A DNA stretch of 64,000 nt from Polaromonas sp. 39-63-25 (GTDB lineage: Bacteria; Pseudomonadota; Gammaproteobacteria; Burkholderiales; Burkholderiaceae_C): assembly GCF_002278925.1 (NCBI RefSeq), contig NZ_NCJH01000001.1, positions 186,001 to 250,000 of the forward strand, in the 5' to 3' direction. Shown here in pieces: positions 1 to 64,000 of this stretch (position 1 is the stretch's first letter; every line of letters begins with the position of its first letter). Under the pieces are notes generated by a model. That model did no database searches. It was not told where the DNA came from and saw only the letters and a list, made by a program, of their open reading frames with translations. A program made the position numbers and the translations under genes.

Positions 1-1
1 T

Positions 2-1249
2 GCCTGGGTCATGCGTGTGCTCTCCAGCCGCCTCTACAAACTCACCAAGGCCAGCCAGGCGGCCACCGACTCGCTGGCTTATGTGGTGGAGGAAAACGTG
101 CTGGCGCACCGCGATGTCCGGCTGCATGCGGCGCAGGAGAGCCAGGCCACGCGTTTTGCGCAGCTCAGCGATGCCTTGCGGCGCCTGTCCATGAAATCGG
201 TGGTGGCCTCAGCGGCCATGACCCCGGCCACGCAGATGCTGGCGGCGGCGGCCCTGTCGGCCGTCATTTCTGTCGCCCTGCTGCAAAGCTCCACCGACAC
301 CACCTCTGTCGGCTCGTTTGTGGCTTTTGTGACCGCCATGCTGATGCTGGTGGCACCGATCAAGCACCTGTCGGAGGTCGCCAGCCCGATCACACGCGGC
401 CTGGCGGCGCTGGAACGCGGACTGGACCTGATGGAGAAAACGCCTGACGAGCCAGGTGGCGATTTTTCGAAACCGAGGGCGGAAGGGAAGATCAGTTTCA
501 TCAATGCGCGTGTGGCCTACAACGACGATGGCGCGCCCGCGGTGGACGCGCTGAACCTGACCATCACCCCCGGCGAAACCGTGGCCCTGGTCGGTGCTTC
601 AGGTGCGGGCAAGACCACACTCGTCAATCTGCTGCCGCGTTTTGTCGAGCCCACCTCCGGAAGCATCGAGCTCGACGGCCATGAACTGCGTGAATGGCAG
701 ATCGACGCATTGCGCGGCCAGTTCGCTCTGGTCAGCCAGCACGTGGTGATGCTCAACGACACCGTGGCCGCCAATGTGGCGCTGGGCATGGCGATGGACA
801 GGGACAAGGTGCTGGTCTGCCTGAAGGCTGCCAACCTGGAACGTTTTGTGGCCGAGCTGCCGCGGGGCGTGGACACGCTGGTGGGCCACAACGCCACGCA
901 GCTGTCGGGCGGCCAGCGCCAGCGCCTGGCGATCGCCCGCGCCCTGTACAAGGACGCGCCGGTGCTCATTCTGGACGAAGCCACCTCGGCGCTGGACACG
1001 GAATCCGAGCGCGCGGTGCAGGAAGCGCTGCAGCGGCTGATGCGCAACCGCACCACGCTGGTCATTGCGCACCGCCTCTCCACGGTCCAGCACGCCAGCC
1101 GCATCGTGGTGATGGATGCCGGCCGAATCATCGAAACCGGCACACACGCCGAACTCATTGAACGCGACGGCCCCTATTCCCGCCTCTACAAGCTCGGGCT
1201 GTACGACGCCGATCTATCGCAAAGTCCCCCCGTGGCGCAACTTTCATGA
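2..1249 (+). CDS. msbA: Lipid A export ABC transporter, ATP-binding/permease protein (C-terminal part)
   Basis: Flips lipid A-core across the inner membrane using ATP. The reading frame is open from base 2, so the start and the first membrane helices lie outside the window; about 415 of the usual ~590 residues are present. The last transmembrane segments are followed by a complete nucleotide-binding domain: Walker A (GASGAGKTT, about 592-620), signature LSGGQRQRLA (about 902-930), Walker B VLILDEATSALD (about 961-996) and the switch histidine in VIAHRLST. The stop overlaps the ATG of the next gene (ATGA), suggesting coupling to the glycosyltransferase. A related exporter of another lipid cannot be excluded without the N-terminus. 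Confidence 0.85.
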   Translation, partial: AWVMRVLSSRLYKLTKASQAATDSLAYVVEENVLAHRDVRLHAAQESQATRFAQLSDALRRLSMKSVVASAAMTPATQMLAAAALSAVISVALLQSSTDTTSVGSFVAFVTAMLMLVAPIKHLSEVASPITRGLAALERGLDLMEKTPDEPGGDFSKPRAEGKISFINARVAYNDDGAPAVDALNLTITPGETVALVGASGAGKTTLVNLLPRFVEPTSGSIELDGHELREWQIDALRGQFALVSQHVVMLNDTVAANVALGMAMDRDKVLVCLKAANLERFVAELPRGVDTLVGHNATQLSGGQRQRLAIARALYKDAPVLILDEATSALDTESERAVQEALQRLMRNRTTLVIAHRLSTVQHASRIVVMDAGRIIETGTHAELIERDGPYSRLYKLGLYDADLSQSPPVAQLS

Positions 1250-2118
1250 CAATTTCCATCAGTGGTTTCACCTTCATCCGCAACGGCGTCGAGCTGGGCT
1301 TCCCGTTTGAAGCCTCGATCCGCTCCCTGTTGCCGCTGGTCGACGAATTCGTCGTCGCGGTGGGCCGCGGCAACGACGAAACGCTGGCGCGCGTGCTGGC
1401 GATTGGCGACCCGAAAATCCGCGTGATCGAAACCGTCTGGAACGAACGCATGGCCGACCGCGGCTTTGTTTACGCGCAACAGAAGATGATTGCGCAGTAT
1501 TCCTGCACCGGCGACTGGGCCTTCTACCTCGAGGGCGACGAGGTGGTTCACGAGGAGGACCTGGCCGCGATCCGCGCCAGCGTCGAGAAGCACCATGGCA
1601 ACCCGGCGGTGGAAGCGCTGGTCTTTGATTACCACCACTTTTACGGCTCCGCACAGTGGGTCTCGGTCAGCCCCGGCTGGTACCGCCGCGAGTGCCGGCT
1701 GATCAGGAACACCATCCGCTCCTACGCGCCCGACGGCCAGTACTGGCTGGTGACCACCGAGCACAAGCGACCGCGCAACCCGCAGGCGGCACTGGCCAAC
1801 GCCCACATCTACCACTACGGCTGGATTCGCCGCAATGAGGACATGCAGAAAAAGCTCGACCAGGTCAGCAAGTACTGGGCCGACTCAACGACCATGCAGA
1901 TCAAGTACAGCCAGTTCGATGCGCGCGCCCTGGAAGCTTTCAAGGGAACCCACCCGAAAGTCGTGCAGGAATGGCTGCTCACGGGCGCCGAGCAGGACCT
2001 GCAGATCGACCCGGCTTACCAGCCGACCCGCAAGGAAAACAAATACCACCTGATGCGCAGAATCGAGTTGCTCACCGGGCGGGACTTTAGCCGAAAACAC
2101 TTCAAGCTGGTGGCCTGA
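1246..2118 (+). CDS. Family 2-like glycosyltransferase
   Basis: A 290-residue protein that probably adds a sugar to lipopolysaccharide or another surface glycan in the cytoplasm. The N-terminal half resembles the GT-A fold: residues 30-70 look like a nucleotide-sugar binding region, and GDWAFYLEGDEVV near residues 87-99 is a DxD-like metal/nucleotide motif (EGDE). No membrane segment or signal peptide is visible. Its ATG overlaps the stop of the MsbA-type gene, so the two are probably co-transcribed; it faces the WaaG-like gene tail to tail across 18 bp. Donor and acceptor cannot be read from the sequence. Confidence 0.75.
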   Translation: MTISISGFTFIRNGVELGFPFEASIRSLLPLVDEFVVAVGRGNDETLARVLAIGDPKIRVIETVWNERMADRGFVYAQQKMIAQYSCTGDWAFYLEGDEVVHEEDLAAIRASVEKHHGNPAVEALVFDYHHFYGSAQWVSVSPGWYRRECRLIRNTIRSYAPDGQYWLVTTEHKRPRNPQAALANAHIYHYGWIRRNEDMQKKLDQVSKYWADSTTMQIKYSQFDARALEAFKGTHPKVVQEWLLTGAEQDLQIDPAYQPTRKENKYHLMRRIELLTGRDFSRKHFKLVA

Positions 2119-2136
2119 GGGCCTGAACGCAGTTTG

Positions 2137-3321
2137 TCAGCGCTGCTCCGCGGCCAGCGTGGCGAAATACACCGCTTCCTGCTGGCGCGCAATCGCCGGC
2201 CACTGGTAGCGGCTTGCAAACGCCCTCGCCTGGCTACCCAACTGCTGTCGCAGCACCTCGTCGCCGAGCACTTGCTGGAGGGTGCCGGCCAGTTTCGCAG
2301 CATCCTGCGGATTGTCCAGCAGCAGCGCATCGGCGCCATGGCTGAGCAGGCTTGAAATACCGCAATACGCCGCACTGCTGACCACCACGGGCAGGCCGTG
2401 CGCCATGGCCTCCAGGACCACCATGGCAAACGTATCCTCCAGCGTCGGGTGCACCAGGCAGTCCGCGGCGCGGTACGCAGGCGCCACGTCCTGCAGCGAA
2501 CCGAGGAAAAACACGCGCCCGGCCACGCCCTCCGCCTGCGCCTGCCGTTCAAACACCGGGATCTGCCCCGGGTTGCCCACCACCGCCAGCACCACGTCCG
2601 CCGGCAGGTCGCGCAGCACCCGCAGCAGCGTCCCCAGGCCCTTTTTGCGGTAGTCATTTCCCACAAGCAGCAGACAGCGTCCCTTGGGCGGCAGGCCCAG
2701 CTGCATGCGGGCCGCACCTTGTTCCGGCGCACCGGCGGGTGCCGCGGGCAACACCACCCCCGGTGTGATCACGGTGGTGACGGCCAGCGTGCCGGGGTAG
2801 GTCGCGGCCAGAGTGTCGCCCAGGCTGGCCGACGTCACCACCACGCAGCGCCCGCCCCGGGCCGCGACACGCAGGCGCTCCAGCCCCAGGTAGGTCAACA
2901 GGCGCGGGCTGCTCCAGACCTTGGCCCAAGCCAGCACGCGCCGCCAGCCGGTCCGGCCATGAAACAGGTTGTATTTCACCGGCAGCACATGCACGGTCTG
3001 CACCTGGCCCTGCCAGGTGTTTTCATGGGAGTGAACAATGTCGAAACCCCGGCGCGTGGCCCACCAGGTGGCGGTCGCGTACCAGAGCTGGTTCACCCAG
3101 CGCGGCTTGCGCAGCGGCATGGAAACGGGGTGGTAAATCACGCCCGGCGCGTGGTGCCTGATCTGCTGCGCAAACACATGGATCTCGTGGCGCTGCGCGA
3201 GCTGTTCCACCAGCGCAATCGAATACCGCTCCGCCCCACCCCCGGCCGGGTCAAAAACACGGTTCAGCACCGCAATACGCAGCCTGCGTGGCGCCTCAGG
3301 CTGAACGGATGAGCCGCTCAC
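2137..3321 (-). CDS. WaaG-like family 4 glycosyltransferase
   Basis: A GT-B glycosyltransferase of 394 residues, probably an LPS-core or capsule sugar transferase. The N-terminus carries the glycine-rich acceptor-side loop (FDPAGGGAERYS, about residues 18-29). The C-terminal half has VGNDYRKKGL (about 222-231) and the E-x7-E donor-binding motif in EDTFAMVVLEAMAHGLPVV (about 297-315). Translation starts at a GTG whose last bases overlap the stop of the upstream deacetylase (GTGA), so it is translationally coupled. It is the last gene of the long minus-strand run. WaaG (glucosyltransferase I) is the closest family I recognise; the substrate is inferred. Confidence 0.8.
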   Translation of the reverse strand: MSGSSVQPEAPRRLRIAVLNRVFDPAGGGAERYSIALVEQLAQRHEIHVFAQQIRHHAPGVIYHPVSMPLRKPRWVNQLWYATATWWATRRGFDIVHSHENTWQGQVQTVHVLPVKYNLFHGRTGWRRVLAWAKVWSSPRLLTYLGLERLRVAARGGRCVVVTSASLGDTLAATYPGTLAVTTVITPGVVLPAAPAGAPEQGAARMQLGLPPKGRCLLLVGNDYRKKGLGTLLRVLRDLPADVVLAVVGNPGQIPVFERQAQAEGVAGRVFFLGSLQDVAPAYRAADCLVHPTLEDTFAMVVLEAMAHGLPVVVSSAAYCGISSLLSHGADALLLDNPQDAAKLAGTLQQVLGDEVLRQQLGSQARAFASRYQWPAIARQQEAVYFATLAAEQR

Positions 3322-4067
3322 CTGCGGTCCCGGTCTTCGTAGGCCGTCGCCACCTTGAGCCAGAACACCGCCAGACTGGTGGAACGCACGACGGGCACCC
3401 GCGGCAACTCCATCAGGTCGTTCCGGGCGGAGCTGCGGCCACGCTGCGTCGTAGTGACGGTCTGGAACCCGGCCTGGCGAGCCATGGCCACGTGCTGCGG
3501 CGCGTATTCACCGAAGGGATAACAAAAATGCCGCACGGAGGTGGCCAGCAGCCCTTCGAGTGCTGCCCTGTCCCCGGTCATTTCATCGAGCGCGGTGGGG
3601 TCGTCGCTTTGCAGCAGACGCGCGTGGTTTTGCGTGTGTGATCCGACCTCCTGGCCCCCGGCCACCCACAGGCGCAACTCGTCCGCCGTCATCAGCGGCA
3701 CCTGCGCCATGCCTATGCCCTGGTCCCACTCGTTGGTCTTGCCCAGCAGCCCGCTGACGGCATAACAGGTCGATGAAAACCCCTGACGCTGCAGCACCGG
3801 CAGCGCGTGGGTCAGGTTGTTGCGGTAACCATCGTCAAAGGTGATGCCCACCACCTTGCCGGTTTTTTCACCGCGCAGATAGGGCAGCAGCGCGCTCATC
3901 GACAACCCCTGGTAGCCCAGCAGCTTCAGCAGGGCCATCTGGCGCGAAAAGGAGACCGGCGAAACGTAGAGGCTGCGGAAAGGCGCACCTTTGGGCGGCG
4001 CTTCGCTGATCTGGTGGTAGACCAGAATCGGTATCGGGCGCTGGGGGCTGGCGGGCGTGGCGGGCAT
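3318..4067 (-). CDS. Polysaccharide deacetylase (NodB/CE4 domain)
   Basis: A CE4-family deacetylase of 249 residues that likely removes N-acetyl groups from a surface polysaccharide or its lipid-linked precursor. Visible motifs are YHQIS near the N-terminus, the metal/catalytic ITFDDGYRNN, the HxxxH-type metal site in GSHTQNHARL, and HFCYPFGEY. I chose the ATG at 4067 because it begins just before the conserved IPILVYH strand and lies 20 bp after the rng stop; the frame stays open further upstream but only overlaps rng. No signal peptide is obvious, so a cytoplasmic or membrane-edge location is possible. Its stop overlaps the GTG of the following glycosyltransferase. Confidence 0.85.
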   Translation of the reverse strand: MPATPASPQRPIPILVYHQISEAPPKGAPFRSLYVSPVSFSRQMALLKLLGYQGLSMSALLPYLRGEKTGKVVGITFDDGYRNNLTHALPVLQRQGFSSTCYAVSGLLGKTNEWDQGIGMAQVPLMTADELRLWVAGGQEVGSHTQNHARLLQSDDPTALDEMTGDRAALEGLLATSVRHFCYPFGEYAPQHVAMARQAGFQTVTTTQRGRSSARNDLMELPRVPVVRSTSLAVFWLKVATAYEDRDRR

Positions 4068-4087
4068 GCAGGACAGGAGGCAGTGCT

Positions 4088-5569
<1,482 letters not shown>

Positions 5570-5592
5570 GGTGTCTTCTTGTGGGGCGCTTT

Positions 5593-6195
5593 TTATATTT
5601 TCAGGCCTGCGGCTTGCAGCAGCAGCGCGGTTTCATGCAGCGGCAGGCCCATGATGCCGGAATAACTGCCGCTCATGTGCGAGATGAACATCGCCACCCT
5701 GCCCTGGATGGCGTAGGCACCGGCCTTGCCCAGCGGCTCGCCGGTGGCGACGTAGGCGCGGATCTGGGCCCGGCTCATGGGCGTAAAAGTCACCCGTGAC
5801 ACGCTTAGCGCCTGAACCCGCTTGCGGCCCTGCTGCACCGCCACCGCCGTCAGCACCCGGTGGGTTCGTCCGGCCAGTTCAGCCAGCATGCTTTCGGCAT
5901 GGGCGGCATCGTCAGGTTTGCCATAGATGCGGCGCCCCATCGCCACCGTGGTGTCGGAACACAAAATCGGTGCCGGCGGCAAACCGCGCTGTTTCAGGCG
6001 CGCCACGGCGGCGTCAAGCTTGAGCTGCGTGACGCGCTGGACATAAGCGGTCGGCGCCTCGCCAGCCAGCACCACCTCGAGCGCCTCGCTGTCTTCGCCG
6101 GCGTCAGGCAGCAGCAGTTCGCAGGACACGCCCAGCTGCTCCAGCAGCTGGCGGCGGCGCGGGCTTTGAGACGCAAGGTAAATGAAGTCGTTCAT
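5593..6195 (-). CDS. maf: Maf-family nucleoside triphosphate pyrophosphatase
   Basis: House-cleaning NTP pyrophosphatase (dTTP/UTP type) thought to remove non-canonical nucleotides. The protein has 200 residues from the ATG at 6195, which places the hallmark ASQSPRRRQLLEQLG directly at the N-terminus; an earlier in-frame codon would add only eight residues. SDTTVAMGRRIYGKP and the C-terminal GRVAMFISHMSGSYSGIMGLP are also typical. It lies between rlmH and rng in the minus-strand run, 134 bp after rlmH, with an ~88-bp repeat in that gap. Confidence 0.92.
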   Translation of the reverse strand: MNDFIYLASQSPRRRQLLEQLGVSCELLLPDAGEDSEALEVVLAGEAPTAYVQRVTQLKLDAAVARLKQRGLPPAPILCSDTTVAMGRRIYGKPDDAAHAESMLAELAGRTHRVLTAVAVQQGRKRVQALSVSRVTFTPMSRAQIRAYVATGEPLGKAGAYAIQGRVAMFISHMSGSYSGIMGLPLHETALLLQAAGLKI

Positions 6196-6238
6196 GTTTG
6201 AAGTCCTGAGGCAAGCCACATCCCCGATTCAGCCCAGC

Positions 6239-6328
6239 GGGGGCCGCGGGTCCGGCTCCGCCGGCCCGCAGGCGCAGCGCCCCCCCGGGGGGCAGAGAGT
6301 TACACGCAGTGAACGAACGTGGGGGCCC
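6239..6328 (-). repeat. ~88-bp dispersed repeat, copy 1
   Basis: A G+C-rich element with a central block GCAGGCGCAGCGCCCCCCGG and an end GAACGTGGGGGC. A second copy at 63413-63501 matches it closely over almost its full length. On the minus strand it begins one or two bases after the rlmH stop, so it lies in the transcript between rlmH and maf. The central part can form a strong hairpin. Confidence 0.85.
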
Positions 6329-6329
6329 A

Positions 6330-6797
6330 TTATTCCCTGTGATAGGGGTGGTTGACCGTGATGCTCCAGGCGCGGTAGAGCTGCTCGATGAGCAGCACAC
6401 GCACCATGGCATGCGGCAAGGTCAGGTCCGACAGGCGCAGGCGCTCGTGGGCGGCCTGCTTGAACGCGGGGTCCAGCCCGTCCGGGCCGCCGATGACGAT
6501 GGCCACGTCATCGCCGCCCAGTTGCCAGCCCGTCAGCCTGGCCGACAGCGCCACCGTGGTCACGGCAGTGCCGCGCTCGTCCAGCGCGATGATGCGTGTG
6601 CCTTTGGGAATCACGGCTTCAATACGCTGGCGTTCGGCCGCCAGCAGGTTTTCGAGGGTCTTGGAGGCGCGCGGCTCGGTCTTGACAGCCTTGAGTTCGA
6701 CCTTGAGTTCAGGCGGAAAACGCTTGGCGTAGTCGTCGTAGGCGGTTTGCGCCCAATCGGGCACTTTCTGCCCGACGGCGACAATCGTCAGCCTCAT
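6330..6797 (-). CDS. rlmH: 23S rRNA (pseudouridine1915-N3)-methyltransferase
   Basis: SPOUT methyltransferase that methylates pseudouridine 1915 of 23S rRNA in the assembled 70S ribosome. The length of 155 residues equals the E. coli enzyme. Recognisable blocks are the N-terminal [15 protein letters not shown], the S-adenosylmethionine-binding [11 protein letters not shown] (about 100-110) and the C-terminal [18 protein letters not shown]. Its ATG overlaps the rsfS stop (ATGA), so the two ribosome-related genes are coupled. Confidence 0.97.
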
Positions 6798-7588
6798 TTG
6801 CTCCGGGTCGTGGTTTTCTTCGCAGCGGGTTTCCTGGCAGTCGTCTTGGCTGCTGCTTTTGCAACCGTTTTCTTCGCCGCGACTTTTTTGGCGACTGGAA
6901 TCTTGACGATCGGTGTTTTTGCCGGCGCCTTTTTCACCGCCGCTTTGGCAGTCGATTTGGCAGCCGCCTTGACAGGCTTGGCCGCAGGCTCCGCAGCCGG
7001 TGCCGCGGCATTGCGCTTGGCGGTCCAGTCGGTCATCTTGCCGACGCGGCCCACGTAAGTGCCGTCATCGGTCCGGGCAACCACTTTTCTGGCGGCAGGT
7101 TTGGCCGCAGCCTTGCCCGACGATTTTGCACCAGCGCGCGACCTGGCAGGCTTGGGCGCTTCCTCGACGTCGGGCTTGGACGCCTTGACCAGCGGTGCCG
7201 GTGCGCCGAGCTTGAGCTTGACGGGTTTGTCGCCCCACAGTTCTTCGAGGTGGTAATACTGGCGAATCGTCGGCTGCATGATGTGCGCCACGGCGGCGCC
7301 GCAATCCACAATGATCCACTCGCCGTTTTCCTCACCCTCGATGCGCGGCTTGGCAAAACCGGCGTCACGCACGGCATCACGGACACTGGCGGCCAGTGCC
7401 TTGGTCTGCCGGTTGGAGCTGCCCGAGGCGATGATCACGCGCTCGAACAGCGAGGTGATGTGCTCCGTGTCGAACACCTGGATGTCTGCCGCCTTCACAT
7501 CTTCCAGCCCATCGATGATGGCTCGCTGCAGTTTCTGGACGTCTTTTTTCGCAGCGGTGCTGGCGGTGTTGGCAGGGGTGGAAGTCAT
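6794..7588 (-). CDS. rsfS: Ribosomal silencing factor RsfS with long histone-H1-like tail
   Basis: RsfS binds uL14 and blocks joining of the ribosomal subunits in starvation. The conserved domain covers about residues 16-122 ([59 protein letters not shown]). The usual protein ends near 105-120 residues, but here about 140 more follow, almost entirely Ala, Lys, Pro and Thr with repeated AAKK/AKTTA-type units, like bacterial histone H1 or AlgP tails. Such a tail probably binds nucleic acid (inference). It is followed by rlmH with an ATGA overlap and preceded by nadD, the classical nadD-rsfS-rlmH order. Confidence 0.93.
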
Positions 7589-7623
7589 GCAGTGGTTTGC
7601 TTCAATGAGTGAGTGGACGGGAA

Positions 7624-8256
7624 TTACGGGGAAATGTAGAGATGATGGCGCTCAATATAACGCGCAACCGGCTCCGGAACCAAGTGGGTCCAGCCCTGCG
7701 GGCTGGCGCTGCCTGAACTGATTTGCCGCCGGATGTCGGTGGCACTGACGGGCATCAGGGGCATTTTGAGGGTCAAAACCGCGTGCCTGGCCTGATTTTC
7801 AGGGTCAAAACCAGCACCAGTGCTTGTCGAACCGGCGCGGTTTGCTATACAAATTATAGCTATTTCCAGAATCGCCTGCCAGCGGTGCCATGTCTTCAGG
7901 GCGGCGAACTGGTCGTTACCAATGACCAGGTAGAGCTGGGCACCGGGGTTTTCGGCCTGCAGGGCCTCCAGCGTGTCGATGGTGAAACTGGGGCCGGCAC
8001 GCCGGATTTCCCGGTCGTCGACCACCACCCGGTCCAGCCCGGCAAACGCCAGCCGGGCCATGGCCAGCCGGTGTTCGGGCGCGCTGAGCGTTCGGGTCTT
8101 GTGCCAGGCCTGGCCGGTCGGAATGATGTGCAGCGCATCCAGCGCGAGCTGCGCCGTTGCAGCCTCTGCCAGCGCCACGTGAGCCAAATGCGGCGGGTCA
8201 AACGCGCCGCCAAAAATGCCGATACGTTTTGCGCCTGTTGACGGCTCAGCACTCAA
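7624..8256 (-). CDS. nadD: Nicotinate-nucleotide adenylyltransferase
   Basis: Transfers AMP from ATP to nicotinate mononucleotide in NAD synthesis. The protein has 210 residues, close to 213 in E. coli. The N-terminal [16 protein letters not shown] contains the nucleotidyl-transfer HxxH motif, and [13 protein letters not shown] is the C-terminal ISxTxxR motif. There is no ATG near the conserved start; a TTG at 8256 overlaps the hemF stop (TTGA) and gives the expected length, so I chose it. An AT-rich stretch resembling the dispersed GCTAT-ATAGC palindrome (7844-7860) is translated as part of [15 protein letters not shown], at the place of an ordinary beta-strand in E. coli NadD. Confidence 0.92.
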
Positions 8257-9173
8257 AGCCAGTCCCGCCTGACCAGAAATTCTGTGGTCAGCCGCGCCTC
8301 GGCCGAGCCGGCTTCGACAGGACGCTGGTAAGACCAGGCGGCCAGCGGCGGCATCGACATCAGGATGGACTCGGTGCGCCCGCCCGACTGCAGGCCAAAG
8401 TGGGTGCCGCGGTCCCAGACCAGGTTGAACTCCACATAACGGCCGCGGCGATACAGCTGGAAATCGCGCTCGCGCTCGCCGTAAGCCATGTCCTTGCGGC
8501 GCTCGACAATGGGCAGGTAGGCGGCCAGGAAGGCGTCGCCGACCGAACGCATCATCGCCAGGCTGCCCTCGAAGCCGAGTTCCTGGAAATCGTCGAAAAA
8601 CACGCCGCCTATGCCGCGCTGCTCGTCGCGGTGCTTCAGGTAGAAATACTCGTCGCACCAGGTCTTGAAGCGCGGGTACTTGTCCTCGCCAAACGGGCCC
8701 AGGGCGTCCTTGCAGGTCTGGTGGAAATGCACCGCATCCTCCTCAAACCCGTAATACGGCGTCAAATCCATGCCGCCGCCGAACCAGTAGGCCGTCGGGC
8801 CCGAGGCCGGAGTCGCCGCGATCATGCGCACATTCATGTGCACGGTAGGCACATAGGGGTTGCGCGGGTGAAACACCAGCGACACACCCATGGCCTCGAA
8901 GGGCGCGCCGGACAGCTCGGGCCGGTGCTGCGTGGCCGAAGGTGGCAGCCTGGGGCCGCGCACATGCGAGAAGCCGCAGCCGGCGCGTTCAAACACCCTG
9001 CCCTGCTCCAGGATCCGGGTGATGCCGTCGCCCTGCAGCGTTTCGCCGGGGTCCTTGTGCCAGGGGTCGGCCACAAAGGGCTGGCCGTCGAGTGCGGCGA
9101 CGGTGCTGATGATGCGCTCCTGCAACTCCAGCAAGTAGCTGCGGACATGGGAAGAATCGGTCATGGTGGTCAT
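8253..9173 (-). CDS. hemF: Oxygen-dependent coproporphyrinogen III oxidase
   Basis: Aerobic haem synthesis: oxidative decarboxylation of coproporphyrinogen III to protoporphyrinogen IX in the cytoplasm. The 306 residues match the family. Strong signatures are [14 protein letters not shown] (about 115-128), [18 protein letters not shown] (about 138-155), [20 protein letters not shown] (about 184-203) and the C-terminal [20 protein letters not shown]. Its ATG overlaps the acyltransferase stop (ATGA) and its stop overlaps the nadD TTG, so three unrelated housekeeping genes are translationally linked. Confidence 0.97.
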
Positions 9174-9814
9174 TTCACGATGGTATCGGCCTGGGGCAGG
9201 CCTGAATTGATCAAACGCACGGGGGCCGCGGCGCCGGCCCGAAAGCCGCGGAAGTCCTGCAGGGACTTGGCCATGCGCTCCAGGTCGCGGTCTTCATCGC
9301 CGGTCAGCCGCACAAAATCGCGAAAGACCAGGCGTTTGCGTGAATAGTCGAGTCCGGCCAGGCCCACCGGCACATCGGCTTCCAGCGCCAGCCGGTAAAA
9401 CCCGCTGCGCCAGCCTGCGGTAAGCCGGCGTGTTCCTTCCGGCGACAGGGCCAGCCAGAAGTACTGCCCGTCGGCCTTTTGCTGTTTCATCATGGCCGTC
9501 ATCTGCCCGACCACGCCCTGGGGTGCCGAGCGCCTGACAGGCACGCCGCCCAGCCAGCGCAGCCACGATCCGAACAGCGGAATGAGAAACAGCGTGTCCT
9601 TGCCCCAGAACTGCACCGGAATGCCGACCGCCCACTTGAGCAGCACGGCGATGGGGAAATCCCAGTTCGAGGTGTGCGGGTACACCACAATCACGCCCTG
9701 CAGCGTCGGCAGGCCGGCAAAATCCACGCGCCAGCCGAGGGCCCTGACCACCGCCCGGGCCAGCCCGCTCCCCTGGAACTGCACGGGATGCGGCGGCTGG
9801 AAATCCATGCCCAT
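9170..9814 (-). CDS. Lysophospholipid acyltransferase family protein
   Basis: A 214-residue PlsC-like acyltransferase, probably acting at the inner membrane on a glycerophospholipid or other acyl acceptor. The catalytic HX4D motif is HTSNWD near residue 46 and the acceptor-binding motif is SPEGTRR near 129. A hydrophobic N-terminal stretch (about 33-60) may anchor it. I chose the ATG at 9814, which overlaps the purD stop by one base (TGATG); larger frames run antisense-like through purD. The exact acyl acceptor cannot be told. Confidence 0.85.
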
Positions 9815-11133
9815 CAGGACTTGATGGCCCGGAATCCGATGTCCCTGCGGTACTGGGCGCCGTCGAAATGAATCGCCTGCGTTGCCTCGTAGGCCAGGTG
9901 CTGGGCCTCGCGCACGGAGCTGGCCAGCGCCGTGACACACAACACACGACCGCCGGAGGTCACCACACCGGCCTTGATACCGCCCGCAGCCGTCGCGGTG
10001 CCGGCATGGAACACCACCACATCTTCCGGCGCCTCGGACGGATGCACCACCGGCAGACCGGTGATCAGGTCGCCCTTGCGGGGCTGTAGCGGGTAGCCGT
10101 GCGCGGCCATGACCACGCCCAGCGCCACGCGGCGGTCCCATTCCAGCTCCACCTCGTCGAGCCTGCCCGAGGTGGCCGCCATCATGACCTCGAACAGGTC
10201 GGACTTGAGCCGCATCATGATGGGCTGGGTCTCGGGGTCGCCCATGCGGCAGTTGAACTCCAGCGTCTTGACCTTGCCGTCGGCGGAGATCATCAGGCCG
10301 GCGTACAGAAAGCCGGTGAAGGGAATGCCGTCTTTTTCCATGCCCCTGATGGTCGGCAGGATGATCTCGCGCATGGCGCGGGCATGCACCGTGGGCGTGA
10401 CCACCGGCGCCGGCGAATACGCCCCCATACCGCCGGTGTTGGGGCCCTGGTCGGCGTCCAGCAGGCGTTTGTGGTCCTGGCTGGTGGCCATGGCGGCCAC
10501 GTTCTTGCCGTCGCACATCACGATGAAACTGGCTTCCTCGCCCTGCAAAAACTCCTCGATCACGACACGCGCGCCGCCGGCGTTGTGCGTGACGCCCAGC
10601 GGGTTGAAGCTCGGGTCGGGGGCCAGCATGAACTCGATGGCTTCATGCGCCTCGTGCAGGCTCATGGCCACCACCACGCCCTTGCCCGCGGCCAGGCCGT
10701 CGGCCTTGACCACAATCGGCGCGCCCTTTTCGTCCACATAGGCATGGGCCGCCGTGGCGTCGGTGAAGGTTTCGTACTCGGCCGTCGGAATGCCGTGGCG
10801 CTTCATGAAGGCCTTGGAAAAGGCCTTCGAGCTTTCCAGTTGCGCGGCGGCTTTGGTCGGACCGAACACCCGCAGGCCGTGCGCACGGAATTCGTCGACG
10901 ATGCCGGCGGCCAGCGGCTGCTCCGGGCCGACCACCGTCAGTACTATCTTTTCTGTAGCTGCCCACGCCCGCAGCGCCTGCACATCCGTGATATTGATGT
11001 TCTCAAGGCGAGGGTCCAGCGCGGTGCCCCCGTTGCCCGGCGCGACGTAGACCGCCTGCACCTTGGGGGACTGGGCCAGTTTCCAGGCCAGCGCGTGCTC
11101 ACGGCCGCCGCCGCCAATAACAAGAACTTTCAC
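9814..11133 (-). CDS. purD: Phosphoribosylamine-glycine ligase
   Basis: Second step of purine synthesis: ATP-dependent ligation of glycine to phosphoribosylamine. The 439 residues match GARS. The N-terminal [19 protein letters not shown] and VGPEQPLAAGIVDEF form the N domain; the ATP-grasp domain follows with VVKADGLAAGKGVVVA (about 140-155) and FLYAGLMISADG..LEFNCRMGDPETQ (about 270-300). It lies between a small membrane-protein gene (ATGA overlap at its start) and the acyltransferase (TGATG overlap at its stop). Confidence 0.97.
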   Translation of the reverse strand: MKVLVIGGGGREHALAWKLAQSPKVQAVYVAPGNGGTALDPRLENINITDVQALRAWAATEKIVLTVVGPEQPLAAGIVDEFRAHGLRVFGPTKAAAQLESSKAFSKAFMKRHGIPTAEYETFTDATAAHAYVDEKGAPIVVKADGLAAGKGVVVAMSLHEAHEAIEFMLAPDPSFNPLGVTHNAGGARVVIEEFLQGEEASFIVMCDGKNVAAMATSQDHKRLLDADQGPNTGGMGAYSPAPVVTPTVHARAMREIILPTIRGMEKDGIPFTGFLYAGLMISADGKVKTLEFNCRMGDPETQPIMMRLKSDLFEVMMAATSGRLDEVELEWDRRVALGVVMAAHGYPLQPRKGDLITGLPVVHPSEAPEDVVVFHAGTATAAGGIKAGVVTSGGRVLCVTALASSVREAQHLAYEATQAIHFDGAQYRRDIGFRAIKS

Positions 11134-11426
11134 GGGAGGTTCAATCTAAAAAACAGCAGGTAGCTGAGGTAAATAATAAGAAGCAGAACGATGCCGAAGA
11201 TGACCTTGACCGCCGCCTTGCTGCGGCGCTGGAGTTCCAGGGCCTGGTCGTTCACGGTGCCGGCCTTCACGATGTTGGCGCGGGTATCCTCCACCAGCGA
11301 CTTCTGCATCGTCAGCGATTCCTTCTGCAGCGCGATGGCTTCCGCGCGCAGCCGGTTACCCTCCTGCAGCAGTTGCTCGATGCGGGCCAGCCGCTCTGAC
11401 GAATCCGTAGGGCCGTCCATGGTCAT
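11130..11426 (-). CDS. Small coiled-coil protein with C-terminal membrane anchor
   Basis: A 98-residue protein of unknown function. Residues about 8-70 are charged and heptad-like ([21 protein letters not shown]), predicting a coiled coil; residues about 74-93 ([19 protein letters not shown]) form a single membrane helix near the end, so the body should face the cytoplasm as a tail-anchored protein. ATGA overlaps at both ends with yebC and purD support it as a real coding gene. I do not recognise a named family. Confidence 0.8.
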
Positions 11427-12148
11427 GTGTCGAGTGAGGCGTTGTGAAACACGTCCTGCGTGTCGTCCAGGTCTTCCAGCACGTCCAGCAATTTCTGCAT
11501 CTTCTGGCCCTCGGCCCCCGTGAGCTCGATGGTGTTGTCGGCGCGCATGGTCACTTCGGCCACTTCCGGCACCAAACCGGCCGCTTCGAGCGCGTTCTTG
11601 ACAGCTTCGAACGCCGTGTAGGGCGTCAGCACCTCGATGGCGCCGTCCTCGTCGGTGATCACGTCGTCGGCGCCGGCTTCCAGCGCCACTTCCATGATCT
11701 TGTCTTCGTCGCTGCCCGGGGCAAAAATCAGCTGGCCGCAGTGCTTGAACTGGAAAGCCACCGAACCCTCGGTGCCCATGTTGCCGCCGTATTTGGAGAA
11801 GGCGTGGCGCACCTCGGCCACGGTGCGCACCTTGTTGTCGGTCATGCAGTCCACGATGATGGCTGCGCCGCCTATGCCGTAGCCCTCATACCGGACTTCC
11901 TCGTAATGCACGCCTTCCAGGCTGCCGGTTGCCTTGGCAATACCGTATTTGACGTTTTCGTTGGGCATGTTGGCCGCCTTGGCCTTTTCCACCGCCAGGC
12001 GCAGGCGCGGGTTGGTGTTCAAGTCGCCGCCGCCCATGCGGGCCGCGACCATGATCTCGCGCATGACACGGGTCCAGACACGCTGACGCTTCTCGTCCTG
12101 GCGACCCTTGCGGTGCTGAATATTCGCCCATTTACTGTGACCAGCCAC
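11423..12148 (-). CDS. yebC: YebC/PmpR-family protein
   Basis: A 241-residue YebC-family protein. The N-terminus [20 protein letters not shown] is diagnostic, and the TACO1-like body continues with [21 protein letters not shown] and [16 protein letters not shown]. The family is annotated as a DNA-binding regulator (PmpR) and, for some members, as a factor aiding translation of proline-rich motifs; the sequence does not decide between these. It is the first gene of the long minus-strand run and is divergent from the HerA-like gene across 65 bp. Confidence 0.95.
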
Positions 12149-12213
12149 GGAAATCCTTTGGAATTGATTTAATCTACAAACCGCATTTTACTTTTTCACT
12201 TGGAGGACACCCC

Positions 12214-13728
12214 ATGGCCGAGCCCTTTTTGATTGCCAGGAATGCATCCACCCACTGTGAGCTGCTTCCCGGGCTGGCCAACCGCCATGGTCTGATCACG
12301 GGCGCGACCGGGACCGGCAAGACGGTGACGCTGCAGGCCCTGGCCGAAAACTTCTCCAAAATCGGCGTGCCGGTCTTCATGGCCGACGTCAAGGGCGACC
12401 TGGCCGGCATCAGCCAGGCCGGCAACATGGGCGAAAAAATGGCGGCCGTGCTCAAGGAGCGCGGCATCGACAAGCCCGTGCCCCTGGCCTGCCCCACCAC
12501 GCTGTGGGATGTGTTCGGCGAACAGGGCCACCCGGTGCGCGCCACCGTGTCCGACATGGGGCCGCTGCTGCTGGGCCGCATGCTGGGCCTGAACGAGACC
12601 CAGGCCGGCGTGATCAACCTCGTCTTCAAGATCGCCGACGACAACGGCATGCTGCTGCTGGACCTGAAAGACCTGCGCGCCATGCTGCAGTACGTGGGCG
12701 ACAACGGCAGCCAGTTCACCACCCAGTACGGCAACATCAGCGCCGCCAGCGTGGGCGCCATCCAGCGCGGGCTGATGCAGATCGAAACCCAGGGCGGCGA
12801 CAAGTTCTTCGGCGAGCCCATGCTCGACATCAGCGACTTCATGCAGACAGTTGACGGCAAAGGCGTGGTCAACATCCTGGCGGCCGACAAGCTCATGAAC
12901 TCGCCGCGCCTGTACGCGACCTTTCTGCTGTGGATGCTGTCCGAGCTGTTCGAGCAGCTGCCCGAGATCGGCGACCCCGACAAGCCCAAGCTGGTGTTTT
13001 TCTTCGACGAGGCTCATCTGCTGTTCGACGAAGCGCCCAAGGCGCTGATCGAGCGTATCGAGCTGGTCGTGCGCCTGGTGCGTTCCAAGGGCGTCGGGGT
13101 CTATTTCGTCACGCAGAACCCGCTGGACATTCCCGACTCGGTGCTGGCGCAGCTGGGCAACCGGGTGCAGCACGCACTGCGCGCCTACACCCCGCGCGAC
13201 CAGAAAGCCGTCAAGGCCACGGCGCAGACCATGCGGCAAAAGCCCGGCCTGGACATCGAGACCGCCATCACCGAGCTGGCCGTGGGCGAGGCCCTGGTGA
13301 GTTTTCTCGACAGCAAGGGCCGCCCCAGCGTCACCGAACGCGCCTATGTGCTGCCGCCGGGCAGCCAGATCGGCCCGATCACGCCGCAGCAGCGCCAGGC
13401 CCTGATGCAGGGTTCGCTGGTAGCCGGGGTGTATGAAAAACACGTGGACCGCGAATCGGCCCACGAGATGCTCAAGGAGCGTGCCGAAGTTGCCACGGCC
13501 GAGGCCGCCAAAGCCGCCGGCGGCGGCGCGGCCGGGCAATCGGCTTCCGGCGGCATTCTGGGCGGCCTCAACGACGTGTTGTTCGGCAGCACCGGCCCGC
13601 GCGGCGGGCGGCGCGAGGGCCTGGCCGAAAGCATGGCCAAGTCGGCCGTGCGCACCATGGGCTCCACGGTGGGCCGTGAGATCATCCGCGGCGTGCTGGG
13701 CGGCCTTTTCGGCAGCAAGAAGCGCTGA
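12214..13728 (+). CDS. HerA-like P-loop ATPase (DUF853, YjgR family)
   Basis: A 504-residue HerA/FtsK-superfamily ATPase similar to E. coli YjgR. Walker A is GATGTGKT at residues 30-37; Walker B is [14 protein letters not shown] (about 260-273); a sensor-type [29 protein letters not shown] follows. A glycine/alanine-rich linker (about 427-450) precedes a short basic C-terminus. The ribosome-binding site TTGGAGGA lies 8 bp before the ATG. The cellular role of this family is not settled; DNA translocation is inferred from the fold. Confidence 0.88.
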
Positions 13729-13774
13729 GCCTTTTACCTTTCAACCAACCAGACAACAGAAACCCAAGGTATTT

Positions 13775-14404
13775 ATGAGCAAGGTTCACCTGATCGACCA
13801 CCCGCTGGTGCAGCACAAGCTGACCCTGATGCGCCGCAAGGACGCTTCCACCAACACCTTTCGCACCCTGCTCAACGAGCTCAGCAGCCTGATGGCCTAT
13901 GAAGTCACCCGCGACATGCCGGTGCAGGACGTCGAGATCGAGACGCCGCTGGAAACCACCACCGGCACCATGATCGACGGCAAGAAGCTGGTGTTTGTGT
14001 CCATCCTGCGTGCCGGCAACGGCATCCTGGAAGGCATGCTCAACGTGGTGCCTGGCGCCCGCGTCGGCCACGTCGGGCTGTACCGCGACCCGAAAACCCT
14101 GGAGCCGGTCGAGTACTACTTCAAGATGCCGCAAGAGATGGAAGAGCGCGACATCGTGATCGTCGACCCCATGCTGGCCACCGGCAACTCGGCCATTGCC
14201 GCCGTGAGCCGGCTCAAAAAGCTCAAACCCAAGTCCATCAAGTTCGTCTGCCTGCTGACCTGCCCCGAAGGCATTGCCGCCATGCAGAAAGCCCACCCCG
14301 ACGTGGACATCTACACCGCGGCGATTGACCGCCAGCTCGACGAACACGGCTACATCCTGCCTGGCCTGGGTGATGCGGGTGACCGCATCTTTGGAACAAA
14401 ATAG
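13775..14404 (+). CDS. upp: Uracil phosphoribosyltransferase
   Basis: Salvages uracil to UMP with PRPP. The 209 residues match the E. coli enzyme. The start at 13775 has AAGG 6-9 bp upstream and gives the typical [16 protein letters not shown]-terminus. [14 protein letters not shown] (about 72-85) and the PRPP-binding [16 protein letters not shown] (about 128-143) are present, and the C-terminal [18 protein letters not shown] is characteristic. A deaminase-like amidohydrolase two genes downstream would fit a pyrimidine-salvage context. Confidence 0.97.
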
Positions 14405-14408
14405 GCCT

Positions 14409-14454
14409 CCAGCCCAATAAATACGGGCGTAAGCAGCTACATTTTTAATAGCAA
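14409..14454 (+). repeat. Dispersed ~45-bp palindromic element
   Basis: One copy of the element CCAGCCC-N~10-GGCG-N~4-GCAGCTA-N6/7-TAGCAA. The right part can pair GCTAC...ATAGC imperfectly around a T-rich loop. It begins 5 bp after the upp stop and fills most of the gap to the next gene. Confidence 0.8.
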
Positions 14455-14537
14455 ATTCATGTTTTATGAGTCTGCTGGGCCTGCCCCCGGCCTTCCCGCT
14501 TGGGGGCGATGAAGCCGAACCGCAAGGGAGAACGTTG

Positions 14538-15281
14538 ATGCGCAGCCGCCCCCAGGACAAAGCCGACCCGGCTTTCCTCGATGAAAAAACCGCACGCAAA
14601 CAGGCGGAACGGCAGGTTTTGCTGGACGCCTTGAGCGGCGGCCTGGAGGCTGAAGCCATCGAATGGACAGCCGGCAGCGCCATCGCACCCGCACTGCTGG
14701 CCAGCTCGCGCATCCAGCTGCGCCCGTGGAAAGACGCCGACCGTGAGCCCTTTGCCGCCATGGTGGCCGACCCTGAAGTCATGCGTCACTTTCCGGCAAC
14801 GCTGACCCGCGAAGAAAGCGACGCCTGGGTGGGCCGGGCCATGCAAAAGATCAACGAGCGCGGCTGGGGGTTCTGGGCCATCGACTACCTGGCTGACGGG
14901 GCACCGGCGCCCACCTTCGCCGGCTTTACCGGCCTCAACATTCCCGACCCTGAACTGCCTTTCGGCCCCTGCGTGGAAGTGGGCTGGCGGCTCGCGCCGC
15001 CCTTCTGGGGCCTGGGCCTGGCCACCGAGGCCGCGCGCCTTGCCGTGCGGGCCGGCTTCGAGTCGGTGGGCCTAGAAGAGATCGTCGCGGTAACGACGCT
15101 GCGCAACACCCGCTCGCAAGCCGTCATGCGGCGCCTGGGCATGCAGGAAAGTGTTGCCGACGAATTCGACCACTATGCCTTCCCGGCTGACAGCCCCGAG
15201 AGGCGCTGCTGCGTGTACCGCTTGTCCCGCGCGCGCTGGTCTGCCAACAGCCTGGCCGGGAACCTTCAGAACCAAAGCTGA
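14538..15281 (+). CDS. GNAT-family N-acetyltransferase (RimJ/RimL-like)
   Basis: A 247-residue acetyltransferase. After a charged N-terminal extension (about 1-50), the acetyltransferase domain of the RimJ/RimL type starts at SSRIQLRPWKDADREPFAAM and contains VEVGWRLAPPFWGLGLATEA, in which the acetyl-CoA binding loop lies, and VTTLRNTRSQAVMRRLGM. I chose the ATG at 14538 because GGGAG lies 9 bp upstream; an ATG at 14466 has no such site and lies next to the repeat. The substrate is unknown. Confidence 0.85.
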   Translation: MRSRPQDKADPAFLDEKTARKQAERQVLLDALSGGLEAEAIEWTAGSAIAPALLASSRIQLRPWKDADREPFAAMVADPEVMRHFPATLTREESDAWVGRAMQKINERGWGFWAIDYLADGAPAPTFAGFTGLNIPDPELPFGPCVEVGWRLAPPFWGLGLATEAARLAVRAGFESVGLEEIVAVTTLRNTRSQAVMRRLGMQESVADEFDHYAFPADSPERRCCVYRLSRARWSANSLAGNLQNQS

Positions 15282-15293
15282 AAGGCGCAAGGA

Positions 15294-16571
15294 ATGATGG
15301 ATCTCCTGATTACCAACGCCGCCCTGCCCGACGGCCGCACCGGCATGTCGATTGCCGTGCAAAACGGCAAGATCACCGAAGTGACTGAAGGACCGATCGC
15401 CGGCGCGCAGGCGCATGAAACAGTCGACGCCGGCGGCTACCTGCTGAGCCCGCCCTTTGTCGACCCGCATTTCCACATGGACGCCACGCTGAGCTACGGC
15501 CTGCCGCGTGTCAATGAAAGCGGCACGCTGCTCGAAGGCATTGCCGTGTGGGGCGAACTGAAACCCACACTCAAGCCAGAGGCCATCATCGAACGCGCCC
15601 TGACCTACTGCGACTGGGCCGTGGCCAAGGGCCTGCTCGCCATCCGCAGCCACGTGGACACGAGTGATGCCAGCCTGCTGGCCGTGGACGCGCTGCTGGA
15701 AGTGAAAAAACAGGTGGCACCCTACATCGACCTGCAGCTCGTCGCCTTCCCGCAAGACGGCGTGTTGCGCAGCAAGGGCGGTGTGGAGAATCTGAAGCGT
15801 GCACTCGACAAGGGCGTGGATGTGGTCGGCGGCATTCCCCACTTCGAGCGCACCATGGCCGAAGGCGCGGCCAGTGTGAAGCTTCTTTGCGAAATCGCCG
15901 CCGAACGCGGCCTGCCGGTCGACATGCATTGCGACGAGTCCGACGACCCGCTGAGCCGCCACATCGAAACCCTGGCCTTCGAGGCGCAACGCCTGGGCTT
16001 GCAGGGCCGCGTCAACGGCAGCCACTGTACCTCCATGCACAGCATGGACAACTACTACGTGAGCAAACTGATTCCGCTGATTGCCGAGAGCGGCGTCAGC
16101 GTGATCGCCAACCCGCTGATCAACATCACCTTGCAAGGCCGCCACGACACCTACCCCAAACGCCGAGGCATGACCCGCGTGCCCGAACTGATGGCCGCCG
16201 GTGTGAATGTCGCCTTCGGCCACGACTGCGTGATGGACCCCTGGTACGGCATGGGCTCGGGCGACATGCTGGAAGTCGCACACATGGGCCTGCATGTGGC
16301 GCAGATGACGAGCCAGCAAGGGATTCGTGCCTGTTTTGATGCGGTGACCGTCAACGCGGCGAAGGTGATGCACCTGGAAGGCTATGGCATCGCACCGGGG
16401 TGTGATGCGAGCTTTGTGTTGCTGCAGGCGCGGGATGTGGTGGAGGCGATTCGGTTGAGGGCTAATCGGTTGAAGGTTTGGAGGAAGGGCGTCCTACTCG
16501 CGGAGACACTCAAAGTCACGGTTGCTTTACGGCTGACACAACGGCCATCGACAACCTGTTTTGTGACTTGA
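15294..16571 (+). CDS. Cytosine deaminase-like amidohydrolase
   Basis: A metal-dependent hydrolase of the CodA/AtzC branch, 425 residues. Metal and catalytic residues are in VDPHFHMDATL (HxH, about 61-63), VDMHCDESDD (about 214-223), GSHCTSMHS and FGHDCVMDPW (H310, D311). E. coli CodA has a second aspartate (D314) after the metal-binding one; here it is C312, which touches the substrate pocket, so cytosine may not be the natural substrate. The C-terminus aligns with the CodA end, so the gene looks intact despite the abrupt change in base composition after it. It follows the acetyltransferase by 12 bp. Confidence 0.85.
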   Translation: MMDLLITNAALPDGRTGMSIAVQNGKITEVTEGPIAGAQAHETVDAGGYLLSPPFVDPHFHMDATLSYGLPRVNESGTLLEGIAVWGELKPTLKPEAIIERALTYCDWAVAKGLLAIRSHVDTSDASLLAVDALLEVKKQVAPYIDLQLVAFPQDGVLRSKGGVENLKRALDKGVDVVGGIPHFERTMAEGAASVKLLCEIAAERGLPVDMHCDESDDPLSRHIETLAFEAQRLGLQGRVNGSHCTSMHSMDNYYVSKLIPLIAESGVSVIANPLINITLQGRHDTYPKRRGMTRVPELMAAGVNVAFGHDCVMDPWYGMGSGDMLEVAHMGLHVAQMTSQQGIRACFDAVTVNAAKVMHLEGYGIAPGCDASFVLLQARDVVEAIRLRANRLKVWRKGVLLAETLKVTVALRLTQRPSTTCFVT

Positions 16572-16692
16572 CGTCGGGCCGGGCACTGTCCGGTAGCCCG
16601 CCTTCCGGGCCCTTATTCATGAAAGGCAGATAGCCTCCGGCAGAGCGACCTGCCGACGACACATCTAATTTCCTCATCGAAGGACCGTAAAT
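16572..16692 (+). other. Left flank of low-G+C island
   Basis: These 121 bp separate the amidohydrolase from the KAP-type gene. They hold nested G+C-rich inverted repeats (CGGGC...GCCCG and CCGGGC...GCCCGG between about 16576 and 16612) that could end transcription of the upstream gene. GAAGGA lies at 16679-16684, 9 bp before the next ATG, as a ribosome-binding site. I saw no integrase, tRNA end or clear direct repeat here. Confidence 0.5.
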
Positions 16693-18381
16693 ATGACACT
16701 TAACATCGTCCAACAACGTCTTGACGGCCTGCTCAGTTCCTCGAAGCCTAAGGTTGTGCTTCTGACTGGGGGATGGGGTGCAGGAAAAACATTTCAGTGG
16801 AAGCAGTCCCTCAAAAAAGCTGCGGCCGACCATAACAAACCAAGGTATGCCTATGTGTCGCTATTCGGACTAAGCAGTTTGGCAGAGATTCGAAAACGAG
16901 TGGCAGAGGAAATCGTTTCCCAAGTGACACTTCCAGGCAATAGCGGAACGGTGGGCGAAGTAATCGAAAGAGAAGGTTATGCGCTGAAGCCGATGCAGTT
17001 ACTCAAGCTCCTTCCAGCTATTCCAGTGTTAGGAAAACTTGAAAGTTTGGCGAACGAATTGTCGTTCTCTGCGGTACGTAAGGCCGTAATCTGTTTCGAC
17101 GACTTGGAGCGCGCAGCTCCTTCCCTGAGGCTCGCCGATGTATTTGGCCTAGCCTCGTTCCTGAAGGAGGAGAGAGACTGTCGAGTGCTTCTAATTTCAG
17201 ATCAAGATAAGCTCAATGGCGAAAAGAAGGACGACTTGACGCTCTACACTGAAAAGGTCGTTGACGAGCTAATTCACTTTGCACCAGCCGCTCAGACAGC
17301 GTGTGAGATTGCTTTGGGCGAGCAACCTACGGCAGTGCGCCTACTTCTGCAGGAAAGAATGATATTCCTTGGCGTGTCCAACATCCGGGTTATCGCTCGA
17401 CTTGCGGCGATGGCCGACGAGTTGCAAGCACTCCTGGCCGGACTGCATGAAGCTGTAATCAAGGAAGTTGTTCACTCCTTGGCCTTGTTTGGGGCAGCAT
17501 ACTTTTTGCCAAAGGATGGATTTCCACCTCCGAGCTTCATTCGAGAATATGACACGGACTGGAGGCACTACCTGAAGAGTGATGACCAAACGACGCAAAC
17601 AGAGGAAGAAAAACTGCAAAGTGTCTGGCGAGAAAAACTTGGCAGCTACGGATATTCCGAGACATCGGCACTGGATACAGTGATTTCCCATGGCGTCGAG
17701 CGGGGCTATTTTGATCAAGCCACCGTATTGAAGCTCGCCACCGAATTGTCGGGAACCGCTGAAGAGTTAGCGCAACGCGCGACTTATTCGAACAGCTGGA
17801 CAAAATTTTGGCACTCAGCGAGCGGCGACAGCGCAGCACTTCTACAAAGTCTTCGCGTCATCACCGACGATTCGCTTCGAGTGATTAGCGCGAATGACCT
17901 GTACAACGCTTGCGAAGTTTTCAAGGAAGCGTCTCAAGAAGATGCGGCCAACGCGCTTTTGGAAAAATTCATTGCTGTCAATCAGTCCCGACCAGGAGTT
18001 TTCTCAGACGCGGATGGCCCTTTCGGGCACATTTATAACGAGGCGTTCGCACAAAGACTTAAGGCGGAAGCCATCAAACATGCGCAGATTTCCAGTGCAC
18101 AGGAAGCGTTAGATGCGATCGATTTTTCCAGCGGATGGAATTCCAAAGACGTTACGCGGGTCTCTGAAGTTGATTTCTCTGAGCTAGAAGCGCTTCTTTT
18201 GGCATCCGAAGGCCGAGTTTTCACTAAACGACTAAAAACCCTTCTGAACATCGGAACCGGATCAGATGCCAGTAGCAAAGAAAAGCAAGTAAGAGAAAAC
18301 ACAATCGATTGGCTTCGAAAGTTGACAACTTCCGATCCAATCCTGGCTATTCGACTGCGCAGGTTTATCCCGACCCGGTAA
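16693..18381 (+). CDS. KAP-type P-loop NTPase, possible phage-defence gene
   Basis: A 562-residue protein of a KAP-like P-loop NTPase class. Walker A is GGWGAGKT (residues 26-33). A conserved block YAYVSLFGLSSLAEIRKRV (about 52-70) follows, then Walker B AVICFDDLER (131-140), the KAP hallmark of consecutive acidic residues, and LLISDQDKL (about 166-174). The C-terminal 350 residues are helical with no domain I recognise; no clear membrane segment is visible. Codon use is more A/T-rich than in all neighbours, suggesting horizontal transfer. PifA of the F plasmid, which excludes phage T7, belongs to the KAP group, so defence is a reasonable guess, but nothing here proves it. Confidence 0.75.
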   Translation: MTLNIVQQRLDGLLSSSKPKVVLLTGGWGAGKTFQWKQSLKKAAADHNKPRYAYVSLFGLSSLAEIRKRVAEEIVSQVTLPGNSGTVGEVIEREGYALKPMQLLKLLPAIPVLGKLESLANELSFSAVRKAVICFDDLERAAPSLRLADVFGLASFLKEERDCRVLLISDQDKLNGEKKDDLTLYTEKVVDELIHFAPAAQTACEIALGEQPTAVRLLLQERMIFLGVSNIRVIARLAAMADELQALLAGLHEAVIKEVVHSLALFGAAYFLPKDGFPPPSFIREYDTDWRHYLKSDDQTTQTEEEKLQSVWREKLGSYGYSETSALDTVISHGVERGYFDQATVLKLATELSGTAEELAQRATYSNSWTKFWHSASGDSAALLQSLRVITDDSLRVISANDLYNACEVFKEASQEDAANALLEKFIAVNQSRPGVFSDADGPFGHIYNEAFAQRLKAEAIKHAQISSAQEALDAIDFSSGWNSKDVTRVSEVDFSELEALLLASEGRVFTKRLKTLLNIGTGSDASSKEKQVRENTIDWLRKLTTSDPILAIRLRRFIPTR

Positions 18382-18519
18382 GGGTGCACCGGAACTTTTG
18401 TTGCATTTCTCCTCGTTCCTGCGTTCCCAATAGAAGGCGCGGGCCAGCACAGCGCGTTTGCATATCGCTCGTCAAATTGGAGAGTTCAGCAGGTACAGTG
18501 ACCTTACCAACCAATCTCC
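18382..18519. other. Right flank of low-G+C island
   Basis: This 138-bp gap follows the KAP-type gene. It returns to the base composition of the chromosome within about 60 bp. No terminator hairpin with a T-tract, no repeat family member and no RNA gene is evident; a promoter for the RNB gene must lie here or further upstream. Confidence 0.4.
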
Positions 18520-19995
18520 ATGGACCCCACCCACCTCCACCAACTCGCTGTCGAAGCCATGCGCACCCGCGGCCTCTTGCCCGAGTTCTCTCCGCAGGCA
18601 TTGCTGGAAGCAGAGGCCGCGCGCCAGACCGGCCCCGAACGCAATGGCGACATCCGCGACCTGCGGCACCTGACCTGGTTCTCGATCGACAACGACGACA
18701 CGCGAGACCTCGACCAGCTGAGCGTGGCCGAGCCGCTGCCTGCGGGCGCTGCGCACCTGCTGGTGGCGGTGGCCGATGTCGATTGCCTGGTGCGGCCCGG
18801 TGGCGCGGTCGATGACCATGCGGGTGCCAACACCACCTCGGTGTACACGGCTGCGGGCATTTTCCCCATGCTGCCCGAGGTGTTGTCCACCGACCTGACC
18901 TCGCTGCACGAAAGCCAGGAGCGGCTGGCGGTGGTAGTGGACATGCAGGTGGCCGCAGACGGCACGGTGTCGGGGTCAGACATCTACCGCGCTGTTGTGT
19001 TGAACCACGCGAAGCTCACGTACGACGCGGTGTCGGCCTGGCTGGGCGGCGACGGGCCAGCGCCTCCGCAAATGGCCAGCGTGCCGGGCCTCGAAGCGCA
19101 GGTGCGCCTGCACGACACCCTGGCTGGCAAGCTGCGGCAGTGGCGCCAGTCGCGCGGTGCGCTCAATGTCAACACCATTTCCGCGCGGCCGGTGTTCAAG
19201 GACGGCCAGCTGGTCGACCTGCAGCCTGACGAAAAAAACCGCGCCAAGGATTTGATTGCCGACCTGATGATTGCGACCAACGGTGCGACGGCGCGTTTTC
19301 TGGTGGATCAGGGTTTCCCGTCGATACGCCGGTTTTTGCAGGCACCGCGCCGTTGGGACCGCATCGTGGCCCTGGCCGCAAGCCATGACGTGCAGTTACC
19401 CGAACAGCCCGATGCACTGGCGCTGGACCGCTTCCTGAGCGCCCGGCGCGCGGCCGACCCGGCCGGTTTTTCCGACCTGTCGCTGGCGGTGGTGAAGATG
19501 CTGGGCTCGGGTGAATACGTTGCTGCACCGGCGGTGGCCGGAGGCACAGCCACAGCAGGAGGCAATGGACAGGGCCACTTCGGGCTGGCCATCAACGACT
19601 ACGCGCATTCGACCGCGCCGAACCGCCGCTTTCCTGACCTGGTGACGCAGCGGCTGCTGAAGGCGGCGCTGGCCGGCGAGCCGCCGCCTTATTCCGCCGA
19701 TCAGCTTGACGAGATTGCCCGGCATTGCACGCTGCAGGAAGACAACGCCAGCAAGGTCGAGCGCCAGGTGCTCAAGGCCGCCGGCGCGTATTTGCTGCAC
19801 GACCGTATCGGCGATGTGTTCGACGCCCTCGTGACGGGCGCGGCGGCCAAGGGCACGTTTGTGCGCATCAGCAGCCCTTTGCTGGAGGGCCGGGTCGTGC
19901 GGGGTTTTGAAGGGCTGGACGTGGGCGACACGGCACGCGTCAGGCTGTTGGCGGTGGATGCGGAGAAGAGCTTCATCGACTTCGAGCGCGCCTGA
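18520..19995 (+). CDS. RNB-domain ribonuclease (RNase II/R-like)
   Basis: A 491-residue 3'-5' exoribonuclease of the RNB family. The catalytic loop is SIDNDDTRDLDQL (residues 55-67): D57, D63 and D65 correspond to E. coli RNase II D201, D207 and D209, while the fourth aspartate (D210) is Q66, a variant I associate with short RNase II-like proteins. INDYAHSTAPNRRFPDLVTQR (about 352-372) is the conserved RNB C-terminal motif, and a short S1-like barrel ends the protein. The N-terminal cold-shock domains of RNase II are missing. Substrate range is unknown. Confidence 0.88.
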   Translation: MDPTHLHQLAVEAMRTRGLLPEFSPQALLEAEAARQTGPERNGDIRDLRHLTWFSIDNDDTRDLDQLSVAEPLPAGAAHLLVAVADVDCLVRPGGAVDDHAGANTTSVYTAAGIFPMLPEVLSTDLTSLHESQERLAVVVDMQVAADGTVSGSDIYRAVVLNHAKLTYDAVSAWLGGDGPAPPQMASVPGLEAQVRLHDTLAGKLRQWRQSRGALNVNTISARPVFKDGQLVDLQPDEKNRAKDLIADLMIATNGATARFLVDQGFPSIRRFLQAPRRWDRIVALAASHDVQLPEQPDALALDRFLSARRAADPAGFSDLSLAVVKMLGSGEYVAAPAVAGGTATAGGNGQGHFGLAINDYAHSTAPNRRFPDLVTQRLLKAALAGEPPPYSADQLDEIARHCTLQEDNASKVERQVLKAAGAYLLHDRIGDVFDALVTGAAAKGTFVRISSPLLEGRVVRGFEGLDVGDTARVRLLAVDAEKSFIDFERA

Positions 19996-20122
19996 GCGTC
20001 ATTGCCGACCTGGCGGGGAATGTAACGCCCTGTGAAGACTCTTGTAGCGGGGGCAAGCAGCGCCATCTGGGTCAAAGCGGCCCGCCGGCCTTGCCCCTCA
20101 CCACCTCACTCAAGGAGCTTCC

Positions 20123-20401
20123 ATGTTCAAACGCCTGCCCCTGCTGTGGGTTCTGTTGCGCGGCGACGCCCGGCAACTGTGGTTCGCCTTGCGCCACCCG
20201 CAGGCGCCGGGCTGGCTCAAGTGGGGCACGGCGGCGATTGCGCTCTACCTGATCTCGCCGATCGACTTCATCCCGGACATGCTGCCTTTTTTTGGGATTG
20301 CCGATGACCTGGTGCTGGTGCCGCTGGCCATCCGCTGGCTGCTCAAACGCCTGCCGCCGGAAATCGCCGCCGCAACCACGGCACAACGCAGCGCCGGCTG
20401 A
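20123..20401 (+). CDS. YkvA/DUF1232-family membrane protein
   Basis: A 92-residue protein with the DUF1232 signature YLISPIDFIPDMLPFFGIADD (about residues 43-63) between two hydrophobic stretches (about 36-46 and 54-75), so it probably sits in the inner membrane. GGAGC lies 6 bp before the ATG. Function of the family is unknown. It follows the RNB gene by 127 bp and precedes the hydrolase by 72 bp. Confidence 0.85.
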   Translation: MFKRLPLLWVLLRGDARQLWFALRHPQAPGWLKWGTAAIALYLISPIDFIPDMLPFFGIADDLVLVPLAIRWLLKRLPPEIAAATTAQRSAG

Positions 20402-20473
20402 GCGCCGCCGCGCTGGTGTAATGGGCGGTCGCCCCAAGAGGCTCAACCGCTGGCCATCGCCAGGCTTCCGTTT

Positions 20474-21148
20474 ATGCCCACCCGCTCCTCTTCGCTGACC
20501 ATCCCCCTGCCCTCAGGCGGCACCACCTCTGGCCTGCTGCAGGTCCCGGTCAAGGCCGAAGCCTGTTATGTGTTCGCCCACGGTGCCGGCGCGGGCATGG
20601 ACCACGCCTTCATGGCAGCCATCGCGCAGGGGCTGGCGGAGCGCGGCATCGCCACCTTGCGCTTCAACTTTCCGTACATGGAACAAGGCTCCAAACGCCC
20701 GGACCTGCCGGCCGTGGCGCACGAGGCGATTCGGGCAGCGGTGGCGGAAGCGTCGCGGCAACTGCCCAAGGTGCCGCTGTTTGCCGGCGGCAAGTCTTTC
20801 GGCGGCCGCATGACGACGCAGGCGCAGGCGCTTGAGCCGCTGCCCGGTGTACAGGGCATTGTGCTGGTGGGCTTTCCGCTGCACCCGGCCGGCAAGCCCT
20901 CGACCGAACGCGCGGCGCACCTGGCCGGCGTCAAGCTGCCCATGCTGTTTTTGCAGGGCACACGCGACGGCCTGGCGGAGAAGGGCCTCATCACGCAGAC
21001 CACGGAAAGTCTTGGAAAACGCGCCACCCTGCACATCGTCGAAGGTGCCGACCACGCCTTTCATGTGCTGGTGCGCTCGGGCCGCAACGATGCGCAGGTG
21101 CGCGAGGAACTGCTCGACACCATGGCTGCGTGGATGAAGAAACGCTGA
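20474..21148 (+). CDS. TEX30/KANL3-like alpha/beta hydrolase
   Basis: A 224-residue alpha/beta-fold hydrolase. The oxyanion-side motif is FAHGAGAGMDH (about 34-44), the nucleophile elbow AGGKSFGG (S108), the acid LQGTRDGLA and the histidine GADHAFHVL. The GKSFGG elbow and the GAGAGMDH loop are typical of the TEX30/KANSL3 group, small bacterial hydrolases without a firm substrate. No signal peptide is visible, so it acts in the cytoplasm. Confidence 0.82.
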   Translation: MPTRSSSLTIPLPSGGTTSGLLQVPVKAEACYVFAHGAGAGMDHAFMAAIAQGLAERGIATLRFNFPYMEQGSKRPDLPAVAHEAIRAAVAEASRQLPKVPLFAGGKSFGGRMTTQAQALEPLPGVQGIVLVGFPLHPAGKPSTERAAHLAGVKLPMLFLQGTRDGLAEKGLITQTTESLGKRATLHIVEGADHAFHVLVRSGRNDAQVREELLDTMAAWMKKR

Positions 21149-21163
21149 CTTGCGGGCAGCCGC

Positions 21164-22201
21164 TCACGGCACACGCACGGAAACGCCCGGTTCGCCCGCA
21201 AGACGTCGCTGCGCGGCGGTAAACAGCCGACCGCGGATCAGCTGCAGCGCCTGTCCTCGGCGTGAGGTCTCTGGCGAAGCCGTTGACGTGGCCGCAATGA
21301 CGAGGTCCAGCGGCGGATACACCCAGATGAACTGACCACCAAAGCCGCTGGCCATGAAGGTTTGACGCGCCGCGCTGGACGGCACCACCCACCACATGTA
21401 GCCATAAGACAAGGAGACAGGCGGGCCGCCGGCATTTTGCGGGTGGGTTGCCGCCATGACATAGGCCTGTGGAACGATTTGTTTTCCGCCCCACACGCCG
21501 TTCTGCAAAAAAAGCTGGCCGAGTTTGGCCATGTCCAGCGTGCGCAGGCCCAGCCCGCGGCTGTAGGCGGGCTCTGCAAACACCAGGGGTGTCACCAGTT
21601 GCTCGCGCGCATAGTCCGCCAGAGGCATGCCGGTGGCCCGTTCGAGCACGGCCGACAGCATGGGAATCAAGGCGTTGTCATACGCAAATGCCGCGCCCGG
21701 CGCGCTGCGCAGCGGCCGCGCCCAGGTGTCCTGCGGCCGGCCTGCGGCGGCTGTTCCGGTGGGGTCATTCACCTCAAACCCCGCGCTCATGGTGAGCAGA
21801 TGGCGCACCGTGATGGTCGCCGCGCGCGGATCGGGGTTCAATGCCGTCCATTCAGGCATCAGCGCCAGCACGGGCTGATCCAGGCCGGCAATGCGGCCCT
21901 GCCCCACGGCAATGCCCACCAGTGCCGACAAGGCGCTTTTGGCGACGGAATGCACATCGCGCAGGATGGCCGGGGCACCATCGCGGTAGAACTCGAACAC
22001 TGTCCGACCGCGCAACACCACCACCACGCTCTGCACGTCGCCCATATGTTCGGAAATGGTTTCGCCCACCCCTTTGAACGCTGCGGCATCGAGCACCTGC
22101 TCTGCCGGAGACGACCCGCGCCACTCGGTAGGTGACTGCGCCCAGGCCAGCGACGTGACGCCCAACAGCAGACTGAAGCACCACATGCAAGAACGGCTCA
22201 T
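21164..22201 (-). CDS. Exported serine hydrolase, class C beta-lactamase fold
   Basis: A 345-residue beta-lactamase-family protein. The start at 22201 has GGGGA upstream and gives a signal peptide (residues 1-21, cleavage after AWA); the frame is open much further but only as antisense of the next gene. The catalytic Ser-x-x-Lys is SVAK (S85, K88) and the Tyr-x-Asn is YDN (Y174, N176). Such proteins are esterases, peptidases or true beta-lactamases; the family here is most often a periplasmic esterase of unknown substrate. It is divergent from the CMD-family gene. Confidence 0.88.
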   Translation of the reverse strand: MSRSCMWCFSLLLGVTSLAWAQSPTEWRGSSPAEQVLDAAAFKGVGETISEHMGDVQSVVVVLRGRTVFEFYRDGAPAILRDVHSVAKSALSALVGIAVGQGRIAGLDQPVLALMPEWTALNPDPRAATITVRHLLTMSAGFEVNDPTGTAAAGRPQDTWARPLRSAPGAAFAYDNALIPMLSAVLERATGMPLADYAREQLVTPLVFAEPAYSRGLGLRTLDMAKLGQLFLQNGVWGGKQIVPQAYVMAATHPQNAGGPPVSLSYGYMWWVVPSSAARQTFMASGFGGQFIWVYPPLDLVIAATSTASPETSRRGQALQLIRGRLFTAAQRRLAGEPGVSVRVP

Positions 22202-22300
22202 GGGATTCCCCCGAGGTGAAGACGGGCAAAGTGTAGCGGGGGAATCTGCGCGGTGAGGCGGGCTAACATGGCGCTTTGACAGAACAACAAGGACTCCCGC

Positions 22301-22894
22301 ATGGCACACCTGAACCCCGTCCCCCTCGCAGACATCAAGGAAGACGACATCCGCGAGCGTTTCGAGCACTACAAAAAAACGCGCGGCTTCACACCCAACA
22401 GCATCATGACCATGGTGCGGCGGCCCAACATCGTGCGGGCCTTCATGGCGCTGAACCAGGCCGTGTTGTACGAAGGCACGGTACCGGAAGAAACCAAGAT
22501 GCTGGTCAGCCTGGCCAGCAGCTATGCGGCCGGCTGCCTGTACTGCCAGTCGCACATGACCAACCTTTCCAGCATCTACAAGGCCTCGGACGCCAAGATC
22601 GCCGCGCTGTGGGACTTCGAGAACAGCGACTTGTTCAGCCCGGCAGAACGCGCGGCCATTCGCCTGGCGCTCAAGGCCGGTGCTGTGCCCAACGAAGCTT
22701 CTGCGGAAGACTTCGACGAACTGAAGAAACACTACAACGACGAGCAGATCGTCGAGATCGTCGCGGCCATCGCCCTGTTCGGCTACCTGAACCGCTGGAA
22801 CGACACGATGGCCACCAGCCTCGAGCCCCTGGCCGCCGAAGTGGCCGAGCGGGCGATCGGGGCGGTGGGCTGGGAGAAGGGAAAACACGGCTGA
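22301..22894 (+). CDS. Carboxymuconolactone decarboxylase-family protein (AhpD-like)
   Basis: A 197-residue CMD-family protein. The redox motif GCLYCQSH (C79, C82, H85) is the AhpD peroxidase-type CxxC-x2-H rather than the decarboxylase active site, so a thiol-peroxidase role is more likely. AGG and AAGGA are close to the start; the gene stands alone, with the serine hydrolase divergent and the kinase/phosphatase convergent. Confidence 0.85.
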   Translation: MAHLNPVPLADIKEDDIRERFEHYKKTRGFTPNSIMTMVRRPNIVRAFMALNQAVLYEGTVPEETKMLVSLASSYAAGCLYCQSHMTNLSSIYKASDAKIAALWDFENSDLFSPAERAAIRLALKAGAVPNEASAEDFDELKKHYNDEQIVEIVAAIALFGYLNRWNDTMATSLEPLAAEVAERAIGAVGWEKGKHG

Positions 22895-22954
22895 CAGGCC
22901 GGGTGCCAGGACGCATGCCCACAGGCAGCGCTCTGCCGCTGGTGGGGAATCGGC

Positions 22955-24700
22955 CTAACGAACGAATGCCTGGACGCCCACCAGCACCACGATGATCCCT
23001 GCCAGAATCAGGGAGACGCCCTTCCAGAACAGCAGGGGATTGCGCTCCAGCAAGGGCGGGCGCGTCTTGTCCAGAAACGCCCTGTTGGGGTGCCGCAGGT
23101 CGTATAAAAACTCCGACAACTCGTCGTAACGCCGGGCAGGGTCCGGATGCAGGGCCTTGCGCAGCACGCCGTCTATCCAGGCGGGTATCTCGCGGTCGTC
23201 GTGCAGCGCGGAGTCGTAGCGCAGCCTGTTTTGTGCGGCCCGGGTTCTGCATTTGGCCACTTCGGCGCCGTAAGGCAGTCGCCCGGTGAGCATCTGGTAG
23301 GTGATGACGCCCAGTGAGAAGATGTCCGAACGTGTGGTGCCACCTTCGCCCAGAAAATATTCGGGTGCGGCGTACTGGGCCGTGCCCAGCACGGGGTCCG
23401 GCTCGCCGGGTGCAGCCGCCTCCGTGAGGCTGGCCACGCGGGTGGACCCGAAATCGATGATTTTCACCGTGCCGGTCCGGTCGATCATGATGTTGTCCGG
23501 CCGCAGGTCCTGGTGCAGCATCTCCAGCCGGTGAAAGGCGCGCAGCCCTTTGGCAATCTGCTCGACCACGCCGCGCACGGCTTCCAGCTCGGGCCTGGGG
23601 TTGTCGATCATCCACTGGCTCAGGGTCTGCCCGTCAATGTATTCGGTGGCCACGTAAACGTAGTGGCGCTTTCGGGTCGGTACATAGGGCTTGAGCACAT
23701 GTGCATTGTTGATGCGCCGGGCAATCCACTCTTCGGTCAGAAACCTTTCCAGGTAGGCCGGGTCGGCCTGCAGGTCGATCGACGGCGTTTTCAGGATGAC
23801 CTGGGCGCCTGTTTCACCGTCCACCGCCAGGTAGATGTGGCTGCGGCTGCTGCCATGCACTTCGCGGATGATGGTGTAGCCGTCAAATGCCGTCCGTGCA
23901 TCCAGGATGGGCGGTAGCGGCAGGCTGGACAGCTGCTGGAGCACCTCGCCGGCGTGCTGGCGGGGCAAGGCATCGACCCGCACGATCTGGGCCGTCAGGT
24001 TGTCGGTGCTGCCCTGCTGGAAGGCTTTCTCGACGAGGGATCTGGCGGCCGTCTCCAGCCCGTCGGGTTCACCGGCACAGATGTGGATGATGGCAGCCAT
24101 GTCGTGCTCGCTGACATGTTCGTACACGCCGTCTGTGGCCAGCAGAAAAATGTCGCCCTGCTCAACCTGCTGGGTCTGGTAGTCGATTTCCAGCTGCGGT
24201 TTGATGCCAAGCGCGCGGCCCAGATAGCTCTGGCCCTGCGAGATCCACACGCGGTGGTCGCTGGTCAGTTGCTCCAGCGCCCTGCCGCGCAGGCGGTAAA
24301 TGCGTGAATCCCCCACATGGAAAATATGCGCGGTGGTGGACTTGATGACCATGGCACTCAGCGTGCACACATAGCCCTTGTCCTTGTCGTAGCGGTACTG
24401 GCTTTTCTGCGTCTGCGCATGCAGCCAGGAGTTAGTGGCGCTCAGGATCCGCTCGGCCGACGTCTTGACGGACCAGGCCTCCGAGGTGCAGTAATAGTCT
24501 TCGAGGAAACCCGTGACGGCGTACTGGCTGGCCACGTCGCTGACCGCGCTGCTGCTGATGCCGTCGGCCAGCGCAACGGCAATGCCCTTGGCGCTCAGTT
24601 GCGGCTCTTTCGGTACGTAGATGCCGTGGAAATCCTGGTTGATTTCCTTGCGGCCCTTGTCCGAATACTGACCTGCCGATATCTTCAGTTCACTGGACAT
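22955..24700 (-). CDS. PP2C phosphatase-Ser/Thr kinase fusion protein
   Basis: A 581-residue bifunctional signalling protein. The N-terminal PP2C domain (about 8-240) has ALADGISSS, FHVGDSRIYRL, LLATDGVYEHV and STDNLTA, the metal-binding motifs. The kinase domain (about 272-525) has the ATP-lysine VILKTPS, catalytic LHQDLRPDN (Q replaces the usual R of HRD), IIDFGSTR and the activation-end GTAQYAAPEYF. A membrane helix (about 556-577) ends the protein, so both domains face the cytoplasm. It lies downstream of the formate/nitrite-type channel gene, 63 bp away across a terminator. In pseudomonads the same type of fusion sits in nitrate-assimilation clusters. Confidence 0.92.
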   Translation of the reverse strand: MSSELKISAGQYSDKGRKEINQDFHGIYVPKEPQLSAKGIAVALADGISSSAVSDVASQYAVTGFLEDYYCTSEAWSVKTSAERILSATNSWLHAQTQKSQYRYDKDKGYVCTLSAMVIKSTTAHIFHVGDSRIYRLRGRALEQLTSDHRVWISQGQSYLGRALGIKPQLEIDYQTQQVEQGDIFLLATDGVYEHVSEHDMAAIIHICAGEPDGLETAARSLVEKAFQQGSTDNLTAQIVRVDALPRQHAGEVLQQLSSLPLPPILDARTAFDGYTIIREVHGSSRSHIYLAVDGETGAQVILKTPSIDLQADPAYLERFLTEEWIARRINNAHVLKPYVPTRKRHYVYVATEYIDGQTLSQWMIDNPRPELEAVRGVVEQIAKGLRAFHRLEMLHQDLRPDNIMIDRTGTVKIIDFGSTRVASLTEAAAPGEPDPVLGTAQYAAPEYFLGEGGTTRSDIFSLGVITYQMLTGRLPYGAEVAKCRTRAAQNRLRYDSALHDDREIPAWIDGVLRKALHPDPARRYDELSEFLYDLRHPNRAFLDKTRPPLLERNPLLFWKGVSLILAGIIVVLVGVQAFVR

Positions 24701-24712
24701 GGAGGTTACCGA

Positions 24713-24752
24713 AAAAGCCCCCGCGCATCCTGCGTGCGCGAGGGCTTTTGTT
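24713..24752 (-). terminator. Rho-independent terminator after the FNT channel gene
   Basis: AAAAGCCC-C-CGCGCA pairs with TGCGCG-A-GGGCTTTT around a 7-base loop, giving a 14-15 bp stem with one mismatch and A/T tracts on both sides. It starts 12 bp after the channel stop on the minus strand and 13 bp before the kinase ATG, so readthrough would set the kinase level. Confidence 0.8.
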
Positions 24753-24763
24753 GTTGAGACGGA

Positions 24764-25576
24764 TTATTTGAAGGAACGTGTCGGTCCGGTTTTGATGTGC
24801 GTGGCATACAGCGTCAGGCCGGTGAAGGCCAGGCCGCCCACCAGGTTGCCCAGCACCGTCGGGATTTCGTTCCAGATCAGGTAGTCCATGATGGTGAACT
24901 TCGCGCCCAGCAACAGTCCGGACGGGAACAGGAACATGTTCACGATGGAGTGCTCGAACACCATGTAGAAGAACAGCATGATGGGCATCCACATCGCGAT
25001 CACCTTGCCGCTGACCTGGGTGGAGATCATCGCCCCCACCACGCCGGCCGACACCATCCAGTTGCAGAGCATGCCGCGCACGAACAGTGTGAGCATGCCG
25101 TTGGCGCCATGCGCCTGGTAACCCAGCGTGCGGTTCTCGCCGACCACGCCTATGGCGACGCCCACCGCGCTGGGCGGTGTGGAAAAGCCGTTGGTGACGT
25201 AGATCGCCATCATCACCGCCACCGTGAAAGCGCCCGCGAAGTTGCCGACGAACACCAGGCCCCAGTTGCGCAGCACGCCCTTGAGCGTGACGCCCGGGCG
25301 CTTGTCGATCAGTGCCAGCGGGCACAGCACGAACACGCCGGTCAGCAGGTCGAAGCCGAACAGGTAGAGCATGACGAAGCCCACCGGGAACAGCACCGCA
25401 CCCAGCAGCGGCTGGCCGGTCTGGACGTTGATGGTGACGGCGAACCAGGCTGCCAGCGCCAGGATGGCACCGGCCATGTAGGCCCGGATCACGGTGTCGC
25501 GGGTGGACATGAAGATTTTGGATTCACCGGCATCCACCATCTTCGTCACAAACTCTGAAGGCACTAAATAAGACAT
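24764..25576 (-). CDS. Formate/nitrite transporter (FNT) family channel
   Basis: A 270-residue pentameric-channel subunit with six membrane helices. The start at 25576 has AAGGA 8 bp upstream; the frame remains open to 25636 but that part lies in the terminator. The N-terminus MSYLVPSEFVTKMVDAGESK and the middle GFDLLTGVFVLCP, WGLVFVGNFAGAF and FEHSIVNMFLFPSGLLLGA are FNT motifs, including the central histidine in FEHSIVNM. Formate, nitrite or another small anion may be carried; the sigma-54-like promoter and the linked kinase favour nitrite. Confidence 0.9.
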   Translation of the reverse strand: MSYLVPSEFVTKMVDAGESKIFMSTRDTVIRAYMAGAILALAAWFAVTINVQTGQPLLGAVLFPVGFVMLYLFGFDLLTGVFVLCPLALIDKRPGVTLKGVLRNWGLVFVGNFAGAFTVAVMMAIYVTNGFSTPPSAVGVAIGVVGENRTLGYQAHGANGMLTLFVRGMLCNWMVSAGVVGAMISTQVSGKVIAMWMPIMLFFYMVFEHSIVNMFLFPSGLLLGAKFTIMDYLIWNEIPTVLGNLVGGLAFTGLTLYATHIKTGPTRSFK

Positions 25577-25614
25577 GCAATTTCCTTGGTCCGTAGTAAC
25601 AAGACAAACAAGAC

Positions 25615-25665
25615 AAAAAAAAACGTCCACTTCCAATGCCTCAAAAGATGAGACAGAAGTGGACG
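25615..25665 (-). terminator. Leader terminator (attenuator) before the FNT channel gene
   Basis: On the minus strand CGTCCACTTC (25665-25656) pairs perfectly with GAAGTGGACG (25633-25624), an inner CTCA/TGAG pairing lies in the loop, and nine T residues follow at once (25623-25615). This is a strong intrinsic terminator 39 bp upstream of the start codon, with no minus-strand gene before it, so it would stop the channel transcript in its own leader. Confidence 0.8.
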
Positions 25666-25686
25666 CCGTTATCCGTTTGAATCAGT

Positions 25687-25705
25687 GCGCAGCGACTTGC
25701 CGCGC
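25687..25705 (-). promoter_or_regulatory. Leader hairpin 2
   Basis: GCGCGGC pairs with GCTGCGC (seven pairs, one G-T) around the loop AAGTC. It lies 22 bp before the leader terminator. Confidence 0.6.
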
Positions 25706-25710
25706 CTTGA

Positions 25711-25730
25711 TCAGGCCGCTGTTAGCCTGA
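25711..25730 (-). promoter_or_regulatory. Leader hairpin 1
   Basis: TCAGGC pairs with GCCTGA around an 8-base loop TAACAGCG, which a closing T-G pair would reduce to six bases. It starts about 15 bases after the sigma-54-like promoter, near the expected 5' end of the RNA. Confidence 0.6.
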
Positions 25731-25744
25731 GTCACCCAGGAACA

Positions 25745-25760
25745 AGCACATACTGTGCCA
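25745..25760 (-). promoter_or_regulatory. Sigma-54-type promoter for the FNT channel gene
   Basis: On the minus strand TGGCAC-N5-GTGCT matches the -24/-12 consensus TGGCAC-N5-TTGCW with one mismatch, with the invariant GG and GC exactly ten bases apart. Transcription would begin near 25735 and give a leader of about 160 bases. Confidence 0.65.
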
Positions 25761-26024
25761 CCAAAATGAAGCGTGGCGCCGGCCAATCCGCCCACCGGCG
25801 GGGAATCCATACACCGCGTTGCCCCAAGGCAGTGCGTTCCTGCCATCCGTTAATCACTTTGGTGCGATCTGATGGATTGCTGCAACCCCGGCGGTTCAGT
25901 GAGCGGGAGGTGGGGACGTGCGGTGCGGCGGCAACACCGGGCGTTCTTCAATAAAAGTTTCATGGCGCTGACATGTTGGTCCAAAACAGTACGAGCTTCT
26001 ACGTTTTACTTCTGGAGAATCTTC

Positions 26025-27617
26025 ATGGATCGCCGCACATTCTTGAATTCAAGCACCGTTTTGGGAACCTCGGCCCTGGCGCTGCCCCGCCTCGCCCGGG
26101 CGCAGACCGCCCCCGCCGTCATCACACGAGACGCCATGCGGCCCCAGATGGCTCATGGCATTCAAAGCGGCGATCCCAAGTCCGACGGCGCCATCATCTG
26201 GACCCGTAGCGACCGGCCTGCGCGCCTTTGGCTGGAGTGGGCAACGACCGCCAGTTTTGCCAACGCCACGCGGGTGCGTGGGCCCTACCTGATGGGCGAC
26301 ACCGACTTCACCGGTCGTGTGGACCTGGCGGGCCTGCCAGCCGGCCAGGAAATTTTTTACCGGGTGGTGCTGCAGGACCTGCACAACGAGCGTGTGCTGT
26401 CTGAACCCATGGCCGGCCACCTGCGCCTGCCCGCCGGCGCAGGAGCCAAGGCTGCGCGCGACGTGCGTTTTACCTGGAGCGGCGACACGGCGGGGCAAGG
26501 CTGGGGCATCAACGAGGCCTGGGGCGGCATGAAAATCTACGAGCAGATGCGCAAGGTCAGCCCTGACTTTTTCCTGCATTGCGGCGACACGATTTACGCC
26601 GATGGCCCGATCCAGGCCCAGGTCAAACTCGCTGACGGCTCCCTGTGGAACAACGTGGTCACCGAAGAGGTCAGCAAGGTGGCAGAAACACTCAATGAGT
26701 ACCGTGGCCGCTATCGCTACAACCTGATGGACGCCAATGTGCGCCGCATGGCGGCGGAAGTGCCGCAGATCTGGCAATGGGACGACCACGAGGTGGTCAA
26801 CAACTGGTCGGACTCCAAAGACCTCGCTGCCGACAAGCGTTACACCGAAAAGAACGTGCCCCTGCTGGTGGCGCGCGCCACCAAAGCCTTTCATGAATTT
26901 GCGCCCCTGCGCCGCACCGCCGACGTGGAAAGCGAGCGTGTGTACCGTCATCTGCCGCAGGGCCCCCTACTGGACATGTTTGTGGTCGACATGCGCAGCT
27001 ACCGTGGCCCCAACACCCACAATCTGCAGACCAGCGAGACCGAAGAAAGCGCCTTCATGGGCCGCCCCCAGATTGCCTGGCTGCTGGACGGCCTCAAGCG
27101 TTCGAAGTCAGTCTGGAAAGTGATTGCCGCCGACATGCCCATCAGCCTGCATGTGGCTGATGGCAAAGACGCCGACGGGCGCGCCCGCTGGGAAGCCGGT
27201 GCCAACGGCGACGACGGTGCCCCCATGGGCCGCGAAGTTGAAATTGCGCGCCTGCTGAGGGAGATCAAACGCGCCGGCATCAAGAATGTGGTGTGGCTGA
27301 CTGCCGATGTGCACTACACCGCCGCGCATTATTTTGATCCGGCCAAGGCCAGGATCAATGACTTCTCGCCGTTTTGGGAATTTGTGTCGGGGCCGCTCAA
27401 CGCCGGTGGTTTCGGGCCCAACAAAACCGACGCGACCTTTGGCATGCAGGTGATGTACCAGAAAGCCCCGAACGAAGTGAATGCACCACCCACCAACGGC
27501 ATGCAGTTTTTTGGTCAGGTGGACATCGACGCCAAAACCCGAGCCATGACAGTCACATTGAAAGATCTGGCCGGCGCGTCGCTCTACACCAAGACACTGG
27601 CACCGCAGCGAAGCTGA
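26025..27617 (+). CDS. phoD: Tat-exported alkaline phosphatase D (PhoD family)
   Basis: A 530-residue phosphodiesterase/phosphomonoesterase of the PhoD family, acting in the periplasm or outside the cell. The start at 26025 has CTGGAGA 9 bp upstream and yields a twin-arginine signal MDRRTFLNSS..ALALPRLARA; a longer frame begins upstream without this logic. Metal-binding motifs are visible in FTWSGDTAGQGWG, FFLHCGDTIYADGP, WQWDDHEVVNNW and WLTADVHYTAAHYF. PhoD enzymes use calcium/iron and release phosphate under starvation. It stands alone, divergent from the channel gene. Confidence 0.93.
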   Translation: MDRRTFLNSSTVLGTSALALPRLARAQTAPAVITRDAMRPQMAHGIQSGDPKSDGAIIWTRSDRPARLWLEWATTASFANATRVRGPYLMGDTDFTGRVDLAGLPAGQEIFYRVVLQDLHNERVLSEPMAGHLRLPAGAGAKAARDVRFTWSGDTAGQGWGINEAWGGMKIYEQMRKVSPDFFLHCGDTIYADGPIQAQVKLADGSLWNNVVTEEVSKVAETLNEYRGRYRYNLMDANVRRMAAEVPQIWQWDDHEVVNNWSDSKDLAADKRYTEKNVPLLVARATKAFHEFAPLRRTADVESERVYRHLPQGPLLDMFVVDMRSYRGPNTHNLQTSETEESAFMGRPQIAWLLDGLKRSKSVWKVIAADMPISLHVADGKDADGRARWEAGANGDDGAPMGREVEIARLLREIKRAGIKNVVWLTADVHYTAAHYFDPAKARINDFSPFWEFVSGPLNAGGFGPNKTDATFGMQVMYQKAPNEVNAPPTNGMQFFGQVDIDAKTRAMTVTLKDLAGASLYTKTLAPQRS

Positions 27618-27618
27618 A

Positions 27619-27644
27619 GCAGACCGGCCAAAGCGCCGGTCTGC
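27619..27644 (+). terminator. Hairpin downstream of phoD
   Basis: GCAGACCGGC pairs perfectly with GCCGGTCTGC around a 6-base loop, beginning 2 bp after the phoD stop. No T-tract follows, so it may stabilise the 3' end or work as a weak terminator. Confidence 0.6.
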
Positions 27645-27659
27645 GCCGCACGCCCAGTT

Positions 27660-27870
27660 CATGGAGGTCACCAATCCCGCTGCAACAGCCGCCAGCGGCC
27701 GGTACTCCAGTTCGGGCGCCGGCGGCAGGCCGGTGACCTTCAGGATTCCTTTCTGGCCGAGCGTTTCGTGCTCGACCAGCGCGGCGAGCTGCAGGCGGCG
27801 CTGGGTCAGCAGGCGCCTGGCCTCGGCGTGGCAGTCGTTGATGATGCGATGAACCTCGCTCTGTCAGAAC
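27660..27870 (-). pseudogene. Remnant of an FtsH-like metalloprotease gene (C-terminal fragment)
   Basis: Read on the minus strand, the sequence encodes SEVHRIINDCHAEARRLLTQ, then a leucine-rich helix and LVEHETLGQKGILKVTG. This matches the last ~60 residues of FtsH-type AAA proteases (pattern eevrrIIneayaeAr.LL...a..LlekEtL). Immediately upstream the frame meets a stop, no AAA or protease domain is present, and the frame runs on antisense into phoD without its own stop. It is therefore a decayed fragment. The call rests on motif memory, not on a search. Confidence 0.55.
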
Positions 27871-28166
27871 TGACAGGTTCGTTGTCAGGGCGCTACAAAA
27901 TAAATCACATTAATGATGAAAGTCCCAAGCACAAGTTTCGACGGGGTAGCAATCTTGTTATCGCGCACTGGAAAAGCCGCATGTCACAAATGGCGGGTTG
28001 AACCTTGCAGGCATGCCCCCAATTACGTGTTGTCGGTCTGAACGCCGAAACATAGTAAAAGCACTTTTTTCTTGAAGCTGCTGTTGATTTCCTTCTCGCA
28101 CTCAACTCGTGTAGGACGAAGGAGCAAGTCGCCAACAAGAGGCCCTGCGGAAGGCAAACTGTCACG

Positions 28167-29075
28167 ATGACTCAAGCACACAAAAAATCCATTTCCCGCC
28201 AAGCCGCCGCAGGCCTGATGGCTGCCACTGCCCTTGCCGGCAGCGCCATGGCTACGTCGAGCGACTCGGGCGCCGCGGCGCTGCAGGCCAAATACACCGC
28301 CCTCGCCCCCCAACTGGCGCGCAACGAGTTTCAAAGGCCGCTGGTCATCGAATCCACCGAAGCCGCCAATGCCGTGAGCGGCAATGCCTATGCGGTCATC
28401 AACTACCCGTTTTCAGCGGTCACCACGGCTTTCAAAAGCCCCGACAACTGGTGCGATGTGCTGATGCTGCACCTCAACACCAAGTTCTGCCGCACCACCG
28501 GCGGCAACGGCAGCCCCACGGGACTGGAAGTCAGCATCGGCAAGAAGGGCCCGCAGGAAGTCAAGGACGCCTACACCCTGGCCTTTGACTTCAAGCTGGA
28601 CAGCGCCACGCCGGACTACATGGCGGCGCAGCTCAACGCAGACAAAGGCCCGCTGGGGACCAACAACTACCGCATCAACCTGCGGGTGGTGCCGCTTGCC
28701 GCCGGCAAGACCTTCATGCACCTGCAATATTCCTATGGTTACGGCATGGCCGGACGCATGGCCATGCAGGGCTATCTGGCCACGGTCGGCAGCGGCAAAA
28801 CCGGGTTCACCCTGGTGAACAACCCGGCCGGTGGGGAAAAAACCTATGTGGATGGCATGCGCGGTGCGGTGGAGCGCAACACCATGCGCTACTACCTGGC
28901 GATTGACGCGTACATGGCGTCACTGGCGGCGCCGCCTGCCGAGCAACTTGAAAAACGCCTGCAGCAATGGTTTGACGCCACGGAACGTTATCCGCGCCAG
29001 TTGCATGAAGTCGAGCGCACGGCTTACCTCACGATGAAGCGCAACGAACACCGGCGTCAGCAGGCGGCCGAATAA
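28167..29075 (+). CDS. Exported protein of unknown function
   Basis: A 302-residue protein with an N-terminal signal peptide (residues 1-29, ending SAMA). The mature part has two cysteines (NWCDVLMLHLNTKFC, about 92-106) that could form a disulphide and a C-terminal helical region rich in Glu, Gln and Arg. I do not recognise a domain. A TGTAGGAC octamer lies 50 bp upstream of the start. Location in the periplasm or outer membrane is inferred from the signal peptide. Confidence 0.75.
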   Translation: MTQAHKKSISRQAAAGLMAATALAGSAMATSSDSGAAALQAKYTALAPQLARNEFQRPLVIESTEAANAVSGNAYAVINYPFSAVTTAFKSPDNWCDVLMLHLNTKFCRTTGGNGSPTGLEVSIGKKGPQEVKDAYTLAFDFKLDSATPDYMAAQLNADKGPLGTNNYRINLRVVPLAAGKTFMHLQYSYGYGMAGRMAMQGYLATVGSGKTGFTLVNNPAGGEKTYVDGMRGAVERNTMRYYLAIDAYMASLAAPPAEQLEKRLQQWFDATERYPRQLHEVERTAYLTMKRNEHRRQQAAE

Positions 29076-29157
29076 ATCCGGCAGGTTCGACTCTGGCAGC
29101 TGCAGGGCCAGACGTCAGCGGGGGCACCGTTGCGGCGCCCCACCCTTCCTGTACTTT

Positions 29158-29451
29158 TTACTTGCGCAACAGCTGGCGCGCAGCGGCCATGTCGCGGTCG
29201 TAAAGCGCCTTGGCCTCGCGCCGGCAGGCTGTGCGTTCGGCGGCAGCCATCTTGCTGCATTCCTCGAGGTAAAGCTTGTAGCCACCACCGGCTTCATTGA
29301 TGGCGGTGCGGTATTTCTGCTGCGGCGTGCTGTCGGCGACGGCGCCGCGTTCGAGCAGCCGTTCCTCCATGGCCACAGGCTGGGCCAGAACGGCGGAGCC
29401 ACTGACAAGCAGCAGGGCTGAAACAACAAAAGCGGAGAGTTTTCTGGTCAT
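29158..29451 (-). CDS. Small exported protein of unknown function
   Basis: A 97-residue protein with a signal peptide (1-23, cleavage after VLA). The mature part is charged and helical, with two cysteines (LEECSKMAAAERTACRRE) spaced for a disulphide. I do not recognise a family. It is convergent with the preceding gene; a G+C-rich hairpin lies between them at 29121-29141. Confidence 0.7.
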   Translation of the reverse strand: MTRKLSAFVVSALLLVSGSAVLAQPVAMEERLLERGAVADSTPQQKYRTAINEAGGGYKLYLEECSKMAAAERTACRREAKALYDRDMAAARQLLRK

Positions 29452-29510
29452 GGTGCGTCCTTGAATGACTGAATAAATGAATAGATGGCGAGGCTGACAG
29501 GGCTGGCGTT

Positions 29511-29717
29511 TTATTTCCGGCCCGAACTGTTGGGCGTGTGCTGGTGATCCAGCGGCGGCTTGTCGGGCATGTTGGTCGATTCAATGCGTGCCTTCACGCT
29601 GGCCGGGCTGTTGGCGGCTTTTTCGGCCAGGGCCTGCTGACTGCCACTGGCTGGCTGGGGCCCCTTGGGGGTGTTTTGCGTCGGCTTGTGGCCGGACAGG
29701 GCGGGATGATGGTTCAT
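29511..29717 (-). CDS. Small hydrophilic protein
   Basis: A 68-residue, disordered-looking protein rich in Pro, Ser, Lys and His, without membrane segment. A strong ribosome-binding site AGGAG lies 8 bp before the ATG, which supports translation. No family is recognised. It precedes the 97-residue gene by 59 bp on the same strand and may be co-transcribed. Confidence 0.6.
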   Translation of the reverse strand: MNHHPALSGHKPTQNTPKGPQPASGSQQALAEKAANSPASVKARIESTNMPDKPPLDHQHTPNSSGRK

Positions 29718-29918
29718 GACTGCTCTCCTTTGTTGCCCGCTGGCTGGCAGCGGTATTGAGGTTCCTTGCCCAGCCTACTGCCGGGTGACGCGCAAGCCCG
29801 TCAGCGCGAAGGTCCGCTGCCTGTAGGACAGTCGGACCCTTCTGCCGGTCTTCAGGGCGTAAAGAGAAAAGGCCGCCCGCCCTGCCCGCCTGGGTCAAGG
29901 CGATGCGCCGCCCGTAGA

Positions 29919-30380
29919 TCAAGGGCGGGCGGTCATTTGCCCGCGAATTTCACCACCCGGAAACCTGGCGGTGTGGATGTTGGCGTACCACTTGCCAGCC
30001 ATCAGGTCGGCAACCTGGGCCGGTGTCAGCGTGGCCTGGCCGGACATCGGGCTGGTGATGGGGCCGGTGAAAGGCAGGGCCGCGCCTGCATTGGCGCCCA
30101 CTGCGGCCGGGCCGTGAAAGTGGCCTGCGGTTGCAGGGCCGCTCAAACCCGTGTAGCTCAGTTGCCAGCGCAACAGCTTGGTGTCCTTGTTCAACACCGC
30201 ATCCACCTGGCCGCTGGCGTTGGAGGCCACCGGCGGCACCTCGTTGGCGCCGCGCAGTTGCGTCGTGAATGCAAGCAGGTTGGACTGCGACGACGGCATC
30301 ATGCTGCAACCGGAAACCAGAACCACCGCGGCTGTGGCCGCGAGGGTGGAACGAAATGCGCGGCGACGGGGAATCATCAT
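29919..30380 (-). CDS. CHRD-domain lipoprotein
   Basis: A 153-residue lipoprotein. The signal peptide ends in the lipobox VLVSGC (cysteine about residue 25). The CHRD domain follows, with FTTQLRGANEVPPV, LSYTGLSGPATAGHFHGPA and WYANIHTARFPGGEIRGQM, the typical His-Phe-His-Gly and PGGEIRG motifs. CHRD domains occur in animal chordin and many bacterial exported proteins; their bacterial role is not known. A TGTAGGAC octamer lies 58 bp upstream of its start. Confidence 0.88.
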   Translation of the reverse strand: MMIPRRRAFRSTLAATAAVVLVSGCSMMPSSQSNLLAFTTQLRGANEVPPVASNASGQVDAVLNKDTKLLRWQLSYTGLSGPATAGHFHGPAAVGANAGAALPFTGPITSPMSGQATLTPAQVADLMAGKWYANIHTARFPGGEIRGQMTARP

Positions 30381-30437
30381 GCTTGTCTCCAGTGGAAGGA
30401 CGAAATTTCCATCTTAGGACTGGGCGGCAGAGGGCGC

Positions 30438-30445
30438 TGTAGGAC
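30438..30445. promoter_or_regulatory. TGTAGGAC octamer upstream of CHRD gene
   Basis: One of four exact copies I found between 28.1 and 34.5 kb (others at 28110, 29822 and 34399), with near matches at 30607 and 36886. Each lies 50-175 bp upstream of a start codon of an envelope or repair gene. It may be part of a promoter or operator. Confidence 0.4.
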
Positions 30446-30521
30446 GCCGGCTTGATCCAAACCGCGGGCCAGGTGTCGCCTTTGCACGATCATTTTCTGA
30501 AACGATGAACAAAAAAGCGCC

Positions 30522-30566
30522 CCAGCCCAACAGGTACGAGCGCAGATAGCTATAAATTCCATAGCA
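30522..30566 (+). repeat. Dispersed ~45-bp palindromic element
   Basis: CCAGCCC at the left end and GCTAT-N7-ATAGC at the right end. It lies upstream of both the CHRD gene and ku. Confidence 0.8.
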
Positions 30567-30760
30567 CATCAGGCACATCCACCGACCGCTGCGGGCCTGC
30601 GCCGTCGTCCTACGGCAGCAACGGACGGCTGCCGACAGCGCCCTGCCGCCCCTGCGGATTAAGGTCAGACACTGGGTCACCCGCGTAATGGAGAGTTCAG
30701 CATGGCAAGCAGGCATCAGCACCTTCCGGGCAAGCCCGGCAGCAGCAGGAGGCGATAGCC

Positions 30761-31690
30761 ATGGCTTCACGCGCCTTGTGGAAAGGAGCCATCAGTTTTG
30801 GCCTGGTGCACATTCCGGTGTCACTGCATTCTGCGACCGCCGACAACGGGGTCGACTTCGACTGGCTGGACAAACGCAGCATGGACCCGGTGGGGTACAA
30901 ACGCATCAACAAGAAGACCGGGAAGGAGATCACCAAGGAACACATCGTCCGGGGCGTGCAGTACGAGGACGGCCAATACGTGGTGCTGAGCGACGAAGAG
31001 ATCTCGGCGGCCTTTCCCAGGACCACCCAGACGATAGAGATCGAGAGTTTTGTCGCCAACACCGACATCCCTTTTGTCTACCTGGAACGCCCCTACTACA
31101 TTGCGCCCATCAACAAGGGCAAAAAGGTCTACGCGCTGCTGCGCGACACCCTGCTCAAGACCGGCAGGGTCGGCATTGCCCGGGTGGTGATACAGACCAA
31201 GCAGCATCTGGCCGTGCTGGTGCCGTCCGGGCCCGGGCTGATTTTGAACCTGCTGCGCTGGGGCACTGATATCCGCGGCTGGGACGAGCTGGACTTGCCG
31301 CCAGAAGGCGCCAAGGCGGCCGGCCTGTCCGAGAAGGAGTTGTCCATGGCCCGGCAACTGGTTGACGACATGACCGACACCTGGAAGCCGGAGCAGTTCA
31401 AGGATTCGTTCACCGATGCCATCACGGCCCTGGTCCAGCAGAAGGTGAAGCAAGGCAAGGTCGAAACCGTCGAGCAACCGGAAGCTTCTGATGCATCAAC
31501 AGGCACTGGGGGCGCAAAAATCATCGACCTGACCGAGCTGCTGCAGCGCAGCCTGCATCACAAGGGCGGCACAGCCGGCAAGACCACGGCCAAAACACCG
31601 GCAAAAACATCGGCCAAACCCGCAAGCACCGCGCCGGCCCGCAAGCCGGCCGCCAAAACCGGCGCCGCGAGCCGGCGCCGCGCCGCCTGA
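30761..31690 (+). CDS. ku: Non-homologous end joining protein Ku
   Basis: Homodimeric DNA-end binding protein that recruits LigD to double-strand breaks. The 309 residues include the Ku core (about 1-255) with MASRALWKGAISFGLVHIPV, YVVLSDEEI, FVYLERPYYIAP and the beta-barrel, then a basic Lys/Ala/Pro tail (about 265-309) of the kind that binds DNA in some bacterial Ku proteins. The ATG follows AGGAGG. ligD begins 24 bp downstream, so the two form the classical two-gene repair operon. Confidence 0.97.
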   Translation: MASRALWKGAISFGLVHIPVSLHSATADNGVDFDWLDKRSMDPVGYKRINKKTGKEITKEHIVRGVQYEDGQYVVLSDEEISAAFPRTTQTIEIESFVANTDIPFVYLERPYYIAPINKGKKVYALLRDTLLKTGRVGIARVVIQTKQHLAVLVPSGPGLILNLLRWGTDIRGWDELDLPPEGAKAAGLSEKELSMARQLVDDMTDTWKPEQFKDSFTDAITALVQQKVKQGKVETVEQPEASDASTGTGGAKIIDLTELLQRSLHHKGGTAGKTTAKTPAKTSAKPASTAPARKPAAKTGAASRRRAA

Positions 31691-31714
31691 ACCCGAAGCC
31701 GGCCACACACATCC

Positions 31715-34354
31715 ATGGCTGCCGATGACCCACTCCAGGCCTACCGCGCCAAGCGCGACTTCAAACACACACCGGAGCCGGTCACAGGAGGCACACGCTC
31801 CCAGGCCCGCAGCTTCGTGGTCCAGAAACATGACGCGAGCCAGTTGCACTACGACTTCCGGCTTGAACTCGAAGGCACGCTGAAAAGCTGGGCCGTCCCC
31901 AAAGGTCCCAGCCTGGACCCCGGCGTCAAACGCATGGCGGTGCAGGTGGAAGACCATCCGCTCTCGTACGCCAGCTTCGAGGGCACTATTCCCGACAAAC
32001 AGTACGGCGCAGGCAATGTCATCGTCTGGGATCGCGGCACCTGGCTGCCTGCCGGCGACCCGGTCGCGGGGCTTCAGAACGGCAAACTCAAGTTCGAGTT
32101 GGAGGGCGAAAAACTCCGGGGTCACTGGTCACTGGTGCGCATGCATGGCAAAAGTGGGGAGCGCCAGCCGCCCTGGCTGCTGATCAAGGACAAGGACGAC
32201 GCGGCCCGGCCGGCCGCCGAGTACGACGTGTTGCAGGCACTGCCCGACAGCGTGATCACCGGCACGCCGCTGACGCCACGCAAAAGAGCGGCCGCCAAAA
32301 AGGCTGCAGCCAAAGCCGCCTCCACCGGCAGCGCTGCCGCCAGCAAAAAAACCTCCGCGAAACCCCGCCTGCCGCAGGGCGCCATCAAGGACGACCTGCC
32401 GCAAACGCTGGCCCCTGAGCTGGCGACGCTGGTCACCCAATTGCCGAGTGACAGCCAGGACTGGGTGTACGAGATCAAGTTCGACGGCTACCGCCTGCTG
32501 ACACGCGTGGAAGGCCCCTCCATCCGCTGCTTCACGCGCAACGGGCACGACTGGACCGCCAGGCTGCCGGCACTGGTGGAAGCCCTGTCTCGGCTGGGCC
32601 TGCGCTCCGGCTGGCTGGACGGTGAAATCGTGGTGCATGGCAAGAAGGGCGTGCCTGACTTCGGCGCGCTGCAAAACGCTTTTGACAGCGGCAGCACCGC
32701 GCAGATCGTCTATTACGTTTTCGACCTGCCGTTTTATGAAGGCTACGACCTGCGGCCGCTGCCGCTGCTCGAGCGGCGCAACATCCTGCGGGCGCTGGTG
32801 CAGGCGGCAGCGCCGGGCGCGATCCGTTTCAGCGAGACCTTTGAGGCCGGCACGCAGGACCTGCTCGACGCTGCACGCAGTCTGGGGCTGGAGGGTGTGA
32901 TCGGCAAACGGGCGTCATCGCCCTATGTGTCGCGCCGCTCGCCGAGCTGGATCAAGCTCAAGACACAGCTGCGCCAGGAGTTTGTGATTGGCGGCTACAC
33001 CGATCCCAAGGGCTCCCGCACCGGCCTGGGCGCCCTGATGCTGGGTGTGTATGACGACCAGGGCGCCCTGCGTTATGCAGGCAACGTGGGCACCGGGTTT
33101 GACGACAAAACCCTGCAAAAGCTGCAGGGCAAGCTGGCTGCGCTGGCGACGCCCCGCCCTGCTTTTGCCGGACTGCCCGCCTCGGTCAAGGGCCACTGGG
33201 TCCAACCGGTGCTGCTGGCCGAGGTCGTTTTTGCACAATGGACGCACACCGGGCGCATCCGCCACGCCGTGTTCCAGGGTCTGCGCACCGACAAGGACGC
33301 GCGCAAGGTTACCCGCGAGTCGGCGCAGCCCATTGAGGACCTCATGCCCACGAACAAAAAACCTGCGGCAGCGCCAGGCACCGCAGCCGCCAAAAACCGC
33401 AGCACAACCCGCCCGGCCGCGGACACCGGCACGCTGCGCGTCACCCATCCCGAACGCGTGGTGGACCCGGACACCGGTATGACCAAACTCGACCTGGTGC
33501 ACTACTACGCGCTGGTGGCACCGCTGATCCTGCCGCATTTGCGGGCCAGGCCGGTGGCGCTGGTGCGGGCGCCGGACGGTGTCCAGGGCGAGCTGTTCTT
33601 CCAGAAACACGCCGAGGCGACGGCCATCCCCGGCCTCAAGCTGCTGGACCCGGCGCTGGACCCCGGCCATGCGCCCTTGCTGGAAATCACCACGGCGAAG
33701 GTGCTGCTGGCCGCCTCCCAGCTCAATGTCATGGAGTTCCACACCTGGAATGCCACCACCCGGTCCATGACCAAACCCGATCGCATGACCTTTGACCTGG
33801 ACCCGGGTGAAGGTGTGTCGTGGGCGCAGATCCGCGAGGCGGCCCAACTGGTCCATGCGCTACTGAAGGAACTCGGCCTGCCGGCGTTTCTCAAGACCAG
33901 CGGCGGCAAGGGCCTGCATGTGGTGGTGCCGCTGAAACCGGCCTTCAGCTGGGACACGGTCAAGGATTTCTCGCAGGCCATCGTGCGGCATCTGTCCGCG
34001 GTGATCCCCGAGCGTTTTGTGGCCAAAAGCGGGCCGCGCAACCGCGTCGGGAAAATTTTCCCCGACTACCTGCGCAACGGTTTCGGCGCCACCACGGTCT
34101 GTGCCTGGTCGCTGCGGGCCCGGCCCGGACTCGGTGTGTCGGTACCGGTCGGCTGGGACGAGCTGGACAGCCTGAGCGGCCCGGCGCACTGGACGGCGGC
34201 CAACATCGCCGATCGTGTGGCCACCGGCAACTCGCCTTGGGAGGGCTACGAACAAGCCCGTTGCACCCTGCCCGCCGCCATGAAAGCGCTCGGCTTCAAG
34301 GCGGACAAACCGGTCGCATCACCGAAGCCCTCTCGGGCGCGGGCATCTGCCTAA
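31715..34354 (+). CDS. ligD: Multifunctional DNA ligase D
   Basis: An 879-residue end-joining enzyme with three domains in the order phosphoesterase, ligase, polymerase, as in Pseudomonas aeruginosa. The 3'-phosphoesterase (about 20-165) has FVVQKHDASQLHYDFRLE. A Lys/Ala-rich linker follows (about 185-220). The ligase carries the adenylation motif EIKFDG (K255) and VIGKRASSPYVSRRSPSW. The primase-polymerase (about 575-860) has the catalytic pair FDLDPGEG (D694, D696) and TSGGKGLHVVVPL. It works with Ku from the gene upstream. Confidence 0.97.
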   Translation: MAADDPLQAYRAKRDFKHTPEPVTGGTRSQARSFVVQKHDASQLHYDFRLELEGTLKSWAVPKGPSLDPGVKRMAVQVEDHPLSYASFEGTIPDKQYGAGNVIVWDRGTWLPAGDPVAGLQNGKLKFELEGEKLRGHWSLVRMHGKSGERQPPWLLIKDKDDAARPAAEYDVLQALPDSVITGTPLTPRKRAAAKKAAAKAASTGSAAASKKTSAKPRLPQGAIKDDLPQTLAPELATLVTQLPSDSQDWVYEIKFDGYRLLTRVEGPSIRCFTRNGHDWTARLPALVEALSRLGLRSGWLDGEIVVHGKKGVPDFGALQNAFDSGSTAQIVYYVFDLPFYEGYDLRPLPLLERRNILRALVQAAAPGAIRFSETFEAGTQDLLDAARSLGLEGVIGKRASSPYVSRRSPSWIKLKTQLRQEFVIGGYTDPKGSRTGLGALMLGVYDDQGALRYAGNVGTGFDDKTLQKLQGKLAALATPRPAFAGLPASVKGHWVQPVLLAEVVFAQWTHTGRIRHAVFQGLRTDKDARKVTRESAQPIEDLMPTNKKPAAAPGTAAAKNRSTTRPAADTGTLRVTHPERVVDPDTGMTKLDLVHYYALVAPLILPHLRARPVALVRAPDGVQGELFFQKHAEATAIPGLKLLDPALDPGHAPLLEITTAKVLLAASQLNVMEFHTWNATTRSMTKPDRMTFDLDPGEGVSWAQIREAAQLVHALLKELGLPAFLKTSGGKGLHVVVPLKPAFSWDTVKDFSQAIVRHLSAVIPERFVAKSGPRNRVGKIFPDYLRNGFGATTVCAWSLRARPGLGVSVPVGWDELDSLSGPAHWTAANIADRVATGNSPWEGYEQARCTLPAAMKALGFKADKPVASPKPSRARASA

Positions 34355-34571
34355 AAGCTGCAAAAACCGACAAGGGCCGACGAAGGCCGATGCCGCGGTG
34401 TAGGACCGCCTTGACAAGCTCACGCGCGCCTTCCTGACAGGCGCTTGGGTTGCAACCGGCTTCGCGCGCGACTGATCCCGGCGTATCTTCATGCCAAGTT
34501 CCGGCGGCTTGCAGCTTGCACTCTGCGCGGCCGGCGGTCTGGACACTCGATGATTTTTTCGGGAACACGCC

Positions 34572-34730
34572 ATGAAGCATTTTTTGACGGCACTGCCTGT
34601 ACTTTTTGCACTGACCCTGCTCACCGGGTGCCCGCAGTCGAAGGTGCCCGACAAACCCTCGCTGGTGCCCGAGCCCAAGGCGGCCCTGAACATCATGAAC
34701 ACCCCCCAGAGTTACTCCTTTGAAATCTGA
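34572..34730 (+). CDS. Very small lipoprotein
   Basis: A 52-residue protein. The signal peptide ends in the lipobox LLTGC (cysteine about residue 20), followed by a short proline-rich mature part of about 30 residues with no domain. TGTAGGAC lies about 170 bp upstream. The next gene overlaps its last 11 bases. Size and lipobox resemble entericidin-like or other small outer-membrane lipoproteins, without a clear match. Confidence 0.65.
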   Translation: MKHFLTALPVLFALTLLTGCPQSKVPDKPSLVPEPKAALNIMNTPQSYSFEI

Positions 34731-35073
34731 CACTCCTTCTGCGCCCTGCCATCCCTGGCGCCGATCTTTAGCCGGTGTGGCTTTGGCCGGCCTGGCCGCC
34801 CTGTTGTCCGCATGTGTGGCGCCGGGCTCCCAGCTGGAGTCACCGCCGCAGACCGTGCAGCTCGACGGTCATGCCTACCGGGTCGAGCAGATCACGGCCA
34901 GCACCTGGTCGGCGCAGGCGCCGCGCCACCTGCCTGATGGCCCCCAGAAAAAGGCCAACCTGGTCCGGGCCATTGAAAAGGCCTCGAGCTGCAAGGTGAC
35001 CGACAGCAGTTATGGCGCCGGGGGCGTCGCACTCAACGCCCAGGTGGACTGCGGCAGCAGGCTGAAGAACTAG
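34720..35073 (+). CDS. Lipoprotein of unknown function
   Basis: A 117-residue protein that can only start at a TTG (34720) overlapping the end of the previous gene, with no ATG before the signal peptide. The lipobox is LLSAC (cysteine about residue 32). The mature part has two cysteines (SSCKVTDSS and VDCGSR) and no recognised domain. Overlap with another small lipoprotein suggests translational coupling. Confidence 0.65.
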   Translation: MKSDTPSAPCHPWRRSLAGVALAGLAALLSACVAPGSQLESPPQTVQLDGHAYRVEQITASTWSAQAPRHLPDGPQKKANLVRAIEKASSCKVTDSSYGAGGVALNAQVDCGSRLKN

Positions 35074-35085
35074 ACAAATCACGCT

Positions 35086-35131
35086 CCAGCCCTCATCCGG
35101 CCTGCGCAAACAGCTATTGAATCAATAGCAA
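35086..35131 (+). repeat. Dispersed ~45-bp palindromic element
   Basis: CCAGCCC...CTGCGCAAACAGCTATT-N5-AATAGCAA, one of the most regular copies, with a perfect GCTATTGA/TCAATAGC palindrome. It lies in the gap between the lipoprotein and YXWGXW genes. Confidence 0.85.
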
Positions 35132-35252
35132 CTCCAGGCCTCGGACAAAGCTTTACACCTTCGCATCCGCAGCAGACGCAACTTTACGCGTCGTGCGGTA
35201 TGGCGCTGCAGGCACCCCGCCACACTCGCATCAACAACCCAAGGAGATCTTC

Positions 35253-35705
35253 ATGATCGTCAACCACTCGCTCAAAAAAATCATGCTTGCCATCGTGCTG
35301 GCCGGTGCGGCTGCTGCACCGGCCATCGCACAGGTCAGCATCAACATCAACCTGGCACCACCCCAGCCGCAGTACGAGGCCGTCCCCGTGCTTGCACCCG
35401 CGCAGGTCTGGGCACCGGGCTACTGGGCCTGGACCGGCGAGCGCCATGTCTGGGTACGCGGTCGCGCCATCCAGAAGCGCGACGGCTACCGCTGGGCGCC
35501 GGACCGCTGGGAGCAACGCGGCGACGGTTATCACCGCCAGCCGGGCACTTGGGTGCGCGATGCCAACTATGTGTACGTCAAGGATAAAAAGGACAAAAAG
35601 GACAAGTACGAGAAGTACGAGAAGTACGACAAGCGCGACAAACACAATGACAAACGGCACGGCAACGGGAACGGGAACGGCAAAGGCCACGGTAACCGTG
35701 ACTGA
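35253..35705 (+). CDS. YXWGXW-repeat exported protein with charged tail
   Basis: A 150-residue protein. The ATG at 35253 has AAGGAGA 6 bp upstream; an earlier in-frame codon lacks this. A signal peptide (1-26, ending AIA) precedes a segment with GYWAWTGERHVW and YRWAPDRWEQRGDGY, YXWGXW-type aromatic repeats, then a tail of Lys, Asp, Glu and Tyr repeats and a final Gly/Asn/His stretch. The family is exported and of unknown function; the tail could bind metal or polyanions (inference). Confidence 0.82.
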   Translation: MIVNHSLKKIMLAIVLAGAAAAPAIAQVSININLAPPQPQYEAVPVLAPAQVWAPGYWAWTGERHVWVRGRAIQKRDGYRWAPDRWEQRGDGYHRQPGTWVRDANYVYVKDKKDKKDKYEKYEKYDKRDKHNDKRHGNGNGNGKGHGNRD

Positions 35706-35730
35706 TACCTGACCCCGCTGTCATGACACA

Positions 35731-35762
35731 AAAAAAAGCTGGCACTTGTGCCAGCTTTTTTG
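35731..35762. terminator. Bidirectional terminator between YXWGXW and DUF2383 genes
   Basis: AAAAAGCTGGCAC pairs with GTGCCAGCTTTTT around a 2-base centre, with A- and T-tracts outside. It lies between two convergent genes and can end transcription from both. Confidence 0.9.
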
Positions 35763-35778
35763 TGGGTGAAACGACCGA

Positions 35779-36732
35779 TCAGGAAGCCGTCTTCAGCGCA
35801 TCACGCAGGGCCTTGACCTGGTCGTGGTTGCGCTGCACGCCCTGGGCCTGGCGCTCCACCAGGGTCCTGATCGCCGGGGGAAGATTTTCCTTGAGGGCAT
35901 TGCGGTAGCGGGCCTTTGCCGCGTCCTCGCCGCGCTCGCATTCGTCCAGCATGGCCAGATCGGTGTAACCGCTGAGCGTGCCGCGCACCGACACCCAGCC
36001 GCGATGCATGGCACCGCTGGTCGTACCGCCTTCTTCGGGCTCGCCGCCCAGCTGGCGGATCTGCCCGGACAGCTCGGCAGCCGCACCGCGGCATTCGTCG
36101 GCATGACGCCGCAGCAGGGTTTTGAGGTCCTGCGCCTTCACGTGTTCGGCGCATTCGGTGAAACCGTATTCACCGTCGCGGCAGGACTCCAGCAACTCGT
36201 TGAGCGTGTCGATCACGTCGTCGTTGTCGGCGATCTCGCCAGTCAGCGTGCGCGATGAGAGCTGGTCGTCCACCCGCGCCCAGGCGGCGCGGCTGGCCGC
36301 CTCGGCTTCGGGCCAGCTCAAGGTCGAGCGCTCTTTGCGGTTGTCCCAATGCACGGCCAGGTCGCTTTGCGCATCGTCAAACGTACCGGTGTAGTTGCTG
36401 CGCCCGTACAGGCCCAGGCGGTAGGCCGGTGCATAGTCGTCATAGCTGCGGCTTGCATCGTAGTAGGCCTCCCGGGTGTACTGCTCGCGCCAGTAGGCTT
36501 CTTCAGCGGTGGGGTTGATGGCTTCGGCCACCGCCTTGCCGCCCAGTCCGCCGGCCACCGCGCCAACAACCGCTCCGGCCGCAGCGCCCACCGGCCCGCC
36601 CAATGCGCCGACGGCCGCTCCGGCGGCAGCGCCGCCCAGGGCGGCACCCACGCCGGTACCCACCGGGTGGGCGCCCGGTGCGTCAGTGATCGGGTCCAGA
36701 TTCAGGTTCTTGTCGTGTTCGTCAAGTGACAT
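35779..36732 (-). CDS. Glycine-zipper/DUF2383 fusion protein
   Basis: A 317-residue protein. Residues about 24-68 form a glycine zipper (repeated GAALGG, GAAVGALGG, GAVAGGLGG) that should insert in or pack on a membrane. Residues about 170-312 match the PA2169/DUF2383 four-helix bundle, with DVIDTLNELLESCRDGEYGF, HADECRGAAAEL and GWVSVRGTLSG. A Tyr/Asp-rich linker joins them. The fusion is unusual in my experience of the family, where DUF2383 stands alone. A stress-related envelope role is inferred. Confidence 0.8.
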   Translation of the reverse strand: MSLDEHDKNLNLDPITDAPGAHPVGTGVGAALGGAAAGAAVGALGGPVGAAAGAVVGAVAGGLGGKAVAEAINPTAEEAYWREQYTREAYYDASRSYDDYAPAYRLGLYGRSNYTGTFDDAQSDLAVHWDNRKERSTLSWPEAEAASRAAWARVDDQLSSRTLTGEIADNDDVIDTLNELLESCRDGEYGFTECAEHVKAQDLKTLLRRHADECRGAAAELSGQIRQLGGEPEEGGTTSGAMHRGWVSVRGTLSGYTDLAMLDECERGEDAAKARYRNALKENLPPAIRTLVERQAQGVQRNHDQVKALRDALKTAS

Positions 36733-36968
36733 GGTGAAGCTCCTTCAGGGGTAATGGGATGGTCCGTTTGTGGACTGGAAACTGCGCCGGTGATGCCGGG
36801 TGTCTTGCGATCGCAGTTTTTCAGTTCAGGAGGCCATCGTGGTACGCGCTTCAGGGGCTCGCGGTCAGGCGAGGACAACCCGGCCTGTAGGAGAGGACGC
36901 CGTGCAGGGCGCCCTGCAGAAGATGCCGCGCCGCATGCGCCGGCACCAGGTTCAGTCGGACACCAGGC

Positions 36969-37697
36969 TCAGCCAGCCAGCTCGGGGTAACGCCGGAAAA
37001 TGCCTTCTTCGTTGAAGGGGATGCGTCGCTCGCTGGCGAGGTAGGCGGCCACGCGCCGGTGTTGCGCCACCCGCGCGTGCAGGCCGGCCACCAGCGGGGC
37101 TTGCTGCAGGGCGCGCCCGGTGGCCAGCGGAAAAGCGTACAACAGGCCGGCCACCAGCTGGAACAGCGACAGATCGGCGTAACTCAGGCGTGCGCCCACC
37201 AGGCAGGCGCTGCTACCGGGGTTGCGCGCCAGCACGCTTTCGAACCAGGCGAAAAATTTCGGAATGCGCTCTTCACGAAAAGCCTTGGCCCGCCGCACGG
37301 CCTCTTTTTTCTGGTCTTCGTAATACAGGCCGGTGGAGATCGGGTGATGGGTGTCGTGGGCTTCCATCACCGCGTCGGCAATCGTCAGCTGCAGCTGGTG
37401 TGTCCACAAACGCTGCAATTCATTTTTGGCCACCAGACCCAGGCGCGGGCCGAGGTAGAGCAGGATCGCCGCGGTCTGGCCGATGACGGCCTTGCCGTCC
37501 ACCAGAAAGGGCGGCGCAAACGGCGGGTGCACGACCTGCGGGCTGTCGAGGTAATGCATCATGGCGGCGACGCCCTGCCCCCGGCTTTCGGGACCGCGCG
37601 CCACGTCCACGTAGTCGGCGCCGGCCGCCTCCAGCGCCAGCCGGACAAACTCGCCGCGGCCCTGGATGGTGGGCCAGTAGTGCAACTCATAAGGCAT
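36969..37697 (-). CDS. Glutathione S-transferase-family protein
   Basis: A 242-residue GST-like protein, cytoplasmic. The thioredoxin-like N-terminal domain (about 1-85) starts YELHYWPTIQGRGEFVRLAL, with the tyrosine likely at the glutathione site, and contains PPFLVDGKAVIGQTAAIL, the cis-proline and glutathione-binding Gln-Thr. The helical C-terminal domain follows with GARLSYADLSLFQL, a typical N-capping box. The substrate is unknown. Confidence 0.88.
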   Translation of the reverse strand: MPYELHYWPTIQGRGEFVRLALEAAGADYVDVARGPESRGQGVAAMMHYLDSPQVVHPPFAPPFLVDGKAVIGQTAAILLYLGPRLGLVAKNELQRLWTHQLQLTIADAVMEAHDTHHPISTGLYYEDQKKEAVRRAKAFREERIPKFFAWFESVLARNPGSSACLVGARLSYADLSLFQLVAGLLYAFPLATGRALQQAPLVAGLHARVAQHRRVAAYLASERRIPFNEEGIFRRYPELAG

Positions 37698-37742
37698 GGA
37701 GGTCTCCTTGTATCACCAGGCATTCATGAAAAAACAGGCTTT

Positions 37743-37786
37743 AGCCCTTTACCCATGGGCGCTGGCAGCTATTCAATTCATAGCAA
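37743..37786 (+). repeat. Dispersed ~45-bp palindromic element
   Basis: AGCCCTTTACCC...GGCGCTGGCAGCTAT-N7-ATAGCAA. It begins 46 bp upstream of the GST start (minus strand) and ends 7 bp from the methyltransferase stop. Confidence 0.85.
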
Positions 37787-37793
37787 ATCACGT

Positions 37794-38972
37794 TCAATCC
37801 GCCTTCGCAGCCAGCCGCCAGAGCGAGGTGACCTCCGCCGCCCTGGCGACATGCAGGGCATCGCTGGCATCGGCGGCTTTCGGATGCTGCGGCTTCACGT
37901 CTACACGTGACAGCACCTGCAGCCCCGCCGCGGCGATCCAGTCCAACAGCTCGCTGCGCGAGCGCAGACCCAGGTGTTCGGCCAGATCCGACAGGATCAG
38001 CCAGCCTTCCCCGCCCGGCGCCAGATGCGCGGCCAGCCCCTGCAGGAAACCGCGCAACATGCGGCTCTCCGGGTCGTACACCGCATGCTCGACCGGCGAG
38101 CTGGGACGCGCCGGCACCCAGGGCGGATTGCAGACGATCAGCGGCGCGCGGCCGTCGGGAAACAGGTTGGCTTCCTGCAGCGTGATGCGCCCGGCCAGGG
38201 CCAGCCGTGCCAGGTTTTCCCGGGCGCATGTCAGCGCGCGCGGGTCCTGATCGGTCGCGATCACCTGCTGCACACCGCGGCGCGCCAGGATCGCCGCCAG
38301 CACGCCGGTGCCGGTCCCGATGTCAAAGGCCAGGCTGTTGGTGAGGGCGGCCGGCGGCAAGGGTGTCTCGGCCACCAGGCTCAGGTACTCGCCGCGCACC
38401 GGCGCAAACACGCCGTAGTGCGGGTGAATGCGCGCTCCGCCCAGCGCGGCGATCTCCACCCCTTTCTTGCGCCATTCGTGCGCGCCGATCAGGCCCAGCA
38501 GTTCGCGCAATGAGGCCACATAGCTGCCCTGCGCCGCGTCGCCCGGGCCATACGCTTCGCTGCAGGCCTGCGCGACATCCGGCGCCCGCCGCAGGCTGAT
38601 GTGATGCGCCCCATCGAACTCGAGCACCAGCATGGCCAGCGTGCGCGCACGCTGCGACTGGGCCTGGCGGTGCTGGTTGAAGGCGTCGAGCGGAGAGACC
38701 GCGGCTGCCTCAGCCCTGGCCTTGGCTTTCTTGATCTTTTTGGGCTTGTCGATGCGCCTGGCCAGGGCCTGCAGCAATTGCCGCGCATTCTGGAAATCCC
38801 CACGCCACAAAATGGCCGTGCCCTCGCTGGCCAGGCGAAACGCCGCGTCCGCGGTCAGGGTGTCGTCGGCCACCTGCACCCGTCTGGGTGGCGCCGCCCC
38901 GCTTTCGGAACGCCAGCGGGCTGAGCGGGCTTGGGCCTCCTCGACCCAATGGATGCGGGCCGGCTCGCTCAT
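37794..38972 (-). CDS. Class I SAM-dependent methyltransferase (PrmC/RlmG-like)
   Basis: A 392-residue protein. The C-terminal half (about 200-385) is a small-domain methyltransferase: motif I FDIGTGTGVLAAILARRG, an acidic ATDQDPRALTCA, and the catalytic NPPW of enzymes that methylate exocyclic or side-chain amino groups (RNA guanine/adenine or glutamine). The N-terminal ~190 residues are family-specific. I prefer the ATG at 38972; a TTG at 39053 would add 27 residues. The substrate cannot be told. Confidence 0.82.
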   Translation of the reverse strand: MSEPARIHWVEEAQARSARWRSESGAAPPRRVQVADDTLTADAAFRLASEGTAILWRGDFQNARQLLQALARRIDKPKKIKKAKARAEAAAVSPLDAFNQHRQAQSQRARTLAMLVLEFDGAHHISLRRAPDVAQACSEAYGPGDAAQGSYVASLRELLGLIGAHEWRKKGVEIAALGGARIHPHYGVFAPVRGEYLSLVAETPLPPAALTNSLAFDIGTGTGVLAAILARRGVQQVIATDQDPRALTCARENLARLALAGRITLQEANLFPDGRAPLIVCNPPWVPARPSSPVEHAVYDPESRMLRGFLQGLAAHLAPGGEGWLILSDLAEHLGLRSRSELLDWIAAAGLQVLSRVDVKPQHPKAADASDALHVARAAEVTSLWRLAAKAD

Positions 38973-39116
38973 GCGGGGGCTTTCGATGAAAGAACGGAGG
39001 TGGGGGCTTTTGCCCGGGCTGGCAAACGCAGGAAGAAAAAAGGCATCGGACAAACCCGGTCGGTGAACAGACCGCCATTATCCCGCGCTGTGCAGCAAGC
39101 ACGCCCTTACAGAGGC

Positions 39117-39713
39117 TTAGCGACTGTCCTTGCTGTCGCCGCCGGTCAGCGGCGCAAGGTCGGACGAGTAGGTGCGGTCACCGATGGCCATCTCACTGCT
39201 GTTTTGCCAGGCAGACTCAAAAGCCGCCAGCTCCTGCGCCGTCGCGCGTTCGTAGCGACGCAGGTTCGAGGCCCGCATCGCCTCGGGGCTGATGGCGTCC
39301 GGCGCGGCGGTGGCTTCGGCGCGCTGGGGATCGAAGCCCTTGAGCTCCTCGTTGACCCGCCAGTACACAGCCGGCACGCCCAGGCCATAACGGGCCAGTG
39401 CGTTTTTTCCGATGACGGCGCCCAACGCAGCCAGGTTTTTTTGCTGCCCCTGCTCGCTTTCCATGAAATCGGTGGACAAGTCCACCATCACGACGAAGCT
39501 GTGACCGCGCTTGTCGGCGCGTACGACCTTGAAGCGGTAGCTTGCACTGAGGATGCCCCGGCTTTCCATGGTGGCCTTGACCGAATCAAAAAGCATCTCG
39601 CGGCGAAACGCCATGCGTTCGTCGAGATTCATTTTGACGGGGCCAGTCTCCGGTCCCGAACCGCCTTCCTTGTGGCCCTGCGAGGAAGAGAATAAGTTTT
39701 GGAAGAACGACAT
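39117..39713 (-). CDS. Conserved hypothetical protein
   Basis: A 198-residue protein with no signal peptide or membrane helix. An Asn/Leu/Glu-rich region (MNLDERMAFRREMLFDSVK, about 28-46) precedes a compact alpha/beta part (SYRFKVVRADKRGHSFVVMV, about 57-76) and a disordered C-terminus. No domain is recognised; I believe similar proteins occur widely in Comamonadaceae. It is divergent from a small membrane protein gene across 350 bp with repeated TGTTGTCA sites. Confidence 0.7.
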   Translation of the reverse strand: MSFFQNLFSSSQGHKEGGSGPETGPVKMNLDERMAFRREMLFDSVKATMESRGILSASYRFKVVRADKRGHSFVVMVDLSTDFMESEQGQQKNLAALGAVIGKNALARYGLGVPAVYWRVNEELKGFDPQRAEATAAPDAISPEAMRASNLRRYERATAQELAAFESAWQNSSEMAIGDRTYSSDLAPLTGGDSKDSR

Positions 39714-40066
39714 GGCGTGCTGAATGTTGAATGACGTGTGCCAACCCTGTTGTCAATCTAGTTATGTTGCCTATGGTGTTGTCATGAGGGCTTTTCTGGG
39801 GGGAAGCCGCCCTTGACAACATAAGCATCGTATGCTTTTAGTTACAGCTTGTCATCTTCTGATACACGGTAATCTGACGGTACGCGGCTGTGACAAATGT
39901 CAGGAAACAGGTCCTAAGGCGTCAAAACCTGCATTTCAGTAAAACTTCTGGTTTAGCACCGCGCGTCGCCAGCCGTCGGTTTTCTCCGACATGGCAAAAA
40001 GCCTGCGCCCGATAGGTGGGGCGAGCGTCCTTGCAGATACTTGCCCATCAACTTCTGGAGGAAGCA
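39714..40066. promoter_or_regulatory. Divergent promoter region with three TGTTGTCA sites
   Basis: 353 bp between divergent genes. TGTTGTCA occurs at 39748-39755 and 39777-39784 as direct copies 29 bp apart, and as its reverse complement at 39814-39821. The spacing near three DNA turns suggests a cooperative regulator. CTGGAGGA at 40054-40061 is the ribosome-binding site of the gene to the right. No coding sequence is supported. Confidence 0.5.
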
Positions 40067-40237
40067 ATGTCTTTTGCGCTTTATATGGTCGGTTTCGCAA
40101 TTTTTATGGGTGGTCTGGTCTGGGGGGCGTTCGAAGCCGGCGTCCCCCCTGTCTACATTGGCATCGGAGCGCTCGTGATTCTGGGCATAGGCATCTTCAG
40201 CGCTGTGGGCCGCACCCGCAGCAAGGATCCCTCTTGA
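40067..40237 (+). CDS. Small two-helix membrane protein
   Basis: A 56-residue protein starting at the ATG after CTGGAGGA; a longer frame lacks a ribosome-binding site. Two hydrophobic segments (about 4-22 and 27-45) flank a short GAFEAGVPP turn, and the C-terminus is basic. No family is recognised; small hairpin membrane proteins of this type often assist a larger membrane complex (inference). Confidence 0.7.
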   Translation: MSFALYMVGFAIFMGGLVWGAFEAGVPPVYIGIGALVILGIGIFSAVGRTRSKDPS

Positions 40238-40324
40238 TGAAAAACCTGTTGGCGAATTGAGCTGGCAATGCTGGCGGGCCTTCCGCCACGGCGCCATCAC
40301 AGGGGCGCCCATCGTGCCTGTCAC

Positions 40325-40350
40325 GCCCCGCTTCGAGCGGGGCTTTTTTA
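40325..40350 (+). terminator. Rho-independent terminator
   Basis: GCCCCGCT pairs with AGCGGGGC around TCG and is followed by six T residues. It lies 87 bp after the small membrane protein gene; the 300 bp between 40238 and the OmpA-family start hold this terminator and a promoter region but no gene. Confidence 0.9.
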
Positions 40351-40535
40351 TGCCCCTGCGGGCAAGAGGCCGACACAGTCATGACGCAACAGTAGGCGCT
40401 GTCCCACAGCTTCATGCGGGCTGCACCGATACGGCACCCCCACCCACGGCCCAATGCTTGACCATCGCGGCGCCAATGGGCCGCGATGCCATCCCTCCCC
40501 TATCAACGCATCGGCTCTTGTTTGAAGGACACGCC

Positions 40536-41561
40536 ATGAAACTCACCCACATCAGAACCTTTTCTGCCGCCGCAGCCGCGCTTGCCTGCATGAGCCCGGC
40601 ATTGCTGATGGCCCAGATGGTTGACAACCCGTCAACCTACATCATGCCCAGCATCAGCGTGGTGGATCCTGATGACCGATTCAACGGCGGCAAGAATTTC
40701 AATGCGCTGGGCCTGCGCCTCGGTAAAGCGGTGTCGCCGTCATGGGACATCCAGGGGGGCGGCACGCTGGGCCGGTCGACCGAGAACGGCATCCGTTACG
40801 AGCAGGCCACACTGGGCGTCGATGCCCTGTACATGTTCAACCGCAGCAACTTCCGCCCCTTCCTGCTCGCCGGAATTGGCGCGCAGCGCGACAAACTGCC
40901 CACAGCCAGTGCCACCTCGCCTTACCTGAGCTTGGGCGCCGGCTTCCAGGTGGCCCTGTCCGAGCAGTGGTTCATGCAGGCCGACCTGCGCCGCAGCCGC
41001 GCTTACGTTCGCCACAACACCTTCGGCGCCGACCACCTCACGACCAATTCGCTGAACTTCGGCCTGAGCTACTACTTCGACAAGCCAGTGCGCACCCAGG
41101 TGGCGCAGTACACACCACCGCCGGCACCGGCGCCTGTCATGGCACCCCCGCCTCCACCGCCGGCCGCCGCGCCGGCACGCTTTGAGCGTGTGACCCTGTC
41201 GGCCACCGAACTGTTTGCCTTCGACAGCGCCCAGTTGCGCATGCCGCAGACCAAGCTCGACGAGATTGCACAGGTCCTGGGGGCCGGCCAATACAGTGGC
41301 AATGTCACCGTGACCGGCTACACCGACCGTCTGGGTTCGGACGCCTACAACCAGAAGCTGTCGCAGCAGCGCGCCGAAGCCGTGCGGAACTACCTGACCA
41401 GCAAGGGCGTGGCGGCCAATCGCCTGACAGCCGTCGGCAAGGGCGAAGCCAACCCGGTCGTCACCTGCAATGACCGCAAACGCACGGACCTGATCAATTG
41501 CCTGGCACCCAACCGCCGTGTTGAAGTCGAGGAAATCGTCATCGAGCGCCGCGTCAATTAA
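40536..41561 (+). CDS. OmpA-family outer-membrane protein
   Basis: A 341-residue porin-like protein. The ATG at 40536 has GAAGGA 8 bp upstream. A signal peptide (1-27, ending LMA) precedes an eight-strand beta-barrel (about 30-190), a Pro/Ala hinge (about 190-220) and the C-terminal OmpA peptidoglycan-binding domain (about 225-340) with VTVTGYTDRLGSDAYNQKLS and the Asp and Arg that bind diaminopimelate. ERRVN at the very end and two cysteines (VTCNDRKRTDLINC) are typical. It tethers the outer membrane to the wall. Confidence 0.93.
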   Translation: MKLTHIRTFSAAAAALACMSPALLMAQMVDNPSTYIMPSISVVDPDDRFNGGKNFNALGLRLGKAVSPSWDIQGGGTLGRSTENGIRYEQATLGVDALYMFNRSNFRPFLLAGIGAQRDKLPTASATSPYLSLGAGFQVALSEQWFMQADLRRSRAYVRHNTFGADHLTTNSLNFGLSYYFDKPVRTQVAQYTPPPAPAPVMAPPPPPPAAAPARFERVTLSATELFAFDSAQLRMPQTKLDEIAQVLGAGQYSGNVTVTGYTDRLGSDAYNQKLSQQRAEAVRNYLTSKGVAANRLTAVGKGEANPVVTCNDRKRTDLINCLAPNRRVEVEEIVIERRVN

Positions 41562-41578
41562 GCGGGCCTGACCACAGG

Positions 41579-41616
41579 AAAAGGGTTCCGGGATTCTCCC
41601 GGAGCCCTTTTTTTTG
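41579..41616 (+). terminator. Rho-independent terminator after OmpA-family gene
   Basis: AAAAGGG-TTCCGGGA pairs with TCCCGGAG-CCCTTTT around a short loop, followed by a long T-tract. It lies 17 bp after the stop and, being A-tract flanked, can also serve the convergent acyl-CoA dehydrogenase gene. Confidence 0.92.
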
Positions 41617-41630
41617 TCCCGTTGCCGTCA

Positions 41631-42800
41631 TCAGGACGGCTTGGCGCCCAGGCCCATGGCTCGGGTGATCACTTCCTTCATGATTTCGTTGGTGCCGCCG
41701 TAGATGCGCTGCACGCGTGCGTCGGCATAGGCACGGGTGATCGGGTACTCCCACATGTAGCCGTAGCCGCCGAAAAGCTGCACACACTCGTCCATCACCT
41801 TGCACTGCAGGTCCGAGCACCAGTACTTGGCCATGCTGGCCGTCGCGGTATCGAGCTTGTCATCGGCGAGCAACTCGGTGCATTTGTCCACAAACACGCG
41901 TGCCACCTGCACTTCGGTCTGCAGCTCGGCCAGGGTGTAACGCGTGTTCTGGTAACTGGCCACCGGCTGGCCGAAGACCTTGCGTTCCTTCACATAGTCG
42001 ACCGTCCAGCCGATCGCCGCCTGCGCCGCAGCGACCGCACCGATCGCGATCTGCAGCCGCTCCCAGGGCAGTTGTTCCATCAGGCAGATGAAGCCACGGT
42101 TTTCCTGGGCGGTACCACCCAGCAGGTTTTCCGCGGGAACACGCACATTGTCAAAAAACAGCTCCGAGGTGTCCTGCGCCTTCAGGCCCAGCTTCTTCAG
42201 GCGTTTGCCTACCGCAAAACCCGGCATGCCGCGCTCGACCAGCAGTAAGCTGGTGCCCTTGGCGCCGGCCGCGGGGTTGGTCTTGGCCACCACAACCACC
42301 AGGTCGGCATGCCAGCCGTTGGTGATGAAGGTCTTGCTGCCATTGAGCAGGAAGCTGCCGTCGGCCTGCTGGAGGGCCGTGGACTTGACGCCCTGCAGGT
42401 CGGAGCCGGCCGACGGCTCGCTCATGGCGATGGCGCCCACCATCTCGCCGCTGGCAAGTTTGGGCAGGTATTTTTTCTTCTGCGCCTCGGTGCCGTAATG
42501 CAGGATGTAGGGCGCCACAATCTCGCTGTGCAGGCCGTAACCGATGCCGGAAAAGCCCGCGGTGCTTAGCTCTTCCATCTGCACCACGGAATACAGCTTG
42601 TCGGCGCCAGCGCCGCCGTATTCCTCGGGCATGGTCATGCACAGGAAGCCGTTCTCCCCGGCCTTGTTCCAGACCGCGCGGTCCACATAACCCTGTTCCT
42701 CCCATAACGCGTGGAAAGGTGCAATTTCCTTGTCCATGAAGCGGCGAAAGCTGTCTCGAAAGGCCTCGTGGTCGCTGCTGAAAAGTGTGCGTTCGATCAT
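41631..42800 (-). CDS. Long-chain-type acyl-CoA dehydrogenase
   Basis: A 389-residue flavoprotein for the first step of beta-oxidation. It resembles mammalian LCAD: the catalytic glutamate is probably E247 in LPWERLQIA, not at the SCAD/MCAD position, where IYGGTNEIMKE has glycine. FAD/substrate motifs AIAMSEPSAGSDLQG (about 123-137), KTFITNGWHADL and QLFGGYGYMWEYP are present. Electrons would go to ETF. It is divergent from the thiolase gene, with which it likely forms one pathway. Confidence 0.93.
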   Translation of the reverse strand: MIERTLFSSDHEAFRDSFRRFMDKEIAPFHALWEEQGYVDRAVWNKAGENGFLCMTMPEEYGGAGADKLYSVVQMEELSTAGFSGIGYGLHSEIVAPYILHYGTEAQKKKYLPKLASGEMVGAIAMSEPSAGSDLQGVKSTALQQADGSFLLNGSKTFITNGWHADLVVVVAKTNPAAGAKGTSLLLVERGMPGFAVGKRLKKLGLKAQDTSELFFDNVRVPAENLLGGTAQENRGFICLMEQLPWERLQIAIGAVAAAQAAIGWTVDYVKERKVFGQPVASYQNTRYTLAELQTEVQVARVFVDKCTELLADDKLDTATASMAKYWCSDLQCKVMDECVQLFGGYGYMWEYPITRAYADARVQRIYGGTNEIMKEVITRAMGLGAKPS

Positions 42801-42982
42801 GGGGTCACCTGTTGGAAGAAGTCAAAGAGTAAAAAGCAGATGGAGGGCTGAGCGTGGGGGCCATATTTATGCAAAGCATTTGCTTGGTGAAATGAATATA
42901 CTCGTTCCTGCGGCTTTTCGGCGCAGAAACCGGCACCTCCCCTTGCCGGCACTGCCCTCCCCCCATTCAGCAGGAGCACCCC

Positions 42983-44188
42983 ATGACCGAAGCATTCATT
43001 TACGACGCCATCCGCACCCCCCGTGGCAAAGGCAAAAAGGACGGCAGCCTGTACGAGGTCAAGCCGGTCAACCTGCTGGCCGGTGTGCTGACCGAGCTGC
43101 AGCGCCGCAACAACTTTGACACCGCGCAAGTCGATGACGTGGTGATGGGTGTGGTCTCGCCGATTGGCGAACAGGGCTCCGTCATCGCCAAGGTGGCTGC
43201 GCTCAAAGCCGGCTGGGACTTCCGCGCCTCTGGCGTGCAGATCAACCGTTTTTGCGCCTCCGGCCTGGAAGCCGTCAACCTGGCCGCGCAGAAGGTACGT
43301 TCGGGTTGGGAAGAGCTGGTGGTGGCCGGTGGCGTCGAAAGCATGAGCCGCGTGCCCATCGGTTCGGACGGCGGCGCCTGGGCCCAGGACCCGGAGACCA
43401 ACAGTGCCACCGGTTTTGTGCCGCAAGGGGTTGGGGCCGACCTGATCGCCACGATTGAAGGTTTCAGCCGCGCCGATGTCGACGCTTTTGCGCTGGAGAG
43501 TCAGAAGCGCGCGGCCCAGGCCCGGGCGGCCGGCCATTTCGACCGCTCGGTCGTGCCGGTAAAGGACTTCCTCGACCAGACCATCCTGGCGCAGGACGAG
43601 TTCATCAAGCCGCACACCACGCTGGAAGGCCTGGCCTCGCTGCGGCCGGCTTTTGAACAGATGGGCGCCATGGGTTTCGACCAGGTCGCCCTGACCCGCT
43701 ACCCGCAGGTCGAGCGCATCCACCATGTGCACCACGCCGGCAACTCGTCGGGCATCGTGGACGGCGCAGCGGCGGTGCTGGTCGGCTCCGAAGCCGCCGG
43801 AAAAATCCATGGCCTCACGCCGCGCGCGCGTATTGTTGCGGCGGCCCTCAGCGGCGCCGACCCGACCATCATGCTGACCGGCCCCATGCCGGCGGCTCGC
43901 AAGGCGCTGGCCAAGGCCGGCTTGGGCGTAGACCAGATCGACCTGTTTGAAGTCAACGAAGCCTTTGCCGCGGTGGTGATGCGTTTCATGAAAGAGATGA
44001 AGGTGCCGCACGACAAGGTCAACGTCAACGGCGGCGCGATCGCCATGGGCCACCCGCTGGGCGCAACCGGCGCGATGATTTTGGGCACCCTGATCGACGA
44101 GCTGCACAGGCGCAAGCTGCGTTACGGCCTGGCCACGCTGTGTGTGGGCGGCGGCATGGGCATTGCAACGATTGTGGAAGCCATTTAA
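42983..44188 (+). CDS. Acetyl-CoA C-acyltransferase (thiolase)
   Basis: A 401-residue thiolase cleaving 3-ketoacyl-CoA. The acyl-binding cysteine is C91 (FCASGLEAV), the histidine lies in [15 protein letters not shown] (about 350-364) and the second cysteine in TLCVGGGMG (about 385-393). AGGAG lies 8 bp before the ATG. The FadJ-like gene follows 96 bp downstream in the same direction, so the pair would supply the FadA and FadB/J activities of one beta-oxidation complex. Confidence 0.95.
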
Positions 44189-44193
44189 ACCCT

Positions 44194-44278
44194 GTCATGC
44201 CGGGCTTGACCCGGCATCCACAGCCCGCCGACATATGACATTCACCCAACATGGATTGCGGGTCGAGCCCGCAATGAC
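44194..44278. repeat. REP-like inverted pair between thiolase and FadJ-like genes
   Basis: GTCATGCCGGGCTTGACCCG.. (44194-44220) and, in opposite orientation, GATTGCGGGTCGAGCCCGCA.. (44254-44278). Each is a palindrome of the widespread proteobacterial TCATGCCGGGCTTGACCCGGCATCC-type family, and the two are related to each other. They fill the gap inside a probable operon. Confidence 0.8.
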
Positions 44279-44284
44279 AAACAG

Positions 44285-46444
44285 ATGAAAACAATCAAGT
44301 ACGAACTGACCGACGGCATTGCCACCCTCACCTTCGACGAGGAAGGCTCACCGGTCAACACCATGTGTGCCCAGTGGCAGAAAGACCTGACCGAAGCCAC
44401 TGCACAGGTGGTCAAGGACAAGGACGCGATTCGCGGCATCGTGCTGGCGTCCAACAAAAGCACCTTCTTTGCCGGCGCCGATCTCAAGGCCACGATGCGC
44501 CTGAAGGCATCGGATGCCGCGGCGGTGTTCCAGGAAATCGAGCAGACCAAAAAGAACTTCCGCACGCTGGAGACCCTGGGCAAGCCGGTGGTCAGTTGCC
44601 TCAATGGCACGGCGCTGGGCGGCGGCTGGGAAGTGGCACTGGTTGGCCATTACCGTATTGCCGTCGATGACAAGAAAATCCAGTTCGGCCTGCCTGAAAT
44701 CACGCTGGGCCTGATCCCCGGCGCCAGCGGCATCACCAAGATGACGCGGCTGCTGGGCCTGATGGGCGCGCAGCCCTATATTCTGGAAAGCAAACTGTTC
44801 AACCCGCATGAAGCGCTGGAGCTTGGCCTGGTGCAAGAACTGGTGCCGAATGCCGCCGCGCTGCGCCCTGCGGCGCTGGCCTGGATCGCGACGCATGATG
44901 GCGCCGCCGCGCCGGCGCACCACCCCTGGGACGACAAGAACTACAGGATGCCTGGCGGCACGCCGGCCAACCCCAAGATCGCCGGCATGCTGGCCGTGGC
45001 GCCGGCCGTGCTCAAGCAGAAAACACGCGGCCTGTACCCGGCCCCCGAATATGCGCTGGCCGCCATGGTCGAGGGTGCGCAGGTCGATTTCGACACGGCG
45101 CTGCGCATCGAATCGCGTTACCTGGCCCGGCTGATCGTGAGCCCGGTGGCCAAAAACATGATCAACACCTTCTTCTTCAACATGAACGCGATCAAGTCGG
45201 GCCGCTCGCGTCCGAAAGATGTCCCGCGTTACAAGCCGCAGAAAGTCGGCCTGCTCGGCGCCGGCATGATGGGTGCGGGCATTGCCTACGCCCAGGCCAG
45301 CCGCGGCATCAGCACCGTGCTCAGGGATGTGAGCCAGGACAAGGCCGATGCGGGCAAGGCCTACAGCGCCAAACTGACGCAGGCACGCGTGGACAAGGGC
45401 CGCATGAGTGTGCCCGATCAGGCGGCCCTGCTCGCGCGCATCAGCGCCACCGACAAGGTGGCCGACCTCGCCGGCTGCGATCTGATCATCGAAGCCGTGT
45501 TCGAGCGCCGCGACCTGAAAGCCAAGGTCACGCAGGAAGCGGAGCCCTTGCTGGCACCTGGCGGCTTTTTTGCGTCCAACACCTCCACCCTGCCGATCAG
45601 CGGGCTGGCCACGGCGAGCTCGCACCCGGACAAATTCATCGGCATCCACTTTTTCAGCCCGGTGGACAAGATGAAGCTGGTCGAGATCATCCGCGGCAAG
45701 CAAACCGACGACGACACCGTGGCGCGTGCCTTTGACTATGTGCAGGCCCTGGGCAAAATTCCGATTGTGGTCAACGACTCGCGCGGTTTTTATACCAGCC
45801 GCACCTTCGGCACCTTTGTGATGGAAGGCGCGGCCATGCTGGGCGAAGGCATTCCCGCGGCAGCAATTGAAAACGCCGGCATCCAGTGCGGCATGCCGGT
45901 GGGCCCGCTCGCCGTGCTCGACGAAACCGCGCTCTCACTGAGCGTGCATGTGCTGGACCAGACCCGCGCCGACTACGTGGCCGAAGGCAAGACCTACATC
46001 GCCACGCCAGGCGAGCTGATCGTCGAGCGCATGGTCAAGGAGTTCGACCGCAATGGCCGGGCCGCAGGCGCCGGCTTCTACGACTACCCCGAGGAAAAAG
46101 GCGCGAAGAAAACCCTGTGGCCTGAACTCAAGCCCCTGTTCGAAAAACCCGATGCGGCCTGGGCCATCACCGACCTGAAAGACAGGCTGCTGTACCGCCA
46201 GGCCGTGGAGACCGCGCGCTGCCTCAGCGAAAACGTGCTGACCAGCGTGCACGACGCCAACATCGGCTCCATCTTCGGCATTGGTTTTCCCGCCTGGACC
46301 GGCGGCGCGATGCAGTTCATCTACAGCATGGGCGTGGACGCCTTTGTGCAGCGCGCCGGCGAACTGGCTGCCCAGTACGGTCCGGGTTTTGCGCTCAGCG
46401 ACGAGGTCAAGGCCACGATCAGAAAGCACCAGCCGGTTTATTGA
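44285..46444 (+). CDS. FadJ-like enoyl-CoA hydratase/3-hydroxyacyl-CoA dehydrogenase
   Basis: A 719-residue multifunctional beta-oxidation enzyme. The N-terminal hydratase (about 1-200) has the oxyanion-hole NKSTFFAGADLKATM and GTALGGGWEVALVGHYRIA. The dehydrogenase begins with the Rossmann motif VGLLGAGMMGAGIAYAQA (about 319-336) and contains GIHFFSPVDKMKLVEII, whose histidine is catalytic. With the thiolase upstream it forms the FadJ/FadI-type pair. Its last 26 bp overlap the convergent CoA ligase gene. Confidence 0.94.
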   Translation: MKTIKYELTDGIATLTFDEEGSPVNTMCAQWQKDLTEATAQVVKDKDAIRGIVLASNKSTFFAGADLKATMRLKASDAAAVFQEIEQTKKNFRTLETLGKPVVSCLNGTALGGGWEVALVGHYRIAVDDKKIQFGLPEITLGLIPGASGITKMTRLLGLMGAQPYILESKLFNPHEALELGLVQELVPNAAALRPAALAWIATHDGAAAPAHHPWDDKNYRMPGGTPANPKIAGMLAVAPAVLKQKTRGLYPAPEYALAAMVEGAQVDFDTALRIESRYLARLIVSPVAKNMINTFFFNMNAIKSGRSRPKDVPRYKPQKVGLLGAGMMGAGIAYAQASRGISTVLRDVSQDKADAGKAYSAKLTQARVDKGRMSVPDQAALLARISATDKVADLAGCDLIIEAVFERRDLKAKVTQEAEPLLAPGGFFASNTSTLPISGLATASSHPDKFIGIHFFSPVDKMKLVEIIRGKQTDDDTVARAFDYVQALGKIPIVVNDSRGFYTSRTFGTFVMEGAAMLGEGIPAAAIENAGIQCGMPVGPLAVLDETALSLSVHVLDQTRADYVAEGKTYIATPGELIVERMVKEFDRNGRAAGAGFYDYPEEKGAKKTLWPELKPLFEKPDAAWAITDLKDRLLYRQAVETARCLSENVLTSVHDANIGSIFGIGFPAWTGGAMQFIYSMGVDAFVQRAGELAAQYGPGFALSDEVKATIRKHQPVY

Positions 46445-47927
46445 GGGTTGATTGCGCTGCGAGGCCGGCCAGCAGGCCGGCTTTCTGCACCTTGCCCAGC
46501 GCGGTTTTGGGCAAGGCCTCGCAGAACACGATGCGCTTGGGGTGTTTGAAGCGTGCGAGCCGGCCCTCGAACAGTTGCAACACCTGCGCCGCGTCGAGAT
46601 CCGCGCCGGGGGCTTTCACAATGACGGCAACCACCACCTCTCCCCAGCGCGCATCGGGCTGGCCGACCACCGCGGCTTCCAGGATCTGCGGGCAGTCGGC
46701 CAGCAGGTTTTCAATCTCGGCCGGGTAGACGTTTTCGCCACCGGAGATGATCATGTCTTTCGAGCGTCCCACCACCTCGTGGAACCCGGCGTCATCGCAG
46801 CGCGCCAGGTCGCCGGTGTGAAACCAGCCATCGGCAAAAGCCGGGTTGTTGTCATCGGCCCAATAGCCACACATCACATTGGGCGCACGTACGCAGATTT
46901 CACCGACCTCGCCCGGGGCCACGGTTTCGCCCTGCGTGTTGACTAGCTTCACGTCCACATGCAGCCCGGCCTTGCCCGCCGCACCGACGTGCTGCATCGC
47001 ATCGGCACGGCGCAGGTAGATGGAGACCGGGCCGGTTTCGGTCGCGCCATAGACCTGGCCAAGCGGCACGCCGCGCGCATGGATGGCCGCAATCATTGAG
47101 GCCGGAATCGTGGACGAGCCCGCTGCCAGAAAACGCAAGGATGAAAGATCGGCTGAAGCGAAATCCGCATGGTCCAGCACCGCGCGCAAGGTGGCCGGCA
47201 CCATCAGTGACAGCGTGGGCCGCCGCCTGGCCACATCGGCCAGCCAGGCCGCAGGGTCAAAACGCGCGTGCAGGGTCACGGTTGCACCGGCATGCAGGGC
47301 CGGCAGGGTCTGGATGCACAGGCCGCCGACATGAAACATCGGCAGCACACTCAGCACCTGGTCAGCCTGGGTGAGATCATGCGCATGGGCGGAAATCACG
47401 CAGTTCCAGATCAGGCCGGATTGCGTGTGCAAGGCGCCCTTGGGCCGGCCGGTGGTGCCCGAGGTGTAGACCAGCAGCACCGGCGAGGCGTACTCCCCCG
47501 CGAGGACGCCGGCGTCGGCATCGCCGCCGCCATCCGCGGCCAACCCGGCGGCAGGCAGCAGGCGGCAGCCCTGGACCGCGGCCAGCGCGGCAGCCGCGCC
47601 GGCGTGGGCGCTGTCGCTGACCAGCAGGCTCACCCCCGCATGACCAAGAATGGCCACCTGTTCGGGTGCGGCCAAGCGGTAATTGAGCGGCAGCAGAATT
47701 GCCCCGACGCGGGAAAGCGCAAACAGCAGCACCAGCAGGGCCGGGTCATTGAAGCCCAGCCAGGCCACCCGGGCGCCCGGCTGCACACCGGCAGCCAGCA
47801 ACACCCCGGTCGCGCGTTCAATACGCTGCCACAAGGCGGGATAGGTAACGTCTTCCCCCGCCGCATGGATTGCCACCTGCTGCGGCGAAAACTGCGCGTG
47901 CCGCTTTATGATCTGCGCGAGGTTCAT
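46419..47927 (-). CDS. AMP-dependent acyl-CoA ligase
   Basis: A 502-residue ANL-superfamily enzyme that activates a carboxylic acid with ATP and CoA. The P-loop-like A3 motif is VYTSGTTGRPKG (about 151-162), the A5 region GQVYGATETGPVS, the A7/A8 region WFHTGDLARCDDAGF and the C-terminal lysine-bearing PKTALGKVQKAGL. It overlaps the FadJ-like gene tail to tail. It is the last gene of the NicX-type cluster, so its substrate is probably an acid made by that pathway rather than a fatty acid (inference). Confidence 0.9.
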   Translation of the reverse strand: MNLAQIIKRHAQFSPQQVAIHAAGEDVTYPALWQRIERATGVLLAAGVQPGARVAWLGFNDPALLVLLFALSRVGAILLPLNYRLAAPEQVAILGHAGVSLLVSDSAHAGAAAALAAVQGCRLLPAAGLAADGGGDADAGVLAGEYASPVLLVYTSGTTGRPKGALHTQSGLIWNCVISAHAHDLTQADQVLSVLPMFHVGGLCIQTLPALHAGATVTLHARFDPAAWLADVARRRPTLSLMVPATLRAVLDHADFASADLSSLRFLAAGSSTIPASMIAAIHARGVPLGQVYGATETGPVSIYLRRADAMQHVGAAGKAGLHVDVKLVNTQGETVAPGEVGEICVRAPNVMCGYWADDNNPAFADGWFHTGDLARCDDAGFHEVVGRSKDMIISGGENVYPAEIENLLADCPQILEAAVVGQPDARWGEVVVAVIVKAPGADLDAAQVLQLFEGRLARFKHPKRIVFCEALPKTALGKVQKAGLLAGLAAQSTLNKPAGAF

Positions 47928-47939
47928 TCCGATCCCGGC

Positions 47940-49226
47940 TTACAGCACGGCCTGTTCGTCCTGTTCACCAGCCTCGTAAAGGCATTCACGCCCGAGCCGG
48001 TCGATGCAGAGTTCCGCGGTCCAGGGCAGCATCAGCGAGCCGCAACGCGAATCGCGGTACATGCGCTCCAGCGGCAGGGTCTTGAGCATGGACTGGCCGC
48101 CGCAGGTGCGCACCGCCAAGCGGCAGATCTCGTTGGCGTTTTCCATGATGGTGTAGTGCGCCGCGTACAGCCCGAGACGGATTTCCTTGGAAGGATCGAC
48201 GCGGGCGGCGCGGGCATTCTGCAGAAAGATGGCGCGCGTCTGCTCCAGGCGCACCTTCATTTCCGCGACCGCGATCTGTTTGGTCGGGTACATGCGGCGC
48301 TTGACCGGCGGCGTGCCGGGAACCTCGCCGCGCAGGTACTGCACGGTGAAGTCGTAGGCTGCCTGGCAAATGCCCATGTAGGTCGGCGACAGGGTCGCAA
48401 ACATGTGCGGCCAGCGCAGCGCAGCCTGGGCATACAGGCCTTCGGGAATCAGGCGCTCGACCTCAGGCACAAACACGTCCTGGAACACCAGTGTGCGCGA
48501 CACCGTGCCGCGCATGCCCAGCGGGTCCCAGTCGCCGGTCACACTGACACCGTCCGAGTTTTTGTCAACTGCCAGGTAGAGCGAATCGCGCTGGGTCGCA
48601 CCTGGCTTGTCCAGCGTGCACAAAATGCCGTAGTAGTCAGCCGCACCAGCCAGCGAGGCAAAAATTTTCTTGCCGTTGACGATGTATCCGCCTTCGACCT
48701 TTCGGGCCAGGGTGCCGAAAGGCGCCTTGCCGGCGGCTGCGGCACCACCTTCGGAAAACGGCTGCGAGTAGACCTTGCCCTGCTTCACCACCCGCTCGTA
48801 ATGCACCTTGCGGTGCGCCTCGTGGTTGGCACGCTGCTCGGGCGTCATGTCGAGGTCGTCGGCGATGAAGCCGGTCCACATGGTGGAGCTCACATGCATG
48901 TTCAGGGTCAGCGCGGTGGCGCCGCAATGCCGGCCAATTTCTGCGGCGGTCATCACATAGGTGGCGAAGTCGGCGCCCCAGCCGCCGTGTTCTTCGGGCA
49001 CACAGATGCCAAGCAGGCCGGCTTCGCGCAGGTCGGCGTAGTTCTCGAAGGGGAAGACCGCATCGCGGTCAATCTGCTGAGCGCGTGGCGCGAATTTTTC
49101 GCGCCCGAGACGGGCGGCGATGGCCAGCAGTTCGGTCTGCTTGGGCGTGAGTTCGGTGTAGTCGCCGGCAATCGAAGGCGGCAGGTAGCGGGCGGCAGGA
49201 GGTGGGGAGACAGGCAGTGCAGACAT
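47940..49226 (-). CDS. Acyl-CoA dehydrogenase-fold flavoprotein (possible monooxygenase)
   Basis: A 428-residue protein of the acyl-CoA dehydrogenase superfamily. N-terminal and middle domains are recognisable (LGICVPEEHGGWGAD, FVPEVERL, the C-terminal helical RTCGGQSMLKTLPLERMYRD). The C-terminus shows PLERMYRDSRCGSL instead of the YxGTxE motif of true dehydrogenases. Similar ends occur in DszC/HsaA-like flavin monooxygenases that use a separate flavin reductase, and such a reductase is encoded three genes upstream. Dehydrogenase and monooxygenase roles are both possible. Confidence 0.75.
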   Translation of the reverse strand: MSALPVSPPPAARYLPPSIAGDYTELTPKQTELLAIAARLGREKFAPRAQQIDRDAVFPFENYADLREAGLLGICVPEEHGGWGADFATYVMTAAEIGRHCGATALTLNMHVSSTMWTGFIADDLDMTPEQRANHEAHRKVHYERVVKQGKVYSQPFSEGGAAAAGKAPFGTLARKVEGGYIVNGKKIFASLAGAADYYGILCTLDKPGATQRDSLYLAVDKNSDGVSVTGDWDPLGMRGTVSRTLVFQDVFVPEVERLIPEGLYAQAALRWPHMFATLSPTYMGICQAAYDFTVQYLRGEVPGTPPVKRRMYPTKQIAVAEMKVRLEQTRAIFLQNARAARVDPSKEIRLGLYAAHYTIMENANEICRLAVRTCGGQSMLKTLPLERMYRDSRCGSLMLPWTAELCIDRLGRECLYEAGEQDEQAVL

Positions 49227-49247
49227 GGGTCGGTTCCTCGGGTCGGG

Positions 49248-50030
49248 TCAGGGCAGAAAATGTTGTTTCAGAAATGTCAGGACAGCGTGGTTGAACAGCT
49301 CGGGCTGCTCGATGTTGGCGATGTGGCCCACCTGCGGCAGGCAGACGTAAGCCGCGCCGGGAATGCGGCTGGCCATTTTTTCGACCACGGCGGGCGGCGC
49401 GTTGAGGTCCAGCTCACCGGCCAGGCACAGGGTGGGCACGGCGATGTTGCCCAGCGCAGCCAGCCGGTTGAAGGACACGATGGCCGACAGCGCGGCGCGG
49501 TAACTTTCCGCGGGGACGCGGGCCATCAACGCGGCGGCTTCGGCGATTCGCGACGGCTCGGCACCGGGTGCAAACATGGTCGGCACCAGTTGGTTGGCCA
49601 GGCCCGCCATGCCCAGCCCCTGGTCCAGCGGCGCAAAACGGCTCTGCAAAAACTGCTGCTGCCAGGCGCCATCGGCCTTGCCGAAAGCCGGCGAGGTGCT
49701 GTAGAGAATCAGGCCGTGCACCAGCGCAGGATGCAGGGCCACCAGTTCCTGCGCAATCATGCCGCCCATGCTGTGCCCCAGCAGCACATTGCGCCTGGCG
49801 CCCACGTGGGTTATCAGGTTTTTCAAGGCATCGGCCAGCAGCGCGTTGGTGCAGGGCGACAGGGGTGCTGACGCGCCGTAACCCGGCATGTCCCAGGCTA
49901 CCGTTCTGAAGCCCCCACTCGCCAACACCGGCTGGTTGCGCGCCCAGGCTTCCTTGCCGCCACCCACGCCGTGCAGCAGGAACACGGCGGTGTCGCCCTC
50001 CCCCTGCTCAAAATAAGCCGGCATTCCCAT
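49248..50030 (-). CDS. Alpha/beta hydrolase next to NicX-like dioxygenase
   Basis: A 260-residue alpha/beta hydrolase, cytoplasmic. The oxyanion motif is LLHGVGGGKEAW (about 18-29), the nucleophile elbow LLGHSMGG (S87), the acid CLAGELDLNAPP and the histidine LPQVGHIANIEQP. It lies 3 bp downstream of the NicX-like gene. In nicotinate degradation NicX is followed by NicD, an alpha/beta-fold N-formylmaleamate deformylase of similar size, so a hydrolase acting on the ring-cleavage product is a good guess. Confidence 0.85.
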   Translation of the reverse strand: MGMPAYFEQGEGDTAVFLLHGVGGGKEAWARNQPVLASGGFRTVAWDMPGYGASAPLSPCTNALLADALKNLITHVGARRNVLLGHSMGGMIAQELVALHPALVHGLILYSTSPAFGKADGAWQQQFLQSRFAPLDQGLGMAGLANQLVPTMFAPGAEPSRIAEAAALMARVPAESYRAALSAIVSFNRLAALGNIAVPTLCLAGELDLNAPPAVVEKMASRIPGAAYVCLPQVGHIANIEQPELFNHAVLTFLKQHFLP

Positions 50031-50033
50031 GGC

Positions 50034-51080
50034 TCAGGCCAGCTCGCCGGTCAGTTGCCCGGCGTCCACGATCACCTGACCGTCCAGCGCTACGGTGCAG
50101 CCCCGCAATGGCAGATCGAAATGCCCCAGCGTGTGACGCCCCGCCACCTCGTTGGCGCCTGTCGAATACAGGAAGTTGCCCGCAAAGGCACGCAGCTCGG
50201 TGCCGTTGAAGTCCTTCTTGTCGTACAGGGCCATCGCATCCCAGCGCGCCTTCGGGTTCATGCCCCAGCCCACATGCGAGACGGCGTAGGCTTCGCGGTC
50301 GCCCCAGGCGGCCCAATAGCTGCGCATCAGGTCGGCATCCACATGCTGGCCGGCAATGTCGGTCACAAAGTCGTTTTCAATCGTCAGCACCACGGCTTGT
50401 TCGAGATAACGTTTGAAGGTCAGGTTGACATCGCCGGGGGCCAGCACCAGCCGGCCGTTGACACTGCCCTGGGCCGGAAAGGCCAGGCACAGGCCGCCCG
50501 GCCAGTGCGAGATGGTGCCGGGCCGGGCCGTGTAACCCCAGCCGCCGCCGGCCTGCGCCCCGACCAGCGAGATGGTCAGGTCGGTGCCCGCGGGCGAAGT
50601 TACACGCATGGCCTTGGCGTTGCGCAGCCGCTTGATGCCGGCCTTGACCTTGGGCTCGAGCGCCGGATCGGGCAGGCAACGCTCGAGGATTTCGGGGTGT
50701 TCGTTGGACACCATGAGCACGCGCGCGCCGCCCTTCAGAATGTCGGGCAGCTCGGCCGCGTGCAGCAGGCCCTCCACAGTCAGGTCGGCCACAAAGGTGC
50801 TGGCTGCGAGGGCCTGCACGACAGGCGCGAGCTGGGCTATAGCGTCCGAGGCGCCGGTCGAACGCACCGGCACCGGCGCGGCCAGCCGGGGCGTGGCCAG
50901 CACCAGGTGAAAGGCCCGCGCACCGAGGCGCGCCAGCGCCAGCTCGGCAAGCTGCACATTGACCGGCCGCGACTGCGTTTCGGACAGGATGGCCGCCGTA
51001 TCGCCTGCCTTGACGCCACACAGCGCAAAGGTCTCGGTAAAGCAGTCAATCCATTTGGCTTCGATTCGTTCCTGCAGCAT
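50034..51080 (-). CDS. NicX-type 2,5-dihydroxypyridine dioxygenase family protein
   Basis: A 348-residue protein that resembles the Fe(II)-dependent 2,5-dihydroxypyridine 5,6-dioxygenase NicX, whose fold is related to M29 aminopeptidases. The residues matching the iron ligands of Pseudomonas putida NicX are all present: H269 (SHVGWG), H320 and D322 (GHFDLPLR). Other shared blocks are HWPGGLCLAFPA and AFAGNFLYSTGAN. It is followed by an alpha/beta hydrolase and preceded by a flavin reductase. A relative acting on another hydroxylated N-heterocycle or phenol is possible. Confidence 0.8.
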   Translation of the reverse strand: MLQERIEAKWIDCFTETFALCGVKAGDTAAILSETQSRPVNVQLAELALARLGARAFHLVLATPRLAAPVPVRSTGASDAIAQLAPVVQALAASTFVADLTVEGLLHAAELPDILKGGARVLMVSNEHPEILERCLPDPALEPKVKAGIKRLRNAKAMRVTSPAGTDLTISLVGAQAGGGWGYTARPGTISHWPGGLCLAFPAQGSVNGRLVLAPGDVNLTFKRYLEQAVVLTIENDFVTDIAGQHVDADLMRSYWAAWGDREAYAVSHVGWGMNPKARWDAMALYDKKDFNGTELRAFAGNFLYSTGANEVAGRHTLGHFDLPLRGCTVALDGQVIVDAGQLTGELA

Positions 51081-51092
51081 GAAAACTCTTTC

Positions 51093-51626
51093 TTAAAGGC
51101 GTGAGCCGAGCGCGAAATACCCGCCGGCATGAAACAGCAGCGGCGCCGCCTCGGACAGCGTAAAGCGCTCGACTTCGGCAATGAACAGGCAATGGTCGCC
51201 GGCGATTTGCCGCGAGACCGTGCGGCATTCGAACCAGGCGCTGGCGCCATGCAGCAGCGGCAAGCCCCAGGCGTTTTCCGCATGCGGCACTCCCTCGAAC
51301 TTGTCGGCCTGGGGCGAGGCGAAACGGCGCGACACCTCCACCTGGGCTTCGGCCAGCACGTTGACGACAAAACGCTCGGCCTCTTCAAAGACCGGCAGGC
51401 TGGGCGAACTGCAGCGCAGCGACCAGAGGATCAGCGGCGGCTCCAGCGACAGCGCCGAAAACGAATTGACCGTGAGCCCGACAAAGGGACCGTTGCCGGC
51501 GCGGGTGGTCACCACCGTGATACCGGTGGCGAACTGGCCCAGCGCGATGCGCAGGGCCCGGCTGTCCGGTGCCGCAACGGGAACAGGGGTACCGGAATCC
51601 GGGGTGGCTTGCAGGGCAGCATTCAT
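51093..51626 (-). CDS. Flavin reductase-family protein
   Basis: A 177-residue FMN/FAD reductase (HpaC/DIM6 type), which supplies reduced flavin to a partner monooxygenase. Motifs are FATGITVVTTRAG, GLTVNSFSALSLEPPLILW and FVVNVLAEAQ, and the C-terminal HAGGYFAL. ATGs at 51626 and 51635 are both possible; neither has a good ribosome-binding site. The start region adjoins a perfect palindrome (51641-51652) and the divergent MarR gene. The likely partner is the acyl-CoA dehydrogenase-like protein of the cluster. Confidence 0.87.
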   Translation of the reverse strand: MNAALQATPDSGTPVPVAAPDSRALRIALGQFATGITVVTTRAGNGPFVGLTVNSFSALSLEPPLILWSLRCSSPSLPVFEEAERFVVNVLAEAQVEVSRRFASPQADKFEGVPHAENAWGLPLLHGASAWFECRTVSRQIAGDHCLFIAEVERFTLSEAAPLLFHAGGYFALGSRL

Positions 51627-51640
51627 TCGTCGCATAATAT

Positions 51641-51652
51641 ATGAATATTCAT
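51641..51652. promoter_or_regulatory. Palindromic operator candidate ATGAATATTCAT
   Basis: A perfect 12-bp palindrome in an A+T-rich patch between the divergent flavin reductase and MarR genes, overlapping the likely promoters. MarR proteins commonly bind such sites in their divergent promoters. It coincides with the alternative MarR start at 51641, which is one reason to prefer the later start. Confidence 0.6.
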
Positions 51653-51712
51653 GCAATACGCAAGCGCATCAACCCGGCCTCCAACCCGACCTCTTCTTTG
51701 GCGAGGCACACC

Positions 51713-52183
51713 GTGAGCCGCTCCCGCAAACCGGCCGGTGCGCCAGCGGCTGCCAGCCGGTTTATCGACGGCTATCTGTCCTACCTGCTCGCGCGGGCCA
51801 GCCACACCGTGTACAGCGAGTTCCACGCCCAGGTCCAGGCCGCCGGTTTGAGCCAGCTGGAATGGCGGCTGCTGGCCACCTTGTCGGACGGTGACGGCCT
51901 GACGATCGGCGAGCTCGCGCGCGAAATCCTGGCCCAGCAGCCGACACTGACCAAACTCGTGCAACGCATGGAAAAAGCCGGCTGGGTGCGGCGTGGCGAA
52001 GACCCGGCCGATGCACGGCGCACCCTGGTGTTCGAGACTGAACAGGGCCGCGCCACCGTGGCTGCGCTGCTGGCCCAGGCCAAGGCGCACGAAACCTCGC
52101 TGCTGCAGGACTTCAGCGAACGTGACGTCACGGCCCTGAAGAAGATCCTGCGCACCCTGATCGGCCGCGGCGACGGGGGCTGA
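51713..52183 (+). CDS. MarR-family regulator of the NicX-type cluster
   Basis: A 156-residue MarR regulator from the GTG at 51713, which follows GCGAGG by 6 bp and gives the typical size; an ATG at 51641 would add 24 residues but overlaps a palindromic operator candidate. The winged helix contains LSQLEWRLLATLSDGDGLTIGELA, the recognition region AQQPTLTKLVQRMEKAGWVRR and the wing DPADARRTLV. It is divergent from the flavin reductase and probably represses it until an aromatic or heteroaromatic ligand binds. Confidence 0.85.
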   Translation: MSRSRKPAGAPAAASRFIDGYLSYLLARASHTVYSEFHAQVQAAGLSQLEWRLLATLSDGDGLTIGELAREILAQQPTLTKLVQRMEKAGWVRRGEDPADARRTLVFETEQGRATVAALLAQAKAHETSLLQDFSERDVTALKKILRTLIGRGDGG

Positions 52184-52207
52184 CCCCCGGTTGCCGGGTC
52201 GGCGCCG

Positions 52208-52230
52208 ATTACTTGACTTTGTCAAGTAAT
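52208..52230. promoter_or_regulatory. 10-3-10 perfect inverted repeat, operator candidate
   Basis: ATTACTTGAC-TTT-GTCAAGTAAT is a perfect inverted repeat ending 9 bp before the ATG of the MarR-GNAT fusion gene. It likely covers the promoter or ribosome-binding region, consistent with autorepression. Confidence 0.7.
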
Positions 52231-52239
52231 TGATAAATC

Positions 52240-53193
52240 ATGGCAGCCATGACACCGCGTACCGCTTCCACTTCCGTCTCCGCCGCCCACGTCAAGGCGG
52301 TTCGCCGCTTCAATCGCTTCTACACGCAGCGCATCGGCGTGCTCGACCCTTATCTGGGCAGCGAGTTTTCACTGACCGAGGTGCGCGTGTTGTACGAACT
52401 GGCGCATCGCGACCAGCCCACGGCCACCGAGCTGGGCCGCGACCTTGCGCTGGACGCGGGCTACCTCAGCCGCATCCTGCGCCGCTTCGAGCGCCAGGGA
52501 TGGATGGCCCGCACGCCCTCGCCCGCCGATGCCCGGCAAAGCCTGCTGCAACTCACCGAGGCCGGCCACCAGGCTTTTGCACCGCTGCAGCAACGCTCGC
52601 GCGACGAGGCGGCCGCCCTGCTGTCACCGCTGGCCAGGCCGGCGCAGCAGCAGCTGACCCAGGCGCTGGCCACCGTGCAGCGCCTGCTGGCGCCTGACAC
52701 GTCCCCTGCCGGACAAAACGTCGTGCTGCGCGACCCGCAACCCGGTGACATGGGCTGGGTGGTGCAGCAGCATGGCGAGGTCTACGCCCGCGAGTACGGC
52801 TGGGACAGCACGTTTGAAGCGCTGGTGGCGGAGATCGTCGCAGGCTACGTGCGCCAGCACCAGCCCGAGTGGGAGCGCTGCTGGATCGCTGAGGTCGACG
52901 GAGAGCGGGTCGGTTCGGCCTTTGTCGTGCGCAAGTCCAAAACCGTGGCGCAGCTGCGCCTGCTGATCCTGACGCCCCAGGCGCGCGGACTGGGCCTGGG
53001 CGCACGCCTGACCGATGAATGCCTGGCCTTTGCGCGCAGCAAGGGTTACAAAAAAATGGTGCTCTGGACCAACAGCTGCCTGGACAGCGCACGCGCCCTG
53101 TACGCCAGGCGCGGCTTCAAGCTGGTCAACAGCGAGCCCTACACCGGTTTCGGCAAAGACCTGGTCGGCGAGACGTGGGAACTACGGCTGTGA
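52240..53193 (+). CDS. MarR-type regulator fused to GNAT acetyltransferase
   Basis: A 317-residue two-domain protein. The N-terminal winged helix (about 20-150) has FSLTEVRVLYELAH, LALDAGYLSRILRRFERQGW and the wing DARQSLLQLTEAG. The C-terminal GNAT domain (about 162-315) has the acetyl-CoA loop LTPQARGLGLGARLTDECL and WTNSCLDSARALYARRGF. An ATG 12 bp further on is an alternative start. The fusion architecture is known; a metabolite acetylated by the same protein may control DNA binding (inference). Confidence 0.92.
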   Translation: MAAMTPRTASTSVSAAHVKAVRRFNRFYTQRIGVLDPYLGSEFSLTEVRVLYELAHRDQPTATELGRDLALDAGYLSRILRRFERQGWMARTPSPADARQSLLQLTEAGHQAFAPLQQRSRDEAAALLSPLARPAQQQLTQALATVQRLLAPDTSPAGQNVVLRDPQPGDMGWVVQQHGEVYAREYGWDSTFEALVAEIVAGYVRQHQPEWERCWIAEVDGERVGSAFVVRKSKTVAQLRLLILTPQARGLGLGARLTDECLAFARSKGYKKMVLWTNSCLDSARALYARRGFKLVNSEPYTGFGKDLVGETWELRL

Positions 53194-53209
53194 ACCGCCC
53201 GCCGCCCCG

Positions 53210-54127
53210 GTGAAGCTCAACCTGGCCCTGCTGGCCGCGGCCGCCACCGGCGTGCAGGTTGGCGCAGCCATCGTGGCCTCGCGTTTTGTCGTGGCCGACG
53301 TCCCGCCGCTGACCTTGGCCCTGCTGCGTTACGCGATTGGTTTTGCCTGCCTCCTGCCTTTTTTCTTGAAGTCTTTTCTGGCACCAGCCCTTGGTGGACA
53401 AGCGCGAGCAGCTATTAAAAATATAGCAATTTCAGACTGGCTGGCGATGGCCGGGCTCGGCACCGGCCAGTTTGCGGTGTTGATCGCGCTGCTCAATTAC
53501 GGTCTGCAGCACATCGGTGCCGCCCAGGCGGCGCTGATTTTCAGCCTGTTCCCGCTGCTGACCCTGCTGCTGTCCAGCGCCCTCGGTCGCGAACGCATTT
53601 CGGCCGCGCTGCTGGCCGGCGTCTTGCTGTCCATCACCGGTGTGGCGCTGTCGCTGTGGCCCAAACTCCAGGCGCCGCACCCGGGCCACTGGTGGGGTGA
53701 GGCGGCGGTGCTGGCCAGTGCCGGCGTCGGCGCACTGTGCAGCGTGTTGTACCGCCCTTACCTGCAGCGTTACCCGACGCTGGCGGTGTCCAGTTTTGCG
53801 ATGCTGGTATCGGTGCTGTTTCTCGGCCTGCTGGCCCTGACCGAAAACTGGCCCACGCGGGTCATGGCGCTCGGCCTGCAAAGCTGGACCGTGGTCGCCC
53901 TGATCGGCATCTCCAGCGGCATCGGCTACTTCTGGTGGCTCTACGCCCTCAAGCACGAGTCGCCGACGCGGGTCACCGTGTTTCTCGCACTCAACCCATT
54001 GACAGCGGCCCTGCTTGGCGTGCTTTTTCTCGGTGAAGCCCTTTCCCCGTGGTCGGCAGCAGCTATCTTTTTAATAGCGTCCGGTTTGTGGCTGGCGACC
54101 CGCGGCGCGGCGCCGGCCCGGCGATAA
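53210..54127 (+). CDS. EamA-family (DMT) transporter
   Basis: A 305-residue inner-membrane exporter of the drug/metabolite transporter superfamily, with ten hydrophobic helices in two EamA repeats. The frame is open upstream, but the GTG at 53210 starts directly before the first helix (LNLALLAAAATGVQVGAA). It follows the MarR-GNAT gene by 16 bp and may export its ligand. Two stretches match the dispersed 45-bp element: 53384-53429, encoding ARAAIKNIAI, and 54036-54080, encoding SAAAIFLIAS. Confidence 0.88.
   Translation: MKLNLALLAAAATGVQVGAAIVASRFVVADVPPLTLALLRYAIGFACLLPFFLKSFLAPALGGQARAAIKNIAISDWLAMAGLGTGQFAVLIALLNYGLQHIGAAQAALIFSLFPLLTLLLSSALGRERISAALLAGVLLSITGVALSLWPKLQAPHPGHWWGEAAVLASAGVGALCSVLYRPYLQRYPTLAVSSFAMLVSVLFLGLLALTENWPTRVMALGLQSWTVVALIGISSGIGYFWWLYALKHESPTRVTVFLALNPLTAALLGVLFLGEALSPWSAAAIFLIASGLWLATRGAAPARR
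53384..53429 (+). repeat. 45-bp palindromic element inside the EamA gene (copy 1)
   Basis: CCAGCCCTTGG...GCGCGAGCAGCTATTAAAAATATAGCAA matches the intergenic copies over the whole length but lies inside a coding sequence, in frame, between the second and third helices. Confidence 0.75.
54036..54080 (+). repeat. 45-bp palindromic element inside the EamA gene (copy 2)
   Basis: AAGCCCTTTCCCC...GGCAGCAGCTATCTTTTTAATAGC lies in frame near the 3' end, within the last helix. The encoded helix is of normal length, so it replaces rather than interrupts the family sequence, or resembles the element by chance. Confidence 0.6.
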
Positions 54128-54134
54128 TCGGGCC

Positions 54135-54719
54135 ATGAACGCACCGCCCGGCACGCAAGAAACCACCCGCCCGCAGCCGCAATCCCTGACCGACCTGTTT
54201 GTCTCCTTCACCCTGCTGGCGCTGCAGGGTTTCGGCGGTGTGCTCGCCGTCGTGCAGCGTGAACTGGTCGAGAAAAAACGCTGGATGACGCGTGAGGAGT
54301 TCGTTGAGGAATGGGCCGTCGCGCAGATCATGCCCGGACCCAACGTCGTCAACCTCTCGCTGATGATTGGTCACCGCTACTTCGGCCTGCGCGGCGCCAT
54401 GGTGGCCCTGGCCGGCATGCTGACTGTGCCGCTGCTGGTGGTGTTGCTGCTGGCGCTGGTGTATGCGCAGTTCGCCGACAACCCCGGCGTGGCCGGTGCC
54501 CTGCGCGGCATGGGGGCGGTCGCAGCCGGACTGATCGCCGCCACCGGCCTCAAGCTGATGAGCGCCCTGGCCAGGCACCCGCTGGGCCTGCCGCTGTGCA
54601 TCGCGCTGGCGCTGCTGTGTTTCACCGCCATCGCCTTGCTGCGCCTGCCGCTGGCCTATGTGCTGCTTGGCCTCGGCGGGCTGGCCTGCACGCTGACCTA
54701 CCGCAAGCTCGCGCCATGA
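54135..54719 (+). CDS. chrA: Chromate transporter, first half (short-chain CHR)
   Basis: A 194-residue CHR-family subunit with about six hydrophobic helices. FVSFTLLALQGFGGVLAVVQ and AQIMPGPNVVNLSLMIGHRYFGLRG are the CHR motifs. It is paired with the following gene (ATGA overlap), making the two-gene form of a transporter that in other bacteria is one long protein. Chromate efflux is the known activity of the family, yet many members may carry other anions. Confidence 0.88.
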   Translation: MNAPPGTQETTRPQPQSLTDLFVSFTLLALQGFGGVLAVVQRELVEKKRWMTREEFVEEWAVAQIMPGPNVVNLSLMIGHRYFGLRGAMVALAGMLTVPLLVVLLLALVYAQFADNPGVAGALRGMGAVAAGLIAATGLKLMSALARHPLGLPLCIALALLCFTAIALLRLPLAYVLLGLGGLACTLTYRKLAP

Positions 54720-55288
54720 GCCTGAACCTGCAATGGACGGACTGGCTCGGCATGTTTGTGCATTTCCTGTCGCTGTCGCTGCTGTCGATAGGCGGCGCCA
54801 TCACCACCGCACCCGACATGCACCGCTACCTGGTGGACCGGCAGCACTGGCTGACCGATCCGCAGTTCAACGCCTCGGTGGCAATTGCGCAGGCCGCGCC
54901 CGGCCCCAACGTGCTGTTTGTCGCGCTGATGGGCTGGCAGGTGGGTCTGAACGCGGGCGGCCCGCTGCTGGGCCTGTTCGGTGTGCTGGTCACCATGCTG
55001 GGCATCATGCTGCCCAGCACCACGCTGACCTACCTCGCCGCCAGCTGGGGCCACCGCAACCGCAACCTGCGCTGGGTGCGCGCCTTCAAGCAGGGCATGG
55101 CGCCCATCGTGATTGCGCTGCTGATCGCCACCGGCTGGATCCTGGCCAGCGCCAACGTCACCGGCCTGAAAGACTGGCCGGTGGCGCTGCTGACCGTGGT
55201 GACGGCGCTGATTGTCTGGCGCACCCGCATGCATTTGCTGTGGCTGCTGGGGGCCGGCGCCCTGCTGGGCTGGTTCGGCTGGATCTGA
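54716..55288 (+). CDS. Chromate transporter, second half (short-chain CHR)
   Basis: A 190-residue paralogue of the previous protein. LGMFVHFLSLSLLSIGGAITTAPD and AIAQAAPGPNVLFVALMGWQVG match the CHR motifs in shifted form. The overlapping start (ATGA) ensures equal synthesis of the two halves, which presumably form a heterodimer in the inner membrane. Confidence 0.88.
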   Translation: MSLNLQWTDWLGMFVHFLSLSLLSIGGAITTAPDMHRYLVDRQHWLTDPQFNASVAIAQAAPGPNVLFVALMGWQVGLNAGGPLLGLFGVLVTMLGIMLPSTTLTYLAASWGHRNRNLRWVRAFKQGMAPIVIALLIATGWILASANVTGLKDWPVALLTVVTALIVWRTRMHLLWLLGAGALLGWFGWI

Positions 55289-55303
55289 ATAAAAACGGGC
55301 TTG

Positions 55304-55347
55304 CGCCCTTGCGGACTGGGCGCCAGAAGCTATCAAAAAGAGAGCTG
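55304..55347 (+). repeat. Dispersed ~45-bp palindromic element
   Basis: CGCCCTTGCGGACTGGGCGC followed by AGAAGCTAT-CAAAAAG-AGAGCTGC; the right arm is imperfect. It lies between the CHR gene and the convergent rlmB stop. Confidence 0.75.
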
Positions 55348-55359
55348 CTGGCGACGCGC

Positions 55360-56109
55360 TCAGCTGCGCTGGCGCAGCGCCTCGTAAAGGCAGACACCGC
55401 TGGCCACCGAGACGTTCAGGCTCTCGACAGCGCCGCGCATCGGGATGCGGACCAGCTCGTCGCAGGTCTTGCGTGTCAGCTGGCGCATGCCCTCGCCTTC
55501 GGCGCCCAGCACCAGGGCCACCGGGCCCTTGAGGTCCACGTCGTAGATGGTTTTTTCGGCATCGTCGCTGGTGCCTATGCACCAGATATTGCGTTCCTTG
55601 AGCTCGCCCAGGGTGCGCGCCAGGTTGGTCACCATGAAATAAGGCATGGTTTCGGCGGCGCCGCTGGCCACCTTGGCGACTGTGGCGTTGATGCCGGCCG
55701 CATGGTCCTTGGGCGCAATCACCGCGTGTGCACCGGCCCCGTCGGCCACGCGCAGGCAGGCGCCGAGGTTGTGCGGGTCGGTCACGCCGTCGAGCACCAG
55801 CAGCAGCGGCGACTCTTCGCCGGCGGCTTCGAGCTGCTCCAGCAGTTCGTCCAGCGACTTGACCTGCGGCACGGCATCGACCCGCGCCACCACGCCCTGG
55901 TGACCGTGGCTGCCGCACATCTTGGCCAGCCGCAGCCCGTCCGACTCGATCAGCCGGATGCCGGCCTCCCGGGCACGGTCGACAAACTGGCGCATGCGGG
56001 CGTCGCGCCGCGACACGTCGAAAAACACCTCGAAAACGGATTGCGGGGCGGTTTTGATGCGCACGCCGACGGCATGGAAGCCGAACAGGACTTTGGGGGA
56101 AGAAGACAT
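55360..56109 (-). CDS. rlmB: 23S rRNA (guanosine2251-2'-O)-methyltransferase
   Basis: SPOUT-family rRNA methyltransferase modifying the peptidyl-transferase P loop. The 249 residues contain an N-terminal substrate-binding domain (LFGFHAVGVRI), then LLVLDGVTDPHNLGACLRVADGAG (about 120-143) and the knot motifs ALVLGAEGEGMRQLTR and IPMRGAVESLNVSVASGVCLYEA. The start is normal and the gene is divergent from the haem-sensor gene. Confidence 0.95.
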   Translation of the reverse strand: MSSSPKVLFGFHAVGVRIKTAPQSVFEVFFDVSRRDARMRQFVDRAREAGIRLIESDGLRLAKMCGSHGHQGVVARVDAVPQVKSLDELLEQLEAAGEESPLLLVLDGVTDPHNLGACLRVADGAGAHAVIAPKDHAAGINATVAKVASGAAETMPYFMVTNLARTLGELKERNIWCIGTSDDAEKTIYDVDLKGPVALVLGAEGEGMRQLTRKTCDELVRIPMRGAVESLNVSVASGVCLYEALRQRS

Positions 56110-56222
56110 CCCTCGATTATCGCTGCACCACCTGTCTCCTGACGGCAGGAGTCACTGGAGGGATGGGCGGCAAGGGGGAAAGCCTAAAATGGTAACGAGA
56201 TGTTTTTTGAAATGGGGACGTC

Positions 56223-57101
56223 ATGGGTTTACGCCTTAAGTTCAATCTGGTGCTGGTGATCGTGTTCCTGGCCGGCTTTGCGGCCACCGGCCTGGTCTCG
56301 CGCCAGCTGCTGCAGGACAACGCCCGTGAAGAGGTGTTGCGCAATGCGCGCCTGATGATGGACACGGCGCTGTCCGTGCGCGCCTACACCGTCGAGCAGG
56401 TCAAGCCGCACCTGGACAGGCAGCTTCAGGAGGTGTTCCTGCCGCAAAGCGTACCGGCCTACGCCGCCACCGAAACCCTGGGCCACATCCAGAAAAAATA
56501 CCGCGATTACGGCTACAAGGAAGCCACCCTGAACCCGACCAACCCGCGCGACCGCGCCACCGACTGGGAAGCCGACATCGTCCAGCAGTTCCGCCAGAAT
56601 TCCGAGTCGAAAGAGCTGGTGTCGGAGCGCACGGGCGGCACCGGCCGCATCCTGTACATCGCCAAACCCATCCAGATCAGCAACGCGGCCTGCCTGCAGT
56701 GCCACAGCGTGCCGGCCGCGGCGCCCGCCAGCATGCTGAAAATCTACGGCGAGGCCAACGGCTTTGGCTGGAAGCACAATGAGATCGTGGGCGCCCAGGT
56801 CGTGACCGTGCCCATGGACATTCCCGTCCTCAAGGCCGACCGCGCCTTCAAGACCTTCATGGCCGCCCTGGCCGCCGTGTTTGCCGTGGTGTTTGTCGCG
56901 CTCAACCTGATGCTCAGCTGGCTGATCGTGCGCCCCATCCGGCGCATGTCGCTGGCGGCCGACAAGGTCAGCACCGGCGACTTCGACGTGCCGGAGTTCT
57001 CCGACGCGGGGCGCGACGAAGTCGCGGTTCTCGGCAGCTCGTTCAACCGCATGCGCCGCAGCCTGGAAAAAGCCATGCAGATGATAGAGCGGGGAAACTG
57101 A
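56223..57101 (+). CDS. DUF3365 haem-c sensor protein with HAMP domain
   Basis: A 292-residue membrane sensor. An N-terminal helix (about 7-28) is followed by a periplasmic DUF3365 domain (about 30-200) with one c-type haem motif CLQCH (C157, C160, H161), a second helix (about 212-236) and a cytoplasmic HAMP domain (about 237-285). The protein ends soon after the HAMP domain, with no output module of its own. The kinase-cyclase fusion starts 4 bp downstream, so the two are probably one redox- or gas-sensing system. Confidence 0.88.
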   Translation: MGLRLKFNLVLVIVFLAGFAATGLVSRQLLQDNAREEVLRNARLMMDTALSVRAYTVEQVKPHLDRQLQEVFLPQSVPAYAATETLGHIQKKYRDYGYKEATLNPTNPRDRATDWEADIVQQFRQNSESKELVSERTGGTGRILYIAKPIQISNAACLQCHSVPAAAPASMLKIYGEANGFGWKHNEIVGAQVVTVPMDIPVLKADRAFKTFMAALAAVFAVVFVALNLMLSWLIVRPIRRMSLAADKVSTGDFDVPEFSDAGRDEVAVLGSSFNRMRRSLEKAMQMIERGN

Positions 57102-57105
57102 ACCC

Positions 57106-59211
57106 ATGGACCTGGCGCCGGCCTCCGCCAACCCGCCCTGCGCGGCGGGCGTGGACACGGCCGCCCTGCCCGAGGGGCACACCGTCTTCGAGTACCGCAT
57201 CGAAAAAATGCTGGGCGGCGGCGGCTTCGGCATCACCTACCTGGCACGCGACATCAACCTCGAGCTGCCGGTGGCCCTCAAGGAGTATTTTCCGGGCGAC
57301 CTGACCTCCCGCGCGGCCGACCTCTCCGTGCGTGTGCGTGTGCCCGAGGCCGAGCAGCAGTTCCACTGGGGGCTGGAGCGTTTTCTCGACGAAGCGCGCG
57401 CGCTGGCGTCCTTTCGCCACCCCAACATCACCCGTGTGCTGCGTTATTTCAGGGAAAACGGCACGGCCTACATCGTCATGGAGTACGAGTCGGGCGACCC
57501 GCTCAAACGCTGGCTGGCTGACCAGCCGATGCTGGACCAGGCCGGGCTGCTCAGGGTGATCCATCCGCTGCTGGACGGTCTGGAGGCGGTGCACAGGCTG
57601 GACTTCCTGCACCGCGACATCAAGCCTGACAACATCTACATCCGCGCCGACGGCACGCCGGTGCTGCTGGACTTCGGTGCCGCGCGCCGCACCACCGGCG
57701 GGCGCGATCTGACGAATATCGTGAGCCCGGGTTTTGCCCCCTTCGAGCAGTACCACAGCAAGGGCAACCAGGGGCCGTGGAGCGACCTCTATTCGCTGGG
57801 CGCCGTGATGTACTGGATGACCACCGGGCAAAAACCGGTGGAGTCCGCCGCACGCGTGCAGGACGACACCATGCCGAGGGCGGTGGACATCGGCAATACG
57901 GCGGTATTCGGCGAGGCGCTGCTGCGCGCCATCGACTGGGCGCTGAGCCCGAGCGAGGGCCGCCGGCCGCAGAACGTCGCGCAATTGCGGGCTGCGCTGG
58001 AGGAAGCCGCACCCCGCCCCGCCGGTCTCGTACCCGCGGCTGGCCACACGCCTGCGGCCACGAGCGCGGGCCCGGAGAGCCAGACTCCGGCCCTGGCAGC
58101 CGCCGCGCTGCGCAGGAATGTGCTGGGCACCGTGATGTTTCTGAATCTGGTGGCCTCCTCGAAACATCCGGTGGATCAGCAAATGGCGCTCAGGGAGCGC
58201 TTCAACGAACTGATCCTCAAGGCGCTCAAGGGCGTGGCCGAATCCTCGCGCATCGTGATGGACACCGGCGATGGCGTCGCCGTCTGCTTTCTCGGCGACC
58301 CCGAGGAGGCGCTGCAATCGGCGCTGCTGCTGCGCGGGCTGCTGCTGCAGAAGTACGGCCAGATGCTTGCGGTACGCATCGGACTGCACCTGGGGCCGGT
58401 GCGCATGGTGCATGACGCCCACCAGCGTATCAGCGTGGTCGGTGACGGCATCAACGTGGCCCAGCGCATCATGGACTTTGCCCAGCCCAACCAGATCGTG
58501 GTCTCGCGGGCCTACCACGACGTCATTTCGCGCATCATGGACAACGCCGCCGGCATGTTCAGCGCCATGGGTCCGCACCTGGACAAACACCTGCGTTCGC
58601 ACGAGATCCATGCCGTTCTGGACCGGCCTTCACAGCCGACCCCTGTCGCGCCGGCGAACAGCGGGTTTGAAAACACCGCCTCGTTCGCGGCCCTGGCCAC
58701 GCTGACGCCCGAAGCGGTGGCCGACATCGAGGCCGAACTCGCCAGAAGCATCGGGCCGCTGGCCAAAGTCCTCGTCAGCAAGGCCGTGCCGCGCACCGTC
58801 AGTGCCCAGGGCCTGCGCGACCTGCTGGCGGTGTCGATTCCCGATCCGGCGGCGCGGCAGCTGTTCGTCCAGCCGAAAAGCCACAAGACCCAACCCGTGC
58901 CCCACCCGGCCAGCGGGACAGACCGCTCCGGCACGCTCAACCCCTTCAGCCGGCCGCGCGCAGACCACAGCCGGCCCGTCAGTTCGCGCAGCGGTCCGGT
59001 ATCGGCCCTCTCCTCCCCCAACTTCAGCGATGCGCAGCTCGCGCAGGTGGAGCGGGCCCTGAGCCAGTTCATCGGCCCGCTGGCGAAAATGATCGTGAAG
59101 AAGGAGTTGGTCCGGCATACCGCGCTGGAGACGCTGGTGCAGGCCCTGGCCACCGAAATCGACCGGCCGGCCGACCGCGCCAGCTTTCTGGCGGCGATGC
59201 AAAAGCTCTAG
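57106..59211 (+). CDS. Ser/Thr kinase-cyclase-like fusion with two C-terminal DUF8082-like repeats
   Basis: A 701-residue protein. The kinase domain (about 28-300) has the glycine loop GGGGFG (37-42), K59, catalytic HRDIKPDN (D171) and DFG (D189). A class III cyclase-like domain (about 336-505) follows: the first metal aspartate is replaced (FLNLV, N347), the second is kept (GDG, D389), so activity is doubtful. The C-terminus has two related segments (about 545-580 and 655-695) built on IGPLAK(V/M)(L/I)V.K. The upstream gene encodes a haem sensor. The domain may bind rather than make a cyclic nucleotide (inference). Confidence 0.9.
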   Translation: MDLAPASANPPCAAGVDTAALPEGHTVFEYRIEKMLGGGGFGITYLARDINLELPVALKEYFPGDLTSRAADLSVRVRVPEAEQQFHWGLERFLDEARALASFRHPNITRVLRYFRENGTAYIVMEYESGDPLKRWLADQPMLDQAGLLRVIHPLLDGLEAVHRLDFLHRDIKPDNIYIRADGTPVLLDFGAARRTTGGRDLTNIVSPGFAPFEQYHSKGNQGPWSDLYSLGAVMYWMTTGQKPVESAARVQDDTMPRAVDIGNTAVFGEALLRAIDWALSPSEGRRPQNVAQLRAALEEAAPRPAGLVPAAGHTPAATSAGPESQTPALAAAALRRNVLGTVMFLNLVASSKHPVDQQMALRERFNELILKALKGVAESSRIVMDTGDGVAVCFLGDPEEALQSALLLRGLLLQKYGQMLAVRIGLHLGPVRMVHDAHQRISVVGDGINVAQRIMDFAQPNQIVVSRAYHDVISRIMDNAAGMFSAMGPHLDKHLRSHEIHAVLDRPSQPTPVAPANSGFENTASFAALATLTPEAVADIEAELARSIGPLAKVLVSKAVPRTVSAQGLRDLLAVSIPDPAARQLFVQPKSHKTQPVPHPASGTDRSGTLNPFSRPRADHSRPVSSRSGPVSALSSPNFSDAQLAQVERALSQFIGPLAKMIVKKELVRHTALETLVQALATEIDRPADRASFLAAMQKL

Positions 59212-59238
59212 GGCCGAGCCACCTGTCCGCCGTCCGGA

Positions 59239-59283
59239 TTGCTACTTTATCAATAGCACTCCCCGTACGTCAATCAAGGGCTA
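59239..59283 (-). repeat. Dispersed ~45-bp palindromic element
   Basis: In reverse orientation: AGCCCTTGATTGACG...GTGCTATTGATAAAGTAGCA. It lies between the stop of the kinase-cyclase gene and the convergent stop of the ABC ATPase gene. Confidence 0.8.
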
Positions 59284-59298
59284 CGGCCTATTTTGACC

Positions 59299-60036
<738 letters not shown>

Positions 60037-60073
60037 GCCAGCCTTGTCGGATATTTGGGGAATTATTTTTGGA

Positions 60074-60760
60074 ATGACTCGCCCTGACTTTACCAAGCCC
60101 GGGCGGCGCGCGGGTCTGCTGGGCCTGATGCTCTGCACTTTCATGCTGGTATTGCCGCAGAACGGGCAGGCCCAGGCCGTGGCCCAGGCAGCAGCCGGCG
60201 CCGGCCCGACGATTCTGGTGGTCGGCGATTCGCTGAGCGCCGAATACGGCCTCAAACGCGGCAGCGGCTGGGTCAGGCTGATGGAGCAGCGCCTGGCCGC
60301 CGAAAAAATTCCGGCCCGGGTGGTCAACGCCAGCATCAGCGGCGACACCACCTCGGGCGGGCGCTCGCGCCTGCCGGCCCTGCTGAGCCAGCACAAGCCC
60401 GGCGTGGTCATCATCGAGCTGGGCGGCAACGACGCCCTGCGCGGCCTGCCGCTGGACATGACCGAAGGCAACCTGCGCGCCATGACGCAGGCGGCGCAAA
60501 AGGCCGGCGCCCGGGTGCTGCTGGTGGGCATGCAGGTGCCGCCCAACTACGGCAGCGACTATGCAGCGAAGTTTTCCGGACTGTTTGCCAAGGTCGCGAA
60601 AGACCGCAAGGCGGCGCTGGTGCCTTTCCTGCTCAAGGGTGTGGGCGACACCGAGGACGCTACCCGGCTGTTCCAGGCCGACCGCATCCACCCCAACGAG
60701 CAAGCGCATCCGCTGATGCTGGCCAATGTCTGGCCGGAACTGGGAAAACTTCTCAAGTGA
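60074..60760 (+). CDS. tesA: TesA-type arylesterase/lysophospholipase (SGNH)
   Basis: A 228-residue periplasmic SGNH hydrolase: thioesterase I/protease I/lysophospholipase L1 activity in E. coli. A signal peptide (about 1-34, ending GQA) precedes block I VVGDSLSAEYGL (S53), block II (NASISGDTTSGG), block III GGNDALRG and block V DRIHPNEQAH. The start at 60074 fits the signal sequence. The stop overlaps the GTG of mnmH (GTGA). Confidence 0.93.
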   Translation: MTRPDFTKPGRRAGLLGLMLCTFMLVLPQNGQAQAVAQAAAGAGPTILVVGDSLSAEYGLKRGSGWVRLMEQRLAAEKIPARVVNASISGDTTSGGRSRLPALLSQHKPGVVIIELGGNDALRGLPLDMTEGNLRAMTQAAQKAGARVLLVGMQVPPNYGSDYAAKFSGLFAKVAKDRKAALVPFLLKGVGDTEDATRLFQADRIHPNEQAHPLMLANVWPELGKLLK

Positions 60761-61812
60761 GCGTCGATCGCATCACGGCCCAAGAGGCGCTGGTCCGCCT
60801 CGCCGACTTTTCGACCATCATCGACGCCCGCAGCGAAGGCGAATACGCCGAGGATCACCTGCCCGGCGCCGTCAACTGGCCCAGCCTGAACGACGATGAA
60901 CGCAAAATTGTCGGCACGAGTTACAAGCAGATCAGCCAGTTCGAGGCGAAAAAGCTGGGCGCCGCGCTGGTTGCCAAAAACATCGCGGCCCACATCCAGC
61001 GCGAGGTGCTGGACAAACCGCGCGAATGGCAACCGCTGGTGTACTGCTGGCGCGGCGGCAAACGCAGCGGCTCGCTGGCACTGATCCTGGACCAGATCGG
61101 CTTCAAGGTCACCCTGGTGGACGGCGGCTACAAGGCCTTCCGGGCAGCCCTGGTCGCCGACCTGCCGCAACTCGCCGCCCGCTACAGCTACCAGGTGGTG
61201 TGCGGCACCACCGGCAGCGGCAAGACCCGGCTGCTGCAGGCCCTGCAGGCCCAGGGCGCGCAGGTGCTGGACCTGGAGGCGCTGGCGAACCACCGCAGCT
61301 CGGTGCTGGGCCTGATCCCCGGCGTGCCGCAACCCAGCCAGAAGGCGTTTGACAGCCTGATCTGGGCCGCGCTGCGCAGCTTCGATCCGGCCCGTCCGGT
61401 CTACATCGAGAGCGAAAGCAAGAAGGTCGGCAACGTGGCCGTGCCCGAAGGCCTGATCGCCGCCATGCGCGCCGCCCCCTGCCTGCAGCTGGACCTCGCC
61501 GAAGACGAACGTGTCGCGCTGCTGCTCGAGGACTATGATTTTTTTGTCAGGGACATCGCATTTTTCTGCGAACGCCTGGGCGCGCTGACCGAGGCCCGCG
61601 GCAAGGACACCGTGCAGGACTGGCAGGCGCGTGCGCGCGGCGGCGACGTGGCATCCGTGGTGCGCGAGTTGCTGGTCAGGCACTACGACCCGGTGTACCT
61701 GCAGTCGATGCGGCGCAACTTCAGCCACTACGAAACGGCCCGGGTCCTCGCGCCACGCGACCACACGGCCGCGGCGATGGCCGAGCTCGCGGCCAGCATG
61801 CTGGCCAGCTGA
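60757..61812 (+). CDS. mnmH: tRNA 2-selenouridine synthase
   Basis: Replaces sulphur by selenium in the wobble 2-thiouridine of tRNAs, using selenophosphate, via a geranylated intermediate. The 351 residues have an N-terminal rhodanese domain (about 1-130) with the active cysteine YCWRGG (C97) and a C-terminal P-loop domain with GTTGSGKT (150-157). The start is a GTG overlapping the tesA stop. The presence of this gene predicts a selD gene elsewhere in the genome. Confidence 0.95.
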   Translation: MSVDRITAQEALVRLADFSTIIDARSEGEYAEDHLPGAVNWPSLNDDERKIVGTSYKQISQFEAKKLGAALVAKNIAAHIQREVLDKPREWQPLVYCWRGGKRSGSLALILDQIGFKVTLVDGGYKAFRAALVADLPQLAARYSYQVVCGTTGSGKTRLLQALQAQGAQVLDLEALANHRSSVLGLIPGVPQPSQKAFDSLIWAALRSFDPARPVYIESESKKVGNVAVPEGLIAAMRAAPCLQLDLAEDERVALLLEDYDFFVRDIAFFCERLGALTEARGKDTVQDWQARARGGDVASVVRELLVRHYDPVYLQSMRRNFSHYETARVLAPRDHTAAAMAELAASMLAS

Positions 61813-61881
61813 AACGCAGGCGCCAACAAACAGGCCCCGGAAGAACAGCTGCCTGTCCCTGCGGGGCCTAGTGGCCGCATC

Positions 61882-61925
61882 GGCTATCAAAAAGAGAGCT
61901 GCTTGCGCCGGTAAATCAAGGGCTG
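61882..61925 (-). repeat. Dispersed ~45-bp palindromic element
   Basis: In reverse orientation: AGCCCTTGATTTACCGGCGC followed by AAGCAGCTCTCTTTTTGATAGC. It fills the gap between mnmH and the small lysine-rich gene, both of which end here. Confidence 0.85.
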
Positions 61926-61965
61926 GCGCCCGATTTGATTCAAATTTTCAGAGATCTCCGCAACC

Positions 61966-62139
61966 TCAGGGTGCGGGATCGGCCGGTGGCGGTGTGCCGC
62001 CCGCGTCGTCGCCATCGGGCGTATCGTCATCGGGCAGGTCCGGTTTGCCTTCGGCCTTGCGCTTGAGCTTTTCTTCTTTCTTCTTCTTTTTGGCCAGCTC
62101 TTTCTGACGTTTTTCGTAGGAATAATTGGGAGTTGCCAC
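61966..62139 (-). CDS. Small lysine-rich conserved protein
   Basis: A 57-residue protein starting at a GTG. Its sequence MATPNYSYEKRQKELAKKKK begins a very basic helix, followed by an acidic, proline-rich tail ending in DPAP. I recall similar short proteins in many Burkholderiales, always with this N-terminus; no function is known. It lies 25 bp downstream of the MetC-like gene start-to-stop on the other side and is read in the same direction as the flanking repeat. Confidence 0.7.
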   Translation of the reverse strand: MATPNYSYEKRQKELAKKKKKEEKLKRKAEGKPDLPDDDTPDGDDAGGTPPPADPAP

Positions 62140-62164
62140 AGCGTGCTTTCTTCAGGAATATGTC

Positions 62165-63352
62165 CTAACTGTACTGCATCGCCGCCAGCGCGTTCGCCAG
62201 GTCGGCCTGCAGGTCGGCCACCGCCTCCAGCCCGACCGAAAACCGCACCAGGCCGCCCTGAAAGGGCCAGGGCGTGGTGCGTATCGCCGGCACGTCGTAA
62301 GGCGCGCACAGGCTCATGGGACCAGCCCAGCTGTAGCCGAGCCTGAACAGCTGCAGGCTGTCGCAGAAGCGGTCCACCTCGGCTTGCGGATAGCCGGCCT
62401 TGAACACGATGCTCAGCAGGCAGGCAGCGGCCGTGCAGTCGCGTTGCCAGGTCGCATGGCCGGGCGAGCCGGCCAGCGCCGGGTGCAGCACGGCCTCGAT
62501 CTGAGGTTGCTGCTGCAGCCAGACCGCCAGCGCGCGCGTGGCGCTGTCCTGCGCGGCGTAACGCAGGGCCATGCTGCCCAGCCCGCGCAGCACCAGTTCG
62601 GCGTCGTTGCCGGCCACACCGTAACCGACGCGCATATGGCAGAAATGCACCAGGTGATGCAGCGTCTCGTTGCGCGTGACGACCGAGCCCATCAGCACGT
62701 CGGCGCCGCCGCTGGGGTACTTGGTCAGGGCCTGGATGGAGATGTCGGCGCCCAGTTCAAAGGCGTTGAAGGCGATGCCCGCCCCCCATGTGTTGTCCAG
62801 CGCCGTCACGATACCTTGCGGATGCACATCGCCGTGCGCCTTGACGGCCGCCACCAGCGCCGGCAGGTCCGGAAACTCCAGCGTGATCGAGCCCGGTGCC
62901 TCGAGCCAAACCAGGCGCGTTGAGCCACTCAGTTTGGCGGCCAGGTCGGCGGGCTGCATGGGATCGTAATAACGGAAGCGGACGCCCCAGCCGGCCAGCT
63001 CATGCTGCGCAAAGGTCTTGTTGGGACCGTAGGCGTTGTCGGGAATCAGCACCTCGTCGCCGGCCCTCAGCAGCGCCATGTCGACCAGCGCCACCGCCGC
63101 GAGGCCGCTGGGCACCAAGGTGCAGAACTGCCCGCCTTCGAGCGTGGCAATACGTTCCTCGAGCGTGAAGGTGGTCGGTGTGCCGTGCAGGCCGTAGGTG
63201 TAGCCGGTCTTGTGTTTCCAGTCGCGCTGGCGCAAGGCCGCCACATTCGGAAAGATGACCGTCGAGGCCTTGTGCACGGCGGGGTTGACGGCCTCGAAAC
63301 CGGCGGGCGGTTTGTAGGGGTGGTGGATCAGCTGGGTGGAAATATCGCTCAT
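62165..63352 (-). CDS. metC: Cystathionine beta-lyase (MetC-like PLP enzyme)
   Basis: A 395-residue Cys/Met-metabolism PLP enzyme; cystathionine beta-lyase splits cystathionine to homocysteine. The Schiff-base lysine is K211 (LTKYPSGGADV). Other motifs are YTYGLHGTPTTFTLEERIATLEGG (about 51-74), LVPSGLAAV and VTALDNTWGAG. The overall pattern fits MetC rather than MetB or MetZ. The next gene upstream on the strand is the phosphoribosyltransferase, with an 88-bp repeat in between. Confidence 0.92.
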   Translation of the reverse strand: MSDISTQLIHHPYKPPAGFEAVNPAVHKASTVIFPNVAALRQRDWKHKTGYTYGLHGTPTTFTLEERIATLEGGQFCTLVPSGLAAVALVDMALLRAGDEVLIPDNAYGPNKTFAQHELAGWGVRFRYYDPMQPADLAAKLSGSTRLVWLEAPGSITLEFPDLPALVAAVKAHGDVHPQGIVTALDNTWGAGIAFNAFELGADISIQALTKYPSGGADVLMGSVVTRNETLHHLVHFCHMRVGYGVAGNDAELVLRGLGSMALRYAAQDSATRALAVWLQQQPQIEAVLHPALAGSPGHATWQRDCTAAACLLSIVFKAGYPQAEVDRFCDSLQLFRLGYSWAGPMSLCAPYDVPAIRTTPWPFQGGLVRFSVGLEAVADLQADLANALAAMQYS

Positions 63353-63412
63353 CTGCCAATGTTAACGGCAGGCGATGGTGGGCAATGCGGCTGAGCGCCC
63401 TCCCATTCAAGC

Positions 63413-63501
63413 AGGGGCCGCGGATCTGGCTCTGCCAGTCCGCAGGCGCAGCGCCCCCTCGGGGGGCAGAGAGCGACACGCAGTGCGCGAACGTGGGGGC
63501 T
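63413..63501 (-). repeat. ~88-bp dispersed repeat, copy 2
   Basis: Almost the same sequence as 6239-6328: GGGGCCGCGGATC at one end, GCAGGCGCAGCGCCCCCTCG in the middle and GAACGTGGGGGC at the other end. On the minus strand it starts directly after the stop codon of the phosphoribosyltransferase gene, as copy 1 does after rlmH. Confidence 0.85.
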
Positions 63502-63999
63502 CTAGATCTTCCATTTTTCCATCAGCTGCGCGGGCCGCAAGGCATCGTAGCCCTCGAAGGGCTGGTGAATCCATGGGTTGGTCGGCAGGAACTCGACCGA
63601 ATAATCCGGCTGGAAGGCGGACACGCCCTTGGTCCAGATCACCGCGCTGCGCAGTTCGCTGATCGGTTTGTAGTTGTTGCGCAGCTGGTGAATGACGGCG
63701 TTGAGCGTGTGGCCAGTGTCGGCCAGGTCATCGACCAGCAGCACCTTACCGGCGATCTCGCCCTTGGGGGTGGTGATGAAACGTGCGATATCGAGGTTGC
63801 CCTGCACCGTGCCGGAGTCGGCGCGGTAGGAGCTGGTGGACATGATGGCCAGTGGCTTGTCGAAAATGCGCGAGAGGATGTCGCCGGGCCGCATGCCGCC
63901 GCGCGCCAGGCACAGAATGGTGTCGAACTGCCAGTCGGACTGGTGGATCTTGATCGCCAGTTTTTCAATCAGGTTGTGGTACTCGTCATAACTGACATA
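63502..63999 (-). CDS. Phosphoribosyltransferase (5' part outside window)
   Basis: The last 165 residues of a purine-type phosphoribosyltransferase; the start lies beyond the right edge. LARGGMRPGDIL and the PRPP-binding motif VLLVDDLADTGHT (aspartate pair then ADTGHT) are clear. The C-terminal WIHQPFEGYDAL is typical of the Gpt/hypoxanthine group seen in proteobacteria. The exact base (xanthine, guanine or hypoxanthine) cannot be read. Confidence 0.85.
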   Translation of the reverse strand, partial: YVSYDEYHNLIEKLAIKIHQSDWQFDTILCLARGGMRPGDILSRIFDKPLAIMSTSSYRADSGTVQGNLDIARFITTPKGEIAGKVLLVDDLADTGHTLNAVIHQLRNNYKPISELRSAVIWTKGVSAFQPDYSVEFLPTNPWIHQPFEGYDALRPAQLMEKWKI

Positions 64000-64000
64000 A

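Follow-up and report, generated by a model that had tools for sequence, protein, structure and literature searches.

The FNT channel gene and its leader

The window, by which we mean the whole 64,000-nucleotide stretch of DNA analysed (positions 186001–250000 of contig C52 in the 54-contig genome G000, Polaromonas sp. 39-63-25), carries on its minus strand a gene for an FNT channel followed by a gene for a fused PP2C phosphatase and Ser/Thr kinase. The channel also matches TIGR00790 with a score under the cut-off of that model, its substrate is predicted from its genomic company to be nitrite, and its nearest named relative in our scan is that of Polaromonas sp. CF318 (96% identity). In 100 of 103 related loci, a homologue of the PP2C-kinase fusion comes after the FNT gene, so the two proteins very likely work together. 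The features of the locus are as follows:

22955–24700, minus strand: fused PP2C phosphatase and Ser/Thr kinase (PF13672 and PF00069; 581 amino acids), the gene after the FNT gene
24764–25576, minus strand: FNT channel gene (PF01226, E 1.4e-60; 270 amino acids; ATG at 25576)
25615–25623, minus strand: run of nine T, directly after the terminator
25624–25665, minus strand: intrinsic terminator stem CGTCCACTTC ... GAAGTGGACG, with an inner hairpin within
25661–25674, minus strand: P2 antiterminator hairpin, GGAT-AACGGC-GTCC, its 3′ arm common to the terminator stem
25687–25705, minus strand: linker hairpin, GCGCGGC-AAGTC-GCTGCGC, with a five-base loop
25711–25730, minus strand: P1, the 5′ hairpin, TCAGGCT-AACAGC-GGCCTGA, its loop with A1 present and A replacing G4
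25745–25760, minus strand: sigma-54-type promoter TGGCACAGTATGTGCT, GG-N10-GC, at a conserved place
25821–25835, minus strand: possible NtrC-type enhancer site GCACTGCCTTGGGGC, 7 of 8 to GCAC-N7-GTGC
26025–27617, plus strand: PhoD-like phosphatase gene (PF09423), divergent from the FNT leader

The preliminary description of this DNA had placed a sigma-54-like promoter, two hairpins and an intrinsic terminator ahead of the channel gene, and had proposed that antitermination of the NasR/NasT (ANTAR) type acts there. The terminator is present on the minus strand as described, with a perfect 10-bp stem (CGTCCACTTC/GAAGTGGACG, 25665–25656 paired with 25633–25624) and nine T residues, the last of which lies 38 bases before the ATG. 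No gene seen upstream needs this terminator, as had also been noted, the PhoD-like phosphatase gene pointing away from the leader. The hairpins at 25711–25730 and 25687–25705 were both found, but only the first is one of the two hairpins of an ANTAR leader. The second, rejected as an ANTAR site for its five-base loop, is a linker element that may bring P1 and P2 together, P2 being the hairpin that had been overlooked.

The leader displays (i) two tandem small hairpins with six-base loops, P1 and P2, (ii) A1 and G4 in the P2 loop (AACGGC), and (iii) a P2 3′ arm that overlaps the 5′ arm of an intrinsic terminator, all of which are hallmarks of ANTAR leaders. The same two bases were not found together in the P1 loop, AACAGC, which has A1 and no G4. 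The 3′ arm of P2 doubles as the base of the terminator stem, so only one of the two structures can form at a time. A script that sought a hexaloop hairpin with A1 and G4, the 3′ part of which overlaps the 5′ arm of a terminator, reached the overlap of the window leader in 2 of 3000 shuffles of that leader and found such an arrangement in 13 of 103 FNT upstream regions compared to 1 of 6180 dinucleotide shuffles. Terminators were located with a custom script, since the window terminator is absent from the list of a stock scan, probably because the loops allowed there span 3–8 bases.

The leader RNA (25577–25745) folds to −69.2 kcal/mol against a shuffle mean of −46.3 kcal/mol (z −5.7), and none of 200 shuffles folds as well. 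Folded stepwise, the growing RNA contains P2 at 76, 80, 90 and 100 nt, and at 110 and 119 nt it contains the terminator; termination yields a fold 12 kcal/mol better than the best one that retains P2. P1 and P2 are separated by 36 nt, 7 of which are unpaired with the linker hairpin folded.

Judged by the sigma-54 consensus that we take to apply, TGGCACAGTATGTGCT (25760–25745) carries the −24 GG and −12 GC element, spaced as GG-N10-GC, of a sigma-54/NtrC-type promoter. The motif alone is at chance level genome-wide, TGGCACN6TGC occurring 96 times compared to 93 for a reversed control, and was dropped as stand-alone evidence. The site gains weight from its position and conservation: a looser sigma-54 pattern is present in 67 of 103 FNT upstream regions and in 176 of 4120 shuffles. 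Transcription presumably starts near 25734, by a spacing rule that we assume. A candidate NtrC site, GCACTGCCTTGGGGC, lies 60 bp upstream of the sigma-54 site; the dyad consensus GCAC-N7-GTGC is assumed here from E. coli glnA sites, and 7 of 100 shuffles of the region equal the candidate, which is weak alone and only suggestive. NtrC-like dyads scoring at least 7 of 8 were found upstream of 17 of 32 leaders, with 3.3 expected from shuffles; the 32 are the 38 leaders described below less one duplicate and five leaders without a recognised sigma-54 site. The genome encodes both RpoN (PF04552) and NtrC (TIGR01818, over its cut-off).

A NasR-type regulator and related leaders across the order

The search of the genome gave one ANTAR protein, of 430 residues and with NIT and ANTAR domains (PF08376, the nitrate-sensing NIT domain, E 2.5e-58; PF03861, E 3.5e-21). 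Since the sole ANTAR protein found carries a NIT domain, the regulator is of the NasR type; the NIT-ANTAR protein expected for a NasR regulon is present, and NasT, for which the preliminary description had suggested the genome be checked, was set aside. The nasR-like gene heads a nitrate cluster of nrtA (PF13379), nrtB (TIGR01183), nrtCD (TIGR01184), a response regulator gene and nirB (TIGR02374). Behind it, the nrtA leader repeats the order of the FNT leader, promoter-P1-P2-terminator, with a sigma-54 site TGGCACGGTTACTGC, P1 GGGCC-AACGAC-GGTCC, P2 GGAC-AACGGC-GTCC and a terminator. Upstream of nirB (L037:4860–4985, minus strand, C34) there is a sigma-54 site and two hairpins with AACGAC hexaloops, GGGCGC-AACGAC-GCGCCC and CGCAT-AACGAC-GTGCG. 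No clear intrinsic terminator was seen by eye in this region, which is among the genome matches of neither model R1 nor model R2 (below), and nirB may be an ANTAR target that functions without a terminator. In two of the 103 FNT loci (L130, L141), the leader region is immediately preceded by a nasR-like gene.

The covariance model of the leader that had been suggested was built in three versions, the E-values of all of which are rough. Model R1, made from six FNT leaders and the nrtA leader and applied at E 0.01 or better, matches 42 of the 399 genomes of the order Burkholderiales. An ANTAR protein is encoded by 40 of these 42 genomes and by 148 of the other 357 (Fisher 2.5e-12). Among the matches listed (one per genome and two for G000; some genomes have more), the R1 match lies within 500 bases downstream of a same-strand ANTAR gene in 26 of 42 genomes, a count that takes in G000 with its own training leader. 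In three further genomes the ANTAR gene is 1.5–2.4 kb upstream, again among the matches listed, and in the remaining 13 of 42 the ANTAR genes listed, a listing that is incomplete, include none upstream on the strand of the listed match. Except via the G000 leader, this adjacency was not given to the model. By genome content, an ANTAR match is present in 21 of 22 FNT-bearing genomes compared to 167 of 377 others.

Model R2 was made from 18 of the 20 nrtA leaders at hand and no FNT leader, although these 18 had themselves been found with a model containing the window leader. In the window, R2 finds the leader at E 9.8e-8, with the next best match at 0.15; in the genome, the window leader is the second-best place (E 7.4e-6), behind the nrtA leader. 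A further ANTAR hallmark, homology to leaders that adjoin ANTAR genes, is thereby present. Model R3, which is FNT-rich and from which the window leader was left out, finds it at E 1.6e-15.

We compared 38 leaders, which are the matches at E 1e-4 or better in the loci searched, less two antisense matches of 40 and with the identical pair L113 and L182 both counted. Twelve rows precede an FNT gene, the channel frame of which starts 28–57 bases after the leader match, and 20 precede an nrtA homologue. By eye, other leaders precede MFS-type transporters (L178, L179, L181), a molybdopterin nitrate reductase (L187) and a protein without an assigned family (L176), and L174 lies at a contig end. Pseudomonas L112 and L122 are outside this set, as are weaker matches. 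In these two FNT loci, a second match to the nrtA-type model was observed far upstream (L112:593–702, L122:1137–1259), and several units there may share control.

Conservation of the hairpins and the terminator in relatives, on which the preliminary description had staked its reading, holds. Promoter, P1, P2 and terminator are kept in the close relatives L003, L004 and L043, in the Ramlibacter MAG L044 and in others, and RNAalifold proposed P1 and the terminator unprompted from seven leaders. In the same seven, P1 has six cells changed on both sides, a figure that none of 500 shuffles attains for P1 plus P2; the covarying P1/P2 pairs number two, which 204 of 500 shuffles also attain. P2 and the terminator vary very little or by wobble changes, the terminator covariation score being reached by 99 of 500 shuffles. 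Covariation support, as judged from these alignments, is modest.

Under strict P1 rules (a stem of at least 4, A1 and G4), 33 of the 103 FNT regions pass, and the window falls outside this set because of its P1 loop. A strict hexaloop hairpin stands 20–75 nt past the sigma-54 site in 33 of the 67 FNT regions that have such a site and in 1 of 4120 shuffles; the other 34 of the 67 have none. L101, L102, L103, L123, L126 and L128 have the sigma-54 site and no such hairpin, and of the 22 FNT-bearing genomes only that of L126 (G355) lacks an ANTAR match. P2 with a terminator is found in 0 of 13 regions in which the FNT gene lies directly behind nirB/nirD compared to 13 of 90 others, a contrast that fits the ANTAR reading with too few loci to carry weight, in a test that misses operons such as L124 and L129, where the upstream frame is NirD-like by eye. 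The custom script found no terminator in most alphaproteobacterial FNT loci (Bradyrhizobium and others) and terminator-like sites in two of them, L106 and L107. A distinct arrangement was observed upstream of the FNT start in L046, L048, L073, L076, L082 and L092, where a hairpin with an AATGAC or AATGGC hexaloop follows a sigma-54 site by 27–28 bases and the custom script found no intrinsic terminator; these loci are perhaps under ANTAR control of another kind.

Departures from the ANTAR consensus and alternative explanations

With loop positions placed by model alignment, A1 and G4 are present in the P1 loop of 37 of the 38 sense leaders, the window (AACAGC) being the exception. L142, a weaker match (E 0.0015) outside the 38, is by eye also off consensus. 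Both of its loops depart (AATCGC, AACAGT), no T-run terminator was seen by eye upstream of its FNT gene, and it may be an ANTAR leader in decay. The importance of A1 and G4 was first recognised for NasR (PMC3369936), and a change at the same place in the P1 loop of eutP, G32A, lowered induction and binding (PMC3369931). The absence from the window P1 of a G4 that matters for both NasR and EutV was counted against NasR control.

Closure of both window loops by U-G was likewise counted against it, as NasR selected a C-G closing pair in SELEX (PMC7496416). Among 10 distinct FNT leaders, 8 close the P2 loop with U-G, as does 1 of the 26 other leaders (Fisher 1.3e-5, with no correction for common ancestry); 25 of these 26, which are mostly nrtA leaders, have C-G. 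From the 38, a duplicate was left out, as was a leader that lacks a strict P2. Together, the loss of G4 from P1 and the U-G closure may raise the induction threshold.

The linker was also counted against NasR control: a P1–P2 linker of 14 nt broke control by EutV, the eut leaders having 5–12 nt (PMC3369931), and that of the window is 36 nt, though 7 bases are unpaired after folding. Further points counted against it are the low covariation of P2 and the terminator, the 34 FNT regions that have a sigma-54 site and no strict hexaloop hairpin, and the 13 genomes in which no upstream ANTAR gene is listed. Over 37 leaders (the 38 less the one without a strict P2, and with the identical L113 and L182 both included), the linker has a median of 34 nt and is at most 14 nt long in six. 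Folding energies of −4 kcal/mol or better were obtained for 28 of the 31 longer linkers (median z −2.9 for long linkers against mononucleotide shuffles), and folding leaves at most 14 unpaired bases in 20 and more in 11. In 8 of the 37 (L172, L173, L174, L176, L178, L179, L180, L181), an additional hexaloop hairpin with A1 and G4 lies in the linker, which suggests that three-hairpin ANTAR leaders exist.

One alternative is that the leader has decayed: the ANTAR fold would be inherited, the G4-to-A change in P1 would uncouple it from NasR, and the terminator would merely lower expression. That the window alone among the 38 leaders lacks the P1 G4, and that the equivalent G32A change in eutP cut induction and binding (PMC3369931), favours such decay. 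However, the P1 stem, the P2 loop (AACGGC), the terminator and the T run are all intact, and NasR retains binding to a lone P2 hairpin, at about 12 compared to 1 micromolar (PMC7496416). We regard decay as unlikely.

That the leader mainly serves to produce a short non-coding RNA (about 110 nt) for the titration of NasR, a role compatible with attenuation, appears very improbable. ANTAR-decoy RNAs titrate EutV, and here, too, the ANTAR hairpins are flanked by their own promoter and terminator, but termination consumes P2 and leaves only one off-consensus P1, and in the 12 FNT rows the channel frame follows closely, 28–57 bases past the leader match. The strong structure alone would also suit an RNA with no relation to ANTAR, such as a riboswitch. 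No Rfam family, however, reaches its gathering score in the 64-kb window, the 601 bases of the leader region give five weak, unrelated Rfam matches (E up to 5), and the ANTAR hallmarks and the linkage explain the leader, which makes an unrelated RNA extremely unlikely. Chance hairpins behind a sigma-54 promoter, for which the background frequency of the sigma-54 motif alone would speak, are hardly credible in the face of the shuffle controls, the conservation and the model searches, among which R2, built without FNT leaders, finds the window leader.

Proposed control of the channel-kinase unit

The proposal of sigma-54 transcription combined with ANTAR-type antitermination, perhaps by nitrate or nitrite, is supported, computationally, by the anatomy and conservation of the leader, the architecture shared with nrtA and the NasR-type protein. 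That the FNT leader descends from ANTAR leaders and resembles them is very probable. That it is an ANTAR-type attenuator under working control by the NasR-like protein of this genome is probable, a lower degree of confidence that reflects decay as an alternative, since decay excludes working control. The P1 loop, failing the sequence hallmark, lowers confidence in this control and not in descent. By homology, the leader would be a divergent relative of ANTAR leaders and not a textbook member.

Antitermination of the NasR and EutV type is established for Klebsiella oxytoca NasR and Enterococcus faecalis EutV (PMC3369931, PMC7496416, PMC3369936, PMC5424462). With the K. oxytoca NasR/nasF system, as it is described, the window shares an NIT-ANTAR protein, P1 and P2 hexaloop hairpins, the overlap of P2 with a terminator and nitrogen-regulated transcription. 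In contrast to nasF, it has a P1 without G4, a 36-nt linker that holds a hairpin, and a further leader before a separate channel-kinase unit. The nas/nos leaders of Azotobacter, Pseudomonas putida, Paracoccus and Bradyrhizobium also serve ANTAR antitermination of nitrate genes, but through the two-component NasS-NasT system, whereas the ANTAR protein of the window genome is of the one-component NasR type. The E. faecalis EutV/eut leaders share the dual hairpin, the exclusion of the terminator by P2 and A1/G4 loops, in the window that of P2; unlike the window leader, they answer to ethanolamine, have linkers of 5–12 nt and, in the portions of their descriptions available to us, come with no mention of a sigma-54 promoter.

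We propose the following model for the control of the channel-kinase unit. Under nitrogen limitation, NtrC and sigma-54 would start transcription near 25734, and the nascent RNA would fold P1 at once, then the linker hairpin and then P2. When NasR is absent, the longer terminator stem, as the computed folding indicates, displaces P2, and the polymerase would stop at the T run. A NasR dimer loaded with nitrate or nitrite would bind the P1 and P2 loops and keep P2 closed; with the terminator so blocked, the polymerase would read into the genes of the channel and the kinase/phosphatase. In this genome, nrtA and probably also nirB would answer to the same NasR protein, and production of the channel and kinase would be largely confined to nitrogen scarcity in the presence of nitrate or nitrite.

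In the text available, Ramesh et al. describe ANTAR hits ahead of nitrate and nitrite transporters and do not name this FNT gene, although their supplementary tables may list FNT leaders. The Bradyrhizobium NasT study (PMC6759348) names nosR, nirA, coxS, narK and bjgb leaders, and the words kinase, FNT and nitrite transporter are absent from its main text. Among titles and the opening lines of abstracts, no paper on a unit of a channel and a fused phosphatase-kinase was found. The channel and phosphatase-kinase unit is now tied to a predicted nitrate-sensing RNA control, and the models given here find such leaders across the order. The linker hairpin lets one ask whether the spacing rule of EutV is relaxed, and the P1 loop change, together with the split between U-G and C-G closure, raises the question of whether loop sequence grades the targets of one ANTAR protein. 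It is conceivable, though doubtful, that the channel-kinase leaders are tuned-down NasR targets, by way of U-G closure of P2 and, in the window, loss of the P1 G4. If so, nitrate uptake and reduction would be the first to respond to the one NasR, the channel and kinase following only once it is well loaded, and an order in time or dose would be encoded in RNA loop sequences.
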